This document shows, piece after piece, positions 1-64,000 of a DNA stretch of 64,000 nt; within the stretch, counting starts at the first letter, position 1; each line of letters begins with the position of its first letter. Source of the DNA: Halococcus agarilyticus. Lineage in GTDB: Archaea > Halobacteriota > Halobacteria > Halobacteriales > Halococcaceae. The notes beneath the pieces were generated by a model. The model had not been told where the DNA came from and did not search any database. It saw nothing but the letters and a program-made list of their open reading frames with translations. A program made the translations under genes and the position numbers. Location of the stretch: assembly GCF_000334895.1 (NCBI RefSeq), contig NZ_BAFM01000004.1, forward strand, positions 1 to 64,000, in the 5' to 3' direction.

Positions 1-2
1 GC

Positions 3-152
3 TACTACGACGCGGTCAACGAGGTCTACGGCGACCTCCTCACGGAGCCGTACCCCGCGCGCAGCGCGTTCGAGGTGGTGAAACTCCCCGTGGATATCGA
101 CGTCGAGATCGAAGCGGTGGCAACGGTCCCCGAAACCGGCGAGTCGGACTGA
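3..152 (+). CDS. RidA-family protein, C-terminal fragment
   Basis: Only the last 49 codons lie in the window, ending in TGA. The visible part contains EPYPARSAFEVVKLP followed by VEIEAVA, which is the typical C-terminal strand-helix-strand of the RidA/YjgF/UK114 family. RidA enzymes hydrolyse reactive enamine/imine intermediates such as 2-aminoacrylate in the cytoplasm. The arginine within PAR is the conserved substrate-carboxylate-binding residue of the family. The N-terminus is outside the window, so length and start cannot be judged. It is followed after 83 nt by a sugar-acid dehydratase-like gene with its own promoter, so no operon is implied. Confidence 0.8.
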   Translation, partial: YYDAVNEVYGDLLTEPYPARSAFEVVKLPVDIDVEIEAVATVPETGESD

Positions 153-214
153 CGGCCGCGCGGGACCGTCGCCCACGGCGAAGGCGCGGTTCGCGTACCC
201 AGGGGATTAATACT

Positions 215-231
215 GTACGACCGGCTCGTAC
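215..231. promoter_or_regulatory. Inverted repeat GTACGA-N5-TCGTAC at the start of the DgoD-like gene
   Basis: Two perfect 6-nt arms flank CCGGC. The repeat ends 5 nt before the ATG at 236, and a TATA-like GATTAATA lies just upstream at about 205-212. A dimeric regulator bound here would cover the expected transcription start of a leaderless gene, the usual place for a repressor. The IclR protein encoded nearby is one candidate, but the arms do not match the other inverted repeat at 3456-3478. Confidence 0.4.
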
Positions 232-235
232 CGGT

Positions 236-1387
236 ATGCAAATCACCGGCTACGACCTGTACGAAGTCCCGCCGCGCTGGCTCTTCCTCAAGATCGAGAC
301 GAGCACCGGGCTGGTCGGCTGGGGCGAGCCGATCGTGGAGGGGCGGGCGAAGACGGTGCGAACGGCGGTCGAGGAGCTGTTCGACAGCTATCTCGTCGGC
401 AAGGACCCGCTCCGGATCGAGGACCACTGGCAGGCGATGTACCGCGGCGGGTTCTATCGCGGCGGTCCGATCCTCATGAGCGCGATCGCGGGGATCGACC
501 AGGCGCTCTGGGACATCAAGGGCCGCCACTACGAGGCCCCGGTGTACGACCTGCTCGGGGGCAAGAGCCGGGAGAAGATTCGCGTCTACAAGTGGATCGG
601 CGGGGATCGGCCCGGCGACGTGGCGAGCGAGGCGACCCGGCTCGCGGAGGCCGGCTACACCGCCTTGAAGATGGACGCGACCAACCAGACCCGTCACGTC
701 GAGGGGCGCGAGGTGCTGGAGGGGATCGTCTCGCGGATCGAGCACGTCCGGAGCGAGGTCGACGACGCGGTCGACATGGCGGTCGATTGTCGGGGTCGGG
801 TCTCGAAGTCGATGGCGAAGACGCTGACCCGCCGGCTGACCGAGTTCGACCTGCTGTTCGTCGAGGAGCCGGTGCTGCCGGAGAACCTCGAACACCTCCC
901 CGTGATCGCGAACCAGGCGGGCACCCCGCTCGCCGCGGGTGAACGGCTCTACTCACGGTGGGACTACCAGCCGGTGTTCGAGGACGGCGCGATCGACGTG
1001 ATCCAGCCCGACGTCTCCCACGCCGGCGGCATCTCCGAGATGCGGCGGCTGGCGAGCGCCGCCGAGACCCACGACGTCGCGGTCGCGCCCAACTGCCCGC
1101 TCGGGCCGATCGCGCTCGCGTCCTCGCTCCAGGTCGTGACCCACGTCCCGAACTTCCTCGTTCAGGATCACGGGTTCGACGTCCACTCGGACGCGCGGGG
1201 GCCCGCCCACGAGTACCTCGCGGGGGAGTCGCCGTTCGTGTTCGACGACGGCTATCTCGACACGCTCGACGAGCCCGGACTGGGTATCGAGATCGACGAG
1301 TCAGTGGTCGCGGAGAAATCCGCGATGGAGACCGACTGGCACAATCCGATCTGGCGGCACGAGGACGGCAGCATCGCGGACTGGTGA
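236..1387 (+). CDS. Mandelate racemase/muconate lactonizing (enolase) superfamily protein, D-galactonate dehydratase (DgoD)-like
   Basis: 383 aa, colinear with bacterial D-galactonate dehydratase from start (LPPRW-type N-terminus, here VPPRW) to end (NPIWRHEDGSIADW). The family dehydrates sugar acids to 2-keto-3-deoxy acids. The MR-type metal ligands are present: Asp of VDCRGR, Glu of FVEEPV and Glu of AAGERLY, and the Asp of IQPDVSH. However the catalytic histidines expected in DgoD are changed: the DxH motif reads D-C-R, and APHCPLGP reads APNCPLGP; the later Glu (QEQ region) reads QDH. Fold and metal site look intact, so the enzyme may use other chemistry or another substrate. Putative TATA box and leaderless ATG support this start. 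It faces the iclR gene convergently. Confidence 0.85.
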   Translation: MQITGYDLYEVPPRWLFLKIETSTGLVGWGEPIVEGRAKTVRTAVEELFDSYLVGKDPLRIEDHWQAMYRGGFYRGGPILMSAIAGIDQALWDIKGRHYEAPVYDLLGGKSREKIRVYKWIGGDRPGDVASEATRLAEAGYTALKMDATNQTRHVEGREVLEGIVSRIEHVRSEVDDAVDMAVDCRGRVSKSMAKTLTRRLTEFDLLFVEEPVLPENLEHLPVIANQAGTPLAAGERLYSRWDYQPVFEDGAIDVIQPDVSHAGGISEMRRLASAAETHDVAVAPNCPLGPIALASSLQVVTHVPNFLVQDHGFDVHSDARGPAHEYLAGESPFVFDDGYLDTLDEPGLGIEIDESVVAEKSAMETDWHNPIWRHEDGSIADW

Positions 1388-1501
1388 CCGCGAGGATCGT
1401 GTCGGCGTTGGGACGGATCTACTGGATGGCCCACCGGATATCTTCGACGAGCGTTCCGCTGACCGGTCGTGGGGAACGGGTTCGCCACCGATCGCGTGGC
1501 G

Positions 1502-2284
1502 TCATTCGACCCACCCGCGGTAGGCGGTGTTGATCTCGATGACGCCGGCGACGTTTTGGAGAGCTTGGGGGAACTCCTCCTCGAAGGCTTCGTCCGAGAG
1601 GTCCGCGGTGGAACTGCTCACGCTGAGCGCGCCGAGGAGACCTCCGGCGTCGGTGACGAGGGCGGTCGAGACACACCGGACGCCCTCGAACTGTTCGTTA
1701 TCGTCAAACGCAATTCCTCGCGAACGGACGTCGGCTATCTCTGCGCGCAGAGTCGCCGGGTCCACGATGGTGTTTCGAGTGTGTCGCGTCAACGCTCCCC
1801 GTTCGAGGAACGCATCGAGATACGAGTCGTCGAGGGCGGCGAGCATCGCCTTCCCCGCGGCGGTGCTGTGGAGATGCTCGCGCGTGCCGAGCGTGGTCGG
1901 GATCTCCTCGTGGGGACGTTCCGAGGACTGATACAGCGTGACGGCGTACCCGTTGCGCTCGACGACGAGTCGGGCGGTCTCGCCGGTGGTGGCCGCGAGC
2001 CTGTCGACGCCCTCCTTTCCGGACTGAAACACCGCCTCGCGCTCGCGGGCCGCGCCACCGTACGAGAGCGGTCGGAGGCCGAGGCGGTAGGTCCCGTCGA
2101 CCTGCTGGACGAAGCCGTGTCGCCGGAGGGTCGTCAAGTAGTGATGGACGGTAGCCTTCGAGAGACCCACCGCGTCGCCCAACTCCGTGACCCCTGCGGT
2201 CTCCCGGGCGAGGAGCTCGTCGAGGATGCGAACCGCGTTGTCGACCGAGTTGATCGTCTTCGCGCCGTCGGCGTCCGGGGTCAT
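1502..2284 (-). CDS. IclR-family transcriptional regulator
   Basis: 260 aa, the normal size for IclR. Residues about 10-70 form the winged helix-turn-helix (VTELGDAVGLSKATVHHYLTTL) and the rest is the effector-binding GAF-like domain ending near the C-terminus. IclR proteins in haloarchaea commonly control sugar and sugar-acid catabolism. A strong TATA element (AATATTTATATC, minus strand, 2304-2315) stands about 26 nt before the ATG, so the mRNA is probably leaderless and separate from the Gfo/Idh gene that ends 54 nt upstream on the same strand. It likely regulates the flanking dehydrogenase and DgoD-like genes; whether as activator or repressor cannot be read from the sequence. Confidence 0.9.
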   Translation of the reverse strand: MTPDADGAKTINSVDNAVRILDELLARETAGVTELGDAVGLSKATVHHYLTTLRRHGFVQQVDGTYRLGLRPLSYGGAAREREAVFQSGKEGVDRLAATTGETARLVVERNGYAVTLYQSSERPHEEIPTTLGTREHLHSTAAGKAMLAALDDSYLDAFLERGALTRHTRNTIVDPATLRAEIADVRSRGIAFDDNEQFEGVRCVSTALVTDAGGLLGALSVSSSTADLSDEAFEEEFPQALQNVAGVIEINTAYRGWVE

Positions 2285-2338
2285 GTCGGGGGTTGTGCGT
2301 GTCGATATAAATATTCGGCCCTCGTCGCGGGCCGGGGC

Positions 2339-3403
2339 TCACTCGTTTTCGGCGTAGATACGGTCGACGACCTGCTGGACGGCGAGCGCCTGTTCGGTGG
2401 TGTTCACCGACGGCGGGGCGTCCTCGGTGATCGCCGTCGTGAACGCGCGCAACTGCTCCCGGTACGGGTCGTTCGAGTTCACCGTGACCGAAGCGTCGAG
2501 ATAGTGGTCCATGCCGCCCGTGTTCGCGCCGTAAAATCGAAGGCTCTGGTCGACCTCGGCCATATCGTCGAGGCGGTCGGTGATGTCGAGTACCGCGCCA
2601 CCCTCGGTGCCGTAGAGCTGGTATCTGTGCACCGACTCGGCGTTGGCCGCCCACGCGACTTCGAGCGTCGCGGTGGTTCCGTCCTCGTAGGTCAAGAACC
2701 CCGACGCCGAGTCCTCGACGTCGAACATGTTCGCGTCGGCGTCCTCACCCCACATGTCGAGGTAGGCGTAGGACTCGCGGTGGCCGAAGTCCTGACGGGT
2801 CGTGGCGGCGACGTCGTCGATCACCGGCGCGTCGAGGAAGTGGTGAAGGAGGTCGATCAGGTGAATGCCGATGTCGATCACCGCGCCGCCGCCGGCGATC
2901 TCCGAGGAGGTGTACCACGACCCGCGACCCGGCACCCCACGCCGCCGGATGTACGCTGCCTGAACGTGTCTGATCTCCCCAAGGTATCCCTCGTCGATGT
3001 ACCACTTGAGGACCTTACAGACGTTCAAAAATCGACTCTGGAAGCCGACCATGCAGAGACAGCCCGTTTCACGCGCGGTTGCGGCGATCCGTTCGGCGCT
3101 TTCGAGGGTGTGGGCCAGCGGCTTCTCGACGAACACGTCGAACCCGCGCTCCATCGCCGCCGTGGCGACCGGCTCGTGGAACTTGTTCGGCGTCGTGACG
3201 AGAACGCCGTCGAGATCGCGTTCGAAGAGTTCGGCGGGGCGTTCGAACACCGCGGTGCCGACGCGGCGCTCGAACTCCTCGCGGGCGTCCGGGCTCGCGT
3301 CCGAACCGTAGACGGTGTGGCCGAACTCGGCGAGGATTTTCGCCCGGAGGAGACCGTAGGTCCCGAGCCCCGCGACCCCGATTTCGAGCGTGTCCTCGGT
3401 CAT
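2339..3403 (-). CDS. Gfo/Idh/MocA-family NAD(P)-dependent oxidoreductase
   Basis: 354 aa. The N-terminal Rossmann domain begins with VAGLGTYG, and the family lysine motif is VEKPLAHT. The C-terminal half is the alpha/beta substrate domain with the catalytic-histidine helix region VIDIGIHLIDLLHHF. These enzymes oxidise or reduce sugars, inositols or sugar acids in the cytoplasm. A GGAGG Shine-Dalgarno-like site lies 7-8 nt before the ATG (minus strand, 3411-3415), supporting this start. The gene is divergent from the aldehyde dehydrogenase and shares a 201-nt control region containing an inverted repeat. Substrate is not deducible. Confidence 0.9.
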   Translation of the reverse strand: MTEDTLEIGVAGLGTYGLLRAKILAEFGHTVYGSDASPDAREEFERRVGTAVFERPAELFERDLDGVLVTTPNKFHEPVATAAMERGFDVFVEKPLAHTLESAERIAATARETGCLCMVGFQSRFLNVCKVLKWYIDEGYLGEIRHVQAAYIRRRGVPGRGSWYTSSEIAGGGAVIDIGIHLIDLLHHFLDAPVIDDVAATTRQDFGHRESYAYLDMWGEDADANMFDVEDSASGFLTYEDGTTATLEVAWAANAESVHRYQLYGTEGGAVLDITDRLDDMAEVDQSLRFYGANTGGMDHYLDASVTVNSNDPYREQLRAFTTAITEDAPPSVNTTEQALAVQQVVDRIYAENE

Positions 3404-3455
3404 AGTTGTCCCTCCGGAGCGAGTGTGATACCGCTTTCGACCGATCGGACCTCGA

Positions 3456-3478
3456 AATCGTTTCCCAATATCAAACGA
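3456..3478. promoter_or_regulatory. Inverted repeat ATCGTTT-N9-AAACGAT between divergent genes
   Basis: Perfect 7-nt arms with a 9-nt spacer, centred in the 201-nt region between the divergent Gfo/Idh and aldehyde dehydrogenase genes. The size and symmetry suit a dimeric IclR-type or similar regulator that could control both transcripts. The aldehyde dehydrogenase TATA-like box (CTTTTACC, about 3575-3582) is downstream of it, so the site would lie upstream of the core promoter on that side, a position usual for an activator. Confidence 0.45.
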
Positions 3479-3604
3479 TCGAGTTTCACGGCCACATACC
3501 TACCACGACATCCGGATCAAAGCATTGCAACGAGTCAGCCAGGTGCCACGGCATTTATTCGGCCCAAAGTAAATCTTTTACCGACACGGCCCCAACCTGT
3601 GTGC

Positions 3605-5035
3605 ATGGCCACCACATCAACGGCCCACGACGAACGCCCCTACATCGACGGGGAGTGGGAGAGCGGCGACGGCGTGATCGAGGTCGATGATCTCGCGGAG
3701 GGCGGCGTGTTCGGTCGGATCGCCGCCGCGGGCCCGCTCCAGGCCGAGGCCGCGCTCGACGCGGCCGAGAACGCACAGACCGCGATGGCCGCGTCGACGA
3801 TCCCCGAGCGGGTGGCGTGGCTCGAAGCCATCGCCACGGAGCTGCGCGACCGGAAGGACGAGCTCGCGGACGTGATCGTTCGCGAGGCGGGCAAACCGGT
3901 GTCGAGCGCCCGGGGCGAGGTCGAGTCGGCCGCCGAGCGCTTCGAGCGCGCCGTCGAGGAGGCACGGGGACTGGACGGGGAGTTCCGTCCGGGGACGACC
4001 GCGGGCCACGAGGGGTGGGAGGCGATCGTCAAACCCGAGCCCCGCGGGACCGTGCTCTGTATCACGCCGTACAACTACCCGCTCTCGACGACCGCGCTTC
4101 AGGTCGCGCCCGCGCTCGCCGCCGGCAACAGCGTCGTGCTCAAGCCCGCGAGCAAGACCCCCGTGAGCGCCGCCGTCCTGACCGACGTCATCGCCTCGAC
4201 CGACGTTCCGGCGGGCGGGTTCAACTTCGTTCCCGGACACGGAAGTTCGATCGGCGACGTGCTCGCCGGCTCGGACCAGATCGACGCGATCGCGATGACC
4301 GGTTCCTCGGGCGCGGGCGAGCACGTCGCGCGCCAGAGCGGCATCGTGAACCTCCACATGGAGCTCGGGGGCAACGCGCCCGCCGTGGTTTTCCCCGACG
4401 CCGACCTCGACGAAGCCGCCGCGGCGTGTGCGAAGGGCGGGCTCAAGTACGCCGGCCAGCGGTGTTCGGCGATCAGCCGCGTGCTGGTCCACGAGTCGAT
4501 CCACGACGACCTCACGGAGCGGATCGAGAGCGAGATGGACGCCTACTCGACGGGCGATCTCTTCGACGAGGAAACGGCGCTCGGACCGCTCATCAGCGAC
4601 GATCAGGCCGATTGGGTCGAGGAACTCGTCACCGACGCGGTCGATCGGGGTGCCGAGATCGTTCGCGGCGGCGGGCGCAGTGGACGAGAGTTCGAGCCCA
4701 CGCTACTCGGCCGTGTTCCGGAGAGCGCACGCCTCGTCGCCGAGGAGCAGTTCGGGCCCGTGATCCCGGTGACGACGTTCGCCGACGAGGATCACGCCAT
4801 CGAGATCGCCAACGGAACCGACCTCGCGCTCGACGGCTGCGTGTTCACGACCGAGTACGATCGCGCGCTCCGGGTCGCCGAGCGGATCGACGCCGGCGGG
4901 GTCCGGATCAACGGTGCCCCCTCGCACGGCCTCGGCGACATCCCGTTCGGCGGGAACGAGAGTTCGGGAATCGGCCGCGAGGGGATCGGGACGAGCATCG
5001 AGGGGTTCGTCCGGTACAAGAGCATCGTGCTCTGA
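3605..5035 (+). CDS. NAD(P)-dependent aldehyde dehydrogenase
   Basis: 476 aa, a full-length ALDH. Visible family features: the PYNYPL segment of the cofactor domain, the general-base Glu in LHMELGG, and the nucleophilic Cys in YAGQRCSA, a spelling common in the GAPN/lactaldehyde-type branch. The enzyme oxidises an aldehyde to its acid with NAD(P)+. In this locus a sugar-derived semialdehyde or glyceraldehyde is plausible, but the substrate cannot be decided. The frame stays open far upstream, yet a TATA-like TTTTACC box 26 nt before this ATG and the start of homology support the chosen start. The sugar isomerase gene follows after 77 nt with a very similar promoter. Confidence 0.9.
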   Translation: MATTSTAHDERPYIDGEWESGDGVIEVDDLAEGGVFGRIAAAGPLQAEAALDAAENAQTAMAASTIPERVAWLEAIATELRDRKDELADVIVREAGKPVSSARGEVESAAERFERAVEEARGLDGEFRPGTTAGHEGWEAIVKPEPRGTVLCITPYNYPLSTTALQVAPALAAGNSVVLKPASKTPVSAAVLTDVIASTDVPAGGFNFVPGHGSSIGDVLAGSDQIDAIAMTGSSGAGEHVARQSGIVNLHMELGGNAPAVVFPDADLDEAAAACAKGGLKYAGQRCSAISRVLVHESIHDDLTERIESEMDAYSTGDLFDEETALGPLISDDQADWVEELVTDAVDRGAEIVRGGGRSGREFEPTLLGRVPESARLVAEEQFGPVIPVTTFADEDHAIEIANGTDLALDGCVFTTEYDRALRVAERIDAGGVRINGAPSHGLGDIPFGGNESSGIGREGIGTSIEGFVRYKSIVL

Positions 5036-5112
5036 AGACACGGCTTCGAGACAGTCCGTCGACCGGACCTGCCAGGAGAAACCGTTTTACCGCCGACCCG
5101 AGATCACGGGGT

Positions 5113-5844
5113 ATGGCACGATCGGCCATCCAACTGTACACGCTGCGCGCGCTCGACGAACCGCTCGACGAACTGCTCGCTCGGGTCGACGACGCGGGGT
5201 TCGAGGGCGTCGAGTACGCAAACCGGATCGGCGATGCGGACGCCGACGCCGTCCGGACCACGCTCGACGAGACGGGTCTCGAATCGGTCGCGGGCCACGT
5301 CGGGATCGACGCTCTCGAAGACAACGCCGACGATACCGTCGAGTTCTACCGGTCGCTCGGGTGTGAGCACCTCGTGGTGCCGTGGCTCGATCCCGAGTGC
5401 TTCGAGAACGAGGCCGCTATCGAGGAGACCGCGGATCGGCTGATGACGGTGGCCGAGACGGTCGACGATCACGGGATGGCGCTGTCCTATCACAACCACG
5501 ATCACGAGTTCGCCGAGGTGAACGGCCGGCCGGCGTTCGAGCATCTCGCGGAAGCCACCGAGGAGCCGCTCGGCTTCGAACTCGACTGCGGCTGGACCAC
5601 GGTGGGGGGTGCGGACCCCGTTGCCGTCCTCGATCGGTGGGCGGACCGCGTGTCACTCATCCACGTCTCCGACGCCGACGAGTCGGGCTCGCCGGTCGAA
5701 GTCGGCGACGGCGTACTCGACGTAGCAGCCTGTGCGGCAGCAGCTCGGGAGCACGACGTCGAGTGGGCGATCTACGAGCACGACGACCCCGACGATCAGA
5801 TGGCGTCGGTCGTCCACGGCGCGGACGTGCTGGAACGGTTCTGA
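5113..5844 (+). CDS. Xylose isomerase-like TIM barrel protein (sugar phosphate isomerase/epimerase family)
   Basis: 243 aa, somewhat shorter than the usual 250-290 aa. It begins SAIQLYTLR, a typical first barrel strand of this family, and contains the metal-binding YHNHDHEF motif and the ELDCGW strand with conserved Asp. Members isomerise or epimerise sugars, keto-inositols or related compounds. The promoter GTTTTACC at about 5084-5091 closely resembles that of the preceding aldehyde dehydrogenase (both TTTTACCG), and it stands 26 nt before this ATG, so the mRNA is probably leaderless. Upstream in-frame codons are rejected because they overlap the ALDH gene in another frame. Confidence 0.85.
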   Translation: MARSAIQLYTLRALDEPLDELLARVDDAGFEGVEYANRIGDADADAVRTTLDETGLESVAGHVGIDALEDNADDTVEFYRSLGCEHLVVPWLDPECFENEAAIEETADRLMTVAETVDDHGMALSYHNHDHEFAEVNGRPAFEHLAEATEEPLGFELDCGWTTVGGADPVAVLDRWADRVSLIHVSDADESGSPVEVGDGVLDVAACAAAAREHDVEWAIYEHDDPDDQMASVVHGADVLERF

Positions 5845-5902
5845 GGAACAGGAGTGTGCTTTCGGTGTAGCGGCTAGGGACCACAACGATTCGACGCAGC
5901 AC

Positions 5903-6919
5903 TTACGAGCTGTCGAGTGCGCCGACGAACGACGCCTCGGCGTCGCGCCACGCCGCGACCACCCGATCGTATTCGGGGTCGCTTTCGGCGTCGTCGATCC
6001 GGTCGCGCTCGGCGAGCCAATCGACGGTGCGGCGGACGCCTTCTTCCCAACTGATCGTCTGCTCGAACCCGAGATCACGGCGAGCCTTCGCCGTGTCGAA
6101 CACCGTGCTGAACCGGAGATGATCCTCGAGACCGCCGGTCCGGTCGGGGACCGCCGCAGTGAGCGCGTCGGTCGGGATATGGACGAGATCGGGGGCGGGC
6201 GCGTCGAGCGCGTCGGCCGCGCGGCGGTGGTACTGATTCCACGTCATCGGCCGTTCGCACGTCACGTGGTAGGCCTCGCCGATCGCCGCCCGGTTGTCGA
6301 GCGCCCCGACGAACGCGCCCGCGACGTCGTCGCGGTGACACGGCCCCCAGATCGACGTGCCGTCGCCGTGGACCACGATCGGTTTTCCCTCGCGGAGCCG
6401 GTCGATGTAGGCGGTCCCGTCGCCGAGCGTGTGGATCAGCGTTCCGCCCTCGCCGTAGGTGTGCCACGGTCGGAGCACCGTCGCCGGGAACCCACGGTCG
6501 CTGTGGGCTTCGAACAGCCGATCCTCGCAGGCGGCCTTGTCGGCTCCGTACTCGCTGACCGCGGGACTGCGTGCCGCTGACTCGACGATCGGCATGTCCG
6601 CAACCGGACGGTGATAGACGTCGATCGTGCTGCAGAAGACGTACTGCTCGATCTCGCCCGCGAACGCACGGATCGTGGATTCGACGTCCGCTGGCTCGAA
6701 GGCCACCATGTCGATCACGCGATCGACGTCGAGGTCCGCCATCTGTTCCTCGAAGCGGTCGTAGTCGGTTCGGTCGCCGGTGACGTGTGCGACGCCCGGC
6801 GGGAGGTCGGCGTCGGTGCGGCCACGGTTGTACACCGTCACGTCGTGTCCGGTGTCGACGAGCTGGCGGGTGATTCCCGTACTGATCAGTCCCGTGCCGC
6901 CGATGACGAGGACGTGCAT
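5903..6919 (-). CDS. NAD-dependent epimerase/dehydratase (extended SDR)
   Basis: 338 aa. The N-terminus MHVLVIGGTGLIS is a Rossmann nucleotide-binding motif (GGTGxIS), and EYGADKAACE supplies the Tyr-x3-Lys catalytic pair of short-chain dehydrogenases. The closest general type is UDP-glucose 4-epimerase-like or NAD-binding sugar epimerase proteins. The reading frame is open further upstream, but the start at the Rossmann strand is clear, and a TATA-like CGTTTATCC lies 27 nt before it. It is divergent from a second Gfo/Idh gene, and both are likely part of the sugar locus. Confidence 0.85.
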   Translation of the reverse strand: MHVLVIGGTGLISTGITRQLVDTGHDVTVYNRGRTDADLPPGVAHVTGDRTDYDRFEEQMADLDVDRVIDMVAFEPADVESTIRAFAGEIEQYVFCSTIDVYHRPVADMPIVESAARSPAVSEYGADKAACEDRLFEAHSDRGFPATVLRPWHTYGEGGTLIHTLGDGTAYIDRLREGKPIVVHGDGTSIWGPCHRDDVAGAFVGALDNRAAIGEAYHVTCERPMTWNQYHRRAADALDAPAPDLVHIPTDALTAAVPDRTGGLEDHLRFSTVFDTAKARRDLGFEQTISWEEGVRRTVDWLAERDRIDDAESDPEYDRVVAAWRDAEASFVGALDSS

Positions 6920-7058
6920 GTGCCGACCTCGGTCGTGGTTCGGATAAACGTCCCGACGGTATCGAGATCGTCTCCATCGATAGCGATCGTCGGCCCACAC
7001 CGTCCGCATCGATCGAGCGAAAGCACTATACTGCTGGTCCCCGCTGTCCGCAAACGAG

Positions 7059-8165
7059 ATGGACCAACACAGGGTCGCCATTATCGGTACTGGCCCGGAT
7101 CCGCGAAACCCCACGGTCGAGGGGTTCGCGATGGGGTATCGACACGCCGAGGCGTATCGGAACAACGAGGACTGCCGGCTCGTCGCCTGCGCCGACCTCG
7201 TTCCCGAGAATGCCAACGCGTTCGCCGAGACGTTCGATCTCGGCGAGGACGGGATCTACGCGGACTACGAGGACATGCTCGCCGCGGTCGAGCCCGACGT
7301 CGTCAGTGTCACCGTGCCGCCCGCGATCCACGAGCAGGTCGTCGTGGACTGTGCGCGCAGCGGGGTCGTCGACGCCGTCCACTGCGAGAAACCGATGGCG
7401 CTCTCGTGGCCGAGCGCCGAGCGGATGGTTCAGACCTGTTGGCGGCGGGACGTCCAGCTCACGTTCAATCGTCAGCGCCGGTTCGGCCGGCCGTTCACCG
7501 AGGCCGACCGGCTGCTCGACGCCGGCGAGATCGGTGCGCTCCGCCGGATCGAGATCGGGTGGGGCGACTTCTTCGACACCGGCGCACACACCGTCGATCT
7601 CGCGGGGATGTTCAACGACGACCGACCGGCCGAGTGGGTCATCGCCCAGCTCGACTATCGCGAGGAGGACGTCCGGTTCGGTGCCCACCAGGAGAACCAG
7701 ATGTTCGCCCAGTGGCGCTACGACAACGGCGTCCACGGCGTGCTCTCGACCGGCGCGGGCGCGTCGCTGACCGACGCCGCGATCGTGCTTCGGGGGACCG
7801 ACGGGACGCTCCGGATCGACGTCGACGACGATCCGATGCTCGAACTCGAACGGGATGGCCGGCGGGAGGCGATCGACGTCGGCGGCGAGACGATGCACGC
7901 AACGGCCGACGACGGCGATCGGTTCGGCTCGCGGTTCCACGATCGCTCGATCGGCGACGTGATCGACGCGCTCCGGACCGGCGAGGAGTCACAGCTCGCC
8001 GGTCGGATCGGCCTCAACACCGCGGAGATCCTCTTCGGTGGCTACGAGTCGGTCCGTCGGCGGGGGCGAGTCGACCTCCCGCTCGACGTCGACGACAGTC
8101 CGCTCGAAGCGATGGTGGATTCGGGCGCACTCTCGCCGTCGGGAATGGACGACGACGAGACGTAA
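7059..8165 (+). CDS. Second Gfo/Idh/MocA-family oxidoreductase
   Basis: 368 aa. The Rossmann motif reads IIGTGPDPRNP, with a short insertion compared with the first copy, and the lysine motif is CEKPMALS. The C-terminal substrate domain includes WGDFFDTGAHTVDLAG with the conserved Asp/His region. It is distinct from the copy at 2339-3403 and not a recent duplicate. A TATA-like ACTATACT about 28 nt before the ATG suggests leaderless expression. The presence of two such dehydrogenases with an isomerase fits a multi-step sugar oxidation pathway; the substrate is unknown. Confidence 0.88.
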   Translation: MDQHRVAIIGTGPDPRNPTVEGFAMGYRHAEAYRNNEDCRLVACADLVPENANAFAETFDLGEDGIYADYEDMLAAVEPDVVSVTVPPAIHEQVVVDCARSGVVDAVHCEKPMALSWPSAERMVQTCWRRDVQLTFNRQRRFGRPFTEADRLLDAGEIGALRRIEIGWGDFFDTGAHTVDLAGMFNDDRPAEWVIAQLDYREEDVRFGAHQENQMFAQWRYDNGVHGVLSTGAGASLTDAAIVLRGTDGTLRIDVDDDPMLELERDGRREAIDVGGETMHATADDGDRFGSRFHDRSIGDVIDALRTGEESQLAGRIGLNTAEILFGGYESVRRRGRVDLPLDVDDSPLEAMVDSGALSPSGMDDDET

Positions 8166-8261
8166 CCCGTCACAGTGCGGTCGTTTCACGTTCATCAGTC
8201 GTTCCATCGACGAGATCACCGACCGTTACGCATATGCCGCTCGCCGCCGCCGTTCGTGGCA

Positions 8262-9173
8262 ATGACACACGCTACCGCGGACGATATTCGCGAACTCGAC
8301 CCCGACGAGATCACGCCGGCGGATGTCGACATCGAACACGTCCGGGCCGCGCTCACCGACGAGGAGAACCTCGTTCGGACACACGCCGCCAAGATCGCCG
8401 GTACGCTCGCGAACCAGGATCCCGATGTAGTGGTGGCGCTGGTGCCGACGCTCCTCGATCGGCTCGCGGAGGATCACTCGGTCGTTCTGAAGGAGAGCCT
8501 CACGGCGCTCGCGCTCGTCGCCGACGAACGACCCGCCGAACTCGCCGACGGAGTGCCAGCCCTCGTCGATCTCCTCGACCACGATCTCCCGCTGGTGCGG
8601 ACGTTCGCCGCACGCGTCGTCCGTCCGCTCGCGGCCGAGCACCCCGAGTGGTTCGCGACCGAACTCGACGACCTCCTCGCAACGCTCGACGGCGAGATCA
8701 CGGATCTCGTCGAGGAACTCGAAGAGCCACCGATGGGCGGTCTCTCGACGTTCGAGCAATACCGTGCCATCGGCGAGGAGGGACGGAAGCGACAGCTCGC
8801 CGCGCGGGCGGTCGCGGCGAACGTCGTCGTGGCGGTCGCCGAGGCCGACAGCGACGCGGTGGTCGAACACGTTCCGGAACTCGTCGACCTCCTCGACGGC
8901 GACGACACCCTGCTGGTCGCGACGAGTGCCGACGCGATCGCGAACGTCGCCGAGGACCACCCCGACGCCGCGACTGCGGCAGTCGAGCCGCTGTGTGCGT
9001 GTCTCGACGGCCACGACGAGACCGCGAGGGCGAGCGCGGTGGCTGCGCTCGGGTTCGTCGGGGACGACGAGGCGGTCGGGCCGCTCCGCGAGGTTGCGAA
9101 CGATGAGGAGGCCGACGAGGACCTCCGTGCGCTCGCCGCCGACACCGCCGACTGGCTCGATCGCGACGCCTGA
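8262..9173 (+). CDS. HEAT-repeat protein
   Basis: 303 aa, built almost entirely of acidic helical repeats of 35-45 residues with the HEAT pattern (for example ALTDEENLVRTHAAKIAGTLA and repeated VPxLVDLLD helices). Such proteins are cytoplasmic scaffolds for protein-protein contacts. No enzymatic motif is visible. This start was chosen because a TATA-like CGCATATG lies about 27 nt upstream and the residues before it are basic and unlike the rest. It ends 2 nt before the stop of a convergent membrane-protein gene. No specific function is assigned. Confidence 0.75.
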   Translation: MTHATADDIRELDPDEITPADVDIEHVRAALTDEENLVRTHAAKIAGTLANQDPDVVVALVPTLLDRLAEDHSVVLKESLTALALVADERPAELADGVPALVDLLDHDLPLVRTFAARVVRPLAAEHPEWFATELDDLLATLDGEITDLVEELEEPPMGGLSTFEQYRAIGEEGRKRQLAARAVAANVVVAVAEADSDAVVEHVPELVDLLDGDDTLLVATSADAIANVAEDHPDAATAAVEPLCACLDGHDETARASAVAALGFVGDDEAVGPLREVANDEEADEDLRALAADTADWLDRDA

Positions 9174-9175
9174 GA

Positions 9176-9409
9176 TCAGGGCTCGCGCTGGCGGCGCGCG
9201 GCGTACCAGTACAGTCCGATCGCGACCGCTCCCAGCCCGACGATCAGGACGAGATTGACGTACGCGATCGTGCGCGACTCGGTTCCGGGCTGTCCGAACG
9301 CGAACGTGATCGCACTCAGCAACGCCATCAACACCAGAAACGCCCAGAGCAATCGGAAGTACTCCCGTGATTCGTAAACCAGCGTCCAGAACTCGTCACG
9401 CCACGACAT
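9176..9409 (-). CDS. Small two-helix membrane protein
   Basis: 77 aa. A short charged N-terminus (MSWRDEFWTLVYESREYFR) is followed by two predicted transmembrane segments at about residues 20-38 and 48-68, with a basic tail (ARRQREP). The composition suggests both termini on the cytoplasmic side. It resembles small conserved haloarchaeal membrane proteins of unknown function. The frame is open upstream but residues before this Met are proline/arginine-rich and non-halophilic. It lies between the HEAT gene and the ABC importer and could be a separate unit. Confidence 0.6.
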   Translation of the reverse strand: MSWRDEFWTLVYESREYFRLLWAFLVLMALLSAITFAFGQPGTESRTIAYVNLVLIVGLGAVAIGLYWYAARRQREP

Positions 9410-9476
9410 ACTCGCCACGTTCGGGGCCCGGTTCAAAGAAGCTTCGCCCACGGGTCGATTCCGGAAGGCTCGGCAG

Positions 9477-10550
9477 TCAGTCGGTGAGTTCCGGGCTGTC
9501 CCAGTACTCGTGGTCGTCGTCCTCGCGGAAGCACGCCACCCGCTGGCCGTCGTGCTGATAATCCGGCGGCGATTCCTGACGGCACGCTTCACGTGCCTCC
9601 GGACACCGGGTGTGGAACCGACAGCCCGACGGCGGGTTCACCGGATCCGGGATGTCGATCTTCCGCATCGGCGGTTCGCCCGCCTCCCGGAGCGAGAGGT
9701 CCGGCGTCGCCCACCGCAACACGTTGGTGTATGGGTGGTGAGGGTCGTTTACCATGTCCTCGGCGGGACCGATCTCGGCGAGTTCGCCGAGATACATCAC
9801 CCCGATCTTGCCGTCGCCGTGCTGGGTGAAGTAGCGCGCGTTCGAGAGATCGTGGCTGATGAACACGTAGGAGGTATCGAACTCGTCCTGGAGGTCGAGC
9901 ATGAGATCCATCATCTCCACCCGCAACGAGACGTCGAGCGCGCTGATCGCCTCGTCGGCGAGGATCACGTCGGGGTTCATCAGGAGGGCGCGACACAGCG
10001 CGACCCGCTGTTTCTCGCCGCCCGAGAGCTCGTGAGGGTAGCGATCGGCGAAATCGGCGGCCGGCGTCATTCCGACGTGTTCGAGGAGCGCGTAGATGCG
10101 CTCGCGGCGCTCCCCCCGGCTCAGGTCCGCGCCCGTCAGCCGGAGCGGCTCCGAGAGGATCGAGATCAGCCGGCGGTTCGGATTGAGCGAGCTCCCGGGG
10201 TCCTGGTGGATGATCTGGAGCGACTGGCGGATCTCGTCCCACGTGATGTCGGCGTCGCTCTTGCCGTCGCGGACCTTCCAGATATCGTGACCGCGATACT
10301 TCACGCTGCCGCCGGTCGGGCGCTGGAGCCCGATCGAGGTCTTCCCGAGCGTGGTCTTCCCACAGCCCGACTCGCCGACCAGCGAGAGCACGTCGCGTTC
10401 TTCGAGGTCGAAGCTCACGCCGTCGACGGCCCGCACCGTTTGAGTCTCGCCGCCGAAGTCGAACAGACCGGGCCGGTTCTCGAAGTGGACCTCCACGTCG
10501 GACAGCGAGAGTACCGGCTCCGACCCGGTGGTGTCGTCGTTACTGCTCAT
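9477..10550 (-). CDS. Dipeptide/oligopeptide-type ABC transporter ATP-binding protein, DppF-like
   Basis: 357 aa from the ATG at 10550 (a GTG three codons earlier is also possible). The Walker A motif is GESGCGKT, the ABC signature LSGGEKQR, and Walker B leads into VILADEAISALDVS. The C-terminus has the oligopeptide-family extension with clustered cysteines (CRFHTRCPEAREACR). It couples ATP hydrolysis to import by the two permeases of this operon. It overlaps the stop of the DppD-like gene by 11 nt, which implies translational coupling, and is the last gene of the five-gene operon. Confidence 0.92.
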   Translation of the reverse strand: MSSNDDTTGSEPVLSLSDVEVHFENRPGLFDFGGETQTVRAVDGVSFDLEERDVLSLVGESGCGKTTLGKTSIGLQRPTGGSVKYRGHDIWKVRDGKSDADITWDEIRQSLQIIHQDPGSSLNPNRRLISILSEPLRLTGADLSRGERRERIYALLEHVGMTPAADFADRYPHELSGGEKQRVALCRALLMNPDVILADEAISALDVSLRVEMMDLMLDLQDEFDTSYVFISHDLSNARYFTQHGDGKIGVMYLGELAEIGPAEDMVNDPHHPYTNVLRWATPDLSLREAGEPPMRKIDIPDPVNPPSGCRFHTRCPEAREACRQESPPDYQHDGQRVACFREDDDHEYWDSPELTD

Positions 10551-11628
10551 CGGCGGCACCTCCCCCGGTCGCCGCGGTATCGCCGAGCGAGTCGGCGTAG
10601 TTCAGCGGAATTTCCTCGATCGCTTCCTCCCAGTGGAAACACGCCGCGCCGTGGCCCTCGGAGACCTCGTGATAGCCGGGGACCTCCTCGCGACACCGAT
10701 CGGTCGCGAGCGGGCATCGTGGATGGTACGCACAGCCGCTCGGGAGGTTGATCGGGGCCGGGCTCTTGCCGTCGATCGGCCGCATCTCCTCCAGGGGTGC
10801 GTCGAGGTTCGGCGTCGAGTTCAGGAGTGCGCGGGTGTAGGGGTGGCCCGCGCCCTCGATCATCTCGCGGGTGTCGGCGATCTCGACCAGCTTGAACGCG
10901 TACATCACCGCGAGCCGGTCGGCGAGCGCCGCGACCAGCGGCAGGTCGTGGGTGATAAAGACCATCGTGAGGTCGTACTTCTCGCGCAGTCCTCCGAGAA
11001 GCTGAAGGATCGAACGCTGCATCAGGAGATCGAGCGCGGCGGTCGGCTCGTCCATCACCAGCAGGTCGGGATCGAGCACGAGACTGAGTGCGATCAGCGC
11101 GCGCTGGGTCATCCCGCCCGAGAGCTCGTGGGGGTACGAGTCGAGCACGCGGTCGGGATCGAGGTAGAGATCCGAGAGCAGCTCGCGCGCCCGCTCCATC
11201 CCCGCCCCCTCGTTCGCGTCGTGGGCATCGAGCGTCTCCTTGAAGTGACCCCGAATTTTCATCGTGGGGTTGAACGAGCTCATCGCGCCCTGAAACACCA
11301 TCGAGATCTCCTCCCACCGCATCGAGCGGAGCTCCGACTGGGAGAGTTCGAGGACGTCGGTCTCGGTCCCGTCGCTCGGCCGGTAGACGATCTCGCCCGA
11401 GAGCAGTCCGGGGTTCGGCACCGCGTCGAGCATCGCCGAGGCGAGCATCGACTTCCCGGAGCCGCTCTCGCCGACGATCCCGAGGATCTCGCCCCGCTCG
11501 ATCTCGAGCGAGACGCCGTCCAGAACGTACGATTCCCCGTCGTCGTAGGTCACCGACGCGTCGTTCATCCGGATGATCGGATCGGACGCACCGATGGTGT
11601 CGCGTTGCTGAGTTCGTTCCATCGACAT
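10540..11628 (-). CDS. Dipeptide/oligopeptide-type ABC transporter ATP-binding protein, DppD-like
   Basis: 362 aa. Walker A is GESGSGKS, the signature motif reads LSGGMTQR, and Walker B is LLVMDEPTAALD. As in other DppD/OppD subunits the C-terminus carries a cysteine-rich oligopeptide-transporter extension (CAYHPRCPLATDRCR). It forms a heterodimeric ATPase with the DppF-like subunit. The start ATG overlaps the stop codon of the preceding permease, so the genes are translationally coupled. Substrate class cannot be told from the ATPase. Confidence 0.92.
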   Translation of the reverse strand: MSMERTQQRDTIGASDPIIRMNDASVTYDDGESYVLDGVSLEIERGEILGIVGESGSGKSMLASAMLDAVPNPGLLSGEIVYRPSDGTETDVLELSQSELRSMRWEEISMVFQGAMSSFNPTMKIRGHFKETLDAHDANEGAGMERARELLSDLYLDPDRVLDSYPHELSGGMTQRALIALSLVLDPDLLVMDEPTAALDLLMQRSILQLLGGLREKYDLTMVFITHDLPLVAALADRLAVMYAFKLVEIADTREMIEGAGHPYTRALLNSTPNLDAPLEEMRPIDGKSPAPINLPSGCAYHPRCPLATDRCREEVPGYHEVSEGHGAACFHWEEAIEEIPLNYADSLGDTAATGGGAADEQ

Positions 11629-12665
11629 CAGGTCATCACCTCGTTGCTCGCGGTCGTTTCGTCGTCGATTTCGCCGGCGGTGGATTCGGACTTGCCCGCG
11701 AGCCGCGTCCGGACCCGAGGGTTGAACACCCGATCGAGCCCCTGGGACAGCAGGATGAGCGCGAGCGCGATCCCCATGATCGCGAGCATCGGGACGATCA
11801 GCTGGTAGAGCGCGCCGGTCCCGACCAGCGCCCCGGCCTGCTTGTAGGCGTTGTTGAGCTGGAGCCCCCAGTTCGCGACCGACGTCGGGAGGATGCCGAG
11901 GTAGTACAGCCCGACCGAGGTGAACACGACGTAGCGGGCGGCGTTCGCGAAGTTCACCAGCACGTACGGCATCAGGTTCGGGATGATGTCCTTGAACAGG
12001 ATCCGCGAGGTGCTCGCGCCCATCGTCCGCGAGGCCTCGACGTAGGAGTTCTCACGGAGCGTGAGCACCTGTGACCGGATCGCCCGGGCGAGCCCGGCCC
12101 AGTAGTTGATCGTGATCAGCACGCCGATGAGGGCGGGGTTGGTCGGCTCGAACACGACTGCGAGCACCATCACCAGCGGGAGACCCGGGATCGACATCAC
12201 CACGTCCGAGAAGGAGGTCAGTCCCCGATCCACGACGCCACCCTTGTAGCCGGCGACGGTCCCGATCATCACGGCAACGCCGGTGGCGAACACCCCACCG
12301 GTGGCGATCATGATCAGCATCGAGGGGGTGGCGTGGATCACCATCGCGAGGACGTCCTCGCCCGCCCCGGTCGATCCGAGCGGCGCACTCCACACCTCGA
12401 ACGGGCGAAGGCCCCGAGCCGCCTGATTCGACGTCGGCTGGCGATAGAACAGCGACGCGATCGCCATCAGGACGTAGATCCCGAGGATCGCCCCGCCGAT
12501 CTTGGTTCGGCGATCGTTCCACGCGACGACGCCGGGCTTGTAGACGAACTCCCCGTAGAAATCACGGAGGCGCTCGCCCCACGTCACCTCGACGTCGGAA
12601 CTGGTCGTCTCGAACGAGAACTCGCCGCTCACGGATTCGGACTCAGTAGGCTTCACTGGACTCAC
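11628..12665 (-). CDS. ABC transporter permease, DppC-like
   Basis: 345 aa. An acidic N-terminal tail of about 60 residues precedes the first transmembrane helix (GAILGIYVLMAIASLFY). Five further helices and the BPD_transp_1 coupling loop (EASRTMGASTSRILFKDIIPNL) follow. The DppC type is recognised by the longer N-terminal domain. The acidic tail is a haloarchaeal trait. The gene overlaps the DppB-like gene by 23 nt at its 5' end and the DppD-like gene at its 3' end. Confidence 0.9.
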   Translation of the reverse strand: MSPVKPTESESVSGEFSFETTSSDVEVTWGERLRDFYGEFVYKPGVVAWNDRRTKIGGAILGIYVLMAIASLFYRQPTSNQAARGLRPFEVWSAPLGSTGAGEDVLAMVIHATPSMLIMIATGGVFATGVAVMIGTVAGYKGGVVDRGLTSFSDVVMSIPGLPLVMVLAVVFEPTNPALIGVLITINYWAGLARAIRSQVLTLRENSYVEASRTMGASTSRILFKDIIPNLMPYVLVNFANAARYVVFTSVGLYYLGILPTSVANWGLQLNNAYKQAGALVGTGALYQLIVPMLAIMGIALALILLSQGLDRVFNPRVRTRLAGKSESTAGEIDDETTASNEVMT

Positions 12666-13644
12666 CCGATTCGATCCGCGGATCGATCTTGCCGTACGTG
12701 AGGTCGGCGATGTACACCGAGAGCACCAGCGCGATCGTGATGACGAGGAAGATCCCCATCATCAGGGGGTAATCCCGGTTTTCGAGCGCCTGGAACAGGT
12801 AGTAGCCGATCCCGGGGTAGGTGAACACCTCCTCCAGGATCGGCGAGCCGCCGAAGTAAAACCCGATGAGGGTCAGGAAGCCGGTGTACATCGGGAGGAT
12901 GGCGTTGCGTGCGACGTATCGCGTCGAGATACGCCGATCGGAGAGACCACGCAGCCGGGCGACCCGGACGTAGTCCTCGCCGAGCACCGAGATGGAGTTG
13001 CCCCGCATCGCGAGCGCCTGGAGTCCCGCGCCAGTGATGACCAGCGACGCGATCGGCAGCGCCGCGTGGCGGAGCGCGTCCACGACGAACTCGATCGAGA
13101 GCCCGGCTTCGACCCCGGGACTCGTCCGATACCGAGCCGGCAGAACTTGGAACTTGTACGAAAAGAGGACGACGAGGCCGATGGCGAGCACGTAAAACGG
13201 CATCGACCCGAGGAGGATCGACGCACTGCTCGATGCCATGTCGAACGTGGAGCCTTCCCGGTAGGCCATGACTGCCCCCCAGACGACGGCGATGGCGAAG
13301 ATGAGGATCACCGACGTTATCATGAGGAACATCGTCCACGGAAGCGCGTCCCCGATGATCGACGCGACCGAGTTGGGGTTCGTGATCGACTGGCCGAGAT
13401 CGCCCTGGAGGAGCGACGTGACGTAATCGAAGTACTGGACGTACAGCGGCTGATCCGGTTGGACGTTCTGGTAGTTCTCGATGAGGGCGTTGATTCGTGA
13501 GGCCGAGTACCCCTGCCGGCTCAGCTCCGCGCGGAGCTGTACCAGCGGCCCGCCGGGGAGCAGCCGGATCATGCCGAAGGTGAGCGTGATGACGAGCCAT
13601 ACCGTCACGATGGCCCGCAGCGTGCGTTCTACGTAGTAGTTCAT
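12643..13644 (-). CDS. ABC transporter permease, DppB-like
   Basis: 333 aa. It starts with the typical DppB N-terminal helix (MNYYVERTLRAIVTVWLVITLTF split here by family convention into a short cytoplasmic end and a first helix), followed by the periplasmic domain and five more helices. The coupling-loop motif is YVRVARLRGLSDRRI. It pairs with the DppC-like subunit to form the membrane channel. A 156-nt gap separates it from the binding-protein gene upstream on the same strand; such a gap is common where the binding protein is made in excess. Confidence 0.9.
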   Translation of the reverse strand: MNYYVERTLRAIVTVWLVITLTFGMIRLLPGGPLVQLRAELSRQGYSASRINALIENYQNVQPDQPLYVQYFDYVTSLLQGDLGQSITNPNSVASIIGDALPWTMFLMITSVILIFAIAVVWGAVMAYREGSTFDMASSSASILLGSMPFYVLAIGLVVLFSYKFQVLPARYRTSPGVEAGLSIEFVVDALRHAALPIASLVITGAGLQALAMRGNSISVLGEDYVRVARLRGLSDRRISTRYVARNAILPMYTGFLTLIGFYFGGSPILEEVFTYPGIGYYLFQALENRDYPLMMGIFLVITIALVLSVYIADLTYGKIDPRIESGESSEAY

Positions 13645-13800
13645 GGGTCAGGTGGTGTGTGTTGGGTTCGTGTCCTCGATCGACGACACCCGTTCGGGTG
13701 CCGAACTCGACGTACGGTCCGGTGTGGGTCGTTCCATGACCATGTGTAACGCGATACAGCTAATCCGCAATATGGATTGTGGTCGGTTGCCGGTACCGGC

Positions 13801-15720
13801 TCAGTTGCCAGCGTACTGCATCTCGCCCTGCCGGGGGAGCCACGTGTTGGCCCACCGAACCTGCGAGACTTCGGCACCCTCCTCGGGAATGTTCCACTCG
13901 CTACCGCCGGTGAGGAACGTCTGTTCGAGCTTCTCCATCACCGGGATCATCGGCAGGTCCTGGTTGGCGACCCACGCCTGCTCGACAGTGATCTCGTCGA
14001 TCGTGGACTCCTCGGTGGCCTGTGAGAGCTCGCCGATCCGGTCGGCCGGATTGACCGTCATCTCGCCCGAACCGCCCCGCGCGGGGACGGTGATGTCCGC
14101 GTTCGAGCCACCCCGTTCCTGATTGGCGGCCGGGTAGTTGTAGCCGTAGCCGCGGTCGTTGAACACCAGCTGATGGCGCAGCGAGAAGTAGGGGTACGCC
14201 CCGGACGGCGCGCCGTCGAGCCAGCCGCCCGCAGTGAGCACGAAGTCGCCGTTCGGCCACGTGCTCCCGAGCAGCGTGCCGAACTGGCGTGCGTCGATGG
14301 CGCTCTCGAAGCCGAAGGAGGTGAGCTGGTCGGCGACGGTCTGGGCGGCAGTGTTCCAGTCGCTCCACCCCGCCGGCACCATGACCGGAAGGCTGACCGT
14401 GTTGCCCTCGGAGTCCTGCCACGTCCCGCCCGATTTCGAGTAGCCGGCCTCCTCGAGAACCTGCGTGGCCTTGTCTGTCTGGGAACTGTCCATCCCGTAG
14501 CTCTCGAAGTCGTCCATCGCGTCACCGAGATACTGTTCGAGGGTGTCGGGCGTAATTCCGGTCGGGATCGGCGTCGCCTGCTTCGAGGGTTTCGAGACGT
14601 TGTTGACGACCTGCTGTCGATTGATGACGTGCTGGATCGCCTGGCGCACGGCACGGTCGCCGGCGTGCTGGTGGTCGTGGTTCGGAACCAGGCCGAAGCC
14701 GAACGCCGCCGGCGTCTGGACCTGCTGGATCGCGTCGGGCATCTGATCCACGATCCGCGGCGGGGTGAACAGGGAGAACACCGAGTCGATCTGCTGGTTG
14801 ATCAGCGCCTGCTGGGCCGCCTGGTTCCCATCGAGGAACCGACAGGCGTACTCGCTGAAATTGACGTTGCCCGAGTCCGGGTGATCGTCGCGCCGTTCGA
14901 GGAGTATCTGCTGCTGACTGGTGCCACCGAGCGACCACGGGCCGCTGGCGATCGGCTCGGTCCACGAGAACTCCTGGAGACTCCGGAGTCCCTCCTCTTC
15001 GTTCTGATCGATCTGATCGAGGAACTTGCCGAAGACGCTTTCGGGCTGGTTGACCCAGTTCCCGCTCAGCACCTGAAACTGCACGATTTGCTGGTTGACC
15101 TCCGAGCTGAAGTTCATCCTGACGGTGCTGTCGTCGACCGACTCGATGGATTCGGTGTAGTCCGCGAACCCGAGACCGAGACTCAATCCGAGTCGGAGCT
15201 GGGTGACGATGTCGGCCGACGTCACGTCGTCGCCGTTCGACCATGTGAGACCGTCGCGGATCGTCATCTCGAACGTGTCGCCGCCGTAGTTCCACTCCGA
15301 GATGGCGTACGGCACGAACTCGCTCCGTGCGAAGTTGTACTTGGCGAAGTGATCGAACAGCAGATCGTCCGAGATCTGGGCGAGACCCGACGTGTTGCTG
15401 GAGTTCCACTGGATGTTCGACGGCTGTTGGTTGGTGTAGGTGAGATGCTGTGCGTCGTACACCTGACCACTACCACCACCGCTCTCGTTGCCACCGTCGC
15501 CGCCGTCAGTGCTTTCGGTACCGTTGCCACCGCTGCCGCCTTCGGTCCCAGTATCGCCGCCGCTACCGCCTTCGGTCCCCGCACCACCGCCCCCGCTATC
15601 GTTGTTGCTTCCGCCGCCGCCCGAACAGCCCGCGAGTGCGGCGGCACCGGAGATGCCGGTGATCTCGATGAACCGGCGTCGGCTCACTACGTCGCTGTAA
15701 CTATTGGCGTCGTCTGCCAT
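13801..15720 (-). CDS. ABC transporter substrate-binding lipoprotein, DppA/OppA family (SBP_bac_5)
   Basis: 639 aa. The N-terminus has a twin-arginine signal (SRRRFIEITG) followed by a lipobox with Cys (ALAGCSGG), so it is probably exported folded through Tat and lipid-anchored outside the membrane. A Gly/Glu/Asp/Ser-rich linker of about 50 residues follows, then the SBP_bac_5 domain (for example WSNGDDVTSADIVTQLRLG). The start at 15720 places the RR motif about 15 residues in; a TATA-like ACTTATGCC lies about 27-30 nt upstream, so leaderless. In archaea, binding proteins of this family also take up sugars and oligosaccharides, which would fit the neighbouring sugar genes, but the ligand is not known. 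Confidence 0.92.
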   Translation of the reverse strand: MADDANSYSDVVSRRRFIEITGISGAAALAGCSGGGGSNNDSGGGGAGTEGGSGGDTGTEGGSGGNGTESTDGGDGGNESGGGSGQVYDAQHLTYTNQQPSNIQWNSSNTSGLAQISDDLLFDHFAKYNFARSEFVPYAISEWNYGGDTFEMTIRDGLTWSNGDDVTSADIVTQLRLGLSLGLGFADYTESIESVDDSTVRMNFSSEVNQQIVQFQVLSGNWVNQPESVFGKFLDQIDQNEEEGLRSLQEFSWTEPIASGPWSLGGTSQQQILLERRDDHPDSGNVNFSEYACRFLDGNQAAQQALINQQIDSVFSLFTPPRIVDQMPDAIQQVQTPAAFGFGLVPNHDHQHAGDRAVRQAIQHVINRQQVVNNVSKPSKQATPIPTGITPDTLEQYLGDAMDDFESYGMDSSQTDKATQVLEEAGYSKSGGTWQDSEGNTVSLPVMVPAGWSDWNTAAQTVADQLTSFGFESAIDARQFGTLLGSTWPNGDFVLTAGGWLDGAPSGAYPYFSLRHQLVFNDRGYGYNYPAANQERGGSNADITVPARGGSGEMTVNPADRIGELSQATEESTIDEITVEQAWVANQDLPMIPVMEKLEQTFLTGGSEWNIPEEGAEVSQVRWANTWLPRQGEMQYAGN

Positions 15721-15923
15721 GGTCCACTCACACTCCTGGCACGATTCGGCATAAGTGTTGTGGTAAAACATGTTCTATACCCCCGAGTGGACCCGAAGAG
15801 CGTCTTCCCGCCCGGGAATCCGTCGGCGTTCGAGAACCGGGTTCGACACGGAGGGCGGTGGCGCACACGTCGAGCACCGGAAACGGAGCCACGACCACGA
15901 ACCGGGAGCGCCCCGGTCGCGTC

Positions 15924-16379
15924 TCAGCCGGCGCTCAGCGTAACGTACCCGTCGAAATCGAGCACGATCCGCTGGGCGACGTCGCCGAACAGTGCCTTGC
16001 CAGCGGGCGAGCGACGACGACCGAGGACGAAGACGTGATCACAGTCGCGGTCGGCTGCGGTATCGAGGACGGCGGTGTCGATGTCGTCCTCGTCGGTCGC
16101 CCTGGCGACGGTCTCGACATCGATACCCGTCGGCAGGACCTCGCGCCCCATCTCCCGGAGGTCGTTCGCGGCGGCGTCGAGGACCGCCCGACTGTCGTAG
16201 CTGACGTTCTCGACCGAGCCGATCGACGCGAGCGTCTCGGCGTCGGCCTCGTACTCCGCCTCGGTCATCACCCGCAGGAGCACGAGTTCGGCGTCGGCCC
16301 CGCTCGCGTGCTCCCCGGCCTCCCGAAGGAGATCGCGGTGTGCGTCGGTTCGTTCGGCGACCACCAGGCCACGTTCCAT
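15924..16379 (-). CDS. UspA-family universal stress protein
   Basis: 151 aa, single Usp domain. The C-terminal ATP-binding pattern is recognisable as VLGRRRSPAGKALFGDVAQRIV, where the usual G-x2-G-x9-G(S/T) motif reads GRRRSPAGKALFGDVAQ with imperfect spacing. Strands VLLRVM and DHVFVL fit the alpha/beta fold. It is cytoplasmic and of unknown ligand. The ATG is preceded at about 26 nt by a TATA-like GCTTTATG (minus strand), so the mRNA is likely leaderless. It lies 203 nt upstream of the ABC operon on the same strand and may be independent. Confidence 0.82.
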   Translation of the reverse strand: MERGLVVAERTDAHRDLLREAGEHASGADAELVLLRVMTEAEYEADAETLASIGSVENVSYDSRAVLDAAANDLREMGREVLPTGIDVETVARATDEDDIDTAVLDTAADRDCDHVFVLGRRRSPAGKALFGDVAQRIVLDFDGYVTLSAG

Positions 16380-17143
16380 GTGTCACCCACTCCCGATACA
16401 CCCTCATAAAGCCACCGGGGCGGCTCGAAACACCGGACCTGCGGCGGACGGACGACAGGAAGTGCGTCGCCATCGTCGACTGGATGACCTGGAACATCTC
16501 GTCGATCCTCGCGGCGAACGCCGAGTTCGATGGGCCAGGCGAAGGCCACGTCGTCGAAAGCGACACGTACCGCGTCACGGTGGACGATTCCGTGTCGTCG
16601 TTCGGGACGGTTCCGGACGGAGCATGACGTCAATAATGTTAACGCTTCTGAGTGAAAGACGTTATAAGTAAAGACTCAGCGTCTCGTACTGCGTTCGTGG
16701 TCGTGATCGTCACTTTGAACTTGGAGAACGAAATACAATATATTTTTTGCTCGAACCGATGGCAACGGTCGGAGGGGGCACATAGATCTCTTCTCTGTCT
16801 TTCTGGCCCGAACGTGCGTTGTTCTGTAGCTGCGTAGTTCGGTCTATTGGTTCGATCCGATCTAATCTATTTTGTCGATCTTCTATATGATGCTAGTCGC
16901 CGATGGCATTCGTTCGTGGTCGAAATTACGGGCCGAATGTGGTTGAAGGCGAATTTCAGGCACTCTCCGCCGAATACGGAGCCGAGATCGGAGACGAGTT
17001 TCCAGTTCTGATCGGCGGTACGGCCGACTCCACTGCAGAGGAGCGAAGCTGTCGCGGTCACCGAACGACCGGTGGTTTCCTCCCGGTCACCGCGCCAGGC
17101 CACGAAGGGAATCGCTTAACCGCGCGCACGGGGCAGGGAGCGT
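16380..17143. other. 764-nt gap with AT-rich island; no confident gene
   Basis: The left third is GC-rich and contains an unrecognised plus-strand frame of 47 codons at 16484-16627 (begins MTWNISSILAANAEFDG) that has haloarchaeal composition but no known domain; it could be a gene remnant. From about 16640 to 16900 the DNA is much richer in A/T than anywhere else in the window, with a TATA-like TTATAAGTA at about 16656-16664 and a run of six T at about 16743-16748 that could bound a short transcript. The tyrS promoter (GCTTAACC, about 17114-17121) lies at the right end. Confidence 0.4.
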
Positions 17144-18178
17144 ATGGACCACGCGGAGCGAAAGCGGCTCGTGGCGCGGAACACGGCCGAGGTCGTCACC
17201 GACGAGGAGCTCGACGGACTGCTGGCCGACGACGATCCGACCGTGTACATCGGCTACGCGCCGACCGGCGAGATGCATATCGGTCACTTCACCACGATCC
17301 GCAAGCTCGCCGACTTCCTCCGCGCCGATCTCGACGTCACGGTGCTGATCGCGGATCTCCACGCCCACCTCGACGACGAGAAGAGCCCGTTCGACCTGCT
17401 CGACGCGCGCTCCGCGTACTACCGCGAGGCGATCGAAGGGATGGTCGAGGCGGCCGGGGCCGATCCCGACGACATCGAATTCGTGCGCGGGCGCGAATTC
17501 GAACTCGATGCCGACTACTCGCTCGACCTCCTCCGGATGGCGGCCGACACCACGATCTCGCGGGTCCAGCGCGCCGGCAGCGAGGTGGTGCGTCAGGCGG
17601 AGAACCCCAACCTCGGCGGGTTGCTCTACCCGCTGATGCAGACCTTAGACGTCGACGCACTCGACGCCGACATCGCGTACGGTGGGATCGACCAGCGCGG
17701 CATCTACATGCTCAGCCGCGAACTGTTCGACGACCGCGACGAGGACCCGCCGGTCTGTGTGTTCGCTCCCCTCCTGTCGGGCCTTGCGGGTGGGAAGATG
17801 AGCGCCTCCGACGAGGGGTCGAAGGTCAACCTCACCGACGACTCCGATACCGTGGCCGAGAAGCTCCAGGGCGCGTACTGCCCGCAGAGCGAGGTCGAGG
17901 ACAACGGCGTGCTCGAATACGTCGAGTACCTCGTCTTTCCGATTCTCGATCAACGCGGCGAGGTCTTCCGCATCGAGCGCCCCGAGGAGTACGGCGGCGA
18001 TCTCGTCTACGAGGGCTACGACGACCTCGAAGCGGACTTCGTGAGCGGGGAACTCCACCCCCAGGACCTCAAAAACGCCGCTGCCGAATCCATCTCATCG
18101 GCGATCGATCCGATTCGCCAGCGGTTCGCCGACCGGTCCGAGCTGCTGGCCGAGGCGTACCCCGAGAAGTACGACTGA
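17144..18178 (+). CDS. tyrS: Tyrosyl-tRNA synthetase (archaeal type)
   Basis: 344 aa. Class I motifs are present: APTGEMHIGH for HIGH and GGKMSAS for KMSKS. The tyrosine-pocket helix resembles archaeal TyrRS (LADLHAHLDDEKS, ENPNLGGLLYPLMQ, GGIDQRGIYMLSRE), and the C-terminal part (ELHPQDLKNAAAE) matches the short archaeal anticodon-binding region. It charges tRNA-Tyr in the cytoplasm. The TATA-like GCTTAACC about 26 nt before the ATG indicates a leaderless mRNA. Length is slightly above the usual 306-330 aa for the archaeal enzyme because of halophilic additions. Confidence 0.95.
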   Translation: MDHAERKRLVARNTAEVVTDEELDGLLADDDPTVYIGYAPTGEMHIGHFTTIRKLADFLRADLDVTVLIADLHAHLDDEKSPFDLLDARSAYYREAIEGMVEAAGADPDDIEFVRGREFELDADYSLDLLRMAADTTISRVQRAGSEVVRQAENPNLGGLLYPLMQTLDVDALDADIAYGGIDQRGIYMLSRELFDDRDEDPPVCVFAPLLSGLAGGKMSASDEGSKVNLTDDSDTVAEKLQGAYCPQSEVEDNGVLEYVEYLVFPILDQRGEVFRIERPEEYGGDLVYEGYDDLEADFVSGELHPQDLKNAAAESISSAIDPIRQRFADRSELLAEAYPEKYD

Positions 18179-18181
18179 TTG

Positions 18182-18495
18182 GCGCGGCGGTTGCGGTGCG
18201 GCAGCGGGTGGCCGCGGTGCGGCGGTTGCAATGCGGTGGCGTGGCGGTCGCAGTTCCTGGCGGATGAAGGGCGAGGCGCGCGAGCGGAGCGAGCAGCGAA
18301 CGGAGTGAGCGCGCGCCGAGGGCTTCGGCGGTGCTGTGCGGCTGTGGGAAACGGTTGCATCCGCGCGAGCGCAGCGAGCGCGGTTCACCACGAACGAGCG
18401 CGAAGCGCGAGTGAGTGGCCGTTTTTGATCCACATTTTTGCGAGGACCCTGAGCGAACGAAGTGAGCGAATGGGGACGAAGTAAAAAGGTGGGTG
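18182..18495 (-). repeat. Family I modular intergenic repeat, copy A
   Basis: Lies between the 3' ends of tyrS and the HxlR gene. Read on the minus strand it has: the T-tract box CACCCACCTTTTTAC (18481-18495, directly after the HxlR stop), a variable cassette, a diverged central box (complement of GTTTTTGATCCACATTTTT, 18421-18439), more short symmetric motifs such as GAGCGAACGAAGTGAGCG, the GGGCTTCGGCGGTGCTG segment, the 3' box CGCCCTTCATCCGCCAGG (complement of 18256-18273), and a CCGCACCGCAACC-rich tail. No credible gene is encoded. The T-tract could serve as the terminator of the HxlR transcript. Confidence 0.75.
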
Positions 18496-18816
18496 TTAGA
18501 GCCAGTCGTCGGCCCACGCCTCGATCTCGTCGAAGACGGGACAGAGCGCCTCGCCCTTTCCGGTGAGTCGGTAGTACGTGGCGATCGGGGCGTCCTCCTC
18601 GATCCGGCGGCTCACGAGGTCCGCCGCCTGGAGGTCGTCGAGCACGCGTGAGAGGGTGCGCGAACTCGCGTCGGTCGAGCGTTTGAGTTCGTTGAACCGC
18701 TTCTCACCGTCCTGAAGGTCGTGGAGCACCACTAAGCGCCACTGCGATCCGATCTGGTCGAGCGAGTCCACGACGGCGCAGGCCTCCTCGCCGTGGCGTG
18801 GTTGCTGGGATGACAT
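18496..18816 (-). CDS. HxlR-family winged-helix regulator
   Basis: 106 aa. It carries the HxlR pattern: a cysteine near the N-terminus (EEACAVVDSL), IGSQWRLVVLHDLQDGEKRFNEL, SSRTLSRVLDDLQAADLV and YRLTGKGEAL. HxlR regulators respond to electrophiles, quinones or aldehydes, often through the N-terminal Cys. The start at 18816 begins just before the domain; a TATA-like CCTATATT (minus, about 18851-18858) puts the transcription start near 18828, next to a GATACC motif at 18821-18826. It is divergent from doxX and shares GATACC sites with it, suggesting autoregulation and control of the doxX cluster. Confidence 0.9.
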   Translation of the reverse strand: MSSQQPRHGEEACAVVDSLDQIGSQWRLVVLHDLQDGEKRFNELKRSTDASSRTLSRVLDDLQAADLVSRRIEEDAPIATYYRLTGKGEALCPVFDEIEAWADDWL

Positions 18817-19023
18817 CGGTGATACCCGCTTACACACGTGTCCGCGAGCGAATATAGGTTCGGGTTCGAAGTAGGTAACGTCGTGATACTGGCTCGTTGA
18901 TCGGTTCACACCGATACCCTCCGAATGCGGTTGTATCGCTGCGTCGCTCGATTCACCGATAGCATCGATGTCACCCCGTTACGTCCGTGACCGGGAAGGG
19001 ATATACGTCCCCGTGGCGTACCC

Positions 19024-19040
19024 GGTATCGAAGTGATACC
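19024..19040. promoter_or_regulatory. Operator-like inverted repeat GGTATC-N5-GATACC at the doxX promoter
   Basis: Perfect 6-nt arms with spacer GAAGT. It lies about 20 nt downstream of a TATA-like GATATACG (19000-19007), so it covers the expected transcription start of the doxX operon. The half site GATACC also occurs at the expected start of the divergent HxlR gene (18821-18826) and once more at 18913-18918. The shared motif marks a likely HxlR binding site for both promoters. Confidence 0.6.
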
Positions 19041-19103
19041 GACCACTACTCGCCCACGACGGATCGCGAATCGATCGCCGGCTCACGGGACGGTGAGCGC
19101 CTG

Positions 19104-19475
19104 ATGGGACGACTCTCGACGCTCGGGCGCGCGCTGTTCGGCGGCGTGCTCGCGTTCACCGCGATCGACAACCTTCGGGACATCGAAGGGAACGCTGCGT
19201 ACGCCGAGTCGAACGGTGTTCCCAAAGCCGACCGACTCGTGCCCCTTTCGAGCGGCATGCTCCTCGCCGGGAGCCTCGGAGTCATTCTCGGCCGTCTCCC
19301 ACGGCTGTCCGCCGGTGCGATCGCGGCCTTCCTCGTCGGCGTGACGCCCACGATGCACGACTTCTGGAACCGCGAGGAGGCCGAGCGCGAACAGCAGGTG
19401 ATCCACTTCCTGAAGAACACCGCGCTCCTCGGCGGCGCACTGTTCTTCCTCGCACGCGGTCCCGCCGACGAATAG
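19104..19475 (+). CDS. DoxX-family integral membrane protein
   Basis: 123 aa with about four transmembrane helices (LGRALFGGVLAFTAI, LVPLSSGMLLAGSLGVIL, AGAIAAFLVGVTPTMHDF, LKNTALLGGALFFLA). The pattern with GR at the N-terminus and FHDFW-like TMHDFW before a charged loop (NREEAEREQQVIHFLKN) is typical of DoxX/DoxD-related proteins, which accompany oxidoreductases and detoxify reactive compounds. The ATG at 19104 begins directly before the first helix; an in-frame ATG at 18987 would add a charged, unlikely leader that also crosses the promoter. It is followed 30 nt later by the VOC gene. Confidence 0.85.
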   Translation: MGRLSTLGRALFGGVLAFTAIDNLRDIEGNAAYAESNGVPKADRLVPLSSGMLLAGSLGVILGRLPRLSAGAIAAFLVGVTPTMHDFWNREEAEREQQVIHFLKNTALLGGALFFLARGPADE

Positions 19476-19505
19476 CTCGCAAAGCCACTCCGAATTTTCC
19501 GATAC

Positions 19506-19994
19506 ATGCCAGACACACCACCCACCACCGGCCTGCACCACGTGACGAACATCTGCACCGATATGGAACGAACCCAGGCGTTCTACGAGGAGGTGCTCGG
19601 GTTCCACACCGTCAAAATGACCGAGAACTACGACGACCCCGGCACGCCACACTACTACTTCTCGGCGACGCCCGAGGGTGAACCCGGGATGACGGTGACG
19701 TACTTCGAGTATCCGAACTCGCAGGGCCAGCCCGGCCCGGGGGCATCCCACCACTTCGCCATCGGCGTCGAGGACGAGGACACGCTCCGGGAGTGGCGCG
19801 AGCACCTCATGGACCACGACGTTCGCGTGTCACGGGTTCGCGATCGCACGTACTTCAAGAGTATCTACTTCAACGATCCCGACGGCCTGGTGTTCGAGAT
19901 CGCCACGGCCGGTCCGGGGTTCACCGTCGACGAGGCGGAGCCGGGCAGCGAGGAGATCGATCCGCCGAACGAACGGGGCGGCCCGACAGCGTGA
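19506..19994 (+). CDS. VOC-family (glyoxalase/extradiol ring-cleavage dioxygenase-like) protein
   Basis: 162 aa, one vicinal-oxygen-chelate unit pair. The N-terminal LHHVTNICTDMERTQAFYEEVLGF, central ASHHFAIGVED and C-terminal SIYFNDPDGLVFEIAT supply the His, His and Glu metal ligands of the fold. Homologues are annotated as ring-cleaving dioxygenases acting on hydroquinones. With DoxX, HxlR and a flavin reductase this suggests detoxification or breakdown of quinones or aromatic compounds. The last codon overlaps the GTG of the next gene (GTGA). Confidence 0.88.
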   Translation: MPDTPPTTGLHHVTNICTDMERTQAFYEEVLGFHTVKMTENYDDPGTPHYYFSATPEGEPGMTVTYFEYPNSQGQPGPGASHHFAIGVEDEDTLREWREHLMDHDVRVSRVRDRTYFKSIYFNDPDGLVFEIATAGPGFTVDEAEPGSEEIDPPNERGGPTA

Positions 19995-20590
19995 CCCGCA
20001 TCGATCCCGACGCACTCGACGGCTCGCTGTACCGCACGCTCGCGGGCGCGGTGATCCCGCGGCCGATCGCGTGGGTGAGTTCGCTCTCCGCCGAGGGTGT
20101 CGAAAACCTCGCGCCGTACTCGTTTTTCAACGTCGTCAGTACGTCGCCGCCGGTCGTGATGTTCGCGCCGACCGACCGATCGGACCGTCCGGAAGGACTC
20201 TCGGATTCGGCGCGCAACGCGCTCGATACCGAGGAGTTCGTCGTCAACGTCGTCACCGAACCGCTCGCCGAGGCGATGAACGAGACGAGCGCGACGCTCC
20301 CACCGGAAGAAAGCGAGTTCGAGCACGCGGGTCTCGAACGCGCAGCCTCCGAAGCGGTCGCGCCGCCGCGGGTCGCTGCGGCTGAAGTCGCCTTCGAGTG
20401 CGAGCTCTACGAGTCGATCGACGTCGGCTCGAATACGATGGTTCTGGGTGAGGTCGTCTCGGTGTATCTCGACGACGATGTGACGACCGACGGGAAGCTC
20501 GATGTGGAGAAACTCGACGCGATCGGCCGGCTCTCGGGAAGTTATTACTGTCGGACCGACGGTCGGTTCCGGATGGAGCGCCCGGAGTAG
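19991..20590 (+). CDS. Flavin reductase-like, FMN-binding split-barrel protein
   Basis: 199 aa from a GTG that overlaps the upstream stop by 4 nt. The sequence shows the flavin reductase-like pattern: GAVIPRPIAWVSSLSAEGVENLAPYSFFNVVSTSPP and VNVVTEPLAEAMN. Such proteins (DIM6/NTAB type) bind FMN and reduce it or a substrate with NAD(P)H. It is the last gene of the DoxX-VOC-reductase unit. A Family I repeat follows immediately. Frames extending further upstream overlap the VOC gene and are rejected. Confidence 0.88.
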   Translation: MTRIDPDALDGSLYRTLAGAVIPRPIAWVSSLSAEGVENLAPYSFFNVVSTSPPVVMFAPTDRSDRPEGLSDSARNALDTEEFVVNVVTEPLAEAMNETSATLPPEESEFEHAGLERAASEAVAPPRVAAAEVAFECELYESIDVGSNTMVLGEVVSVYLDDDVTTDGKLDVEKLDAIGRLSGSYYCRTDGRFRMERPE

Positions 20591-20591
20591 G

Positions 20592-20860
20592 TGGTGCGTT
20601 GCAGTTGCGGTTGCTGTGTGGTTGCGGTGGCGGTGCGGTAGCGGGCCTGGTGGATCGAGGGCGAGCGAACGAAGTGAGCGAGGGCTCGGACGGTGCTGTG
20701 CGTCGCGGTGCGGTCGCTGAAAGCGTCGCATCCGCACTCGCTTCGCTCGTGCGGTTCGCCGCGAACGCCGTCGGCGTTCGCGGGTGTTTTTAGTCCAGGT
20801 TTTTGGACGGGGTTCGAGGCGAGCGAAGCGAGCCGAGGACCCCGTGTAAAAAAGTGGGTT
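20592..20860 (-). repeat. Family I modular intergenic repeat, copy B
   Basis: Lies between convergent 3' ends. On the minus strand: T-tract box CCCACTTTTTTAC (complement of 20846-20858, directly after the stop of the next gene), a cassette bracketed by the perfect pair ACGGGGT/ACCCCGT (20807-20813 and 20839-20845), the exact central box AAAAACCTGGACTAAAAAC (complement of 20786-20804) followed by ACCCGC, symmetric motifs of GAGCGAAGCGAG type, the 3' box CGCCCTCGATCCACCAGG (complement of 20646-20663), and a tail of CCGCACCGCCACCGCAACC type. It shares all modules with copies A, C and D but the cassette sequence is its own. Confidence 0.85.
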
Positions 20861-21139
20861 TTAGAGCTTCTGTTCCGTATCGTCGGCGAGCTCGCGCATC
20901 CGCTTGCCGATCCGGCCGGCGTCGGAGAACTCGTCGTCGCTCATCGCCTCCGCGAGTGCGTTGCCGAGGACGAACACGGCGTGTTTGTGTTCACTCTTCG
21001 ATTTGTGGACGTCGTCGGGGCTGATGTCGAGTTCGGCGTACTCGTCGAACAGTCCGGGATCGACCTCTTCGCGGTCCTGAACGTACTCGGTGATCAGCAC
21101 CATCTGCTCGTGGAGTTCGAGCAGTTCGTCTTTGTGCAT
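20861..21139 (-). CDS. UPF0058 family protein
   Basis: 92 aa. The N-terminus MHKDELLELHEQMVLI and the internal DVHKSKSEHKHAVFVLGNALAEAMS are signatures of this small archaeal family, which is conserved but of unknown function. The His/Glu positions could bind metal or nucleic acid, but this is not established. The ATG is preceded at about 26 nt by a TATA-like GATTAAACC (minus strand, about 21162-21170), so a leaderless start is likely and the 14 extra upstream codons are rejected. A Family I T-tract abuts its stop codon. Confidence 0.85.
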   Translation of the reverse strand: MHKDELLELHEQMVLITEYVQDREEVDPGLFDEYAELDISPDDVHKSKSEHKHAVFVLGNALAEAMSDDEFSDAGRIGKRMRELADDTEQKL

Positions 21140-21210
21140 TACCCTCTTGTACGACTGGGCTCGGTTTAATCGTTGTCCCAAGCGTGGTCACGTACCCCAC
21201 TCGCGGGAGT

Positions 21211-21429
21211 TCAGAAAACGTACTCGTCCTCGTGACCCATCATGCCGTCGTCTTCGAGGCCGCCCGGTTCCTCGTCCTCGTCGGAGGGCCCACTCGCCTG
21301 GTACGCGCGCATGCCGGCCGAAAGCAGCTCTTCGATCGCTTCCTCGCGGTTGAGGAACTCGCCCTCTTCGACCATCCGAGCGATCCGCATTTCGAGCTGT
21401 TCCGGAATCGTGATCTCTACCTTGGGCAT
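21211..21429 (-). CDS. Ribbon-helix-helix (CopG/Arc-type) small regulator
   Basis: 72 aa. The first half fits an RHH domain: strand VEITIPEQLEMRI, then helices ARMVEEGEFLNREEAIEELL. The second half is an acidic, disordered tail ending DEDEEPGG...DEYVF. RHH proteins bind DNA as dimers; many small haloarchaeal ones act as regulators or antitoxins, but no toxin gene is next to it. A TATA-like GTTAAATACC lies about 30 nt upstream on the minus strand. It is divergent from the men genes and could act on them; this is inference only. Confidence 0.8.
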   Translation of the reverse strand: MPKVEITIPEQLEMRIARMVEEGEFLNREEAIEELLSAGMRAYQASGPSDEDEEPGGLEDDGMMGHEDEYVF

Positions 21430-21679
21430 CGGAGTGACCGTGCTTCGACAGAAGGGTATTTAACTCTGACGGGAAGATCGGTTCGTTCGCGGAAAAAACC
21501 ATCTCGATAAGCGGAAACAATTGTTTCGATCGACCGGCGACAGGTCGCCGACCTGACTCTCTCGGGACGTTGCCGTGGTGGCGTCGGCGGCGAGCGCTCG
21601 ATCGGGACGGACGGCGGACGAAACCGTGCGAGGGCGGCGGAAGGACACGCTCAAGGCCCTCCCACCCGAACGTCGGACA

Positions 21680-23023
21680 ATGGAACAGGCAGGGGACGAC
21701 GGCCGACCGACGAACGCTGCCGGCGGACGACTGGTGAGTCGAACGCGCGAGGTTTCCGACCTGTCCTTTCCGGCGTTTCTCGCGAGCCAGCCGGTCCCCA
21801 ACGTGTCGTGGGCGACGCCCGACGGGTTCGAACTGGTCGGGAGCGAGGCGGCGGCCACGCTCACGGCGGGCGGGACCGATCGGTTCGACACGCTCCGTGA
21901 GGCCGCGGCGGCGCTGTTCGCCGACGTCGACGCCGACGGGCCGCCCGCGGCGCGCCCGCGGGCTATCGGCGGGTTCGCGTTCGACGCCGCACACGACCCC
22001 GCGCCGCCCTGGACCGGGTTCCCTGGGGCGCTGTTCGTCGTTCCACGCGTTCAGCTCACCCGGGCCGACGACCGGACCTGGCTCACGGTCGCGGCGGCCG
22101 GACCGGACGCCGACCCGACGACGGTCGCGACCGACCTCGACGCCGCCCACGACACGGTCGTCGATCTGCCGATGATGCGCCCGAGCGGCGGGCCCCCTGG
22201 TGTGGCCGCCACCCGGCGGACGACCTCGAAGGCCGAGTGGACCGCGGGCGTCGCGGAGTGCGTCGAACGGATCCGGCGGGGTGATCTCCGGAAGGTGGTG
22301 CTCGCGACCGCGCTCGACGTCGATCTCGCATCGCCGGTCGACGTGCCTGGCACGCTCGAACGCCTCCGGCGGACCTACCCCGAGTGCTATCGATTCCTCG
22401 TCCAGCCCACCGACGAGGCCGGCTTCTTCGGTCCGCCACCCGAACGGCTCGTGAAGATGGACGGTCGGGAGATCGAAACCGAGGCGCTCGCGGGGTCGGT
22501 CGCGCGCGGCGACACTCCCGAAGAGGACGCCGAACTCGCCCGGTCGCTCGAAACCAGCGAGAAGATCCGCCACGAGCAGGGGGTCGTGGTCGACGCCATC
22601 CGCGAACGACTCGCGCCGCTCGGAGGGGTGCGAGTCGGCGAGCGCGGCGTCCGGAAGTTCGCGAACATCCAGCACCTCCGCACGCCGATCACCGCGACGC
22701 TCGACGGCGACGCACACGTCCTTGACGTGGTCGAGGCGCTTCATCCGACGCCCGCGGTCGGCGGGCTGCCGCCCGAGCGCGCGCGCGAGATCATCCACGA
22801 GACCGAGTCGTTCGACCGCGGGTGGTACGCCGCGCCGATGGGGTGGTTCGACGCCAGGGGCGACGGCGAGTTCGCGGTCGGGATCCGGTCGGCGGTCGCC
22901 GGCGGTCGTCGTGCCAGGCTCTACGCCGGCAACGGCATCGTCGCCGACTCCGACCCCGACGAGGAGTGGGCCGAACTCGGACCGAAGTTCCGGCCCGTGC
23001 TCGACGAGCTCGAACACGAATGA
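21680..23023 (+). CDS. menF: Isochorismate synthase
   Basis: 447 aa, chorismate-binding enzyme fold. The conserved C-terminal blocks are visible: FANIQHLRTPITA, LHPTPAVGGLPPERA and GWYAAPMGWFDARGDGEFAVGIRSA, together with ALAGSVARG. It converts chorismate to isochorismate, the first committed step of menaquinone synthesis. Its stop overlaps the menD start (ATGA). A start 35 codons earlier is in frame, but the residues there are arginine-rich and unlike the protein. The N-terminal region to about residue 90 is variable, as in other MenF proteins. Confidence 0.93.
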   Translation: MEQAGDDGRPTNAAGGRLVSRTREVSDLSFPAFLASQPVPNVSWATPDGFELVGSEAAATLTAGGTDRFDTLREAAAALFADVDADGPPAARPRAIGGFAFDAAHDPAPPWTGFPGALFVVPRVQLTRADDRTWLTVAAAGPDADPTTVATDLDAAHDTVVDLPMMRPSGGPPGVAATRRTTSKAEWTAGVAECVERIRRGDLRKVVLATALDVDLASPVDVPGTLERLRRTYPECYRFLVQPTDEAGFFGPPPERLVKMDGREIETEALAGSVARGDTPEEDAELARSLETSEKIRHEQGVVVDAIRERLAPLGGVRVGERGVRKFANIQHLRTPITATLDGDAHVLDVVEALHPTPAVGGLPPERAREIIHETESFDRGWYAAPMGWFDARGDGEFAVGIRSAVAGGRRARLYAGNGIVADSDPDEEWAELGPKFRPVLDELEHE

Positions 23024-24882
23024 CCGGAAGCGAGCGCGACGGGCGAAACGGACGCGACCGGCGCGAGGGAAGTGGACGTGGCGGCGAGTCGGACGACGGT
23101 TCGAACTGGCCGAACCGCAACACGCTCTGGGCCGAGGTGTTCGTCGGCGAACTCGCAAAAGGGGGGGTCTCGGCGGTCTGTATCGCGCCGGGCAGCCGCT
23201 CGACGCCGCTCACCGTGGCGTTCGCCGACCACCCCGACATCGAGGTTTTCTCCCACCTCGACGAGCGCTCGGCGGCCTTCTTCGCGCTCGGACGGGCGAA
23301 GCGCACCGGCGAGGTCACGCCAGTGCTCTCGACCTCGGGAACTGCGACGGCGAACTTCCACCCCGCGGTGATCGAGGCGAACCAGGCGCGCGTTCCGCTG
23401 CTCGTCCTGACCGCCGATCGGCCGCCCGAACTCCGCGACAGCGGCGCGAACCAGACCGTGGACCAGGAGAAACTGTACGGCTCGGCGGTCCGGTTCTACC
23501 GTGATCTCCCCGAACCCGCGGCCGACGGCCGAAAGCTCCGCTCGCTCCGGGTCGATGCGGGCCGTGCGCTCGCGGCCAGCACTGGGACGCCGCCCGGTCC
23601 CGTGCATCTCAACTTCCCGTTCCGGAAGCCGCTCGAACCCATTGCCGTGTCGGGCGACGTGCCGGACGGGTTCGAGGACGACGAACCGCTCGCCGCGACG
23701 GGCCGCGACGGGCCGTTCGTCCGGACCGAATCCGGACGACCCGAACTCGACGATCAGAGTGTAGAACGGGTTCACGAGGCACTCGGGGTCGAGCGTGGCC
23801 TCGTCGTCGCCGGTCCGAGCACGACGCTCGATCCGGCGGCGGTCGCTGCCCTCGCCAGCGCGACCGGCTTTCCGGTGCTCGCCGATCCGCTCTCTGGGCT
23901 CCGGTACGGTTCGCATCTCGCCGATCTCGATGTCCCCGTGTGTGGCGGCTACGACTCCTATCTCGACGCGCGCGCGGTCGACAACTGGCCCGCTCCCGAG
24001 GTCGCCCTCCGGGTCGGCGCGTCGCCCACCTCGAAGGTCCTCAGAAACTACCTCCGCGATGCCGTTCGAGAGTCGGGGACGCGCCAGTTCGTCGTCGACC
24101 CCGCTGGCGAGTGGCGTGAGGCCACCTTCACCGCGAGCGACCTCGTGATCGCCGACCCGAACCGACTCGCGCTCGAACTCGCGGAGCGCGCGGGGCGGAC
24201 CGACTCGTCCGCGAGCGACACCTGGCGCGAACGGTTTCGGACGGCCGAGGCGAACTATTGGAACGCAGTCGAGACGGCACACGACGACCAGTTCTTCGAG
24301 GGCACGGTTCCGGGAGACGTGATCGCGAACGCACCCGACCCCGCGACGGTGTTCGTCTCGAACTCGATGACCGTCCGCGACGCGGATCGGTTCGGGCGGC
24401 CCCGTGACGCCGCCCTCACCGTGCTCGGCAACCGCGGTGCGAGCGGTATCGACGGGATCGTCTCCACGGGACTCGGTGCGGGGAGCGCGACCGACGACCC
24501 GCTCGTGTGCGTCCTCGGCGACCTCGCCTACTACCACGACATGAACGGCCTGCTCGCGCTTTCGCGGTGTGATGCCGACGCCACGGTCGTGCTGATCAAC
24601 AACGATGGCGGCGGGATCTTCCGCATGCTGCCGATCGCCGAGTTCGATCCGCCGTTCACCGAGCAGTTCGAGACACCACACGGCCTCGATTTCGCGCCGA
24701 CCGCCGAGCTGTACGGCTTCGAGTTCGTTCGAGCCGACGACCGTGCGGCGTTCCGGGACGCCTATCAGGCATCGCTCGGCTCGACGGGAACCCAGGTCAT
24801 CGAGGTCGCGTTCGATGCCGGGACGAGCCATGCGTTCCGCGAGACCGTCCACGGGCGGGCGTGCGACGCGATCGACGAGTGA
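23020..24882 (+). CDS. menD: 2-succinyl-5-enolpyruvyl-6-hydroxy-3-cyclohexene-1-carboxylate synthase
   Basis: 620 aa, thiamine-diphosphate enzyme. After about 30 charged residues comes the Pyr domain (NTLWAEVFVGELAKGGV, IAPGSRSTPLT, LDERSAAFFALGRA with the ThDP Glu) and at the C-terminus the PP domain with GDLAYYHDMNGLLAL and INNDGGGIFRMLP. It joins isochorismate with 2-oxoglutarate-derived succinic semialdehyde. It overlaps menF by 4 nt and is clearly cotranscribed with it. The glycine/arginine/aspartate-rich N-terminal extension is unusual in composition but short. Confidence 0.94.
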   Translation: MTGSERDGRNGRDRREGSGRGGESDDGSNWPNRNTLWAEVFVGELAKGGVSAVCIAPGSRSTPLTVAFADHPDIEVFSHLDERSAAFFALGRAKRTGEVTPVLSTSGTATANFHPAVIEANQARVPLLVLTADRPPELRDSGANQTVDQEKLYGSAVRFYRDLPEPAADGRKLRSLRVDAGRALAASTGTPPGPVHLNFPFRKPLEPIAVSGDVPDGFEDDEPLAATGRDGPFVRTESGRPELDDQSVERVHEALGVERGLVVAGPSTTLDPAAVAALASATGFPVLADPLSGLRYGSHLADLDVPVCGGYDSYLDARAVDNWPAPEVALRVGASPTSKVLRNYLRDAVRESGTRQFVVDPAGEWREATFTASDLVIADPNRLALELAERAGRTDSSASDTWRERFRTAEANYWNAVETAHDDQFFEGTVPGDVIANAPDPATVFVSNSMTVRDADRFGRPRDAALTVLGNRGASGIDGIVSTGLGAGSATDDPLVCVLGDLAYYHDMNGLLALSRCDADATVVLINNDGGGIFRMLPIAEFDPPFTEQFETPHGLDFAPTAELYGFEFVRADDRAAFRDAYQASLGSTGTQVIEVAFDAGTSHAFRETVHGRACDAIDE

Positions 24883-24965
24883 GGTTCGGTTGGGACTGTC
24901 GGCGACCCGTATCCGTGAGGCCCGTGGATCGATAGACCTTCGTTCGCACGGCGCTATCGAGCGCC

Positions 24966-25085
24966 ATGAGCGTTCTCAGCAGGCTCCTCGGGGTGAACTG
25001 GCGGTGCGGGTCGTGCGGAAAGGAGTACTACCGGAACCCGTCGTCGTGCGGGAACTGTAACGGAACGGTCTTCGAACGGCCCTGA
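24966..25085 (+). CDS. 39-aa zinc-ribbon micro-protein
   Basis: A complete small frame, ATG to TGA, 83 nt after menD. The product has two CxxC pairs (WRCGSCGKEYY and SSCGNCNGTVF), the layout of a single zinc ribbon or rubredoxin-like knuckle, preceded by a short helix (MSVLSRLLGVN). Tiny CxxC proteins are abundant in haloarchaea and some affect biofilm or stress traits, but no function is known for this one. Spacing of the cysteine pairs, absence of frameshifts and halophile codon use support it being real. It could be cotranscribed with menFD. Confidence 0.7.
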   Translation: MSVLSRLLGVNWRCGSCGKEYYRNPSSCGNCNGTVFERP

Positions 25086-25119
25086 TCCGGACTTCGCGAA
25101 TCGGGGGTCGAGGTGTCGT

Positions 25120-25790
25120 TCAACCCGCGGCGGCGACCTGGTCCGACGTCGCGCTGGAGCCGAGTCGCCGTTCGAGGAGCGCGAGCGCGCCGTCGAGAGC
25201 GACTGCGAGCAGCGCGCCGGGGATCGCCCCGGCGAGCAATCGTGGGGTGTTGAACAGTTTGATCCCGCTGACGACCCAGACGCCGAGCCCGCCGCCACCG
25301 ATGAAGTACGCGAGATAGGCGGTTCCGACGTTGAGCACCACGCTCGTCCGGATGCCCGCGAAGATCACGGGGAGCGCGAGCGGCAGTCGGACGTTTCGGA
25401 GGATCTTCCAGTCGCTCATCCCCATCCCGCGGGCGGCGTTCACGGTGCTCTCGTCGACGCTTTCGATCCCCGCGATGGTGTTGGTCAGGATCGGCAGGAG
25501 TGCGTAGACGAACAGCCCGACGACGGAGGGAAGAAAGCCGAGCCCGAGGATCGGGAAGACCAGCGCGATGACCGCGAGCGTCGGCACGGTCTGGGCGACG
25601 TTGCCGGCTCCGCCCACGACCGTCCGTATCCGGTCGTTCCGGGTCGCGAGCACGCCCAGCGGGACGGCGACCGCGATCGCGAGTAGCTCGGAGACGAACA
25701 CCAACACGAGGTGCTCGCGGAGGAGTTCGACGAACGCATCCGCGTTCGCCAGCAGGTACGACCACGTCTCGACGAGCAGCCCGACGACGC

Positions 25791-25794
<4 letters not shown>
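25120..25794 (-). CDS. Osmoprotectant-type ABC transporter permease (OpuBB/BD, ProW family)
   Basis: 224 aa with six predicted transmembrane helices and the coupling-loop segment ARGMGMSDWKILRNVRLPLALPVI. Short permeases of this kind, in two non-identical copies around one ATPase, mark the OpuB/OpuC osmoprotectant importers for glycine betaine, choline or related compounds. The ATG overlaps the stop of the ATPase gene by 4 nt. It is the last gene of a four-gene operon read on the minus strand. Confidence 0.9.
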
Positions 25795-26824
<1,030 letters not shown>

Positions 26825-26828
<4 letters not shown>

Positions 26829-27541
26829 GTGAGTTGTGCGCGGACCGTCTGGATGGTTCGGGTGACGTACGTCGGATCGAGCTGCTCGCCGTTGCGCAGC
26901 CGGAGTCCGCGCTCGACGAGCGCGAACAGGTAATCGAACGCGAGCGCGAGCACCGAGATCAGCACTGTCGTGACGACGATCATCGCGGTGTCGCCCTGGC
27001 TGATGCCGTAGAAGACGAAGTGGCCGAGACCGGGCCCGCCGATGAACGCGCCGATCGCGGCGAGCCCCACGAGGATGACCACGGCGTTCCTGATGCCGGC
27101 CATCACCACCGGGAGCGCCACCGGCAGGCGGACCCGCCGGAGGCGCTCGATCCGGTTCATGCCGAGTCCGGTGCCGGCCTCGACCGCGGCGGCGTCGGCC
27201 TGCGTGACGCCGATGTAGGTGTTGCGGATGATCGGGAGCTGGGCGTACCCTATCAGCGCGGCGATCACCGGCGGCGCGCCGATCCCGAGCGAGGGGATGA
27301 GCACGCCGAAGAGCGCGATCGCGGGGAGCGTGAGCAACACGCCCGCGATCCAGAGCACGACCGTCGCCGCCCGGTCGTTGTAACTGATCCCGATACCGAG
27401 TCCGATGCTGATCGGGAGCGCGATGGCGAGCGCCTGGAGTACGAGCACGACGTGCTCGACCGACATCCGCAGCAGGCGATCGCTGTTGTCGAGCGCGAAC
27501 CCGACGAGCTCGTCGACGAACGGCACGAGCGCGGGACTCAT
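26825..27541 (-). CDS. Osmoprotectant-type ABC transporter permease (first copy)
   Basis: 238 aa, six predicted helices and coupling loop GLGMNRIERLRRVRLPVALPVVMAG. It is homologous to, but clearly diverged from, the permease at 25120-25794; the two probably form a heterodimeric channel. It lies 37 nt downstream of the binding-protein gene and overlaps the ATPase gene by 4 nt. The N-terminus (VPFVDELVGFALDNSDRLL) is the usual short amphipathic segment before the first helix. Confidence 0.9.
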
Positions 27542-27578
27542 ACTCCCACAACCCCGTTCGTCGTCGTTCCTCGCCGCG

Positions 27579-28523
27579 TCATACCAACCCCTCCGCTTCG
27601 AGATACTCGCGGGCCACGCTCTGTGGGTCCCGTCCGTCGAGCGAGACCGCCTTGTTGAGCCGGAGGATCTTCTCGGTGTTCAGCGACGGCCCGATGGCGT
27701 TCAGCGGCTCGGCCATCGCGGGGAGCTCCTCGATCACGTCGCTCACCAGCGGGGCAGGGTTGTAGATCGGGAAGAACCCCTTGTCGTCCTCGATCGTCGC
27801 GAGGTCGTACTGGACGATCTGTGGGTTGGTGCTGAACCCCATCCCGACCTTCGCGCCGGTCGTGGCGACGATCTGGTAGGCGAGCGAGGGGCTCACGGTA
27901 CGAACGTTCAGCTCGTCGGCGACGCCTTCGAACCCGTAGTGTTTCGTCATGCCCGGCCAGCCGTCCGAGCGCTGCTGGAACTCCGGACCCATGATCGCGG
28001 TGAAATCCGTGTTCCCCTCCTTGACGTGCGCCGCGAAGTCGCTCATGGTTTGTACGCCGGTCTGTTCGACCCACGCCCGGTCGGCGACGAGGACGTACGT
28101 GTTGTTGAACGGCGCACGGTTCAGGTACGATAGTCCGTAATGACGCTCGAACTTGCGTTTCACCGCCTCGTAGAGCTTCTCGGCGTCGGGGATGACCCGT
28201 TCCTTCTTCGGCGGGATCGTCGCCCAGCCACCACCAGTATAGAACCAGAACAGGTCGACCTCGCCGCTGTCGACGGCCCGGAAGTTCATCGCGCTCCCGC
28301 CGAGCCCGGTCTCGTCGTGGACGGTGAGATCGGTGTTCGCCCGGAGCGATTCGAGCGCCATGTACCCGAGCAGGATGTCCTCGGGAAAGCGCATCGAACT
28401 CACCTTCACCGCGTTCGATCCGGTGGCCCCGAGCACGCTCGTACAGCCGGCCGTCGCACCGAAGCCGGCGGTTGCAGCCGCCCCACCACCGAGTTTCAGG
28501 AAGTCGCGTCGTGTACTGTTCAC
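27579..28523 (-). CDS. Osmoprotectant-binding lipoprotein (OpuAC/QAT family)
   Basis: 314 aa. A Tat signal (TRRDFLKLGG) and lipobox (ATAGCTSV) indicate export and lipid anchoring. The mature part shows the OpuAC fold with VDLFWFYTGGGW where the usual family reads D-x-Y-Y-E/T-G-T-G, so some aromatic ligand-box residues are conserved. It would deliver glycine betaine, choline or a similar quaternary amine to the two-permease importer. As the first gene of the operon it is divergent from menB; the control region contains tandem ACGGATA motifs. Confidence 0.88.
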   Translation of the reverse strand: MNSTRRDFLKLGGGAAATAGFGATAGCTSVLGATGSNAVKVSSMRFPEDILLGYMALESLRANTDLTVHDETGLGGSAMNFRAVDSGEVDLFWFYTGGGWATIPPKKERVIPDAEKLYEAVKRKFERHYGLSYLNRAPFNNTYVLVADRAWVEQTGVQTMSDFAAHVKEGNTDFTAIMGPEFQQRSDGWPGMTKHYGFEGVADELNVRTVSPSLAYQIVATTGAKVGMGFSTNPQIVQYDLATIEDDKGFFPIYNPAPLVSDVIEELPAMAEPLNAIGPSLNTEKILRLNKAVSLDGRDPQSVAREYLEAEGLV

Positions 28524-28632
28524 TATCAGTTGTTACTCCGTGTATCGACTCCGGCGTTCGGTCGCCGGTCGAACGAGCGGTTCCCCCGGTCGCTCCGCGT
28601 GACGTTCGATCACGAGACTACCAGTTGATAAC

Positions 28633-28649
28633 ACGGATATTCACGGATA
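28633..28649. promoter_or_regulatory. Tandem ACGGATA direct repeats, one helical turn apart
   Basis: ACGGATA occurs at 28633-28639 and again at 28643-28649, exactly 10 bp apart, in the 288-nt region between the divergent binding-protein gene and menB. Direct repeats on one face of the helix are a common arrangement for regulator binding. The rest of the region is moderately AT-rich and holds the menB TATA-like ACTTTTTCG at about 28780. Confidence 0.3.
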
Positions 28650-28811
28650 CCGTCTATGCCGTCTTTTGCAAGTGGCCGTGATACACCGCATCACTGCCAC
28701 GGCAGTGCCGTCGGTGAGGAACGGCCAACATTCACCAGTCGAGTTCACGTAACGTTACCGGACGACCGTCGAACTACCAAACTTTTTCGGCCAGCCGGAC
28801 GCACGAGGCGT

Positions 28812-29729
28812 ATGGTTTCGGCCCTGTTCGACGCCGAGAAGTGGGAATCGGCCGACGAGTTCGACTTCGAGGACATCACCTACCACCGCGCTACGGACTC
28901 GGGCACCGTCCGGATCGCGTTCGATCGGCCCGCAGTTCGCAACGCCTTTCGACCGGGAACCGTGGACGAACTCTACGACGCGCTCGATCACGCGAAGCGC
29001 CAGACCGACGTGGGCTGTGTCCTCCTCACGGGGAACGGTCCCTCGCCGAAGGACGACGGCTGGGCGTTCTGTTCGGGCGGCGATCAGTCCGTCCGCGGTG
29101 GATCGGGCTACGAGTACAACGATGGCGACGATGACGCAGACGAGGGCGAGTCGAATGAGGACGAGCAGCCGAGAACGGGCCGGCTCCACATCCTCGAAGT
29201 CCAGCGACTGATCCGCCACATCCCGAAACCCGTGATCTGTGTGGTGCCTGGCTGGGCGGTCGGTGGCGGGCACTCTCTCCACGTGGTCTGTGACCTCACC
29301 ATTGCCTCCACCGAGCACGCACAGTTCCTCCAGACCGATCCCGACGTGGCGAGTTTCGACGGCGGGTTCGGCTCGGCGTATCTCGCCAAGCAGATCGGTC
29401 AGAAGAAGGCGCGCGAGGTGTTCTTCCTCGGAAAGACCTACGACGCCACGGAGGCCGCCGAGATGGGGATGGTCAACGAGGCCGTTCCGCACGACGACCT
29501 CGAATCCATCGCCCTGGAGTGGGCCGAGACGATCAACGGGAAGTCCCCGACCGCGATCCGGATGCTGAAATACGGGTTCAACGCCGCCGACGACGGCATG
29601 GTCGGCCAGCAGGTCTTCGCGGGGGAGGCCACGCGCCTGGCGTACATGACCGACGAAGCCCAGGAGGGCCGGGACGCGTTCGTGGAGGGCCGGGAGCCGG
29701 ACTTCTCCGACGTGCCGTGGCATTATTAG
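28812..29729 (+). CDS. menB: 1,4-dihydroxy-2-naphthoyl-CoA synthase
   Basis: 305 aa, crotonase fold. Family-specific segments include FCSGGDQSVRG, VVPGWAVGGGHSLHVVCDLTIAS, TDPDVASFDGGFGSAYLAKQIG and the C-terminal DFSDVPWHY, which are all characteristic of MenB rather than other enoyl-CoA hydratases. It closes the second ring of the naphthoquinone from OSB-CoA. An acidic insertion (about 20 residues, NDGDDDADEGESNEDEQP) sits between the GxGY and RLHILEVQ segments, which is unusual. Start chosen by a TATA-like ACTTTTTCG about 28 nt upstream. Confidence 0.94.
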   Translation: MVSALFDAEKWESADEFDFEDITYHRATDSGTVRIAFDRPAVRNAFRPGTVDELYDALDHAKRQTDVGCVLLTGNGPSPKDDGWAFCSGGDQSVRGGSGYEYNDGDDDADEGESNEDEQPRTGRLHILEVQRLIRHIPKPVICVVPGWAVGGGHSLHVVCDLTIASTEHAQFLQTDPDVASFDGGFGSAYLAKQIGQKKAREVFFLGKTYDATEAAEMGMVNEAVPHDDLESIALEWAETINGKSPTAIRMLKYGFNAADDGMVGQQVFAGEATRLAYMTDEAQEGRDAFVEGREPDFSDVPWHY

Positions 29730-29957
29730 GCATCCACTTTTTTTACGGTGAGGGGTATCCTCGCGCGACTGCGGCGCGCTGCGGGTACCCCTCCCCGCAA
29801 AAACCTGGACTAAAAACTCCCGCTCACTCACTTCGTTCGCTCGCGGTGGGATCGCTGGCGCTCTCCGCACCGCGTCCGCAGCCGCACCGCCGAAGCCCTC
29901 GGCCCGCGGAGCGGGCCTCGCCCTTCATCCACCAGGCGAGCAGCGCTCCCCTGAGCC
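29730..29957 (+). repeat. Family I modular intergenic repeat, copy C
   Basis: Begins one base after the menB stop. Modules on the plus strand: T-tract box CCACTTTTTTTAC (29734-29746); a cassette bracketed by GAGGGGTA and TACCCCTC, a perfect 8-bp pair; the exact central box AAAAACCTGGACTAAAAAC (29799-29817) followed by TCCCGC; symmetric GAGCG/CGCTC motifs; CCGCCGAAGCCCTCGG; the 3' box CGCCCTTCATCCACCAGG (29919-29936); and a terminal GAGC-AGC-GCTC hairpin ending CTGAGCC, as in copy D. The T-tract could terminate menB transcription. Confidence 0.85.
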
Positions 29958-30199
29958 CTGTTTCACTCCAGTCGTCGGGGTGCCGAGAAACGGCTCCCGT
30001 GTCGGATTTCTGAAACAGCTGCTGTGGGGGGTGCCGAATCCATACACGTCGAGCGATCTCGTTCGTATTCACGAACACGGTCGTGCATGCTGGCTGTGGG
30101 GAACTGCTGTACGGCACTCTCGTACACAATGATTCGATGACCCTGCCGACGGACTATCGAAACGGCGTTCGTTCGTCCGTAGGGAGGACGTCCGGAAGG
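29958..30199. other. Gene-free spacer downstream of repeat C
   Basis: No frame here has convincing coding character. A perfect inverted repeat GTTCGT-ATTC-ACGAAC lies at 30061-30076. The DNA lies between repeat C and the 3' end of the HAD-family gene, so it is not an obvious promoter region. Confidence 0.4.
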
Positions 30200-30787
30200 T
30201 CACCGAGCGTCGAGATCCGAACGTCGGGCTCTCGATACGGCGTCTCCTCGTCGTTTTTCGACCCACACCGACGCCATCCCGAGCGTCTCGCCCATCATGA
30301 GGTCCTCGTTGTACTCGTCGCTGACGAAGGCGACTAGCTCGTCGCCCTCGGGAAGGCACTCGAAGTACCCCTTCGGATGGGGTTTCGGCCGTTGCAGGTC
30401 CGAGGAGACGACGAGATCGTCGAAGCAGTCGAGAACGCCGTGCTCCGAGAGAACCGTCTCGATCCACGGGCGCGCCATGTTGCCGAAGAGGACGAGCGTG
30501 TGGTCGGCTGCGAGCTCCCGGAGGACGTCGACGTGTTCTTCGGGAAACTCGGGATCGAGCCACGTCTTCTCGACGTACTCGCGACACGCCTCGTGGGATG
30601 CCTCCGTGAGCGTCGAGAGCAGATCCACGTATTCCGCCGTGCTCTGGACGAAGCCATCACGGAACGCGAAGTAGGCGAGCCAGCCGGGATAGGGGTCGGC
30701 TTCGGGATCGACGCCCAGAACGTGGGCGTGTTCGCGTTCGTCGCCGTGCTCGACGATGACGCCGCCGTAATCGATGACGAGATGCAT
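30200..30787 (-). CDS. HAD-superfamily hydrolase
   Basis: 195 aa. Motif I is VIDYGGVIV: the nucleophile Asp6 is present but the usual second Asp (acid/base) position is Gly, as in several epoxide-hydrolase-like or YihX-like HADs. Motif II LFGNMA, motif III lysine RPKPHPKGY and motif IV FVSDEYNEDLMM follow. The helical cap lies between residues about 15 and 85. It is cytoplasmic; likely a phosphatase or dehalogenase-like enzyme of unknown substrate. The gene is divergent from a GNAT gene with a hairpin between them. Confidence 0.82.
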   Translation of the reverse strand: MHLVIDYGGVIVEHGDEREHAHVLGVDPEADPYPGWLAYFAFRDGFVQSTAEYVDLLSTLTEASHEACREYVEKTWLDPEFPEEHVDVLRELAADHTLVLFGNMARPWIETVLSEHGVLDCFDDLVVSSDLQRPKPHPKGYFECLPEGDELVAFVSDEYNEDLMMGETLGMASVWVEKRRGDAVSRARRSDLDAR

Positions 30788-30854
30788 TGGACCTTGTTGG
30801 ACTTTCTATGCTGGTTTCAATCTGTCGAACCGACAGCCACAGCCCTTCGTGTCA

Positions 30855-30891
30855 CGAGTCCAGCCGACAGTATCGGTACTGTCGAGACTCG
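30855..30891. other. Strong two-part hairpin between HAD and GNAT genes
   Basis: The outer pair CGAGTC/GACTCG (6 bp) encloses an inner pair CGACAGTA/TACTGTCG (8 bp) closed by a TCGG loop, separated by an asymmetric internal loop. Fourteen pairs in 37 nt is well above what is common in this window's intergenic DNA. It may be an operator or part of a small RNA; no T-tract follows, so it is not a simple terminator. Confidence 0.5.
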
Positions 30892-31049
30892 GCTAGAGAA
30901 CTGCTGTCGAACTGACTATCACTTTTGACGTTTCTCGAACTCGCCACAGGAAACACAGTACGAGAGATCGAGGTGGGAGAACCCCAGGGCACGGGTTGAA
31001 TCGATGGCACTCTCGAAGGGCTTTAATGGGCGTAGCTAAACGGCGAGAC

Positions 31050-31604
31050 ATGCCAGGTCCAGTCTTTCTGGAGGGCGATGCGGTGACGCTTCGACCCATC
31101 GAGGAGGCGGACATCGAGTTCGTCCAGCGCTGCATGAACGACCCTCGGGTGTGGCGTCCCGCGCTCGACAGCAACCCGATGAACCGCGAGCTCGGGTCGG
31201 AGTTCTTCGAGGAGGTCCTCTCGACCGAGGAGAACGTTCACTGTCTCGTCTGCAACGGCGAGGAACCGTTGGGGATCGTCTCGTTGACCGGATCCCAGTA
31301 CGGCCCGGACGAGACGGCTCGGGCACGCGGCGCGGAACTCGCCTACTACCTCGCGCCGGAGCACCACGACGAGGGGTACGGTTCCGACGCCGCCGCACGG
31401 ATGATCCGGTACGCCTTCGAGGACCGGAACCTCCGGCGGGTGAGCGCGCGGTGCGGGAGCTTCAACGACGCCTCGATCGGCCTGCTGGAGTCGCTCGGCT
31501 TCGAACACGAGGGGACCCTGCGGGAGGCGGCGTGGTTCCGTGGCGAGTACCACGACATGCTCTGGTACGGGCTCCTGCGGGCGGACTGGCGAGCAGAGCG
31601 GTAG
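31050..31604 (+). CDS. GNAT-family N-acetyltransferase, RimJ/RimL type
   Basis: 184 aa. Starts VFLEGDAVTLRPIEEADIEFVQRCMNDP, the usual beginning of Acetyltransf_3 proteins. The acetyl-CoA loop is APEHHDEGYGSDAA and the C-terminal part NLRRVSARCGSFNDASIGLLESLGFEHEGTLREAAW is typical of the RimJ/RimL group, which acetylates protein N-termini or amino acids. The ATG is preceded at about 26 nt by GCTTTAATGG, a TATA-like box, supporting this start over a Met 18 codons upstream. The acceptor substrate is unknown. Confidence 0.88.
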   Translation: MPGPVFLEGDAVTLRPIEEADIEFVQRCMNDPRVWRPALDSNPMNRELGSEFFEEVLSTEENVHCLVCNGEEPLGIVSLTGSQYGPDETARARGAELAYYLAPEHHDEGYGSDAAARMIRYAFEDRNLRRVSARCGSFNDASIGLLESLGFEHEGTLREAAWFRGEYHDMLWYGLLRADWRAER

Positions 31605-31642
31605 ATCGGGCCCGTGTCGGCCGTCGAGCAAATCGTCCGGAT

Positions 31643-32104
31643 TCAGGCGAGCTCGCGGTGGATCCGCCGTCCCTCGTCGTTCAAGATTGGGCCGACGACC
31701 TCGCTGACGCCGTCGAGGATCGCCGCCGATCGAACTGGGGGCTCGCTGCCGCCGAGTTCGTCGAGTTCGTCGCCGCCGACGCTGTAGACCACCCGGCCGA
31801 ATCCTGCCGTGGTCATCCCGCCGGCACACATCGGACACGGTTCCGTGCTGGTGTACATGACCGTCGCGGCGCGCTCGTCGGGATCGAACGCCCGGCAGGC
31901 GCGATACGCGAGATGGAGTTCGGGGTGGCGACGAACGTCGTCCTCGGTGTGCACGCGGTTCGAATCGGCCATCACGACCTCGTCGTCGCGAACGAGCACC
32001 GAACCATAGGGTCGATCACCGCGCTCTGCGGCCTCGCGAGCGAGTTCGAACGCCCGTCGCATGTGCGACTCGTGGTCGGAATCGTCGAAGTTCGAAGTGG
32101 ACAC
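31643..32104 (-). CDS. Nucleoside deaminase (cytidine/guanine deaminase family)
   Basis: 153 aa. The zinc and catalytic motifs are RHPELHLAYRA (H-P-E in place of the common H-A-E) and TEPCPMCAGG (PCxxC). N-terminal HESHMRRAFELAREAAERGDRPYGSVLV is typical of the guanine deaminase/TadA-like branch. It would deaminate a free base or nucleoside in purine or pyrimidine salvage. A TATA-like ACTTATCCG lies about 27 nt upstream on the minus strand, supporting a leaderless start. The exact base is not deducible. Confidence 0.87.
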   Translation of the reverse strand: MSTSNFDDSDHESHMRRAFELAREAAERGDRPYGSVLVRDDEVVMADSNRVHTEDDVRRHPELHLAYRACRAFDPDERAATVMYTSTEPCPMCAGGMTTAGFGRVVYSVGGDELDELGGSEPPVRSAAILDGVSEVVGPILNDEGRRIHRELA

Positions 32105-32274
32105 GTTCGTACTGCTCCGAACGGGCGGATAAGTCGTTCGGGCAGGGAATCGCTGATCGGAACGCTCCCACCATCGACGGTCGGTGGCTCGACACGCCGA
32201 GTCGGCCTCCTGGAGACGATCGACGGAGGTGTCACCGCCTGGCCGCCGCCGAACCCTTCACGGCGAACGGCCGA

Positions 32275-33483
32275 TCAGCCTCCTGGTTCGGGGGCGAGGA
32301 AGGCAAGGGCGACGCCGAACAGCGCGACGCCACCCGCGAGCAGGAAGGCGGGGCGGTAGCCCGCGCCGTCGATGATCCGACCGGCGACGATCGGGGCGAC
32401 GAACGCGCCGAACAGCCCGACGCTCGTCAGCAGCGAGACCGCCGTGGCCCGCACGTCCGGAGCGACGATCTCGGGGACGTACGAGAACAGCAGGCCGATG
32501 GCGAGCTGGACCGCAAAGCCGCTGACGACCAGCACCACGACGAGCATCGTGACGCGCGACACCACGGCGAACGCGACGACGGCGGGCGTCGCGATGGCGA
32601 AGGCGGCCACGGCCACTGGGCGGCGACGACGCCCGAACACCCGATCGGAGAGTGCCCCACTGCTCGACCGCGAGACGACCCCGATCGCCGGGAAGAGCGC
32701 GGTCAGCACTCCACCAACCGCCAGCGGAACGCCGAACTGCTCGACCATGAAGCTCGGGAGCCACGTGTTGAGAAAGAGGTACAGCGAGTAGGCGAGAAAA
32801 CAGCAGGCACAGAGCGTCCAGACGGCGGTGTCGGTGAAGAGGTGAACGAACCCGTCGCGATCGGGGCTGTCCGTCTCGACGTCGATCGAGCGCCCGCGGG
32901 TCGCGAGCAGGAAGATCCCGAGGCCGACGACGGCGATCGCCGCGAACGCGGGCAGGGTCGCGGGCCAGCCGAACGGCCGCGCGAGCAGCGGGCTCCCGAA
33001 CTGACCGAGCGCGAATCCGACCGGTGCGCTGGCGGTGAAGATCCCGACCGCGGTCGCGCGGACGTCGGGCCCGACTGCACGACCGATGGTGTTCGCGCCG
33101 GCGTTCCAGAAGAGCACGTACGCGATCCCGCCGAGCACGCGCGAGACGAGCAGCCACCAGTACGCACCGGCCGCCGCCGCGAACCACCCCCAGACGCCCG
33201 CCACGAGCAGCGCGATCCCGCCGACCGTCATCGCCCGGCGCACCGAGACCCGATCGAGCGCGATCCCCACCGGGACGCTGGCGACGACGGCAGTCGCGTA
33301 CATCACGCTCATGAGCCAGCCCGCCGCACTCGCGTCGATTCCCATCGATGCGCGAACCAGTGGGAGGACGCTTGCGGGCGCGATCTCGTACGCTGCCGCG
33401 GCGGTCGAGAGCAGGAAGAAACCGACGACGAGTCCGACCGTCTCGTATCGCGACCGACGACTGGAGGCCTCGACGTAGCTCAC
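32275..33483 (-). CDS. Major facilitator superfamily transporter
   Basis: 402 aa from a GTG at 33483, with 12 predicted helices. Loop 2-3 reads GIALDRVSVRRAM, the MFS motif A position (G-x3-D-R-x-x-R-R), and loop 8-9 has GALSDRVFGRRRRP in the second half. The frame continues upstream in a non-hydrophobic, basic sequence that is not typical; the GTG lies 13 codons before the first helix. The substrate is unknown. It is divergent from the menA-menC-menE operon. Confidence 0.82.
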   Translation of the reverse strand: MSYVEASSRRSRYETVGLVVGFFLLSTAAAAYEIAPASVLPLVRASMGIDASAAGWLMSVMYATAVVASVPVGIALDRVSVRRAMTVGGIALLVAGVWGWFAAAAGAYWWLLVSRVLGGIAYVLFWNAGANTIGRAVGPDVRATAVGIFTASAPVGFALGQFGSPLLARPFGWPATLPAFAAIAVVGLGIFLLATRGRSIDVETDSPDRDGFVHLFTDTAVWTLCACCFLAYSLYLFLNTWLPSFMVEQFGVPLAVGGVLTALFPAIGVVSRSSSGALSDRVFGRRRRPVAVAAFAIATPAVVAFAVVSRVTMLVVVLVVSGFAVQLAIGLLFSYVPEIVAPDVRATAVSLLTSVGLFGAFVAPIVAGRIIDGAGYRPAFLLAGGVALFGVALAFLAPEPGG

Positions 33484-33660
33484 GTCGGTGGTTCCCAGGG
33501 TGACTACAAACCTCTTCGTCTTCGTGTCGTTCCGATCACCCTTTCCTGTGTCGACTGTTCCGCACGTTCCGCGCCGACCGTTCCGTCCGCCCCGTTTCGA
33601 CCGTCCCACCCACCCCGTGAAACCGCAGTCACTATGCGACGGGAGACCGATTTTCCGACA

Positions 33661-34605
33661 ATGAGTACGCAGGAGGTCTCACGGCGGCAAGCGTGGGTGA
33701 TGGCCGCCCGTCCACAGACGCTGCCGGCGGCCGCCGCGCCGGTGGTCGTCGGCACCGGACTCGCGCTCGGAACGGGTGCGTTCGCCCCGCTCCCCGCACT
33801 CGCTGCGCTGATCGGCGCACTCTTGATCCAGATCGGGACGAACTTCGCCAACGACTACTACGACGCCAAATCCGGGGTCGACTCCGACGATCGCGAGGGA
33901 TTTACCAGAGTCACTCAGTCCGGGCTGATCGCCCCCGCGGAGGTCAGGTGGGCGATGATCGCGACCTTCGCGCTCTCGATCCTCGTCGGCACCTATCTCG
34001 TCTACGTTGGTGGCCTCCCGATCGTCGTGATCGGTCTCGCGAGCGTCGCCGCAGGTGTCCTCTACGCCGGCGGCCCCTACCCGCTCGGCTCCTACGGACT
34101 GGGAGACCTGTTCGTGTTCGTCTTCTTCGGTCTCGTTGCGGTTACCGGAACCTACTACGTCCAGGCGGCCGCTGCCGCTTCGCCCTTTCCGCTCACACCG
34201 CCACCCGAAACGCTGCCGCTCGCAGCCGTGGTGGCGAGCCTCCCGGCCGCGGCGCTCTCGACGAACATCCTCGTCGTCAACAACGTCCGCGATCTCGAAA
34301 CCGACCGAGCCGCCGGCAAGCGCTCGCTCGCCGTGCTGATCGGCTACCGATGGAGCCGGATCGAGTTCCTTCTGCTGACGGGGATGGCGTACACCGTTCC
34401 GATCGTCTTCTGGCTCACCACGTACGGTCCGCTCGTACTCGCCCCGCTACTCACGCTGCCGTACGCCGTACGGATCGCTCGAACAGTACTGACCAGCACT
34501 GAGGGAACGGCGCTCAACCCCGCGCTCGAACGTGTGGGGAAGCTGCTCGCGGCCCACTCCGCGCTGTTCGCGCTCGGTCTCGCCCTCCCGGGAGCGCTCG
34601 CATGA
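33661..34605 (+). CDS. menA: 1,4-dihydroxy-2-naphthoate polyprenyltransferase
   Basis: 314 aa, UbiA superfamily with eight to nine transmembrane helices. The first Asp-rich motif is NFANDYYDAKSGVDSDD and the second is NNVRDLETDRAAGKR, both typical of MenA. It attaches a polyprenyl chain to DHNA at the membrane. The ATG begins a short SRRQAWVMAARPQTLPAA segment common to MenA N-termini; upstream frame extension is rejected. Its stop overlaps the menC start by ATGA, so menA, menC and menE form one operon. Confidence 0.94.
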   Translation: MSTQEVSRRQAWVMAARPQTLPAAAAPVVVGTGLALGTGAFAPLPALAALIGALLIQIGTNFANDYYDAKSGVDSDDREGFTRVTQSGLIAPAEVRWAMIATFALSILVGTYLVYVGGLPIVVIGLASVAAGVLYAGGPYPLGSYGLGDLFVFVFFGLVAVTGTYYVQAAAAASPFPLTPPPETLPLAAVVASLPAAALSTNILVVNNVRDLETDRAAGKRSLAVLIGYRWSRIEFLLLTGMAYTVPIVFWLTTYGPLVLAPLLTLPYAVRIARTVLTSTEGTALNPALERVGKLLAAHSALFALGLALPGALA

Positions 34606-35642
34606 GGATCGAGCGGTTCTCGCTCGCGCTCGCCACGCCGCTCGCGACCGCCCGCGGCACCATCGACGCCCGCGAGGGGTTTCTCGTCTTCGTCGACGTG
34701 GACGGCGTCCGGGGCGTGGGTGAGGCGACACCGTTGCCCGGCTGGACCGAATCACTCGACGTCTCCCGCGCTGCGCTCGATCGCGCCCGACGAGCTGCCG
34801 CAACCGACGGCTGGGACGCGGTGCTCGGGACGCTCGCCGACGCCGGTGTTCCGGCGGCCCGTCACGGACTCGCACTCGCGCTTGCCGATGCGCGCTCGCG
34901 GACCGCTGGCGTTCCGCTGTACCGCCATCTCGGTGGCGAACACGCCGAGTGCGTCCCTGTGAATGCGACCGTCGGCGACGGCGGCATCGAGACAACCGTC
35001 GCGGCGGCCGCCGAAGCGGTCGAACGGGGATTTTCGACGCTCAAGATCAAGGTCGGTACGCGTGAAGTCGCCGGGGATGTCGCGCGCCTTGACGCTGTTC
35101 GGAGTGCGGTCGGCGACGCGATCGAACTCCGGGCCGACGCGAACGGTGCGTGGAGCCGCGAAGAAGCCCAAGCAGCACTCGACGGGTTCGCCGATCTCGA
35201 TGTCGCGTTCGTCGAACAGCCGCTCGCCGCGGACGATCTCGCCGGTCACGCCGCACTCCGTGGCGGATCGGTCGGTGTCGCGCTCGACGAAACGCTCGCC
35301 GAACACGCCGTCGAAACGGTGCTCGACGCGGACGCGGCGGACGTGCTCGTCGTGAAGCCGATGGCCCTCGGCGGCCCCGATCGCGCCCGAGCGGCCGCGC
35401 TTCGCGCCCGCGAGGCGGATCTCGATACCGTTGTCACGACGACGATCGACGGCGCGCTCGCCCGGACCGGGGCGGTCCACGTTGCTGCGAGCCTTCCCGA
35501 CCCGCCGGCGTGTGGGCTGGCGACCGCCGATCGGCTCGCCGAGGACCTCGTCGCCGAGCCCGCACCGGTCGCCGAGGGCGAGGTGTGCGTCCCGCAAGAA
35601 TCCGGCTCGGTTCCGGAGTCGTCGCTCCCGGTGGGTCGATGA
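34602..35642 (+). CDS. menC: o-succinylbenzoate synthase (enolase superfamily)
   Basis: 346 aa. The OSBS/MLE catalytic set is visible: LKIKVG (Lys-x-Lys), the three metal ligands in RADANGAW, FVEQPL and ALDETL, and the second lysine in VVKPMALGG. It dehydrates SHCHC to o-succinylbenzoate. It is translationally coupled on both sides (ATGA overlaps with menA and menE). The enzyme belongs to the same superfamily as the DgoD-like protein at the left end but to a different subgroup; unlike that protein, its active site is complete. Confidence 0.92.
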   Translation: MRIERFSLALATPLATARGTIDAREGFLVFVDVDGVRGVGEATPLPGWTESLDVSRAALDRARRAAATDGWDAVLGTLADAGVPAARHGLALALADARSRTAGVPLYRHLGGEHAECVPVNATVGDGGIETTVAAAAEAVERGFSTLKIKVGTREVAGDVARLDAVRSAVGDAIELRADANGAWSREEAQAALDGFADLDVAFVEQPLAADDLAGHAALRGGSVGVALDETLAEHAVETVLDADAADVLVVKPMALGGPDRARAAALRAREADLDTVVTTTIDGALARTGAVHVAASLPDPPACGLATADRLAEDLVAEPAPVAEGEVCVPQESGSVPESSLPVGR

Positions 35643-37129
35643 ACGACGTTCTCGCCCACCGCGTCCGTGCGACGCCCGACGCGACCGCGCTGATCGACGC
35701 GGGCAGCGGACGGGAGTGGAGCTACGCCGACCTCGATGCGGCAGTCGACCGGACTGCGGGCCGCCTCGCAGGACTGGGGATCGAATCGGGCGACCACCTC
35801 GGCTGCCTCCTCGACACCCGCCCCGCCGCCGTCCGGCTGGTCCACGCCGCGCTGCGGCTCGGCTGCGTGCTCGTCCCGTTGAACACCCGGCTGGCCCCGA
35901 ACGAGCTTGAAGACCGGATCGAACGCGCCGATCTCGCGGCCCTGATCTGTGAGGCCGACACCGAAGCGAGTGCGGTCGCGGCGAGCGGGGTTCCGGTCGC
36001 GTCCGTCGATCCCACGGAACACGCGGACGTCACGGCGCTCGCCGACATCGAGATGATCGAGTGCGAGCCGGCAACGTGGTCCCGCGACGATCCGTGTCTC
36101 ATGCTCGCCACCTCCGGTACCACCGGCCGGCCGAAGCTCGTCGTGCTCACGATCGGGAACCTGATCGCGAGCGCGATCGCCTCGGCGTTCCGGCTCGGTG
36201 TCCTCCCCGACGATCAGTGGCTGAACCCGCTGTCGATCTACCACATGGGCGGGCTCGCACCGATCATGCGCTCCGCGCTCTACGGAACGACGGTCGCTCT
36301 CGTCGGCGATGGCGGAACGGGGTTCGACGCCGCGACGGCTCGCCACGCGCTCGTCGAGTACGACTGTACGGGCGTCTCGCTCGTCCCGACGATGCTCCGG
36401 CGGCTGCTCGACGATGGCGACCTGCCCGACTCGCTCCGGTTTGTCCTCCTCGGCGGTGCGCCGGCCTCCACGGACCTCATCGAGCGGTGTGCGCGCCGGA
36501 ACGTCCCCGTCCATCCGACCTACGGGATGACCGAGACGGCCTCCCAGGTCGCCACCGCCCGCCCCGAAATCGCGTTCGCCCACTCGGGCACCGTCGGTCA
36601 GCCGCTCGTTGGGACCGACCTCGCCGTGATCGACGCTGTGGGAGAACGCGTCGATCGCGGCGAAACGGGCGAACTCGTCGTCTCCGGGCCGACGGTGTTC
36701 ACGGGCTACTACGGCGATCCCGACGCCACCGCGGCGGCGTTTTCGGCTGATGGCTTCCACACCGGCGACGTTGGCCACCGCGACGCCGAGGGCCGGCTGT
36801 GGGTCACGGGTCGCCTCGACGAGCGGATCGTCACCGGCGGGGAGAACGTCGATCCAGCGGCGGTCGCCGACGCACTCCGCGCCCATCCGGCCGTGGACGA
36901 GGCGATGGTCGTGGGTCTCGACGATCCCGAATGGGGCGAGCGTGTCGGCACACTGCTCGTCGCCGACGGCGAGATCGACGCCGACGCGCTACGGGCTCAC
37001 TGCCGTGAACGCCTCGCCGGCTTCGAACTCCCGCGGACGATCGGGTTCGCCGGTTCGCTTCCGCGAACGGCCTCCGGTACGATCGAGCGTGATGCAGTTC
37101 GGGAAATCCTCCGCGAGCGAGGCGAGTGA
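35639..37129 (+). CDS. menE: o-succinylbenzoate-CoA ligase
   Basis: 496 aa ANL-family adenylating enzyme. The P-loop-like motif is ATSGTTGRPK, then YGMTETASQVATA, the Asp of DGFHTGDVG, the hinge GRLDERIVTGGENV and the C-terminal catalytic lysine region PRTASGTIERD, where the Lys usual in this motif reads Thr/Ile, so the last step residue should be checked. It activates o-succinylbenzoate with ATP and CoA. It overlaps menC by 4 nt and ends the menACE operon. The position in the operon supports the OSB role over a general acyl-CoA ligase. Confidence 0.9.
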   Translation: MNDVLAHRVRATPDATALIDAGSGREWSYADLDAAVDRTAGRLAGLGIESGDHLGCLLDTRPAAVRLVHAALRLGCVLVPLNTRLAPNELEDRIERADLAALICEADTEASAVAASGVPVASVDPTEHADVTALADIEMIECEPATWSRDDPCLMLATSGTTGRPKLVVLTIGNLIASAIASAFRLGVLPDDQWLNPLSIYHMGGLAPIMRSALYGTTVALVGDGGTGFDAATARHALVEYDCTGVSLVPTMLRRLLDDGDLPDSLRFVLLGGAPASTDLIERCARRNVPVHPTYGMTETASQVATARPEIAFAHSGTVGQPLVGTDLAVIDAVGERVDRGETGELVVSGPTVFTGYYGDPDATAAAFSADGFHTGDVGHRDAEGRLWVTGRLDERIVTGGENVDPAAVADALRAHPAVDEAMVVGLDDPEWGERVGTLLVADGEIDADALRAHCRERLAGFELPRTIGFAGSLPRTASGTIERDAVREILRERGE

Positions 37130-37208
37130 CCGGGAACGGAAATTGAACGAACAACTGAAAACCGTCAGCGAACTCGATAAATGACGAGTCACAGATAACC
37201 GTACCACA

Positions 37209-37328
37209 CCACACACCTCCCCAACCGACTGCGTTGCTCGTCACTTCGTTCCTGCGCTACTCATCCCTCGCACGAGTCGCGTCGGCGGCCCTCCCTCCGG
37301 TCGCGCCGCGCTCCGCTCCCGCGCGCCA
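37209..37328 (+). repeat. Family II modular intergenic repeat, copy 1
   Basis: Boxes in order: CCACACACCTCCCCA (37209-37223) then ACCGACT; a variable segment; CATCCCTCGCACGAGTCG (37262-37279); a second variable GC-rich segment; and CCCGCGCGCCA (37318-37328). The same three boxes occur in the same order at 57444-57536 with different spacer sequences and lengths. Here the element lies downstream of menE and upstream of the TANGO2-like gene. It encodes nothing recognisable. A TATA-like GTTTAGG for the next gene follows at about 37385. Confidence 0.8.
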
Positions 37329-37414
37329 ACCGCCCTATCGCTACCAACGACAATCACACCTCGTTACGTCGTTCCACCAGCGGCGTTTAGGTTCTGCATC
37401 GCCAACGAGAATCC

Positions 37415-38164
37415 ATGTGTACGCTCGTGGTCGCGTGGCAGGTCTTCGCCGACGCGCCGGTAGTCGTGGCGGCCAACCGCGACGAGGCGCTCGATCGGCC
37501 ATCCGAGCCGCCGTCGGTGATCGCCGAGGAGCCGAGAATCGTCGCGCCGCGCGACGCCGACGCGGGCGGGACATGGATCGGGTACAACGAACACGGCGTG
37601 TTCGTGGCGATCACGAACCGCTGGACCGACGCCGACCTCGCGGGCGAGCGCTCGCGCGGACTGCTCGTCCGGGACGCCCTCGATTGCGAGTCCGCCGAGG
37701 AGGCCGCCCGTCTCGTCGAGCGCGCGGTCGCAGCCGACGAGTATGAGGGGTTCAACCTCCTCGTCGCGGATGCGAACGCCGCCGTCCTGTGCGAATGGGA
37801 CGGCGGGCTTCGCACGGGGAACCTCGGGCCGGGCGTCCACGTCGTGATGAACGTCGGCGCGATCGGGCGCGTCACGATCCCGGCGTCGTGGCCCGAACGC
37901 GGCGAGCAGCAGGCCGAAAACGGACGAAACGTTCGGGAATCGCTCCAGCCCGAACCTGGCGAGGGCCACGCCGCGTGGCGCGACCGAGCGGCCGACGTGC
38001 TCGGCGATCACGACTATGGAGTGTGCGTCCACCACGAGGAGTTCGACTTCGGCACCAGGTCGTCGTCGCTACTCACGATCGACGCCGACGGCAGCGCGGA
38101 CTACCGATACGCCGACGGACCGCCGTGTCGGACGGAGTTCGAGCCGGTCGAAAGCCAAGTTTAA
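37415..38164 (+). CDS. TANGO2/NRDE-family protein
   Basis: 249 aa. It begins MCTLVVAW and soon shows AANRDEALDRPSEPP, the N-R-D-E motif that names the family, then GGTWIGYNEHGVFVAITNR. In NRDE proteins the second residue Cys is conserved. Eukaryotic TANGO2 is linked to heme or lipid handling; the archaeal role is unknown. A TATA-like GTTTAGG about 26 nt before the ATG supports leaderless expression. Its last codons overlap the putative promoter (GTTTAACC) of the next gene. Confidence 0.9.
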   Translation: MCTLVVAWQVFADAPVVVAANRDEALDRPSEPPSVIAEEPRIVAPRDADAGGTWIGYNEHGVFVAITNRWTDADLAGERSRGLLVRDALDCESAEEAARLVERAVAADEYEGFNLLVADANAAVLCEWDGGLRTGNLGPGVHVVMNVGAIGRVTIPASWPERGEQQAENGRNVRESLQPEPGEGHAAWRDRAADVLGDHDYGVCVHHEEFDFGTRSSSLLTIDADGSADYRYADGPPCRTEFEPVESQV

Positions 38165-38188
38165 CCCACCCCCGTTCGTTGGACAGCC

Positions 38189-38536
38189 ATGAGCACGGCA
38201 GCCGAAGGGGATCTCTCGGAGGACGAACGCGCCGGCCTCGAACTCGTCCGCACCACGGGGGGCATCCACCAGAGCGAGTTCTGGAAGGAGCTCGACGTGA
38301 GTTCACGCAAGGGGAGCCGAATCGCCGAATCGCTGGAGGACCGTGGTCTCGTCCAGCGTGAAGACACCGTCTACGAGGGCCACAACACCTACTACATCGC
38401 TCCCGCCGCCCGCGACCTCGATTTCTCCCTGCTGATGGCGGGCAACAACCTCTCGCCGCTGGTCGGCGAGGAGGACGTCGAACCCGAGAGCGACGCCTTC
38501 TCGCAGTGGATCATGCAGCTCGCGTACGAAGACTGA
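38189..38536 (+). CDS. Winged helix-turn-helix protein (MarR/Lrp-like)
   Basis: 115 aa. Residues about 12-75 form a winged helix: AGLELVRTTGGIHQSEFWKELDVSSRKGSRIAESLEDRGLVQRE, with wing EDTVYEGHNTYYI, split here only for description. The C-terminal 40 residues are acidic and probably helical (FSQWIMQLAYED). Such single-domain proteins are conserved in haloarchaea; the target is unknown. A TATA-like GTTTAACC stands 26 nt upstream of the ATG, inside the end of the TANGO2-like gene. Confidence 0.8.
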   Translation: MSTAAEGDLSEDERAGLELVRTTGGIHQSEFWKELDVSSRKGSRIAESLEDRGLVQREDTVYEGHNTYYIAPAARDLDFSLLMAGNNLSPLVGEEDVEPESDAFSQWIMQLAYED

Positions 38537-38713
38537 TACTTCGGCTCCGTTGCACTGGTGGCCGTTTTCAGCGATTCAGGGTCCGAAACACCGATTCTCC
38601 CGACGGATCCTGGCCGAGGGTTTAACCGGCTTCGGACCGTACCTGTAGGTGTAGCAACTCCCTGCATAGCCGCTGTAATCACCCATTCGAGCACCCGCTC
38701 ACCCGTAGTCATC

Positions 38714-39721
38714 TTGGAAGGAAACACAACCCGAACCCGCACGCACGAACCGAACGAACACACCGACGAGCAATCGCGCGAGCGCACCGCGGACGAAAGC
38801 GAACGAGTCTGTCCCGAGTGTGGCGGCCGACTCGTGAACGACGCCGAACACGGCGAGACGACCTGCGCCGAGTGTGGTCTCGTCGTCGACGAGAACGAGA
38901 TCGATCACGGCCCCGAGTGGCGCGCGTTCGATAGCGCCGAGCGTGACAGGAAAAAGCGCACCGGCGCACCCACGACGAAGCTGATGCACGATGAGGGCCT
39001 ATCGAGCCAGATCGGCTGGCAGAACAGGGACGCCAACGGCAACGCGCTGAGTGCGCGCAAGCGCCAGCGGATGCAGCGCCTGCGCACGTGGGACGAGCGC
39101 TTTCGCACCCGGAACTCGAAGGAGCGCAACCTCAAACAGGCGCTCGGCGAGATCGAGCGCATGGGGAGCGCGCTCGGCGTCCCGAAAGACGTCCGCGAGA
39201 CCGCGAGCGTCATCTACCGCCGCGCGCTCGCCGAGGATCTTTTACCCGGTCGCTCGATCGAGGGCGTCTCCACCGCCGCGCTCTACGCCGCGATCCGCCA
39301 GATGGGGCTTCCCCGGAGCGTCGAGGACGTCGCTGCGGTCACGCGCGTCGACGAGATGGAGTTCAAGCGTGCCTACCGCTACATCAACCAGGAGCTCGGT
39401 CTCGAAATCGGTCCACCTGATCCCCAGCAGTACGTCTCGCGGTTCGCCTCCGATCTCGGCGTGAGCGACGAAACCGAACGCCGCGCCCGCGATCTGCTGC
39501 GGACGGCCCAGGAACGAGCCGCCCACAGCGGCAAGAGTCCCGTCGGGCTCGCTGGTGCTGCGCTCTACGCCGCCGGGATCCTCACCAACCGACAGCTCAC
39601 CCAGGACGAGGTCAGCGAGGTCGCCGGGGTGAGCAACGTGACGATCCGGAACCGGTACCACGAACTCCTCGAAATCGAAGCCGACACCGACGCCGCGAGT
39701 CCGTCCGCGACTGCCGCCTGA
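38714..39721 (+). CDS. tfb: Transcription initiation factor TFB (TFIIB homologue)
   Basis: 335 aa from a TTG; the frame also has an ATG at 38558 (387 aa). The zinc ribbon CPECGGRLVN with CAECGLVVDE is followed by the B-finger (PEWRAFDSAERDRK, APTTKLMHDEGLSSQIGW) and two cyclin repeats (from RTWDERFRTRNSKERNL; from FASDLGVSDETERRARD). It recruits RNA polymerase to TBP-bound promoters. A TATA-like GTTTAACC at 38619-38626 places the transcription start near 38650, after the ATG, so a leadered mRNA starting at TTG is the better choice. Haloarchaea have several TFBs; which one this is cannot be told. Confidence 0.88.
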   Translation: MEGNTTRTRTHEPNEHTDEQSRERTADESERVCPECGGRLVNDAEHGETTCAECGLVVDENEIDHGPEWRAFDSAERDRKKRTGAPTTKLMHDEGLSSQIGWQNRDANGNALSARKRQRMQRLRTWDERFRTRNSKERNLKQALGEIERMGSALGVPKDVRETASVIYRRALAEDLLPGRSIEGVSTAALYAAIRQMGLPRSVEDVAAVTRVDEMEFKRAYRYINQELGLEIGPPDPQQYVSRFASDLGVSDETERRARDLLRTAQERAAHSGKSPVGLAGAALYAAGILTNRQLTQDEVSEVAGVSNVTIRNRYHELLEIEADTDAASPSATAA

Positions 39722-39730
39722 ACGGACGAC

Positions 39731-41329
39731 TCAGCCCTGGCCGACGAGCCGTTCCTCGTCCTCCCAGTAGTCCTGGCGGAGCTGGTACTTCTGGACCTTC
39801 CCCGTGGCAGTCTCGGGAAGGTCGTCGACGAAATCGACCTTTTTCGGGACTTTGTACCGCGCGAGGTGCTCACCGGCGAACTCTCGGACAGCGTCGCTCG
39901 TGAGGTCCGCGTCCGCCTTCTGGACGACGAGCGCGGTCACCGCCTCGCCCCACTCGTCGCTCGGCGTCGGGATCACGGCGGCCTTGGAAATGTCGGGGTG
40001 GTCGTAGAGCACGTCCTCGACCGCGATCGACGAGACGTTCTCGCCACCGGAGATGATGATGTCCTTCTCCCGATCCTGGATCGACACCATCCCGTCCTCG
40101 TCGATCGTGGCGAGGTCTCCGGTGTGGAAGTAGCCCGGGAGTTTGGCGTTGAACGCCTCCTCGGTGATCTCGGGTTTGTTGAGGTAGCGATCCATCACCT
40201 GGTTGCCCGCGACGACGATCTCGCCGAGGGTGTTGCCGTCCGGGGCGACGTCTTCGCCCTCGTCGTCGACAACGCGGACGTCGGTGGCGATCATCTCCGC
40301 ACCTTGGTTGACCTTGAGATCCCGACCGCGCTCGGCGAGGCGACGCGGCGAGTTCGACGTGGTGATCATCGGCGCGGTCTCGGTCAGCCCGTAGAGGTGG
40401 ATGATCCGCCACCCGATCTCGTCCTCGATGGTCTGCAGCGTCGCGGTCGCGGGCGCGCTCCCGGCGGTGGAGATCCGAACGTCACGATCACCCATCGTCA
40501 CGGTGTCGGGGTTGTCCTCGTAGTGGGCGATGAGCCGGTTCAACACTGTGGGCGCGCCGGAGAGATACGACACGTCGTGCTCGCGGACCCGCTGGAGTGT
40601 TCCCTCGGGTTCGAACGTGCGCTGGCAGACGTGCGTGCCGCCCATCCCCGTGATGGCGTAGGTGTGACCCCACCCGTTGCAGTGGAACATCGGCAGCGTC
40701 CAGAGGTAGGTGTCGTCGTCCGCGACCTCCATGTGCTGGTTGAGCACGAGTGCGTGCCAGTGTTCGGTCCGATGGGTTCTGACGACGCCCTTCGGATCGC
40801 CGGTCGTGCCCGAGGTGTAGTTGATCGAGGCGTCGTCGTCCTCCGCGATGGCGGGTCGCTCCGGCGCATCGGTCGAAGCTCCGGCGAGCCACGCCTCGTA
40901 GTCGGTCCAGTCGCCCTTGATGTCGTCGGCCTCGTACCCCACGAACGCCTCGGCCGGCACCGAATCACGGACCGCTTCGACGTTTTCGGCGTAATCGTAG
41001 TCCGCGATCACGACCCCCGCCTCGCAGTCGTTGAGGATATATTCGAAGTCGTCGGACGTGAGGAGGTAGTTCATCGGCACGAACACGCCCCCGATCTGGT
41101 TCACCCCGTAGAGCGTTTCGAGGAAGTAGTGGGTGTTCGGCGAGAGCAGTGCCACCCGGTCGCCCTGCTCGACACCCATCTCCAGCAAGGCATTCGAAAC
41201 GCGATTCACTCGCTCGCCGAACTCGGCGTACGTGTACTCGGTTCCGTCGTGGGCGACGACCCCCACGGCGTCGTCGTAGCACTCGACGGCGCGATCGAGG
41301 AAGTCGGTGGTCAGCATCTCCACCTTCAT
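39731..41329 (-). CDS. Acyl-CoA synthetase (AMP-forming)
   Basis: 532 aa ANL enzyme. Motifs: NYTSGTTGDPKGVVRTH, LYGLTET, GYFHTGDLATIDEDG, DREKDIIISGGENVSSIAVED and the C-terminal lysine in ATGKVQKYQLR. The set fits a medium/long-chain fatty-acid or carboxylate CoA ligase of the haloarchaeal FadD-like group. The acyl substrate is not deducible. Start Met leads directly into the N-terminal domain (MLTTDFLDRAVECYDD, with an earlier in-frame Met three codons before). Its promoter would lie in the region occupied by Family I copy D. Confidence 0.9.
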   Translation of the reverse strand: MKVEMLTTDFLDRAVECYDDAVGVVAHDGTEYTYAEFGERVNRVSNALLEMGVEQGDRVALLSPNTHYFLETLYGVNQIGGVFVPMNYLLTSDDFEYILNDCEAGVVIADYDYAENVEAVRDSVPAEAFVGYEADDIKGDWTDYEAWLAGASTDAPERPAIAEDDDASINYTSGTTGDPKGVVRTHRTEHWHALVLNQHMEVADDDTYLWTLPMFHCNGWGHTYAITGMGGTHVCQRTFEPEGTLQRVREHDVSYLSGAPTVLNRLIAHYEDNPDTVTMGDRDVRISTAGSAPATATLQTIEDEIGWRIIHLYGLTETAPMITTSNSPRRLAERGRDLKVNQGAEMIATDVRVVDDEGEDVAPDGNTLGEIVVAGNQVMDRYLNKPEITEEAFNAKLPGYFHTGDLATIDEDGMVSIQDREKDIIISGGENVSSIAVEDVLYDHPDISKAAVIPTPSDEWGEAVTALVVQKADADLTSDAVREFAGEHLARYKVPKKVDFVDDLPETATGKVQKYQLRQDYWEDEERLVGQG

Positions 41330-41394
41330 GAACGATCGATGGTTTTGGGGGCCGGGACTAAGCCCTTTCGGACCCCCACTTTTTTACTTTGCTA

Positions 41395-41615
41395 CGAGAC
41401 GGCGAAGCCGTCTCGGCATCGTCAAAAGAGCCGTCAGCTCTTTTGGACCTCGCGGGACCTTCGGTCCCGCTCAGTGACGAAAGACGCCGACGGCGTCTTT
41501 CGAACCACGTCGGGTCTCCTCGCTCGTCGGCTTCGCCGACTCGCTGCGGGGACCACTCTCTGCTCACGGGCGCGAAGCGCCCGTTCGCATGGTACGAGGG
41601 ATCTCCGGTCCCTCG
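41395..41615. repeat. Array of seven consecutive short hairpins inside Family I copy D
   Basis: Perfect stems, in order: 41395-41415 (9 bp, GAA loop), 41423-41445 (9 bp, CGTCA loop), 41452-41470 (8 bp, TTC loop), 41478-41502 (11 bp, GAC loop), 41526-41540 (6 bp, TTC loop), 41566-41584 (8 bp, GAA loop) and 41595-41615 (7 bp, 7-nt loop). Stem sequences all differ, but most loops are three bases. They are separated by 5-25 nt. No other stretch in the window has this density of perfect hairpins. Confidence 0.85.
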
Positions 41616-41743
41616 CTACTCGTAAAAACCTGGACTAAAAACACCCGCTCGTTCGCCTTCGGCTCACTCGCGGCGAACCGCGCTCGCTGCACTCGCGTGG
41701 ACGATCTCCACTCATCCCCGCACCACGGCCGCATCAGTACCGC

Positions 41744-41980
41744 GAAGCCCTCGGCGCTCGCTCCGCTCACGGGTCGCAATGCTCCCCGTTCGCTTGGCGG
41801 TGCTCACTGCGTTCGCACCGCCCACCGCTCGCGCCGTCGCCCTTCATCCACCGAGGTCCGCAACCGCACCGCCGAAGCCCTCGCTCGTTTCACTCGCTCA
41901 CGGGTCGTTCCTCCCCGTTCGCGCGTTCGGCGGTGCTCACTCCGTTCGCACCGCCCGACGCTCGCCCTTCATCCGCCAGG
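41744..41980 (+). repeat. Imperfect tandem duplication of about 125-130 bp in Family I copy D
   Basis: Both units start at GAAGCCCTCG (41744 and 41874), pass through CTCACGGGTCG and a GGCGGTGCTCACT-GTTCGCACCGCCC segment, and end at the 3' box CGCCCTTCATCC (41838 and 41963). Identity is highest at these landmarks while the bases between differ, as if duplicated long ago or repeatedly converted. Copies A, B and C carry one such unit. Confidence 0.7.
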
Positions 41981-42110
41981 AGAGCAGGCTCTCCTGAGCC
42001 TCGGCTCACTGCGTTCGCCGAGACGCCAGGACCGCACCATCGCCGCGACCGCACCACAACCGCCGTGCGAACCCAACGGGTTTTCGTCGCGGGCGGCTGA
42101 GGTATCGCCA

Positions 42111-43826
42111 ATGAACGACGAACTCCGCGAGCGGATCGAACACGAAGCCGAGAAACACGCTCTGCTCAACGCGGTCAAACACGACAGCGAGGCCGATGTC
42201 GGTGCGGTCGTCGGCCCGCTGATGGGCGAAAATCCGGATTTCAGGGAACACGGCGACGAAGTGCCGGGCGTCGTCGCACCGGTCGTCGAGCGGGTGAACG
42301 AACTCGACACCGAGGGCCGCGAGAAGCGTCTCGAAGTCGTCGCGCCCGACGAGCTCGCCGACCTCGAAAGCGAGGACGAGACCGACGACCACGCGTTGCC
42401 GGACCTGCCCAACGTCGACGAGTACGACGAGGTCCGGATGCGTCTCGCTCCGAATCCCAACGGCCCGTGGCACATCGGCCACGCGCGCATGCCCGCGGTC
42501 GTCGGTCGGTACAAGGAACGCTACGACGGCTGGATGCTCTGCCGGTTCGACGACACCGATCCCGAGACCAAGCGCCCAGATCTCGAAGCTTACGACGCGA
42601 TCCTCGACGCCATCGACTATCTGGGCTTCGAGCCCGACGAGGTGGTTCGCGCCTCTGACCGGATGGAGACGTACTACGAGCACGCGCGCGCGTTGATCGA
42701 CCACGGCGGCGCGTACACCTGCTCGTGCCCTGCCGAGGAGTTCTCCGATCTGAAAAACAACGGCGAGGCGTGTCCCCACCGCGACAAAGACTCCGAAACC
42801 ACCCGCGAGGAGTTCGACGCGATGGTCGACGGCGAATATTCGGCGGGCGAGATGGTCCTCAGAGTTCGAACCGACATCGAGCACAAGAACCCCGCGCTCC
42901 GGGACTGGGTTGCCTTCCGGATGATCGATACGCCACACCCCCGCGAGGAAGCGGGCGAGTACCGGTGCTGGCCCCTGCTCGATTTCCAGTCGGGGATCGA
43001 CGACCACCTGTTCGGGATCACCCACGTCATCCGTGGGATCGACCTCCAGGATTCGGCGAAGCGCCAGGGGTTCCTCTACGACTACTTCGACTGGGAGTAC
43101 CCCGAAGTGCTCCACTGGGGGCACGTCCAGATCGACGCCTACGACGTGAAGATGAGCACCTCGACGATCAAGGCGCTCATCGAGGCAGGCGATCTCGACG
43201 GCTGGGACGATCCGCGCGCACCAACCATCGCGAGCCTCCGCCGGCGGGGGATCCGCGGTGGAGCCATCACCGACGCGATGAGCGAGCTGGGAACCTCGAC
43301 CTCCAACGTGGATCTCGCGATGAGTTCGATCTACGCCGCGAACCGCGACCGGATCGACGACGAAACCGACCGCGCGTTTCTCGTCCGGAACGGCGTCGCA
43401 AAGCCCGTCATCGGCGGTCCCGAAACCGGCACTCCCCCTGTGCATCCGAACCACGAGGACCGTGGCGCTCGCGAGATTCCGGCCGAGGGTGGGGTACTCG
43501 TCGAACCTGACGACGTGCCGCCGAACGGACAACGCGTCTGGCTCAAAGGCTACGGTCCCGTGCGCCACACCCGCGACGCCTTCGAGTTCACCGGCGAGGG
43601 GATCGAGGTCGTCAGAGAGGAGGACGTGCCGGTCGTCCATTGGGTTCCTGCGGACAGCAACCGCCTCCTCCGCCTACGAACGCCCGAGGGCGATGTCGAA
43701 GGCCACGCGGAACCAGGTATCGCCGATTACGATCCCGACGAGATGGTGCAGTTCGAACGAATTGGGTTCGCACGGATCGACCGACATGAAGGCGATCGGA
43801 CGGTCGCGTACTTCGCGCATCCATAG
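42111..43826 (+). CDS. gltX: Glutamyl-tRNA synthetase (archaeal/eukaryotic GlnRS-like type)
   Basis: 571 aa. After a 100-residue N-terminal helical domain the class I motif reads RLAPNPNGPWHIGHAR, and the KMSKS motif is DVKMSTSTIKA. The C-terminal beta-barrel anticodon-binding domains follow, as in archaeal GluRS. A cysteine/histidine group in CSCPAEEF and CPHRDKD matches the insertion seen in archaeal GluRS. It is probably non-discriminating and charges both tRNA-Glu and tRNA-Gln, as is usual in archaea. The frame is open far upstream through the repeat, but homology begins at this ATG. Confidence 0.95.
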   Translation: MNDELRERIEHEAEKHALLNAVKHDSEADVGAVVGPLMGENPDFREHGDEVPGVVAPVVERVNELDTEGREKRLEVVAPDELADLESEDETDDHALPDLPNVDEYDEVRMRLAPNPNGPWHIGHARMPAVVGRYKERYDGWMLCRFDDTDPETKRPDLEAYDAILDAIDYLGFEPDEVVRASDRMETYYEHARALIDHGGAYTCSCPAEEFSDLKNNGEACPHRDKDSETTREEFDAMVDGEYSAGEMVLRVRTDIEHKNPALRDWVAFRMIDTPHPREEAGEYRCWPLLDFQSGIDDHLFGITHVIRGIDLQDSAKRQGFLYDYFDWEYPEVLHWGHVQIDAYDVKMSTSTIKALIEAGDLDGWDDPRAPTIASLRRRGIRGGAITDAMSELGTSTSNVDLAMSSIYAANRDRIDDETDRAFLVRNGVAKPVIGGPETGTPPVHPNHEDRGAREIPAEGGVLVEPDDVPPNGQRVWLKGYGPVRHTRDAFEFTGEGIEVVREEDVPVVHWVPADSNRLLRLRTPEGDVEGHAEPGIADYDPDEMVQFERIGFARIDRHEGDRTVAYFAHP

Positions 43827-44756
<930 letters not shown>

Positions 44757-44875
44757 ACCGAGGAACTGGGCGACGGGTCGCCGATCGAGTACCGGCAAGA
44801 ACCTACGACAGACCAACACGGTAATAGTCGGCGGGAAGCTATGCCAGAGAGAGACACACGGGAGTATCCATACCA

Positions 44876-45745
44876 ATGCACTCAGTCGTTCTGACGAAAG
44901 GCGTACCGGATTTCCGCGAGGGACAGGTCGCGTTCGACGAGGACGGACATCTCGAACGCGGAAACACCCCGACGGTGATGAACCCCAACGACAAGCACGC
45001 GCTGCGGACCGCCCTCCAGACCAAGGTCCGACATGGAGGTTCCCTCAGCGTGATGAGCATGGGGCCGCCTGGCTACGGCGACGTCCTCCGAGAGGCGATG
45101 GAAACGGTCTACGCCGACGACCTCTACCTCCTCTCGGACCGCGAACTCGCGGCCTCGGACACGTGGGCGACCGCGATCACGCTCGCCACGGGCCTCCAGA
45201 AACTCGACGACACGCCGGACCTCGTGTTTGCGGGATTCAAGACCGCCGACGGTGAGACCGGCCACACCGGACCCCAGGCGTGCTGGTGTCTCGACTGGCC
45301 GATCATCACCCACGTCGTCGCGCTCGACGTCGACGAGGACGACAGTACTGTTCGGGCGAAACGCCTCGTCGAGGGCGACATCGAGGAGATCGAAACCGTC
45401 GAGGCCCCGATGCCCGCGTTCATCGTCGCCGATCCCGAGTTCGAGCCGACGTACCGCAAGGCCTCGCATCGACTCACGCTCAAGGACCTCCAGGCCGAGA
45501 CCGCGGAACGCGCCGAAAACCACGAGGAGCATCTGACGACATGGGATCACGCGGATCTGAACCTCGACCCGGACTACATCGGCCTGGACGGGTCGCCCAC
45601 CATCGTCTCGTCGGTCGATCCGATCCCGAAAGCGCCAGCAGAGCGTGAGGCGACGATGGTCGATCCCGACGACGGCGAGGGGATGAGCGAGGTGTTCGAG
45701 GCGATGCAACCGTTCGCGGACGGACGATCGGCGGCGGGTGACTGA
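44876..45745 (+). CDS. etfB: Electron transfer flavoprotein beta subunit
   Basis: 289 aa. Recognisable ETF-beta features are SVVLTKGVPDF at the start, NPNDKHALRTAL, VMSMGPPGYGDVLREAME and the AMP/FAD-binding region FAGFKTADGETGHTGPQACWCLDWP. It forms a heterodimer with EtfA and carries electrons from acyl-CoA or other dehydrogenases to the quinone pool. Spaced 2 nt from etfA. The acidic C-terminus is halophilic. Close packing with etfA, the ETF:QO gene and ferredoxin supports one operon. Confidence 0.93.
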   Translation: MHSVVLTKGVPDFREGQVAFDEDGHLERGNTPTVMNPNDKHALRTALQTKVRHGGSLSVMSMGPPGYGDVLREAMETVYADDLYLLSDRELAASDTWATAITLATGLQKLDDTPDLVFAGFKTADGETGHTGPQACWCLDWPIITHVVALDVDEDDSTVRAKRLVEGDIEEIETVEAPMPAFIVADPEFEPTYRKASHRLTLKDLQAETAERAENHEEHLTTWDHADLNLDPDYIGLDGSPTIVSSVDPIPKAPAEREATMVDPDDGEGMSEVFEAMQPFADGRSAAGD

Positions 45746-45747
45746 TC

Positions 45748-47712
45748 ATGAGCGAGAACATCGACCCCGGTGAGCACACGGTCGAACAGCTCCAGGACGA
45801 ACTGGCCGAGATCGACAGCCCTCGCGAGCTCGAAGGGATGCTCGACGCCGAAAAGGACGGCCAGCAGCGAAAGACGGCCCAGGAGGCGATCCGCGCGCGG
45901 ATGCGCGAGGTCGGTCCCGCCGAGGACGAGGCGGTCGAAGAGGGAACCGAGACCGAAGGCGAGTACCGCGAATCCGCCGACGAGGTTGAGGGCGATCAGG
46001 AGGAGGCCGCATCCGCGAGTGACGGGGGAGCCGATGACGGAAGCGACGCCGACGATCTCGCGCTCGATCCCGCGGAGTACGACATCGCGGAGTTCGGTCC
46101 CGCGATCAAGGGCGTCGACGACGCCGACGAGCTCGAAGCCATCCTCGCGGCCGAGGAGAGCGGCGAGGACCGCGACAACGTGAAGACGCTGATCGAGAGC
46201 CGGATCGACAAGGTCACGGAGGACGCCGGAGAAACGGGCGAGATCGATCCGAGCGAGCTCTCGACCGCCGAACTCGGCAACGCGCTCCAGGGGATCGACG
46301 ACGAGGAGCGCCTGCGGGAGGTCTTGGAGGCCGAACAATCCGGCGAGGACCGGAGCGCGGCGGTCAACCTGATCCAGAACCGGATCGACTCGGTCCAGGA
46401 GGAGGAAGCGCCCGAGGAGATCGAGGTCGTCCCGCCGGAGGAGAAACACCCCGATCTCGATCACCCGACGGCGGACAAACAGTACGTCAAGGCCATCGAG
46501 GACGGCGACTACCGCGACATGTGGGTCTACTGCGAGACCCAGGCGGGCGAGCTGATCGACGTCTCGAAGGAGATGCTCGGGAAGGCCCGCGAGCTGATGG
46601 ACACCTACAACGAGGAGTACGAAACCGACGAGCGGGTCATCGCGGTGCTGATCGGCAGCGACGTCGAGAAGCACACGGAGGACGTGATCGCGTACGGGGC
46701 TGACGTGGTGGTCCACCACGAGGACGATCGGTTAGAACGGTTCCAACACAAGCCCTACACCGAGCTGTTCTGTGACATGGCGCGGTGGGGCGGCGACCCG
46801 ACCGCCGACGAGGGGCCGGAGGAAGCCGACTGGCGCGAGTACGACGAGCCCCGCTACACGGTGTTCCCGGCGACGAACAACGGACGAGACCTCTCGGCGC
46901 TGGTCCAGGGCGAACTCGACTCCGGGCTGGCGTCGGACTGTTCCGACCTCTACATCGAGGAGGCCATGATCTCGAACCCCGCGAAGACCGGCCGGCCGGG
47001 CACGAAAAAGGAGTTCGAGCGGGTGCTGCATATGAAGCGGCCCGATTTCTCGGGATTCGAGTACTCGACCATCCTCTGTCTCGACAACCCCACCCGGGAG
47101 TTCCACCCTCAGGGCGCGTCGGTGATCCCGGGGAGTTTCGACCTCCCCGAACCCGATCACGACCGCGAGGGTGAGGTGATCGAACACGACCTCGATCTGG
47201 AGGAGGACTGGCTCCGGGTGTCGGTCACCGACCACGATCAGCTCGACGAAGGTGTCGATCTGACTGGCCACGACGTGGTGGTGGCGATGGGCCGGGGCAT
47301 CGGCGACGACCCCACGGAAGGTATGGAACTCGGCATCGACCTCACCGACGCGTTCGAGGATGCCGGACTCGGGGTCTCGCGCGGGATCGTGACGGGTTCG
47401 TACGAGTTCGCGGGCCACGTCGAGCGCTACACGGCGGAGGAACGCCAGATCGGCGAGACCGGTCAGGTCGTCGAACCCGACCTCTACATCGCCGCCGGGA
47501 TCTCCGGCGCGGTGCAGCACAAGGTCGGCATGGACGAATCCGAGACGATTATCGCTGTGAACACCGATCCCGACGCGCGCATCCGTGACTTCTCGGATTT
47601 CTTCGTCGAGGGCGACCTCTTCGAAGTGTTGCCGGAGCTCACCGCGGCGCTGGAATCGGGCGAACTGGATGTCGAAGCGATTGCGGCAGACGGAGGGGCA
47701 ACCGATGACTGA
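45748..47712 (+). CDS. etfA: Electron transfer flavoprotein alpha subunit with triplicated N-terminal helical module
   Basis: 654 aa, about twice the usual EtfA. Residues about 245-640 are EtfA proper, with the FAD signature RQIGETGQVVEPDLYIAAGISGAVQHKVGM split between two strands. Residues 1-240 hold three copies of a module of about 48 residues (about 7-55, 106-156, 166-216) with the pattern L-x3-[LI]-x-x-[IV]-D-[DS]-x-x-x-L-[EG]-x-[MIV]-L-x-A-E followed by a second helix ending R-[IM]-[DR]-x-V, joined by Asp/Glu-rich linkers. It binds FAD and transfers electrons with EtfB. It overlaps the ETF:QO gene by 8 nt. Confidence 0.92.
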   Translation: MSENIDPGEHTVEQLQDELAEIDSPRELEGMLDAEKDGQQRKTAQEAIRARMREVGPAEDEAVEEGTETEGEYRESADEVEGDQEEAASASDGGADDGSDADDLALDPAEYDIAEFGPAIKGVDDADELEAILAAEESGEDRDNVKTLIESRIDKVTEDAGETGEIDPSELSTAELGNALQGIDDEERLREVLEAEQSGEDRSAAVNLIQNRIDSVQEEEAPEEIEVVPPEEKHPDLDHPTADKQYVKAIEDGDYRDMWVYCETQAGELIDVSKEMLGKARELMDTYNEEYETDERVIAVLIGSDVEKHTEDVIAYGADVVVHHEDDRLERFQHKPYTELFCDMARWGGDPTADEGPEEADWREYDEPRYTVFPATNNGRDLSALVQGELDSGLASDCSDLYIEEAMISNPAKTGRPGTKKEFERVLHMKRPDFSGFEYSTILCLDNPTREFHPQGASVIPGSFDLPEPDHDREGEVIEHDLDLEEDWLRVSVTDHDQLDEGVDLTGHDVVVAMGRGIGDDPTEGMELGIDLTDAFEDAGLGVSRGIVTGSYEFAGHVERYTAEERQIGETGQVVEPDLYIAAGISGAVQHKVGMDESETIIAVNTDPDARIRDFSDFFVEGDLFEVLPELTAALESGELDVEAIAADGGATDD

Positions 47713-49378
47713 GGATTACGAACACTACGAGGCGGTGGTGGTCGGTGCGGGACCAGGCGGCGCGGCGGCGGCCGCGACGCTCGCACGCAACGGCGTCGAA
47801 ACAGTAGTATTGGAACGGGGCGTCGACGCCGGTTCGAAAAACGTTACGGGGGGACTGATCTACGCCGAGGAGTCCGCACCCTACACGATCGACGGCATCT
47901 TCCCCGGCTTTCGCGAGCACGCGACCGAACGGCCAGTAACGGACTACTACATTCACAACATCGCTGGCGAGCAGGTCCGAACGTTCGACATCACGGACGG
48001 TCACGAACAGGACACCGAGTGGGCCGATGCCGTGCTCCGCCGAAAAATGGACTCGTGGATGGCCCGGCAGGTCCACGAGATCACCCGCGAAACCGGTGGC
48101 GGCCTGCTGACGGAGGTGAAGGTGAACGGGCTCCTCGAAGAAGACGGCGAGATCGTCGGGGTGACGTGCGAGGAACTCGACCCCATCAAAGCCGACTTCG
48201 TCGTCGCTGCGGACGGCGTGAACTCCGAACTCGCGCGCGAGGCGGGGCTGATGGACTGGGAGGAACCCGAAGAGTGGTTCCAGGGCGTGAAGGCTGTCGT
48301 CGACATGCCTGGCGACACGATCAACGAGCGGTTCGGGATCGCCGACGACGAGGGTGAGGCCCACCTGTTCTCGGGCGACCTCTACGACGGCGTCCGGGGC
48401 GGCGGGTTCCTCTACACCAATCAGGATTCGCTGTGCATCGGGAACGTCTTCCACCTCGACAGCATCGTTGAGGAGGAAGCCGAGGTTCAGGACCTGCTCG
48501 ACGCACTCCTCACCCATCCGGTGCTCGCCCAGTGGCTCGGCGACGACTACGACGAGCGCGAGTATTCGGCGAAACTCGTTCCCGACTCGAAGAAGGCCGC
48601 GAACCCCTCGCCGCATCAGGGTCGGCTGGTGCTCGTGGGCGACGCCGGCGGGCAGATGCAGGCCCAGGGGCCGATCATCAAGGGGATGAACCACGCGGTG
48701 ACCGCGGGCGCGCTCGCGGCGGAGGCGTTCGTGGAGGCGCGTTCCAGAGGAGAGCCCGACTCGGCGGGCGAACGCTACGAGCGCCGGCTCCACGACGAAG
48801 GCGTGATGGCGAAGCTCCGGCCCGCGCGATACGAGGTGGCGAGCGCGCTCGGCGAGAACGACACGACGACCCGGCTCGCCGAACGCGCGCTCGACTCGTC
48901 GGTCGGGCGACTCGGCGTCCGGATGGCCGATCGTGTCGGGTTGCTCGAACGCGCGTACAGCTCGCCGTACCTCGCGACGATGATGCCCGACACGAAGACG
49001 CCCTACGTCACGCTGCCCACGATCATCGGCGAGGAACTCGGCGCGACGGTCGAGGCCGAATCCACCGTCGAGCTCCCGAGCCTCGAAGAACGCATCGGCG
49101 ACCTGACCTACGACACCGACGTTGGCAACCCCCACATCGTGGTCGAGGACAACTCCTTCGAGGCCAGCGGCGCGGCCGTCACGGCCTGCCCGGTCAGCGC
49201 GATGGATTACGGCGGCGGATGTTACCGTGACGAGACGGTGCAGTCGAACGGCGACGAGAAGCGGGTCGTGAGCCTCGACACGCAGCCCTGCGTCGAGTGC
49301 GGGACCTGTGCCATCGTCGCCGACACGCAGTGGGAGCATCCCCGTGGCGGCAAGGGTGTCGAGTTCAGGGAAGGCTGA
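47705..49378 (+). CDS. Electron-transferring-flavoprotein:quinone oxidoreductase (FixC-FixX fusion)
   Basis: 557 aa. The N-terminus has the FAD motif VVVGAGPGGAAAA and the GDAGG motif (LVLVGDAGGQMQAQGP). The C-terminal 110 residues form a FixX-like ferredoxin domain: ASGAAVTACPVSAM, GGGCYRD and QPCVECGTCAIV, ending DTQWEHPRGGKGVEF. Separate FixC and FixX proteins are usual in bacteria, while fusion is seen in mitochondrial ETF-QO. It would pass electrons from EtfAB to menaquinone, linking this operon to the men genes. Confidence 0.92.
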   Translation: MTEDYEHYEAVVVGAGPGGAAAAATLARNGVETVVLERGVDAGSKNVTGGLIYAEESAPYTIDGIFPGFREHATERPVTDYYIHNIAGEQVRTFDITDGHEQDTEWADAVLRRKMDSWMARQVHEITRETGGGLLTEVKVNGLLEEDGEIVGVTCEELDPIKADFVVAADGVNSELAREAGLMDWEEPEEWFQGVKAVVDMPGDTINERFGIADDEGEAHLFSGDLYDGVRGGGFLYTNQDSLCIGNVFHLDSIVEEEAEVQDLLDALLTHPVLAQWLGDDYDEREYSAKLVPDSKKAANPSPHQGRLVLVGDAGGQMQAQGPIIKGMNHAVTAGALAAEAFVEARSRGEPDSAGERYERRLHDEGVMAKLRPARYEVASALGENDTTTRLAERALDSSVGRLGVRMADRVGLLERAYSSPYLATMMPDTKTPYVTLPTIIGEELGATVEAESTVELPSLEERIGDLTYDTDVGNPHIVVEDNSFEASGAAVTACPVSAMDYGGGCYRDETVQSNGDEKRVVSLDTQPCVECGTCAIVADTQWEHPRGGKGVEFREG

Positions 49379-49421
49379 TGGACCGGCGTTCGATGTCGGT
49401 ACAGGCCGGTACTCGCCGCCG

Positions 49422-49787
49422 ATGACGTCGGGCTACGCCGACCGGATCACGGGGTTCGTCGAGCAGGCAGAGCGCGACCGTCGGAAGTTCGATCCTCCAT
49501 CGAACCCACCGGACGAGGAGCGCGCGATGGCCTTCCTCCGGGAGGGTCTCGGCCCGCTCGTGGCGCTGTACCTCGAAGCCAGAACTGCTGAATGGGACGT
49601 CGAGTTTTCGGCCGCGGAGCTCGAACAGTTCCACCGGGCGACGAACGCCTGGCTCGCGCTCTATGCACGGTGCTACGGCGTCGAGATGGAGCCCGACGCC
49701 ACGGTTCGGCGGGCCGCCGAACTGTTGCTCGACACCGACAATATTCGAGATACTGCACAACTGCTGACACGTGTGCCGTCGCGCTGA
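49422..49787 (+). CDS. Conserved haloarchaeal protein linked to the ETF operon
   Basis: 121 aa, all-helical and acidic, with no signal or membrane segment. It begins MTSGYADRITGFVEQAERDR and has a helix pair containing AMAFLREGLGPLVALYLEART and FHRATNAWLALYARCYG. I do not recognise a named domain. It starts 43 nt after the ETF:QO stop in the same direction and may be cotranscribed. A longer frame upstream begins inside the ETF:QO gene and is rejected. Confidence 0.65.
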   Translation: MTSGYADRITGFVEQAERDRRKFDPPSNPPDEERAMAFLREGLGPLVALYLEARTAEWDVEFSAAELEQFHRATNAWLALYARCYGVEMEPDATVRRAAELLLDTDNIRDTAQLLTRVPSR

Positions 49788-49872
49788 CGACGACCGGTCG
49801 TCGAACCGGACGGCGACACTCCATCAAAAATCGACACAAATAGTTAAGTAGCGTGTAGTGGTATCACTTCGC

Positions 49873-50616
49873 ATGCAGGTATCGGAGGCGTTCGAGTTCA
49901 CCCACGAGGACCGAAAGAGCATCTACCAGTACATCGAGGACGCCGACGATCCGGTCGAGGCCACCGAGGTCCGGGACGCGCTCGGTCTCGATCCGAGCGG
50001 GTTCAGACACCACCTCGCCATCCTGAAGCGCGACGGTCTCGTCCACGAATCGGCCGGAATGGTCGAGGCGGCGTTCGAGGGCAGCGACGCGGCCGACGAG
50101 GAGACCTTCGAGCAGGAGGGCGTAGAGTACACCATCCGGCCGGCGATCGAGACCGATCGATCAGGGCTCGTGGGTGTGATCCGCCAGGTCGCCGGCGAGA
50201 AGACCTACACCGTCGCCGAGAGCGTCGCGGACGTCGTCGACCACGAGGAGGCTCTCGTGCGGGAGAACGAGGTCCGCTCGCGGATGTTCTTCGTCGCCAC
50301 CGTGGGCGACGAGGTGGTGGGGTGGATCCACCTCGACGCGCCCGAACTCGAGAAGCTCTCACACACCGCCGAGCTCACCCTTGGGGTACTGGAGGAGTAC
50401 CAGGGCCACGGTATCGGCGGTCGACTCCTCGATCGCGGGCTCGCCTGGGCGGAAGAGAACGCCTACGAGAAGATCTACAACTCGATTCCCTCGACCAACG
50501 AGGACGCGATCGCGTTCTTCGAGGCCCACGGCGGCGAGGTTGAGGCCACCCGCGTGGATCACTACAAGATCGGCGACGAGTACATCGACGAAGTGATGCT
50601 GGCGCTTCGTCCGTAG
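49873..50616 (+). CDS. Winged helix-GNAT fusion protein
   Basis: 247 aa. Residues about 10-65 make a winged helix (HEDRKSIYQYIEDADDPVEATEVRDALGLDPSGFRHHLAILKRDGLV, read as successive helices), and residues about 95-247 a GNAT acetyltransferase with the acetyl-CoA loop VLEEYQGHGIGGRLLDRGL. The fusion could be an acetyltransferase that binds DNA or an acetyl-CoA-responsive regulator. A TATA-like AGTTAAGTA about 26 nt before the ATG at 49873 suggests a leaderless mRNA and excludes the five extra codons upstream. Confidence 0.85.
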   Translation: MQVSEAFEFTHEDRKSIYQYIEDADDPVEATEVRDALGLDPSGFRHHLAILKRDGLVHESAGMVEAAFEGSDAADEETFEQEGVEYTIRPAIETDRSGLVGVIRQVAGEKTYTVAESVADVVDHEEALVRENEVRSRMFFVATVGDEVVGWIHLDAPELEKLSHTAELTLGVLEEYQGHGIGGRLLDRGLAWAEENAYEKIYNSIPSTNEDAIAFFEAHGGEVEATRVDHYKIGDEYIDEVMLALRP

Positions 50617-50646
50617 TCGCCCATCCGAGAGGGGAGGAGGAAACGA

Positions 50647-50811
50647 TCAGCTCCATTCCTCGGCTGCACCCTCCAGCGGCTCCGCGACGACGCCCTCCTG
50701 CTGGACCAGTACGCGGGCGTGAGCCGTGCAGACCTCTCGGTTCGCGTCCCACGGGACGTGGAGGCGCACCGCCGCCGGATCCTCGCACTCCGCCTCGGCG
50801 CACGTCGTCAT
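50647..50811 (-). CDS. 54-aa cysteine-containing small protein
   Basis: A complete small frame, ATG at 50811 to TGA. The product begins MTTCAEAECEDPAAVRLHVP, then WDANREVCTAHARVLVQQ, and ends EEWS. Cys4, Cys9, Cys28 and His31 have the spacing of a small zinc site (C-x4-C-x18-C-x2-H). Composition is acidic and halophilic. It lies between convergent/divergent neighbours with no overlap, in what would otherwise be a 265-nt gap. Function unknown. Confidence 0.6.
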   Translation of the reverse strand: MTTCAEAECEDPAAVRLHVPWDANREVCTAHARVLVQQEGVVAEPLEGAAEEWS

Positions 50812-50881
50812 GGGCGACGTACGCGGTGCGTCGTTACAGTCGTTGCGGCACAGCCGTGTCCGAATGCGAACGCGAACGAAC

Positions 50882-51364
50882 TCAGAGGAAGTGGACGAGC
50901 ACCATTGTCACGAGCATCGTCACGGTCAGGAGCGCCTGGATCACCGTCGAGGCGAGCATCCCGATGGCGGCGTAGATCGCGGTCCGGAGGCTCTGTTCGG
51001 GGTCCTGATGGCGGTAGAACTCGACGACAAAGACCGTCCCCATCACGCCGACGATGACCCCGAGCGGGCCGGCGACGAAGAAGAGGACGATGCCGACGAC
51101 CGCCGCGAGCACGGTCGTGACCGTCGACGCGCCGCCGGCACGGGCCGAGACCGCACCGGCGAAGTAGTCGGCGAGAACGCCGATGAGGCCCACGATCACG
51201 AGCACGACGAGCAGGATCGGGCCTGGCTCGGCGTAGCCGGACTGCCACCAGTAGAGCAGAACGCCGGCGATCGACAGCAGCGCTCCCGGCAGCAGTGGGA
51301 CGACGCTGCCGGCGACGGCGACGACGAGGAGTACGAACGCGGCGATCGCGAGGAGTTCGACCAT
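50882..51364 (-). CDS. DUF456 family membrane protein
   Basis: 160 aa with about five transmembrane helices and the DUF456 pattern VPLLPGALLSIAGVLLYWW near the start and ADYFAGAVSARAGGAS, then a Gly-rich FFVAGPLGVIVG helix. The family is of unknown function, found in bacteria and haloarchaea. The N-terminus begins directly with the first helix (MVELLAIAAFVLLVV). It is divergent from the riboswitch-crcB unit, with 100 nt between its start and the riboswitch. Confidence 0.88.
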   Translation of the reverse strand: MVELLAIAAFVLLVVAVAGSVVPLLPGALLSIAGVLLYWWQSGYAEPGPILLVVLVIVGLIGVLADYFAGAVSARAGGASTVTTVLAAVVGIVLFFVAGPLGVIVGVMGTVFVVEFYRHQDPEQSLRTAIYAAIGMLASTVIQALLTVTMLVTMVLVHFL

Positions 51365-51433
51365 ACGGGCCGTGGACGGTCGCGCGGGTTAGTCACACCG
51401 ATATCGACCGTGGCGGGGACGATTTCGCAGCGC

Positions 51434-51517
51434 CGATATACCGTGGCTCCGCAGAGGAGCTATCGGGCGATGGAGTCCACCTGCTCCAACCGCTGGGTTC
51501 CCAGCTGATGACTCCTT
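51434..51517 (+). promoter_or_regulatory. Promoter and fluoride (crcB-motif) riboswitch
   Basis: A TATA-like GATATACC (51435-51442) is followed after about 23 nt by the aptamer, 51465-51517. Conserved pieces in order are GGCGATGGAGT (51466-51476), CCAACCGCTGG (51486-51496) and AGCTGATGACTCCT (51503-51516). GGAGT (51472-51476) can pair with ACTCC (51511-51515), the long-range pairing of this class, and GCTGG/CCAGC forms the small hairpin with GTTC loop. The short stem GGCGA/CCACC has two imperfect pairs. A TTTT run follows directly. It ends 12 nt before the crcB start codon at 51529. Fluoride binding would switch on expression of the exporter genes. Confidence 0.88.
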
Positions 51518-51528
51518 TTCGAGCATCC

Positions 51529-51921
51529 ATGCACGACACTCGGCTCCTTCGCACGATCGAGGCCGCCACGCTGATCGGCATCGGCGGGTTTGCGGGGTCG
51601 AACCTCCGGTATCTCGTAGCACGCGTGATTCCCGGGCCCGGTGGAACGCTCGCCGTCAACGTCGTCGGGAGCTTCGTGCTCGGGTTCGTGCTCTACGAGG
51701 CGATCTACGCCGGCGTACTCGCCGAGCGAACCCGGGTCGTCGTCGCCACCGGCTTCCTCTCCTCGCTGACGACCTACAGTACGTTCGCACTCCAGACCAC
51801 GCTGCTCGCCGAGCCGGTGTGGATGGTTGCGAACGTGCTCGTCACCTACTGCCTCGGATTTGCCGGGGTGCTCGCGGGCCGCAGCCTCGCCCGGCGCGTC
51901 GACGGGGGGACTGGCGAGTGA
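51529..51921 (+). CDS. crcB: Fluoride channel/exporter CrcB (Fluc), first subunit
   Basis: 130 aa with four predicted transmembrane helices. Fluc motifs: GIGGFAGSNLRYLV (G-x3-G-x3-R-Y), TLAVNVVGSFVLG with the pore Asn, and SLTTYSTF with the fluoride-lining Thr/Phe region. The ATG at 51529 is preferred because an earlier in-frame ATG at 51508 lies inside the riboswitch TGATGA segment. It overlaps a second crcB gene by GTGA, the normal arrangement for heterodimeric fluoride channels. It protects the cell from fluoride. Confidence 0.94.
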   Translation: MHDTRLLRTIEAATLIGIGGFAGSNLRYLVARVIPGPGGTLAVNVVGSFVLGFVLYEAIYAGVLAERTRVVVATGFLSSLTTYSTFALQTTLLAEPVWMVANVLVTYCLGFAGVLAGRSLARRVDGGTGE

Positions 51922-52283
51922 TTCCACTCGACCCAGCCTACCTCGTCGGCACCGGCGGAGCGCTCGGGGCGCTCTGTCGAACCTACGTGGGCCGGCACGT
52001 CGAGGGCGAAACCTACCCGCTCGGAACGCTCGCGGTCAACGTTCTCGGGAGCTTCGTGCTCGGGCTCGTGACGTTCGCTGGCGCTGGCGAGGAGATCGTC
52101 TTACTCCTCGGAACTGGCGCGTGCGGATCGTTCACCACCTTTTCGTCGTTCTCGTTCGAGACGGTTCGGCTCGTGGAGCAGGGCGAGTCGGCCGCGGCGG
52201 CCGCAAACGGTGCCGTGAATCTCGTCGGCTCACTGGCGGCGATCGGCGTCGCGTGGCTCGCGGTGCGGATCGTTCTCGGGTAA
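51918..52283 (+). CDS. crcB: Fluoride channel/exporter CrcB (Fluc), second subunit
   Basis: 121 aa from a GTG overlapping the first crcB stop. Motifs GTGGALGALCRTYVG, LGTLAVNVLGSFVLGL and SFTTFSSFSFE match Fluc. The two subunits share the NV-GSFVLG and FTTFS-type motifs but differ elsewhere, as expected for a heterodimer whose halves insert in opposite orientation. The first helix begins almost at the start codon. It lies under control of the upstream fluoride riboswitch. Confidence 0.93.
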   Translation: MIPLDPAYLVGTGGALGALCRTYVGRHVEGETYPLGTLAVNVLGSFVLGLVTFAGAGEEIVLLLGTGACGSFTTFSSFSFETVRLVEQGESAAAAANGAVNLVGSLAAIGVAWLAVRIVLG

Positions 52284-52315
52284 CCGTCAGGCCGGTGGAC
52301 TGACGGGCCGGAGAA

Positions 52316-54580
52316 TCAGTCGTAGCGATCGCGTTCCTCGTGGGCCACCCGGTCGCCGTACCGATCGACCAGCGGCCGGTAGGCGTCGCCGAGCGCGCGG
52401 AGGCACTCGCGGGTCGAGACGTAGCCGAGGTCGTTGGCGACGCGCTCGACCGGGCGACCCTGGAGGATTCGGGCGACGACCAGACGCTCCTCGCGGGCCG
52501 AGAGATGGCTACTCTCGGGATCGGTGAGATGGACGAGTGCGAGCCGGCGAAAGGCGTCGGGGTCGATGGCGGCGAGACCCGGCCCATACGCTGCGGCTGC
52601 GATCGTCCGCCACTCGTGGGCCGAGAGATCGAGCGGTGTCGTGACGGCGCTCGCAGCCATGACTGTGCGGACGATGTCGGGATCGAGGTCGGCGAGCGAG
52701 TCGGTCAGCAGGCCGCCGATCCGTCCGACGAACCACCGAGCGTGGCGGTCGCGGAGAGCGTGGCCAGACTCCGAGAGCGGTGCGAACATGAGCGCGGAGT
52801 GTTCGCCGCTGCGGTCGTTGCGGGTGATCGCGAGGTGAACAGGTGAAAAACCGTTGCGAGCCCAGAACCGGACGAGTTGGGGCGTCGCACCGTAGCCGAC
52901 ACCGAGCCAGTCGATTTCGTCGTCCTCGCTCGCCGAACGAATCTCGTCGAGCAGTCGTGAGCCGAGCCCGCGCGATCGAGCGGCGGGATGGGTGGCGATC
53001 CGGAGCACGCGCCGGCCGGTCGTGACTCCTGCTTCGAGGTCGCGACATTGGCTGGTGAGCACGTCCGGGAGGAGGTGGCCCTCGATCCGATTTCCTTCGT
53101 ACACCGAGCGCCGGAGATCGGCAGAAAGGCCGCCTTCGCGGGCGAGCAGCGCGACCGACACCACGTGGCCGTCGTGACACAGCGCGTGCACGGTGACGTT
53201 CGGTGCGTCGAGCAGTCGCGCGAGGTCGTTCGGCTCCGTCCGGTAGTGGGCCGCGACGAGGAGTCCGAACGCCTCTCGAAGCTCCACCTCGTCGGCGAGC
53301 AACTCGTCGGCCGAGAGGCGTTCGTGGGTCACGGTCTCGGGCGTGGCCTCGGCGACCAGCGACGCGACGGACGGGCGCGCGTCGAGCAGGAGGGCTCGAA
53401 AGAGCCATACCTCGATCGGATCGCCGGCGGCGTACCTGATCGGATCGTCGAGACGTTGCTCGGTCACGTCGAACGCGCTTTCGGCGAGTCGGTCCCGAAA
53501 CCGGACCGAGAACCCCCGCCCCGCCCCCTCGTAGCCGTGGACGGTCGTGACGAACGCCACCGCGGGGGCGTCGAGGAACGTCGCGAGTCGGTCGACGGGC
53601 AGTGCGGCGGCCTCGTCGACGATGGCGACGTCAGCGGTAGCGAGCGCTTCGTCTTCGACGGCGGCCGCCGGCTCCGCGAACCGTACCCGCCCGCCACCTG
53701 GCGTGTCGAGGCACTGTGGGTTCTCGTCGCGGTCCGTGCCGGCGAGCGCATCGAGGGTTTCGAGGAGTTCGCGCGCCCGCTCGAACACGGCGGCGGCGCT
53801 CCGGTAGCTTGGTGCGGTCACGAGAACCTCGTTCCCCTCGGCAGCCAGCGCGCCCGCGGCGAGGCCGGCGGCGCTCGACTTCCCGCGGCCGCGGTCGGCC
53901 TCGACGACGAGTGCGTGACCCTGCTCGCGGAGACGTTCGAACACCTGGACAGCGTCGGCTTGGTCGGCCGTGAGACAGGCGTCGTAAGTCGCCTGCGGGA
54001 ACGAGTGGTCGCTCGGTGGCGCTGGTGGCTGCCGCTCCGTCGCCACCGGTGGGTCGGTAAGACCATCACGCTCGATAGTTCCGGAATCGACATCGACGAT
54101 CGCGATTCCAGGGTGAGCGCGGAGCGTCTCGACGAGCCAGGTCCGGAACCGACCGCCGACAGCCTCGCCGTCGAACGGTGGGACAGCGAGCGTCTCGTCG
54201 AAGCCGTCCCGCCGATCGGGCCACGCATCGAGCGGCGGCGTACAGAGCACGACGAGACCGCCGCCGTCGACCGCACCCACGGTGCGGCCGAGCGCGTTCG
54301 GCCGGCACTCGTCGTGACAGTCGAGCACGACCGCCGTTCGAGTTGTTCCGAGGAGCGCATCGGCGCGCTTCGGGGTGACGCGCTCGCAATCGCGGAAATC
54401 GGCTCCGTTCGCGGCCTTCGTCGCGACGATCGTCGTCTCGGAGGCGGGAACGCCCGCACCGTCGAGCGCGTCGGTCGCCGCCCGGTAGCTCGCCTCGCGC
54501 TCGCCCGCGAGCACGAGCAGCCGGCGCTCGTTCGCGCGGCGGGCTTCGTCGCGGAGCGCGGCCGCGAGGTCGGCGATCAT
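52316..54580 (-). CDS. tmcA: tRNA(Met) cytidine acetyltransferase
   Basis: 754 aa. Domain order: N-terminal DUF1726-like domain (about 1-130), an RNA-helicase-like ATPase with Walker A VEADRGRGKSSAAGL and Walker B VAIVDEAAALPVD, a GNAT domain with the acetyl-CoA loop RIATHPAARSRGLGSRLL, and a C-terminal tRNA-binding region. TmcA makes N4-acetylcytidine in RNA, in bacteria at the tRNA-Met wobble position, and in archaea homologues modify many RNAs. Full length with no lesion. The 32-nt gap to crcB is convergent. Confidence 0.94.
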   Translation of the reverse strand: MIADLAAALRDEARRANERRLLVLAGEREASYRAATDALDGAGVPASETTIVATKAANGADFRDCERVTPKRADALLGTTRTAVVLDCHDECRPNALGRTVGAVDGGGLVVLCTPPLDAWPDRRDGFDETLAVPPFDGEAVGGRFRTWLVETLRAHPGIAIVDVDSGTIERDGLTDPPVATERQPPAPPSDHSFPQATYDACLTADQADAVQVFERLREQGHALVVEADRGRGKSSAAGLAAGALAAEGNEVLVTAPSYRSAAAVFERARELLETLDALAGTDRDENPQCLDTPGGGRVRFAEPAAAVEDEALATADVAIVDEAAALPVDRLATFLDAPAVAFVTTVHGYEGAGRGFSVRFRDRLAESAFDVTEQRLDDPIRYAAGDPIEVWLFRALLLDARPSVASLVAEATPETVTHERLSADELLADEVELREAFGLLVAAHYRTEPNDLARLLDAPNVTVHALCHDGHVVSVALLAREGGLSADLRRSVYEGNRIEGHLLPDVLTSQCRDLEAGVTTGRRVLRIATHPAARSRGLGSRLLDEIRSASEDDEIDWLGVGYGATPQLVRFWARNGFSPVHLAITRNDRSGEHSALMFAPLSESGHALRDRHARWFVGRIGGLLTDSLADLDPDIVRTVMAASAVTTPLDLSAHEWRTIAAAAYGPGLAAIDPDAFRRLALVHLTDPESSHLSAREERLVVARILQGRPVERVANDLGYVSTRECLRALGDAYRPLVDRYGDRVAHEERDRYD

Positions 54581-54690
54581 GGGAGATCACGGCGGTGGGA
54601 CGGTATGGGAACGTCGGTTCCGGCTCGGCGAGTGCTCGAATCCCGATCACCGATAGAACTTATGTCATGGGTCACGAACGCGACGGTAGG

Positions 54691-55023
54691 ATGGACGACC
54701 GCGACGGCTCCACTACGTCATCGATCGATCGACTGCGGAGCCGTTTCGGTGGGTCCACCGACTCCGCCGACGAGAACGAGTCGTCGGAGAAATCGGCGTG
54801 GCAGCGATACGGATCGTTGCTCCAGATATTTTTCATCCTGGCGGCGGCGTTCGGCGGCGCGATCGTGAGCGTCGCCTCGACCGCGATCGACCGGACGGAG
54901 GAGTTCGCCCGGGAGGGCGGTCCCGCACTGCTCGACACTCTCTGGCCGGTGCTCGTCGGCGCTACGCTGCTCGCGGTCGTGGTCTGCGTGGGCGTCGTCG
55001 CACTCGGGGTTCGGAACGTGTAG
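54691..55023 (+). CDS. Small membrane protein with acidic cytoplasmic head
   Basis: 110 aa. A hydrophilic N-terminal region of about 48 residues rich in Ser/Asp (MDDRDGSTTSSIDRLRSRF) precedes two transmembrane helices (LLQIFFILAAAFGGAIVSVAS and TLWPVLVGATLLAVVVCVGVVAL, each about 20-23 residues). No family is recognised. The start is uncertain: the ATG at 54691 is 5 nt from the site expected from a TATA-like AACTTATG near 54660; an in-frame ATG at 54667 would add eight residues. Confidence 0.65.
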   Translation: MDDRDGSTTSSIDRLRSRFGGSTDSADENESSEKSAWQRYGSLLQIFFILAAAFGGAIVSVASTAIDRTEEFAREGGPALLDTLWPVLVGATLLAVVVCVGVVALGVRNV

Positions 55024-55050
55024 CGTCTGGCGTCGGCTGCCGCGTAGCGA

Positions 55051-55476
55051 TCACTGGAGGCGGGCGTACGCCGAGGCGAACTTCGACTGGTGATAGCCGA
55101 CGATAGCACCGACGAGGGCAACTTGTGCGAGAACGGCGGAAACTCCCACCGTGCTCAAACCGTACATGAGGGCCAGCAGTGGAACGAGAAGCACTACACC
55201 GATCACGAGCTGCTGGCCCAGCGGTGCATCGGCGTACAACTGCCTCGCCTTCCTACCGCGTTTGGTCCGTGCGAGCCACCCGAACAGCGCAACGCCGAAC
55301 AGCACCCCGCAGAGCAGCGCGAGCAGAAACGCCGGCAGTCCGAACGCATCACCGACGTACTCGTTGACAGTCAGCGCCGCCCAGATGCCCCAGAGCACGA
55401 CGAAGAAGACGTGCCAGAGTGGACTGTTGCCGAGCGGGAATTTCGGCACTTCGTCGATTCGTGTCGCCATCGGCAT
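55051..55476 (-). CDS. Four-helix membrane protein of unknown function
   Basis: 141 aa. Starts MPMATRIDEVPKFPLGNSPLWHV and then has about four hydrophobic segments (FFVVLWGIWAALTV, LPAFLLALLCGVLFGVALFGWLA, QQLVIGVVLLVPLLALMYGL, VSAVLAQVALVGAIVGY). A basic loop (RTKRGRKARQLY) separates the halves. A TATA-like CTTTTCTATC lies about 26 nt upstream of the ATG at 55476; an ATG two codons later is also possible. Convergent with the preceding gene. Confidence 0.75.
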   Translation of the reverse strand: MPMATRIDEVPKFPLGNSPLWHVFFVVLWGIWAALTVNEYVGDAFGLPAFLLALLCGVLFGVALFGWLARTKRGRKARQLYADAPLGQQLVIGVVLLVPLLALMYGLSTVGVSAVLAQVALVGAIVGYHQSKFASAYARLQ

Positions 55477-55568
55477 GGTGTCGTTCGAGTGAGACGATAG
55501 AAAAGCTTTGGGACGGCCTGTCAACGTCCCCGTGCGCCCGGCTCGCACGCCGTGAGCGGTTGAAAGCG

Positions 55569-55731
55569 TTTTTATGCGGGCCTCCGCTACCCCGCGCTAC
55601 AACCCGTGCGGGGTTGATGACGCTCCCAGCCTCACAGGACTCTCAGGCCGCCGGCGGGGCGGCCAGTCGGGATCGACGTGGTTCCGGCGAAGGCGGGGGA
55701 CGAAGAGCCCGCGCACGGGACGGACCAACCA
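55569..55731 (+). ncRNA. Structured GC-rich leader upstream of rpl7ae, possible box H/ACA-type RNA
   Basis: After a TATA-like TTTTTAT (55569-55575) the 155 nt before rpl7ae form several perfect stems: CCCCGC/GCGGGG (55590-55595 with 55608-55613), GGCCGCC/GGCGGCC (55646-55652 with 55658-55664) and CCCG/CGGG near 55709. A TTGATGA segment (55614-55620) resembles the GA-rich side of a kink-turn, the RNA fold bound by L7Ae, and an ACA lies at 55634-55636. Most haloarchaeal mRNAs have no such leader. It could be a guide RNA cotranscribed with, or an autoregulatory element of, the L7Ae operon. The guide pockets and targets were not established. Confidence 0.45.
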
Positions 55732-56094
55732 ATGTCAGTATACGTCACCTATGACGTCCCGGCGGATCTCGAGGACGACGCCATCGAGGCGCTCGAAGTC
55801 GCCCGGGACACTGGAACTGTGAAGAAAGGGACCAACGAGACGACGAAAGCTGTGGAGCGCGACAGCGCCGAACTCGTCTACATCGCCGAAGACGTGAGTC
55901 CCGAAGAGATCGTGATGCACCTGCCGGAGCTCGCCGACGAGAAGGAGATCCCCTTCGTGTTCGTCGAGACTCAGGACGACGTCGGCCACGCAGCGGGTCT
56001 CGAAGTCGGCAGCGCCGCGGCGGCGATCGTCGACGCGGGCGACGCCGACGAGCAGGTGGAGACGATTACGAGCAAGGTCGAGGACCTCCGATAG
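55732..56094 (+). CDS. rpl7ae: Ribosomal protein L7Ae
   Basis: 120 aa. Family sequence is clear: [51 protein letters not shown] in consecutive blocks, with the kink-turn-binding segment [11 protein letters not shown]7Ae is part of the large ribosomal subunit and of archaeal box C/D and H/ACA RNPs and RNase P. It heads the L7Ae-S28e-L24e-Ndk operon and is preceded by an unusual structured leader. The start ATG matches the usual MSVYVTYD N-terminus. Confidence 0.97.
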
Positions 56095-56098
56095 GACG

Positions 56099-56320
56099 AT
56101 GAGCGCAGAAGGGGAGTCCGACTCCACGCCCGCCGAAGTCATCGAGGTCGTCGGCAAGACCGGGATGCACGGCGAGGCGATGCAGGTCAAATGCCGCATC
56201 CAGGGCGGCGAGAACCGGGGACGAATCATCACACGGAACTGTCTCGGCCCCGTCCGCGAGGGCGACGTGCTCCAGCTCAGGGAGACCGCTCGCGAGGCCG
56301 ACGCCATCGGGGGTCGCTGA
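56099..56320 (+). CDS. rps28e: Ribosomal protein S28e
   Basis: 73 aa, OB-fold protein of the small subunit, full length. Typical text is [52 protein letters not shown], read as adjacent strands. It starts 4 nt after rpl7ae and its TGA shares a base with the rpl24e ATG, so expression is coupled. Confidence 0.97.
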
Positions 56321-56865
56321 TGGTTCGCACGCGTTCGTGTGATTACTGCGGTACGGACATCGAACCCGGCACCGGAACGATGTTCGTCCACGTCGACGGG
56401 CGCGTCGTGCACTACTGCTCGTCGAAGTGTGAGAACAACGCCGACCTCGGCCGGGCCGCGCGCGACCTCGAATGGACCGCCGAGGGCCAGCGGATGGCGG
56501 GCGGCGAGGCCGGCACGGCCGACGAGATCGAGCAGGTCGCGGCCGAGCCGGATGAGGACCAGACCGACACCGTCGCTGACGAGATCGACACGGCACCCGA
56601 CGAAACCGAGGCCGAGGCGGTCGCCGCAGCGGCGGGCGACGCGGGCTCGCGATCGGGCGAGCCGACAGCCGACACCGACGCCGCCGACGACACCGGGGCC
56701 GAGACCGAGGAACTCGACGAGATCGAGGGCCGACCGGCCGGCGGTCGCGAGGACGAAGAGGGAACGACGGCAGCGGCCGATCCCGACGAGGCCGAGGCGA
56801 CCGTCGATAACGAGGAGACGGTGCGCGATACCGACGACAGTGGCGAGGACGAGGACGAGCAGTGA
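56320..56865 (+). CDS. rpl24e: Ribosomal protein L24e with long acidic C-terminal extension
   Basis: 181 aa, against about 60-70 aa for typical archaeal L24e. Residues 1-60 are the L24e zinc ribbon with Cys7, Cys10, Cys33 and Cys37 (CDYCGTDIEPGTG, VVHYCSSKCENN). Residues from about 61 on are a low-complexity Asp/Glu/Ala/Thr tail with no Cys and almost no hydrophobic residues. The tail frame is continuous to the ndk GTG, overlapping it by 4 nt, so it is not an artefact of a missed stop. It may be a disordered, salt-responsive extension. Confidence 0.95.
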   Translation: MVRTRSCDYCGTDIEPGTGTMFVHVDGRVVHYCSSKCENNADLGRAARDLEWTAEGQRMAGGEAGTADEIEQVAAEPDEDQTDTVADEIDTAPDETEAEAVAAAAGDAGSRSGEPTADTDAADDTGAETEELDEIEGRPAGGREDEEGTTAAADPDEAEATVDNEETVRDTDDSGEDEDEQ

Positions 56866-57344
56866 GTCACCACGACGAGCGGACGTTCGTGATGGCGAAA
56901 CCCGACGCCGTTCAACGGGGATTGATCGGCGAGATCGTCGCCCGGCTCGAAGGCAAGGGTCTCACGATGGTCGGCGGGAAGTTCATGCGGATCGACGAGG
57001 AGCTCGCCCACGAACACTACGCCGAGCACGAGGACAAGCCGTTCTTCGAGGGACTCGTCGAGTTCATCACCTCCGGACCCGTGTTCGCGATGGTCTGGGA
57101 GGGCACTGACGCGACGCGCCAGGTCCGCCGGCTGATGGGCGAGACGGACGCGCAGGAGGCTGCCCCGGGAACGATCCGTGGCGATCTCGGCAACGACCTC
57201 GGCCACAACCTGATCCACGGGAGCGATCACGAGGACGAAGGGGCCAACGAGCGCGAGATCGAGCTGTTCTTCGAGGAGAGCGAGCTCGTCGACTGGGAGC
57301 ACGACACCGCGACGTGGGTCTACGAGGACGCGGACGACCACTGA
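56862..57344 (+). CDS. ndk: Nucleoside diphosphate kinase
   Basis: 160 aa from a GTG. The catalytic histidine motif is NLIHGSD, and KPDAVQRGLIGEIVARLE near the N-terminus is diagnostic. It equilibrates nucleoside di- and triphosphates. A short acidic stretch follows the active site (HEDEGANEREIELFF). It is the fourth gene of the L7Ae operon, coupled to rpl24e by GTGA. The C-terminal WVYEDADDH matches the family end. Confidence 0.96.
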   Translation: MSHHDERTFVMAKPDAVQRGLIGEIVARLEGKGLTMVGGKFMRIDEELAHEHYAEHEDKPFFEGLVEFITSGPVFAMVWEGTDATRQVRRLMGETDAQEAAPGTIRGDLGNDLGHNLIHGSDHEDEGANEREIELFFEESELVDWEHDTATWVYEDADDH

Positions 57345-57443
57345 CAGTACTGGTGGGGACGTGACCGAACAGTCTCGCCGGTACCGCCAGTAACGAAGAC
57401 CGATTCATCCGCGACGAATCTCGACGCAAACGAGAACCACAGA

Positions 57444-57536
57444 CCACACACCTCCCCAGCCGACTCCCTCGCTCGCTACGCTCGCTCAGTCATCCCTCGC
57501 ACGAGTCGTGCGCCTCCGGCGCACTCCCGCGCGCCA
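57444..57536 (+). repeat. Family II modular intergenic repeat, copy 2
   Basis: Same three boxes as copy 1: CCACACACCTCCCCA (57444-57458), CATCCCTCGCACGAGTCG (57491-57508) and CCCGCGCGCCA (57526-57536). The first spacer differs wholly from copy 1. The second spacer here forms a perfect 7-bp hairpin GTGCGCC-TCC-GGCGCAC (57508-57524). It lies in the 296-nt gap between ndk and the acylase gene; the rest of that gap holds only the acylase promoter (CTTTATATC, about 57611-57619). Confidence 0.8.
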
Positions 57537-57640
57537 CCGTAACGGAGAAGCGACGTTCGAACGATGACGGTCGGAGCAAATCACCAACCAGTTCATCACC
57601 GTTTTCGCGGCTTTATATCGCGCGCCACGTAGTGACACGC

Positions 57641-60022
57641 ATGGACAGCGATCTCACGCGGCGCGCGCTCGTGGGGGCGATCCTCGCGGGCGGCGTCGGC
57701 GCGAGCGTGTTCTCGCCCGTCAGAGGGTATCTCGAACGGTTCGCGCCGCTCTCGGGGTCGGCGTGGGACGCGACCGACCGGCCGGACTCCCGCACGATCG
57801 AGGGCCCCTACGGCGCGGCCGAGGTGCGCTACGACGAGTACGGCGTGCCGAACGTCACCGGCGAGAGCGAGGAAGCGCTCTACTACGCGGTCGGGTACGC
57901 CCAGGCGCGCGATCGGGCCTTCCAGCTGGATCTCCAGCGCCGACAGATGCGCGGCGAGCTGTCGGCGGTCGTCGGCGAGCAGACCCTCGATTCCGACGAG
58001 TTCCGGACGAAGATGGATTTCGCGGGCGCGGCGCAGGTGACGTGGGACTCGCTCGCGGACTCTCGGGCCGGTGCACTCACCGAAGCCTACACCGCGGGCG
58101 TCAACGAGATCATGGCGAACGACCCGTCGGCGCTCGAATTTTCCTTACTAGAGTACGAGCCCGACCCGTGGACGCCGGTCGACACGATCTTGATGCAAAA
58201 GCAGATCGCGTGGACTCTCACGGGGAGCTTCCGGACGCTCCGGACGTCGCTCGTGGCCGACCGGCTCGGCGGGGAGGTCGCCGAGGAGCTCTACCCGTCG
58301 CGGCTCGACCACGAGTCGCCGATCATCCGCGATGGGGGGATCGACCAGGCGAGCCAGCAGGGATCGAGAACGGAGCACGAATCGTCGCCACACACCGTCG
58401 ATCCCGCGCTCGCCGATTGGTTGAGTCAGTTCGAGTCACCGTCGGGGATCGGCTCGAACAGCTGGGTGGTTTCGGGCGAGCACACCGCGAGCGGCGCGCC
58501 GATCGTGGCGAACGATCCCCATCTGAGCCTGATGGCTCCCCCCGTGTGGTACGAGATGAACCTCAGCACCCCGGCAACGAGCGTTCGCGGCGTGACCTTC
58601 CCGGGGGTGCCGTTCGTGGTCATCGGCGAGAACGACGCCGGCGCGTGGGGATTCACGAACACCGGCGCGGACGTGATCGACTTCTACCGGTACGACACGC
58701 GGAACGGCGAGTATCGATACGAGGACGAGTGGCGCGAGTTCGAGACCGAACAGCGGACGATCGAGGTCGACGGCGGCGAGAACAAGCAGATGACCGTCAG
58801 GAAGACCGTCCACGGCCCGGTCATCGAGCGCGAGGGCGAACGGGTTGGAGTCGCGTGGACCGGCCACACCGCGGAGTCGACGCCCCAGGCGATCTATCAA
58901 TACAGTCAGAGCGAAGGGCTCGACGACATCGTCGAGGCCACACGAAACTTCGACGTGCCGACCCAGAACCTCGTGTACGCAGACCGCGACGGCAACACGC
59001 TCTATTACGTCACCGGCAGAATCCCGATCCGCACCACCGACGGCGAAGTGGTTCCGGGGGATCGAATCTTCGACGGCTCCGCTGGCGAGGGCGAGTGGCA
59101 GGGGTTCACACCCTTCGGCACCTCCTCGTGGGAGGGGTTCGTGCCGTTCGAGGAGAAGCCACACGTGATGAACCCCGATTACATCGGCACGGCGAACCAG
59201 CGAGTCGTGGACGATCCGGAGCACTACATCGCCGAGGCGTACTCCGATCCGTATCGCGGCATCCGGATCTACGACCGGCTCGACCGGCGGGCGCAATCGG
59301 ACGAGCCGATCGATCCTCAGTTCGTGAAGGAGCTCCAGCGTGACACGCTCGACCTGCGCGCCGAGGCGCTCGTGCCGCTGCTCGTCGAGATCGCGCGCGC
59401 GGCGGACGATACGGCCGAAATCGGGCAGTACGTCGACGCGCTCGACGACTGGGATCGCCGAATGGAGCGTGACTCGCTCGCGGCACTGCTGTTCACGCGG
59501 TGGTTCGACGAGTACCGAGAGCGGGTCTTCGGCCCGACCTTCGAGGAGCACGATCTCGGTTCGTCGTACTACCCGAACGACTGGGTACTCCAGCATCTCG
59601 GTCCCGACAGTCGGTGGTTCGAGGGACGTTCGCGTGCCGGGGTCATGCTTGATGCGCTCGACGCGGCGATCGAGGAGATCGAGGACGCCGAGTACGACAC
59701 CTACGGTGGGTACAACACCACCGGGGCGATGGATCATCCACTCGGCCTCGACTTCCTCGGCTACCCCGCGCTCCCCACGGACGGCTCGCGCGCGACGGTG
59801 AACAACTACGCCGTCGAGAACCCCACGGGGAGCAGTTGGCGGATGGTCTGTCCGATGGACGGCCCCTCTCAGGGGGTGGTTCCCGGGGGCAACTCGGGAT
59901 CGTACTACTCCGGGCACTACGACGACCAGCTCGAACTGTGGGCCGACACCGAGTACAAGTCGATGAGTCGGGAGATCCGGGGCGAGTCGACGCTCACCTT
60001 CGAGCAGGGGGACGACCAGTGA
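57641..60022 (+). CDS. Penicillin acylase-family Ntn hydrolase
   Basis: 793 aa precursor. An N-terminal TRRALVGAILAGG segment resembles a Tat signal. The spacer and alpha-like chain run to Gly271, and the nucleophile is Ser272 in GIGSNSWVVSG, the S-N-x-W autoprocessing site of penicillin acylases. Further conserved regions include IVANDPHL, GVTFPGVPFVVIGENDAGAWGFTN, and near the C-terminus NYAVENPTGSSWRMV with PGGNSGSYYSGHYDDQLELW. It would cleave amides, possibly acyl-homoserine lactones, on the outside of the cell. A TATA-like CTTTATATC about 26 nt upstream fits a leaderless ATG. It is coupled to the next gene by GTGA. Confidence 0.92.
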   Translation: MDSDLTRRALVGAILAGGVGASVFSPVRGYLERFAPLSGSAWDATDRPDSRTIEGPYGAAEVRYDEYGVPNVTGESEEALYYAVGYAQARDRAFQLDLQRRQMRGELSAVVGEQTLDSDEFRTKMDFAGAAQVTWDSLADSRAGALTEAYTAGVNEIMANDPSALEFSLLEYEPDPWTPVDTILMQKQIAWTLTGSFRTLRTSLVADRLGGEVAEELYPSRLDHESPIIRDGGIDQASQQGSRTEHESSPHTVDPALADWLSQFESPSGIGSNSWVVSGEHTASGAPIVANDPHLSLMAPPVWYEMNLSTPATSVRGVTFPGVPFVVIGENDAGAWGFTNTGADVIDFYRYDTRNGEYRYEDEWREFETEQRTIEVDGGENKQMTVRKTVHGPVIEREGERVGVAWTGHTAESTPQAIYQYSQSEGLDDIVEATRNFDVPTQNLVYADRDGNTLYYVTGRIPIRTTDGEVVPGDRIFDGSAGEGEWQGFTPFGTSSWEGFVPFEEKPHVMNPDYIGTANQRVVDDPEHYIAEAYSDPYRGIRIYDRLDRRAQSDEPIDPQFVKELQRDTLDLRAEALVPLLVEIARAADDTAEIGQYVDALDDWDRRMERDSLAALLFTRWFDEYRERVFGPTFEEHDLGSSYYPNDWVLQHLGPDSRWFEGRSRAGVMLDALDAAIEEIEDAEYDTYGGYNTTGAMDHPLGLDFLGYPALPTDGSRATVNNYAVENPTGSSWRMVCPMDGPSQGVVPGGNSGSYYSGHYDDQLELWADTEYKSMSREIRGESTLTFEQGDDQ

Positions 60023-60357
60023 GCCTCACGAACCGGTGGCGGCGGTTCCGGTCGGCCGAGGCCTGGCGGTGGCTGACGATGATCGTCGCCATCGCCGTCG
60101 GGCTCGTTGCTGCGTGGGTCCACTGGGCCGGGCTGTTCGTCGGCGGCGCGCTCGTGGGGCTCGCGTCGGCCACCCGTGGCCGCGCGCTGCTCGCTGGCTT
60201 CGGGTTCGGCGTGCTCGTCGTGGCGCTGTTCGTCGTGGCGCTGTTCGTCGGCGGCGACCTGACGCAGTACCTCGCGATGGGCCGGATCGTCGCCATCAGT
60301 CTCGCCCTCCCGCCCGTGGTGGCGGCGTTCGCGGCGCTCTCGCGGTGGCTGGTGTAG
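60019..60357 (+). CDS. Small membrane protein coupled to the acylase gene
   Basis: 112 aa from a GTG overlapping the acylase stop. A basic start (SLTNRWRRFRSAEAWRW) is followed by about four hydrophobic segments (LTMIVAIAVGLVAAWVHWAG, LFVGGALVGLASA, ALLAGFGFGVLVVALFVVALFVGG, IVAISLALPPVVAAFAAL). No family is recognised. The overlap suggests a role linked to the exported acylase, for instance anchoring or export, but this is only inferred. Confidence 0.72.
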   Translation: MSLTNRWRRFRSAEAWRWLTMIVAIAVGLVAAWVHWAGLFVGGALVGLASATRGRALLAGFGFGVLVVALFVVALFVGGDLTQYLAMGRIVAISLALPPVVAAFAALSRWLV

Positions 60358-60363
60358 CGCCGG

Positions 60364-61693
60364 TCAGGCCGTCGTGAGTGAGCTCTCGGTGCGAACGAGA
60401 ACTGCCACACCCAGCAGTGCTGCGAGCGCGCCGAAGCCGGCGAGCACCGCGAACAGGACCGCCGGCGAGAACGCGGTCAGGATCGCGCCGGCGATGGTCC
60501 CGCCGAGCGCGCCGATGCCGAACACGCCGAGGTAGGTGTAGCCGTAGGAGACCCCCCGGGCCTCGGGCGGGCTGAACTCCGCGATCGCGGCCTGGTACAG
60601 CGGCTGGACGAAAAACAGGAAGAAGCCGAGCGCGGCTCCCACGACCAGAAGCGGAACGATCCCGATCCGGGCCACCGGGAGGAAGAGCACGGCGAGCACG
60701 GCGAGCGCGCCGTAGCCCCCGGCGATCCCCGCCGCGGGCCGGACGTGATCGGTGAGCCGCCCGCCGACGTACTGGCCGAGCACGCCGACCATCAGCAGGC
60801 CGGCGTAGAAGTACCGCTCGGGCAGGAGTTCGGAGCCCGCGAACGCGACGGGCTGGAACGCGGGGAACTCGGAGAGGATCTCGGGCAGGAAGGTGAGCAC
60901 GCCCCGGTAGTAGAGTCCCGAGAGCATCGCCACCCCGAAGACGAGCACGAACACCCCCCCGAACAGCGCCTTCGAGCTGGCGAGGAACTCCCCGAACGAC
61001 TCGATCCCGCCTGTCGCGGTGCCCGTCTCCGTTTCAGTCGCTTCGTCGTCGGGCGTGCCGCCATCGGTGGCACGGCTCCCGGTGCCGCCCTCGGCTGTGC
61101 CGACCGCAGCGGTCTCGTCGATGTCGGCCCGGAGCGCGAACAGCCCCGCGATCAGGGCAGGGATCGCGAGGAGGCCGGCGACAGTTCGCCAGCCGAACGC
61201 GAGGAGGGCAAGCGTGGTGGCGAGCGGCCCGAGCGCGATCCCGAGGTTGCCCGCCATCCCGTGGTACGCGAACGCGCTGCCGCGCTCGTGGACGCCCTTG
61301 CTGATCAGCGCGAGGCCCGATGGATGGTAGACGCTCGCCGCCGCACCCCAGCAGACGAGGGCAAGTGCGATCACGACGACGCCAGGCGCGAGCCCGAGCA
61401 GGAGAAAGGATCCACCCATCCCGAACAGACAGAGCGCGATCGAGGGGGCGCGAGCCGTAGGCGTCGGCGAGCACGCCGGCGAGCAGCGCGCCGAGCCCGA
61501 ACAGCGCGTAGCCCGCCGACACCACGACCCCGAGCGTGGCCGCGTTGACCGGAAACGTTGCAGAAAGTACCGAGACGGTGTCGAACTCCACGAGCCAGAC
61601 CGACACGAGGATCGGGATCGAGAGCTCGTAAGTGTGGACCATCGCGTGCGCGCCCATCACGAGGCCGACGATCGTGCGGTCGTTGCCGTTCAC
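60364..61693 (-). pseudogene. Major facilitator transporter gene with a single frameshift
   Basis: Two pieces of one MFS protein lie in different minus-strand frames. Piece one starts at 61693 (MNGNDRTIVGLVMGAHAMVH) and runs through helices 1-2 to ADAYGSRP, motif A. Piece two gives helices 3-12, from LFGMGGSFLLLGLAPGVVV on, ending at 60364. The frames meet at a run of five identical bases (G in the plus strand, 61444-61448); removing one base restores a continuous MFS sequence of about 440 aa. Either this is a recent disruption or a homopolymer sequencing error. Confidence 0.85.
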
Positions 61694-62042
61694 ACTCGAA
61701 ATCCTCCGGCGACCGATTTCAACCCGTCGGTCGGGGGGTTTCGTGGGGCCTCGTCACCGCCGATCGGTCGCCCTCGCTCGCACCACGGCCGAGAGAGTGA
61801 CCGTGCGAGCCGGTCGTCGGCGCTCACCGCGACCACCTCAGTACACGGGATCGTCCGCCGGTCCGTCCCGACGGATTCCGGTGCTCGCGGACACGGTTGT
61901 TGGCGTGGCCCTGACCCCGCTGGCCCTCACCATCGAGTAGAGCAGCGTGTCTCGTTCCTGAGCATCGACTTGCAGCGCTATCCGGTAATCCTACCGACGC
62001 CAACGGAGATGGATTTATGAAACCCCCCATCCAACCAACAGC
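61694..62042. other. 349-nt spacer without a recognisable gene
   Basis: No frame has convincing coding character; a minus-strand frame of 32 codons near 61840-61935 starts with ATG but has no recognisable features. The right end holds a TATA-like GATTTATG (62011-62018) that serves the next gene. Confidence 0.5.
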
Positions 62043-62270
62043 ATGGCCTCGGAGAACCTGAAAGTGATACTCGGGCTTGCAGCCGTGGTAGTCGGGGCGT
62101 TCGTACTACTTGTAGCATTCACCTACCCAACGACGTTTTGCGTGAGTGGGACCGGGATCGAAGAAACCTGCACCACCGACACTATCGCAACGGCAGGCGT
62201 CATCGTTGCAGGAGGGATTGGCCTACTCCTCGGAGGAACGGGAATCCGAACTGCTTGGGCGAATTGGTGA
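62043..62270 (+). CDS. 75-aa two-helix membrane protein
   Basis: 75 aa. After MASENLK comes a first helix (VILGLAAVVVGAFVLLVAF), an extracellular-looking loop with two cysteines (FCVSGTGIEETCTTD) that could form a disulfide, and a second helix (IATAGVIVAGGIGLLLGG). It ends ANW. Composition is less GC-rich in codon use than its neighbours. A TATA-like GATTTATG 26-30 nt upstream indicates a leaderless transcript. No family is recognised. Confidence 0.7.
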   Translation: MASENLKVILGLAAVVVGAFVLLVAFTYPTTFCVSGTGIEETCTTDTIATAGVIVAGGIGLLLGGTGIRTAWANW

Positions 62271-62949
62271 AAGCACGACAGAGCAGTAGCAACCATCGAG
62301 GCCGGTGGATTTTGGCATAGAGCACTGAAATCCTACTGCGCCTCACTTTTCAGCCCCATCTGAACACCACTGTTCTACCGGCAGAACGCTAATACGGATA
62401 CAGGAAGATCGTTGTGGTGGCGGCGATGACGAATCACCAACCTCTCTGAGCCCCTTATGATGAGATGGGAGGGTCACTGAGCCGCTACCGCTTCGATTAC
62501 AAACGAGAATCGCACAGCGGCTTTCATCTGATTCGGGAGCCCTCAGCGGGTTTCTGATGCAACAGCAAGTCAAAGCAGCACAGCACTCCGGCGGACACCC
62601 GGAGAGGGCCCGTCGAAATCCCCACTGCTCTCCGAGATCGAACGCAGCCCTGACCTGGACGGCAAGCCGTGCCGCCGTGCACGCTCGAATCGCCTACGAG
62701 CAACGAGATCATGCGAACGGTTGCGCGATTTCGAGCACTGTGGTCAGCCACATGGCAAGAGAGACCAGCACAGCAGATAGCTACCAAACAGCCAGAGGAT
62801 ACAGGGATTTCCGTGCAGTACTCCGCTCAAGCGTGCATCAGACAGCCGTCTGGCAAGAACCTCTCGGTCGTCTCTGTCGAGTAGATCGCGGTTCGGCGCG
62901 TCCACGGGGAGCCACCAGTCATAAGCCGTCGCTCCGCCGATGACACGTC
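62271..62949. other. 679-nt low-GC-skewed spacer, no confident gene
   Basis: This DNA is visibly less GC-rich than the surroundings and lacks the codon periodicity of the real genes; the frames in it would give Cys/Arg/Gln-rich, non-acidic products and are rejected. A short pair CTCCGG/CCGGAG lies near 62587-62605. It could be a decayed insertion. No terminal inverted repeats or target duplications were seen by eye. Confidence 0.45.
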
Positions 62950-63966
62950 ATGACGCCGGCCACCGAATCCGACGAGGCGCTGTTTCTCACGAGCGAGGAG
63001 TGTGCAGGGCTCGCGACGCCTGCGGAGTACGTCGCGGCGGTCCGCGAGGGCTACCGCCAGCGGGGCCACGGCGCGCCCGCGGCTCCGCGGACGACGCTCA
63101 CGAACGACGATCCACCGGGGATGTTGACGGGCTACACCGCGATCCTGCCAGAGACGGGCGCGATGGGCGGGTACACCTACGCCGCGGGCTTCGGCGACCA
63201 CGACGCTCACTTCATGCTGCCGCTGTTCGACGCCGACTCGGGCGCGCCGCTCGCGCTGCTCGACGGCGCGAGCCTCAACCCCTTCAAAACGGGAGCGGCG
63301 GGCGCAGTGGGGGTCGACGCGCTCGCGCGCGAGGACGCGACGACGCTCGCGGTGATCGGCAGCGGCGCGCAGGCCCGCGGCCAGGTCCGGGCGGCGGCCA
63401 CGGTCCGCGAGTTCGAGACCGTGAACGTCTACTCGCCGACCCACGAGCATCGCGAGTCGTTCGCCGCGACGATGAACGAACGACTCGACCCGGCGGTGGC
63501 CGCGGTCGCCTCCAGCGCCGCCGCGGTCGAGGACGCAGACGTGGTCATCACCGCGACGAATAGTTCGGAGCCGGTGTTCGACGGCGACCTCCTCGAAACC
63601 GGCGCGCACGTCACCGCGATGGGCCAGTACAACCCGGAGAAACGCGAACTCGATGCGACGACCATCCAGCGCGCGAAATACGTCCCCGACCTCCGCGAGC
63701 GCGTGATGCAGGACGCGGGTTCGTTCATCCACGCGGTCGAGGAGAGCGTCGTCAGCGAGGACGCGATCCACGCGGAACTCGGCGAAGTGGTTGCCGGCGA
63801 GGCTCCGGGTCGTGAGGCCGACGAGGAGATCACGGTGTTCGACTCGGGCGGGACGGGCATCGAAACCGTCGCGGCCGCCCACCTGCTCTACGAGACGGCG
63901 CACGAGAAGGGGCTGGGGACGCCGATCGAGTTCTCGCCGGCGAGTCAGGCGCTTACTGGGGAATGA
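62950..63966 (+). CDS. Ornithine cyclodeaminase/mu-crystallin family protein
   Basis: 338 aa. The Rossmann motif is LAVIGSGAQARGQVRAA, and substrate-side residues lie in GGYTYAAGFGDHDAHFMLPLFD and LNPFKTGAAGAVGVDAL (the catalytic lysine-bearing RTGA loop reads KTGA). Family members are ornithine cyclodeaminase, alanine dehydrogenase (archaeal type) or imine/ketimine reductases. The exact reaction is unclear. The usual catalytic Asp region is present as VFDSGGTGIETVA. The start at 62950 gives a normal family length. Confidence 0.9.
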   Translation: MTPATESDEALFLTSEECAGLATPAEYVAAVREGYRQRGHGAPAAPRTTLTNDDPPGMLTGYTAILPETGAMGGYTYAAGFGDHDAHFMLPLFDADSGAPLALLDGASLNPFKTGAAGAVGVDALAREDATTLAVIGSGAQARGQVRAAATVREFETVNVYSPTHEHRESFAATMNERLDPAVAAVASSAAAVEDADVVITATNSSEPVFDGDLLETGAHVTAMGQYNPEKRELDATTIQRAKYVPDLRERVMQDAGSFIHAVEESVVSEDAIHAELGEVVAGEAPGREADEEITVFDSGGTGIETVAAAHLLYETAHEKGLGTPIEFSPASQALTGE

Positions 63967-64000
63967 GGGGATGGCGGGACTATTTCACAAGAACGAGAAC

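Follow-up and report, generated by a model that had tools for sequence, protein, structure and literature searches.

Organization of the locus

The window – the whole 64,000-nt stretch of DNA analysed here (positions 1–64,000, forward strand, of Halococcus agarilyticus contig NZ_BAFM01000004.1, assembly GCF_000334895.1) – carries two crcB genes preceded by a short leader that contains a fluoride riboswitch aptamer, with a TATA-like element upstream (Table 1). Both open reading frames match PF02537 and the start of crcB2 overlaps the stop of crcB1 by 4 nt (GTGA), in keeping with the gene pair described in the initial annotation. On the minus strand, a gene for a DUF456 membrane protein (50882–51364) points away from the promoter region of the crcB genes, and a gene for a TmcA-like tRNA(Met) cytidine acetyltransferase (52316–54580) converges on crcB2.

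Table 1. Features of the crcB leader and operon (window coordinates).
Feature	Position	Strand	Basis or remark
TATA-like promoter element GATATA	51435–51440	+	Sequence; AT peaks in 73 leaders
Fluoride riboswitch aptamer	51457–51524	+	RF01734 match (Infernal/Rfam), 40.9 bits; gathering score 34
P1 stem-loop GGCGAUGGAGUCCACC	51466–51481	+	Loop contains 5' pseudoknot strand, 51472–51477
P3 stem-loop GCUGG-GUUC-CCAGC	51492–51505	+	Sequence; apo fold
3' strand GAUGACUCC	51507–51515	+	Includes the ligand-site junction; base-pairs with 51472–51477 as 3' strand of the pseudoknot; would double as 5' arm in the alternative hairpin
Proposed expression platform GAUG-a-CUC / CUUUUC loop / GAGCAUC	51507–51527	+	Fold; family complementarity
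crcB1, fluoride channel subunit, predicted N-in/C-in	51529–51921	+	PF02537, 69.6 bits; K+R bias
crcB2, fluoride channel subunit, predicted opposite topology	51918–52283	+	PF02537, 90.6 bits; TIGR00494 over cut-off; K+R bias

The distribution of lysine and arginine (K+R) was compared in 73 homologous pairs, with segment limits drawn by eye on the window proteins. K+R residues in the N-terminus, loop 2 and C-terminus of CrcB1 outnumber those in loops 1 and 3 combined in 72 of the 73 pairs; for CrcB2 the bias is reversed relative to CrcB1 in 69. Because the bias is opposite, the two subunits are predicted to have opposite fixed topologies: this supports the view, already taken in the initial annotation, that CrcB1 and CrcB2 form a heterodimeric fluoride channel.

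Every leader motif quoted in that annotation was found, in the order stated. The match to the Rfam fluoride model, which exceeds the gathering score, spans the full model (1–64) with an E-value of 6.8e-8 in the window search and 9e-10 per genome. No other Rfam family rises above its cut-off in the window, and a search of the whole 3.48-Mb genome with RF01734 returned this match and no second. The GGAGT/ACTCC pairing is intact, the pseudoknot strands (51472–51477 with 51510–51515) being fully paired. Three of the four P1 pairs are standard (G51466-C51481, G51467-C51480 and G51469-C51478), so that the short stem has one imperfect pair, C51468·A51479, and not the two formerly counted. Among 73 distinct aptamer-bearing leaders (a set that we assembled together with 54 riboswitch-free crcB leaders) this mismatch is private to the window genome, and it could weaken ligand binding. 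The element adds a member to an already known riboswitch class and, as judged from its sequence, is a predicted fluoride binder.

The same 73 leaders have AT-rich peaks at positions −34 to −30 and −16/−15 from the aptamer core. The TATA sequence of the window, at −30 to −26, lies in nearly the same place, which agrees with the TATA box proposed previously. The peaks would fit a TATA box plus a −10 element; transcription should therefore start within a few nucleotides of the aptamer, putatively at about 51460–51465 in the window.

Distribution and variation of the aptamer

That fluoride riboswitches form a class associated with crcB, and that they occur in archaea, is well documented (PMC4247193; PMC8241225). 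A search of the available papers found no account of haloarchaeal fluoride riboswitches, which does not prove that none exists. Among 392 sampled haloarchaeal genomes, 66 contain a match to the fluoride model (E≤0.001), 34 of them over the Rfam cut-off: the scarcity of riboswitches in haloarchaea that the initial annotation pointed out does not extend to the fluoride riboswitch. Nearly all matches precede a crcB1-crcB2 pair. Since crcB is present in 379 of the 392 genomes, nearly always in two copies, the gene pair is unremarkable, and the riboswitch common though patchily distributed. Within the genus of the window, eight of ten genomes have the aptamer arrangement, the window's score being the lowest; one genus-mate (G208) has a crcB pair with no detectable aptamer.

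The long-range pseudoknot GGAGU/ACUCC is backed by compensatory variants across the 73 leaders. Pair 3 is A-U, G-C, C-G or G-U in every leader, and pair 5 is standard in 71, including U-A and C-G forms. Covariance model, conservation across genus and class, and pseudoknot covariation together uphold the identity of the element as a fluoride riboswitch.

A variant form of the aptamer belongs to one family, here termed f4. Thirty-two genomes have sub-cut-off matches only, and all but two of these belong to f4. The f4 pseudoknot strands are GGGGCC and GGUCCC in place of GGAGUC and GACUCC: pairs 3 and 5 are altered on both sides and pair 4 becomes G-U. A U-to-C change is found at the ligand-site junction, and P3 is longer in most of these aptamers. 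This compensated variant mostly scores below the Rfam cut-off. In a crcB1 tree built from few columns and with many open forks, the variant arms form one clade (SH-aLRT 100) with decayed copies scattered within it. Five f4 leaders (L104, L110, L115, L116 and L120) resemble stages of aptamer decay, some retaining just the 3' half of the aptamer beside the AUG.

Several unusual arrangements were also seen. Two genomes of different genera carry tandem fluoride aptamers (L031:1054–1123 and, on the reverse strand, L032, with the aptamers of L006 and L004 downstream). Behind the first aptamer of each tandem comes a 68-aa protein that probably has two membrane helices; this protein matches no Pfam family, and no relative of it was detected among 117 further genomes of the family. 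Aptamers scoring 53.9 and 49.7 bits (L007:1501–1565 and L013:1501–1565) have no intact crcB behind them, the former being followed by an apparent broken crcB start and the latter by no crcB. In MAG SW_9_67_24, a close relative, the aptamer runs directly into crcB2-like and then crcB1-like sequence (L071:1935–2150), which reflects either recombination between paralogues or an assembly error. One further match (L070), sitting within a permease gene, was read as a false positive.

The leader between aptamer and start codon

The distance from the last CC of the aptamer to the AUG is short: 13 nt in the window and 11–20 nt (median 15) across the 73 leaders. The pre-AUG stretch is complementary to the 3' arm of the aptamer. 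The alternative hairpin formed by these two segments has a mean energy of −10.2 kcal/mol in native leaders vs. −5.7 kcal/mol in shuffled ones. Some of these sequences are related, and 29 representatives, which lessen the effect of kinship but do not remove it, give −9.1 kcal/mol vs. −5.4 kcal/mol for shuffles (p=4e-6) and −6.0 kcal/mol with riboswitch-free crcB leaders (p=6e-5). The aptamer 5' strand served as a negative control: it has no excess complementarity to the pre-AUG linker (p=0.95), and pairing between the two was rejected.

Pairing between linker and 3' arm extends over 10 bp in L060, 9 in L063 and 8 in L002, and occurs in several registers; in several leaders (L003, L010, L022 and L054) complementarity is not in excess. 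When linkers were compared with both arm types, the better fit was to the type of their own aptamer (p=0.02 among representatives, 7e-4 in the full set). In L036 the aptamer and a CAGCCAGCC-AUG are separated by a linker of 87 nt (1726–1813) that holds an inverted repeat resembling a strong hairpin; the arrangement looks like an insertion that left the complementary stretch in place.

The apo fold predicted for the window contains P3 and the hairpin GAUG-a-CUC/GAGCAUC, which stops 1 nt before the AUG and is mutually exclusive with the pseudoknot. Taken alone, the window hairpin fits the family pattern but is suggestive, not significant (p 0.05–0.07 in the comparison with shuffles, 0.14 with control leaders). 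By calculation, the start region is 2.4 kcal/mol harder to open in the apo form than with an engaged aptamer (1.5–3.4 kcal/mol in the genus); neither molar salt nor the energy of the pseudoknot itself enters these values.

A proposed start-site switch and its alternatives

Together these data point to a fluoride riboswitch that takes up almost all of the short 5' leader in front of a crcB1-crcB2 operon for a predicted heterodimeric channel and that most likely acts as a translational ON switch, a reading that we hold with good confidence; fluoride binding, the direction of switching and the translational level are what we infer. Without fluoride, GAUGACUCC (51507–51515) would pair with GAG-CAUC (51521–51527) just before the crcB1 AUG, and the resulting hairpin would both block the pseudoknot and occlude the start site. 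With fluoride, formation of the pseudoknot GGAGUC/GACUCC would exclude this hairpin and give the ribosome access to the crcB1 AUG; the 4-nt overlap probably couples translation of crcB2 to that of crcB1. Pairing that is exclusive with the aptamer covers the initiation region, and its excess over both shuffles and control leaders is family-wide. The aptamer has an AUG of its own at 51508, which in the window is in frame; its use as start codon was considered and rejected, as it is missing from 44 of the 73 arms and in frame in only seven.

The mechanism leans clearly to translation because T-runs are rare and because the pre-AUG leader is complementary to the 3' arm. The run of four T residues said to follow the aptamer at once is present in the window (51516–51519), and oligo-T (oligo-U) termination exists in archaea, as would suit a transcriptional switch in which fluoride binding prevents early termination at this run. 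The run, however, is not conserved: the longest linker T-run reaches at least four in just six of the 73 homologous leaders, whereas complementarity ahead of the AUG is family-wide. Termination is therefore very unlikely, and a T-run terminator was rejected. Sequestration of a classical Shine-Dalgarno (SD) sequence, as presumed for Thermococcus kodakarensis, would have the aptamer CUCC hide SD-like purines and not the start-codon region. Strong SDs stand just after the aptamer in several other archaea. In the genus, seven distinct leaders, the window's included, bear an aptamer, and five of them have a GGAG able to pair with CUCC 6 nt before the AUG; the window, by contrast, has GAG only. SD-like tetramers show no enrichment (7/73 riboswitch leaders vs. 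6/54 riboswitch-free crcB leaders). With 66 riboswitch leaders lacking such a motif, and five of the seven exceptions being the GGAG of this one genus, SD sequestration was rejected as the general mechanism and we consider it quite unlikely.

Alternatively, CAGCC could be a conserved motif for translation initiation that has nothing to do with switching and that accounts for the pre-AUG complementarity, CAGC(C)AUG being the commonest pre-AUG form. Yet CAGC(C) abuts the AUG in 44 of 73 riboswitch leaders and is nearly absent from riboswitch-free ones (3/54; p=4e-11), while other leaders have different pre-AUG sequences that pair in other registers, and linkers match their own arm type; this explanation is highly improbable. 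A separate concern is whether the window copy is a decaying or locked remnant of a class that functions in relatives but not here. Its private C·A mismatch and lowest score in the genus, the aptamer-less genus-mate and the decayed f4 copies all speak for decay; against it, the core is otherwise intact, as are the pseudoknot and the crcB pair, and the score stays above the gathering cut-off. On balance such decay appears unlikely.

Extending the start-site switch to haloarchaea at large, we consider it somewhat better than an even prospect that they use a widespread natural riboswitch with a clamp close to the start codon, free of any Shine-Dalgarno sequence and co-evolving with the aptamer 3' strand, and that the f4 clade has reshaped the aptamer into a form that the Rfam cut-off mostly misses. 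If confirmed, two parts would be new: the start-site platform poor in SD motifs and the variant aptamer of f4. In Haloferax volcanii 72% of protein-coding transcripts are leaderless (PMC4983044). A short natural switch conserved in haloarchaea that are genetically tractable would allow a direct test of the way translation starts on leadered, SD-poor mRNAs, and of the way an RNA dependent on magnesium and fluoride functions at molar salt.

Relation to known systems

The window element shares its aptamer core, pseudoknot and association with crcB with the fluoride riboswitch class (RF01734), and differs from it in being haloarchaeal, in the private C·A pair of P1, and in having a short linker with a start-site hairpin and no bacterial-type terminator. 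The fluoride riboswitch of T. kodakarensis (Speed et al. 2018) was called the only experimentally determined natural archaeal riboswitch in a 2021 paper (PMC8241225); in the transcript map of that organism the aptamer lies upstream of TK0513 and not directly before crcB (PMC4247193). As the T. kodakarensis switch is summarized in the 2021 paper, it and the haloarchaeal leaders are alike in being archaeal and natural, with translational control of fluoride export presumed in T. kodakarensis; relative to that summary, the haloarchaeal leaders differ in mostly lacking an SD-like motif and in being able to form a hairpin beside the AUG. Synthetic theophylline riboswitches tested in Hfx. volcanii keep the start region covered until their ligand binds and function at high salt, much as proposed here, but they are engineered, need both SD and AUG to be buried and respond to a different ligand (PMC8241225). 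The window CrcB proteins, finally, belong to the same family as the dual-topology Fluc/CrcB channels (eLife 2013, PMC3755343); unlike those homodimers, the pair has opposite fixed charge biases and is predicted from sequence to assemble as a heterodimer.
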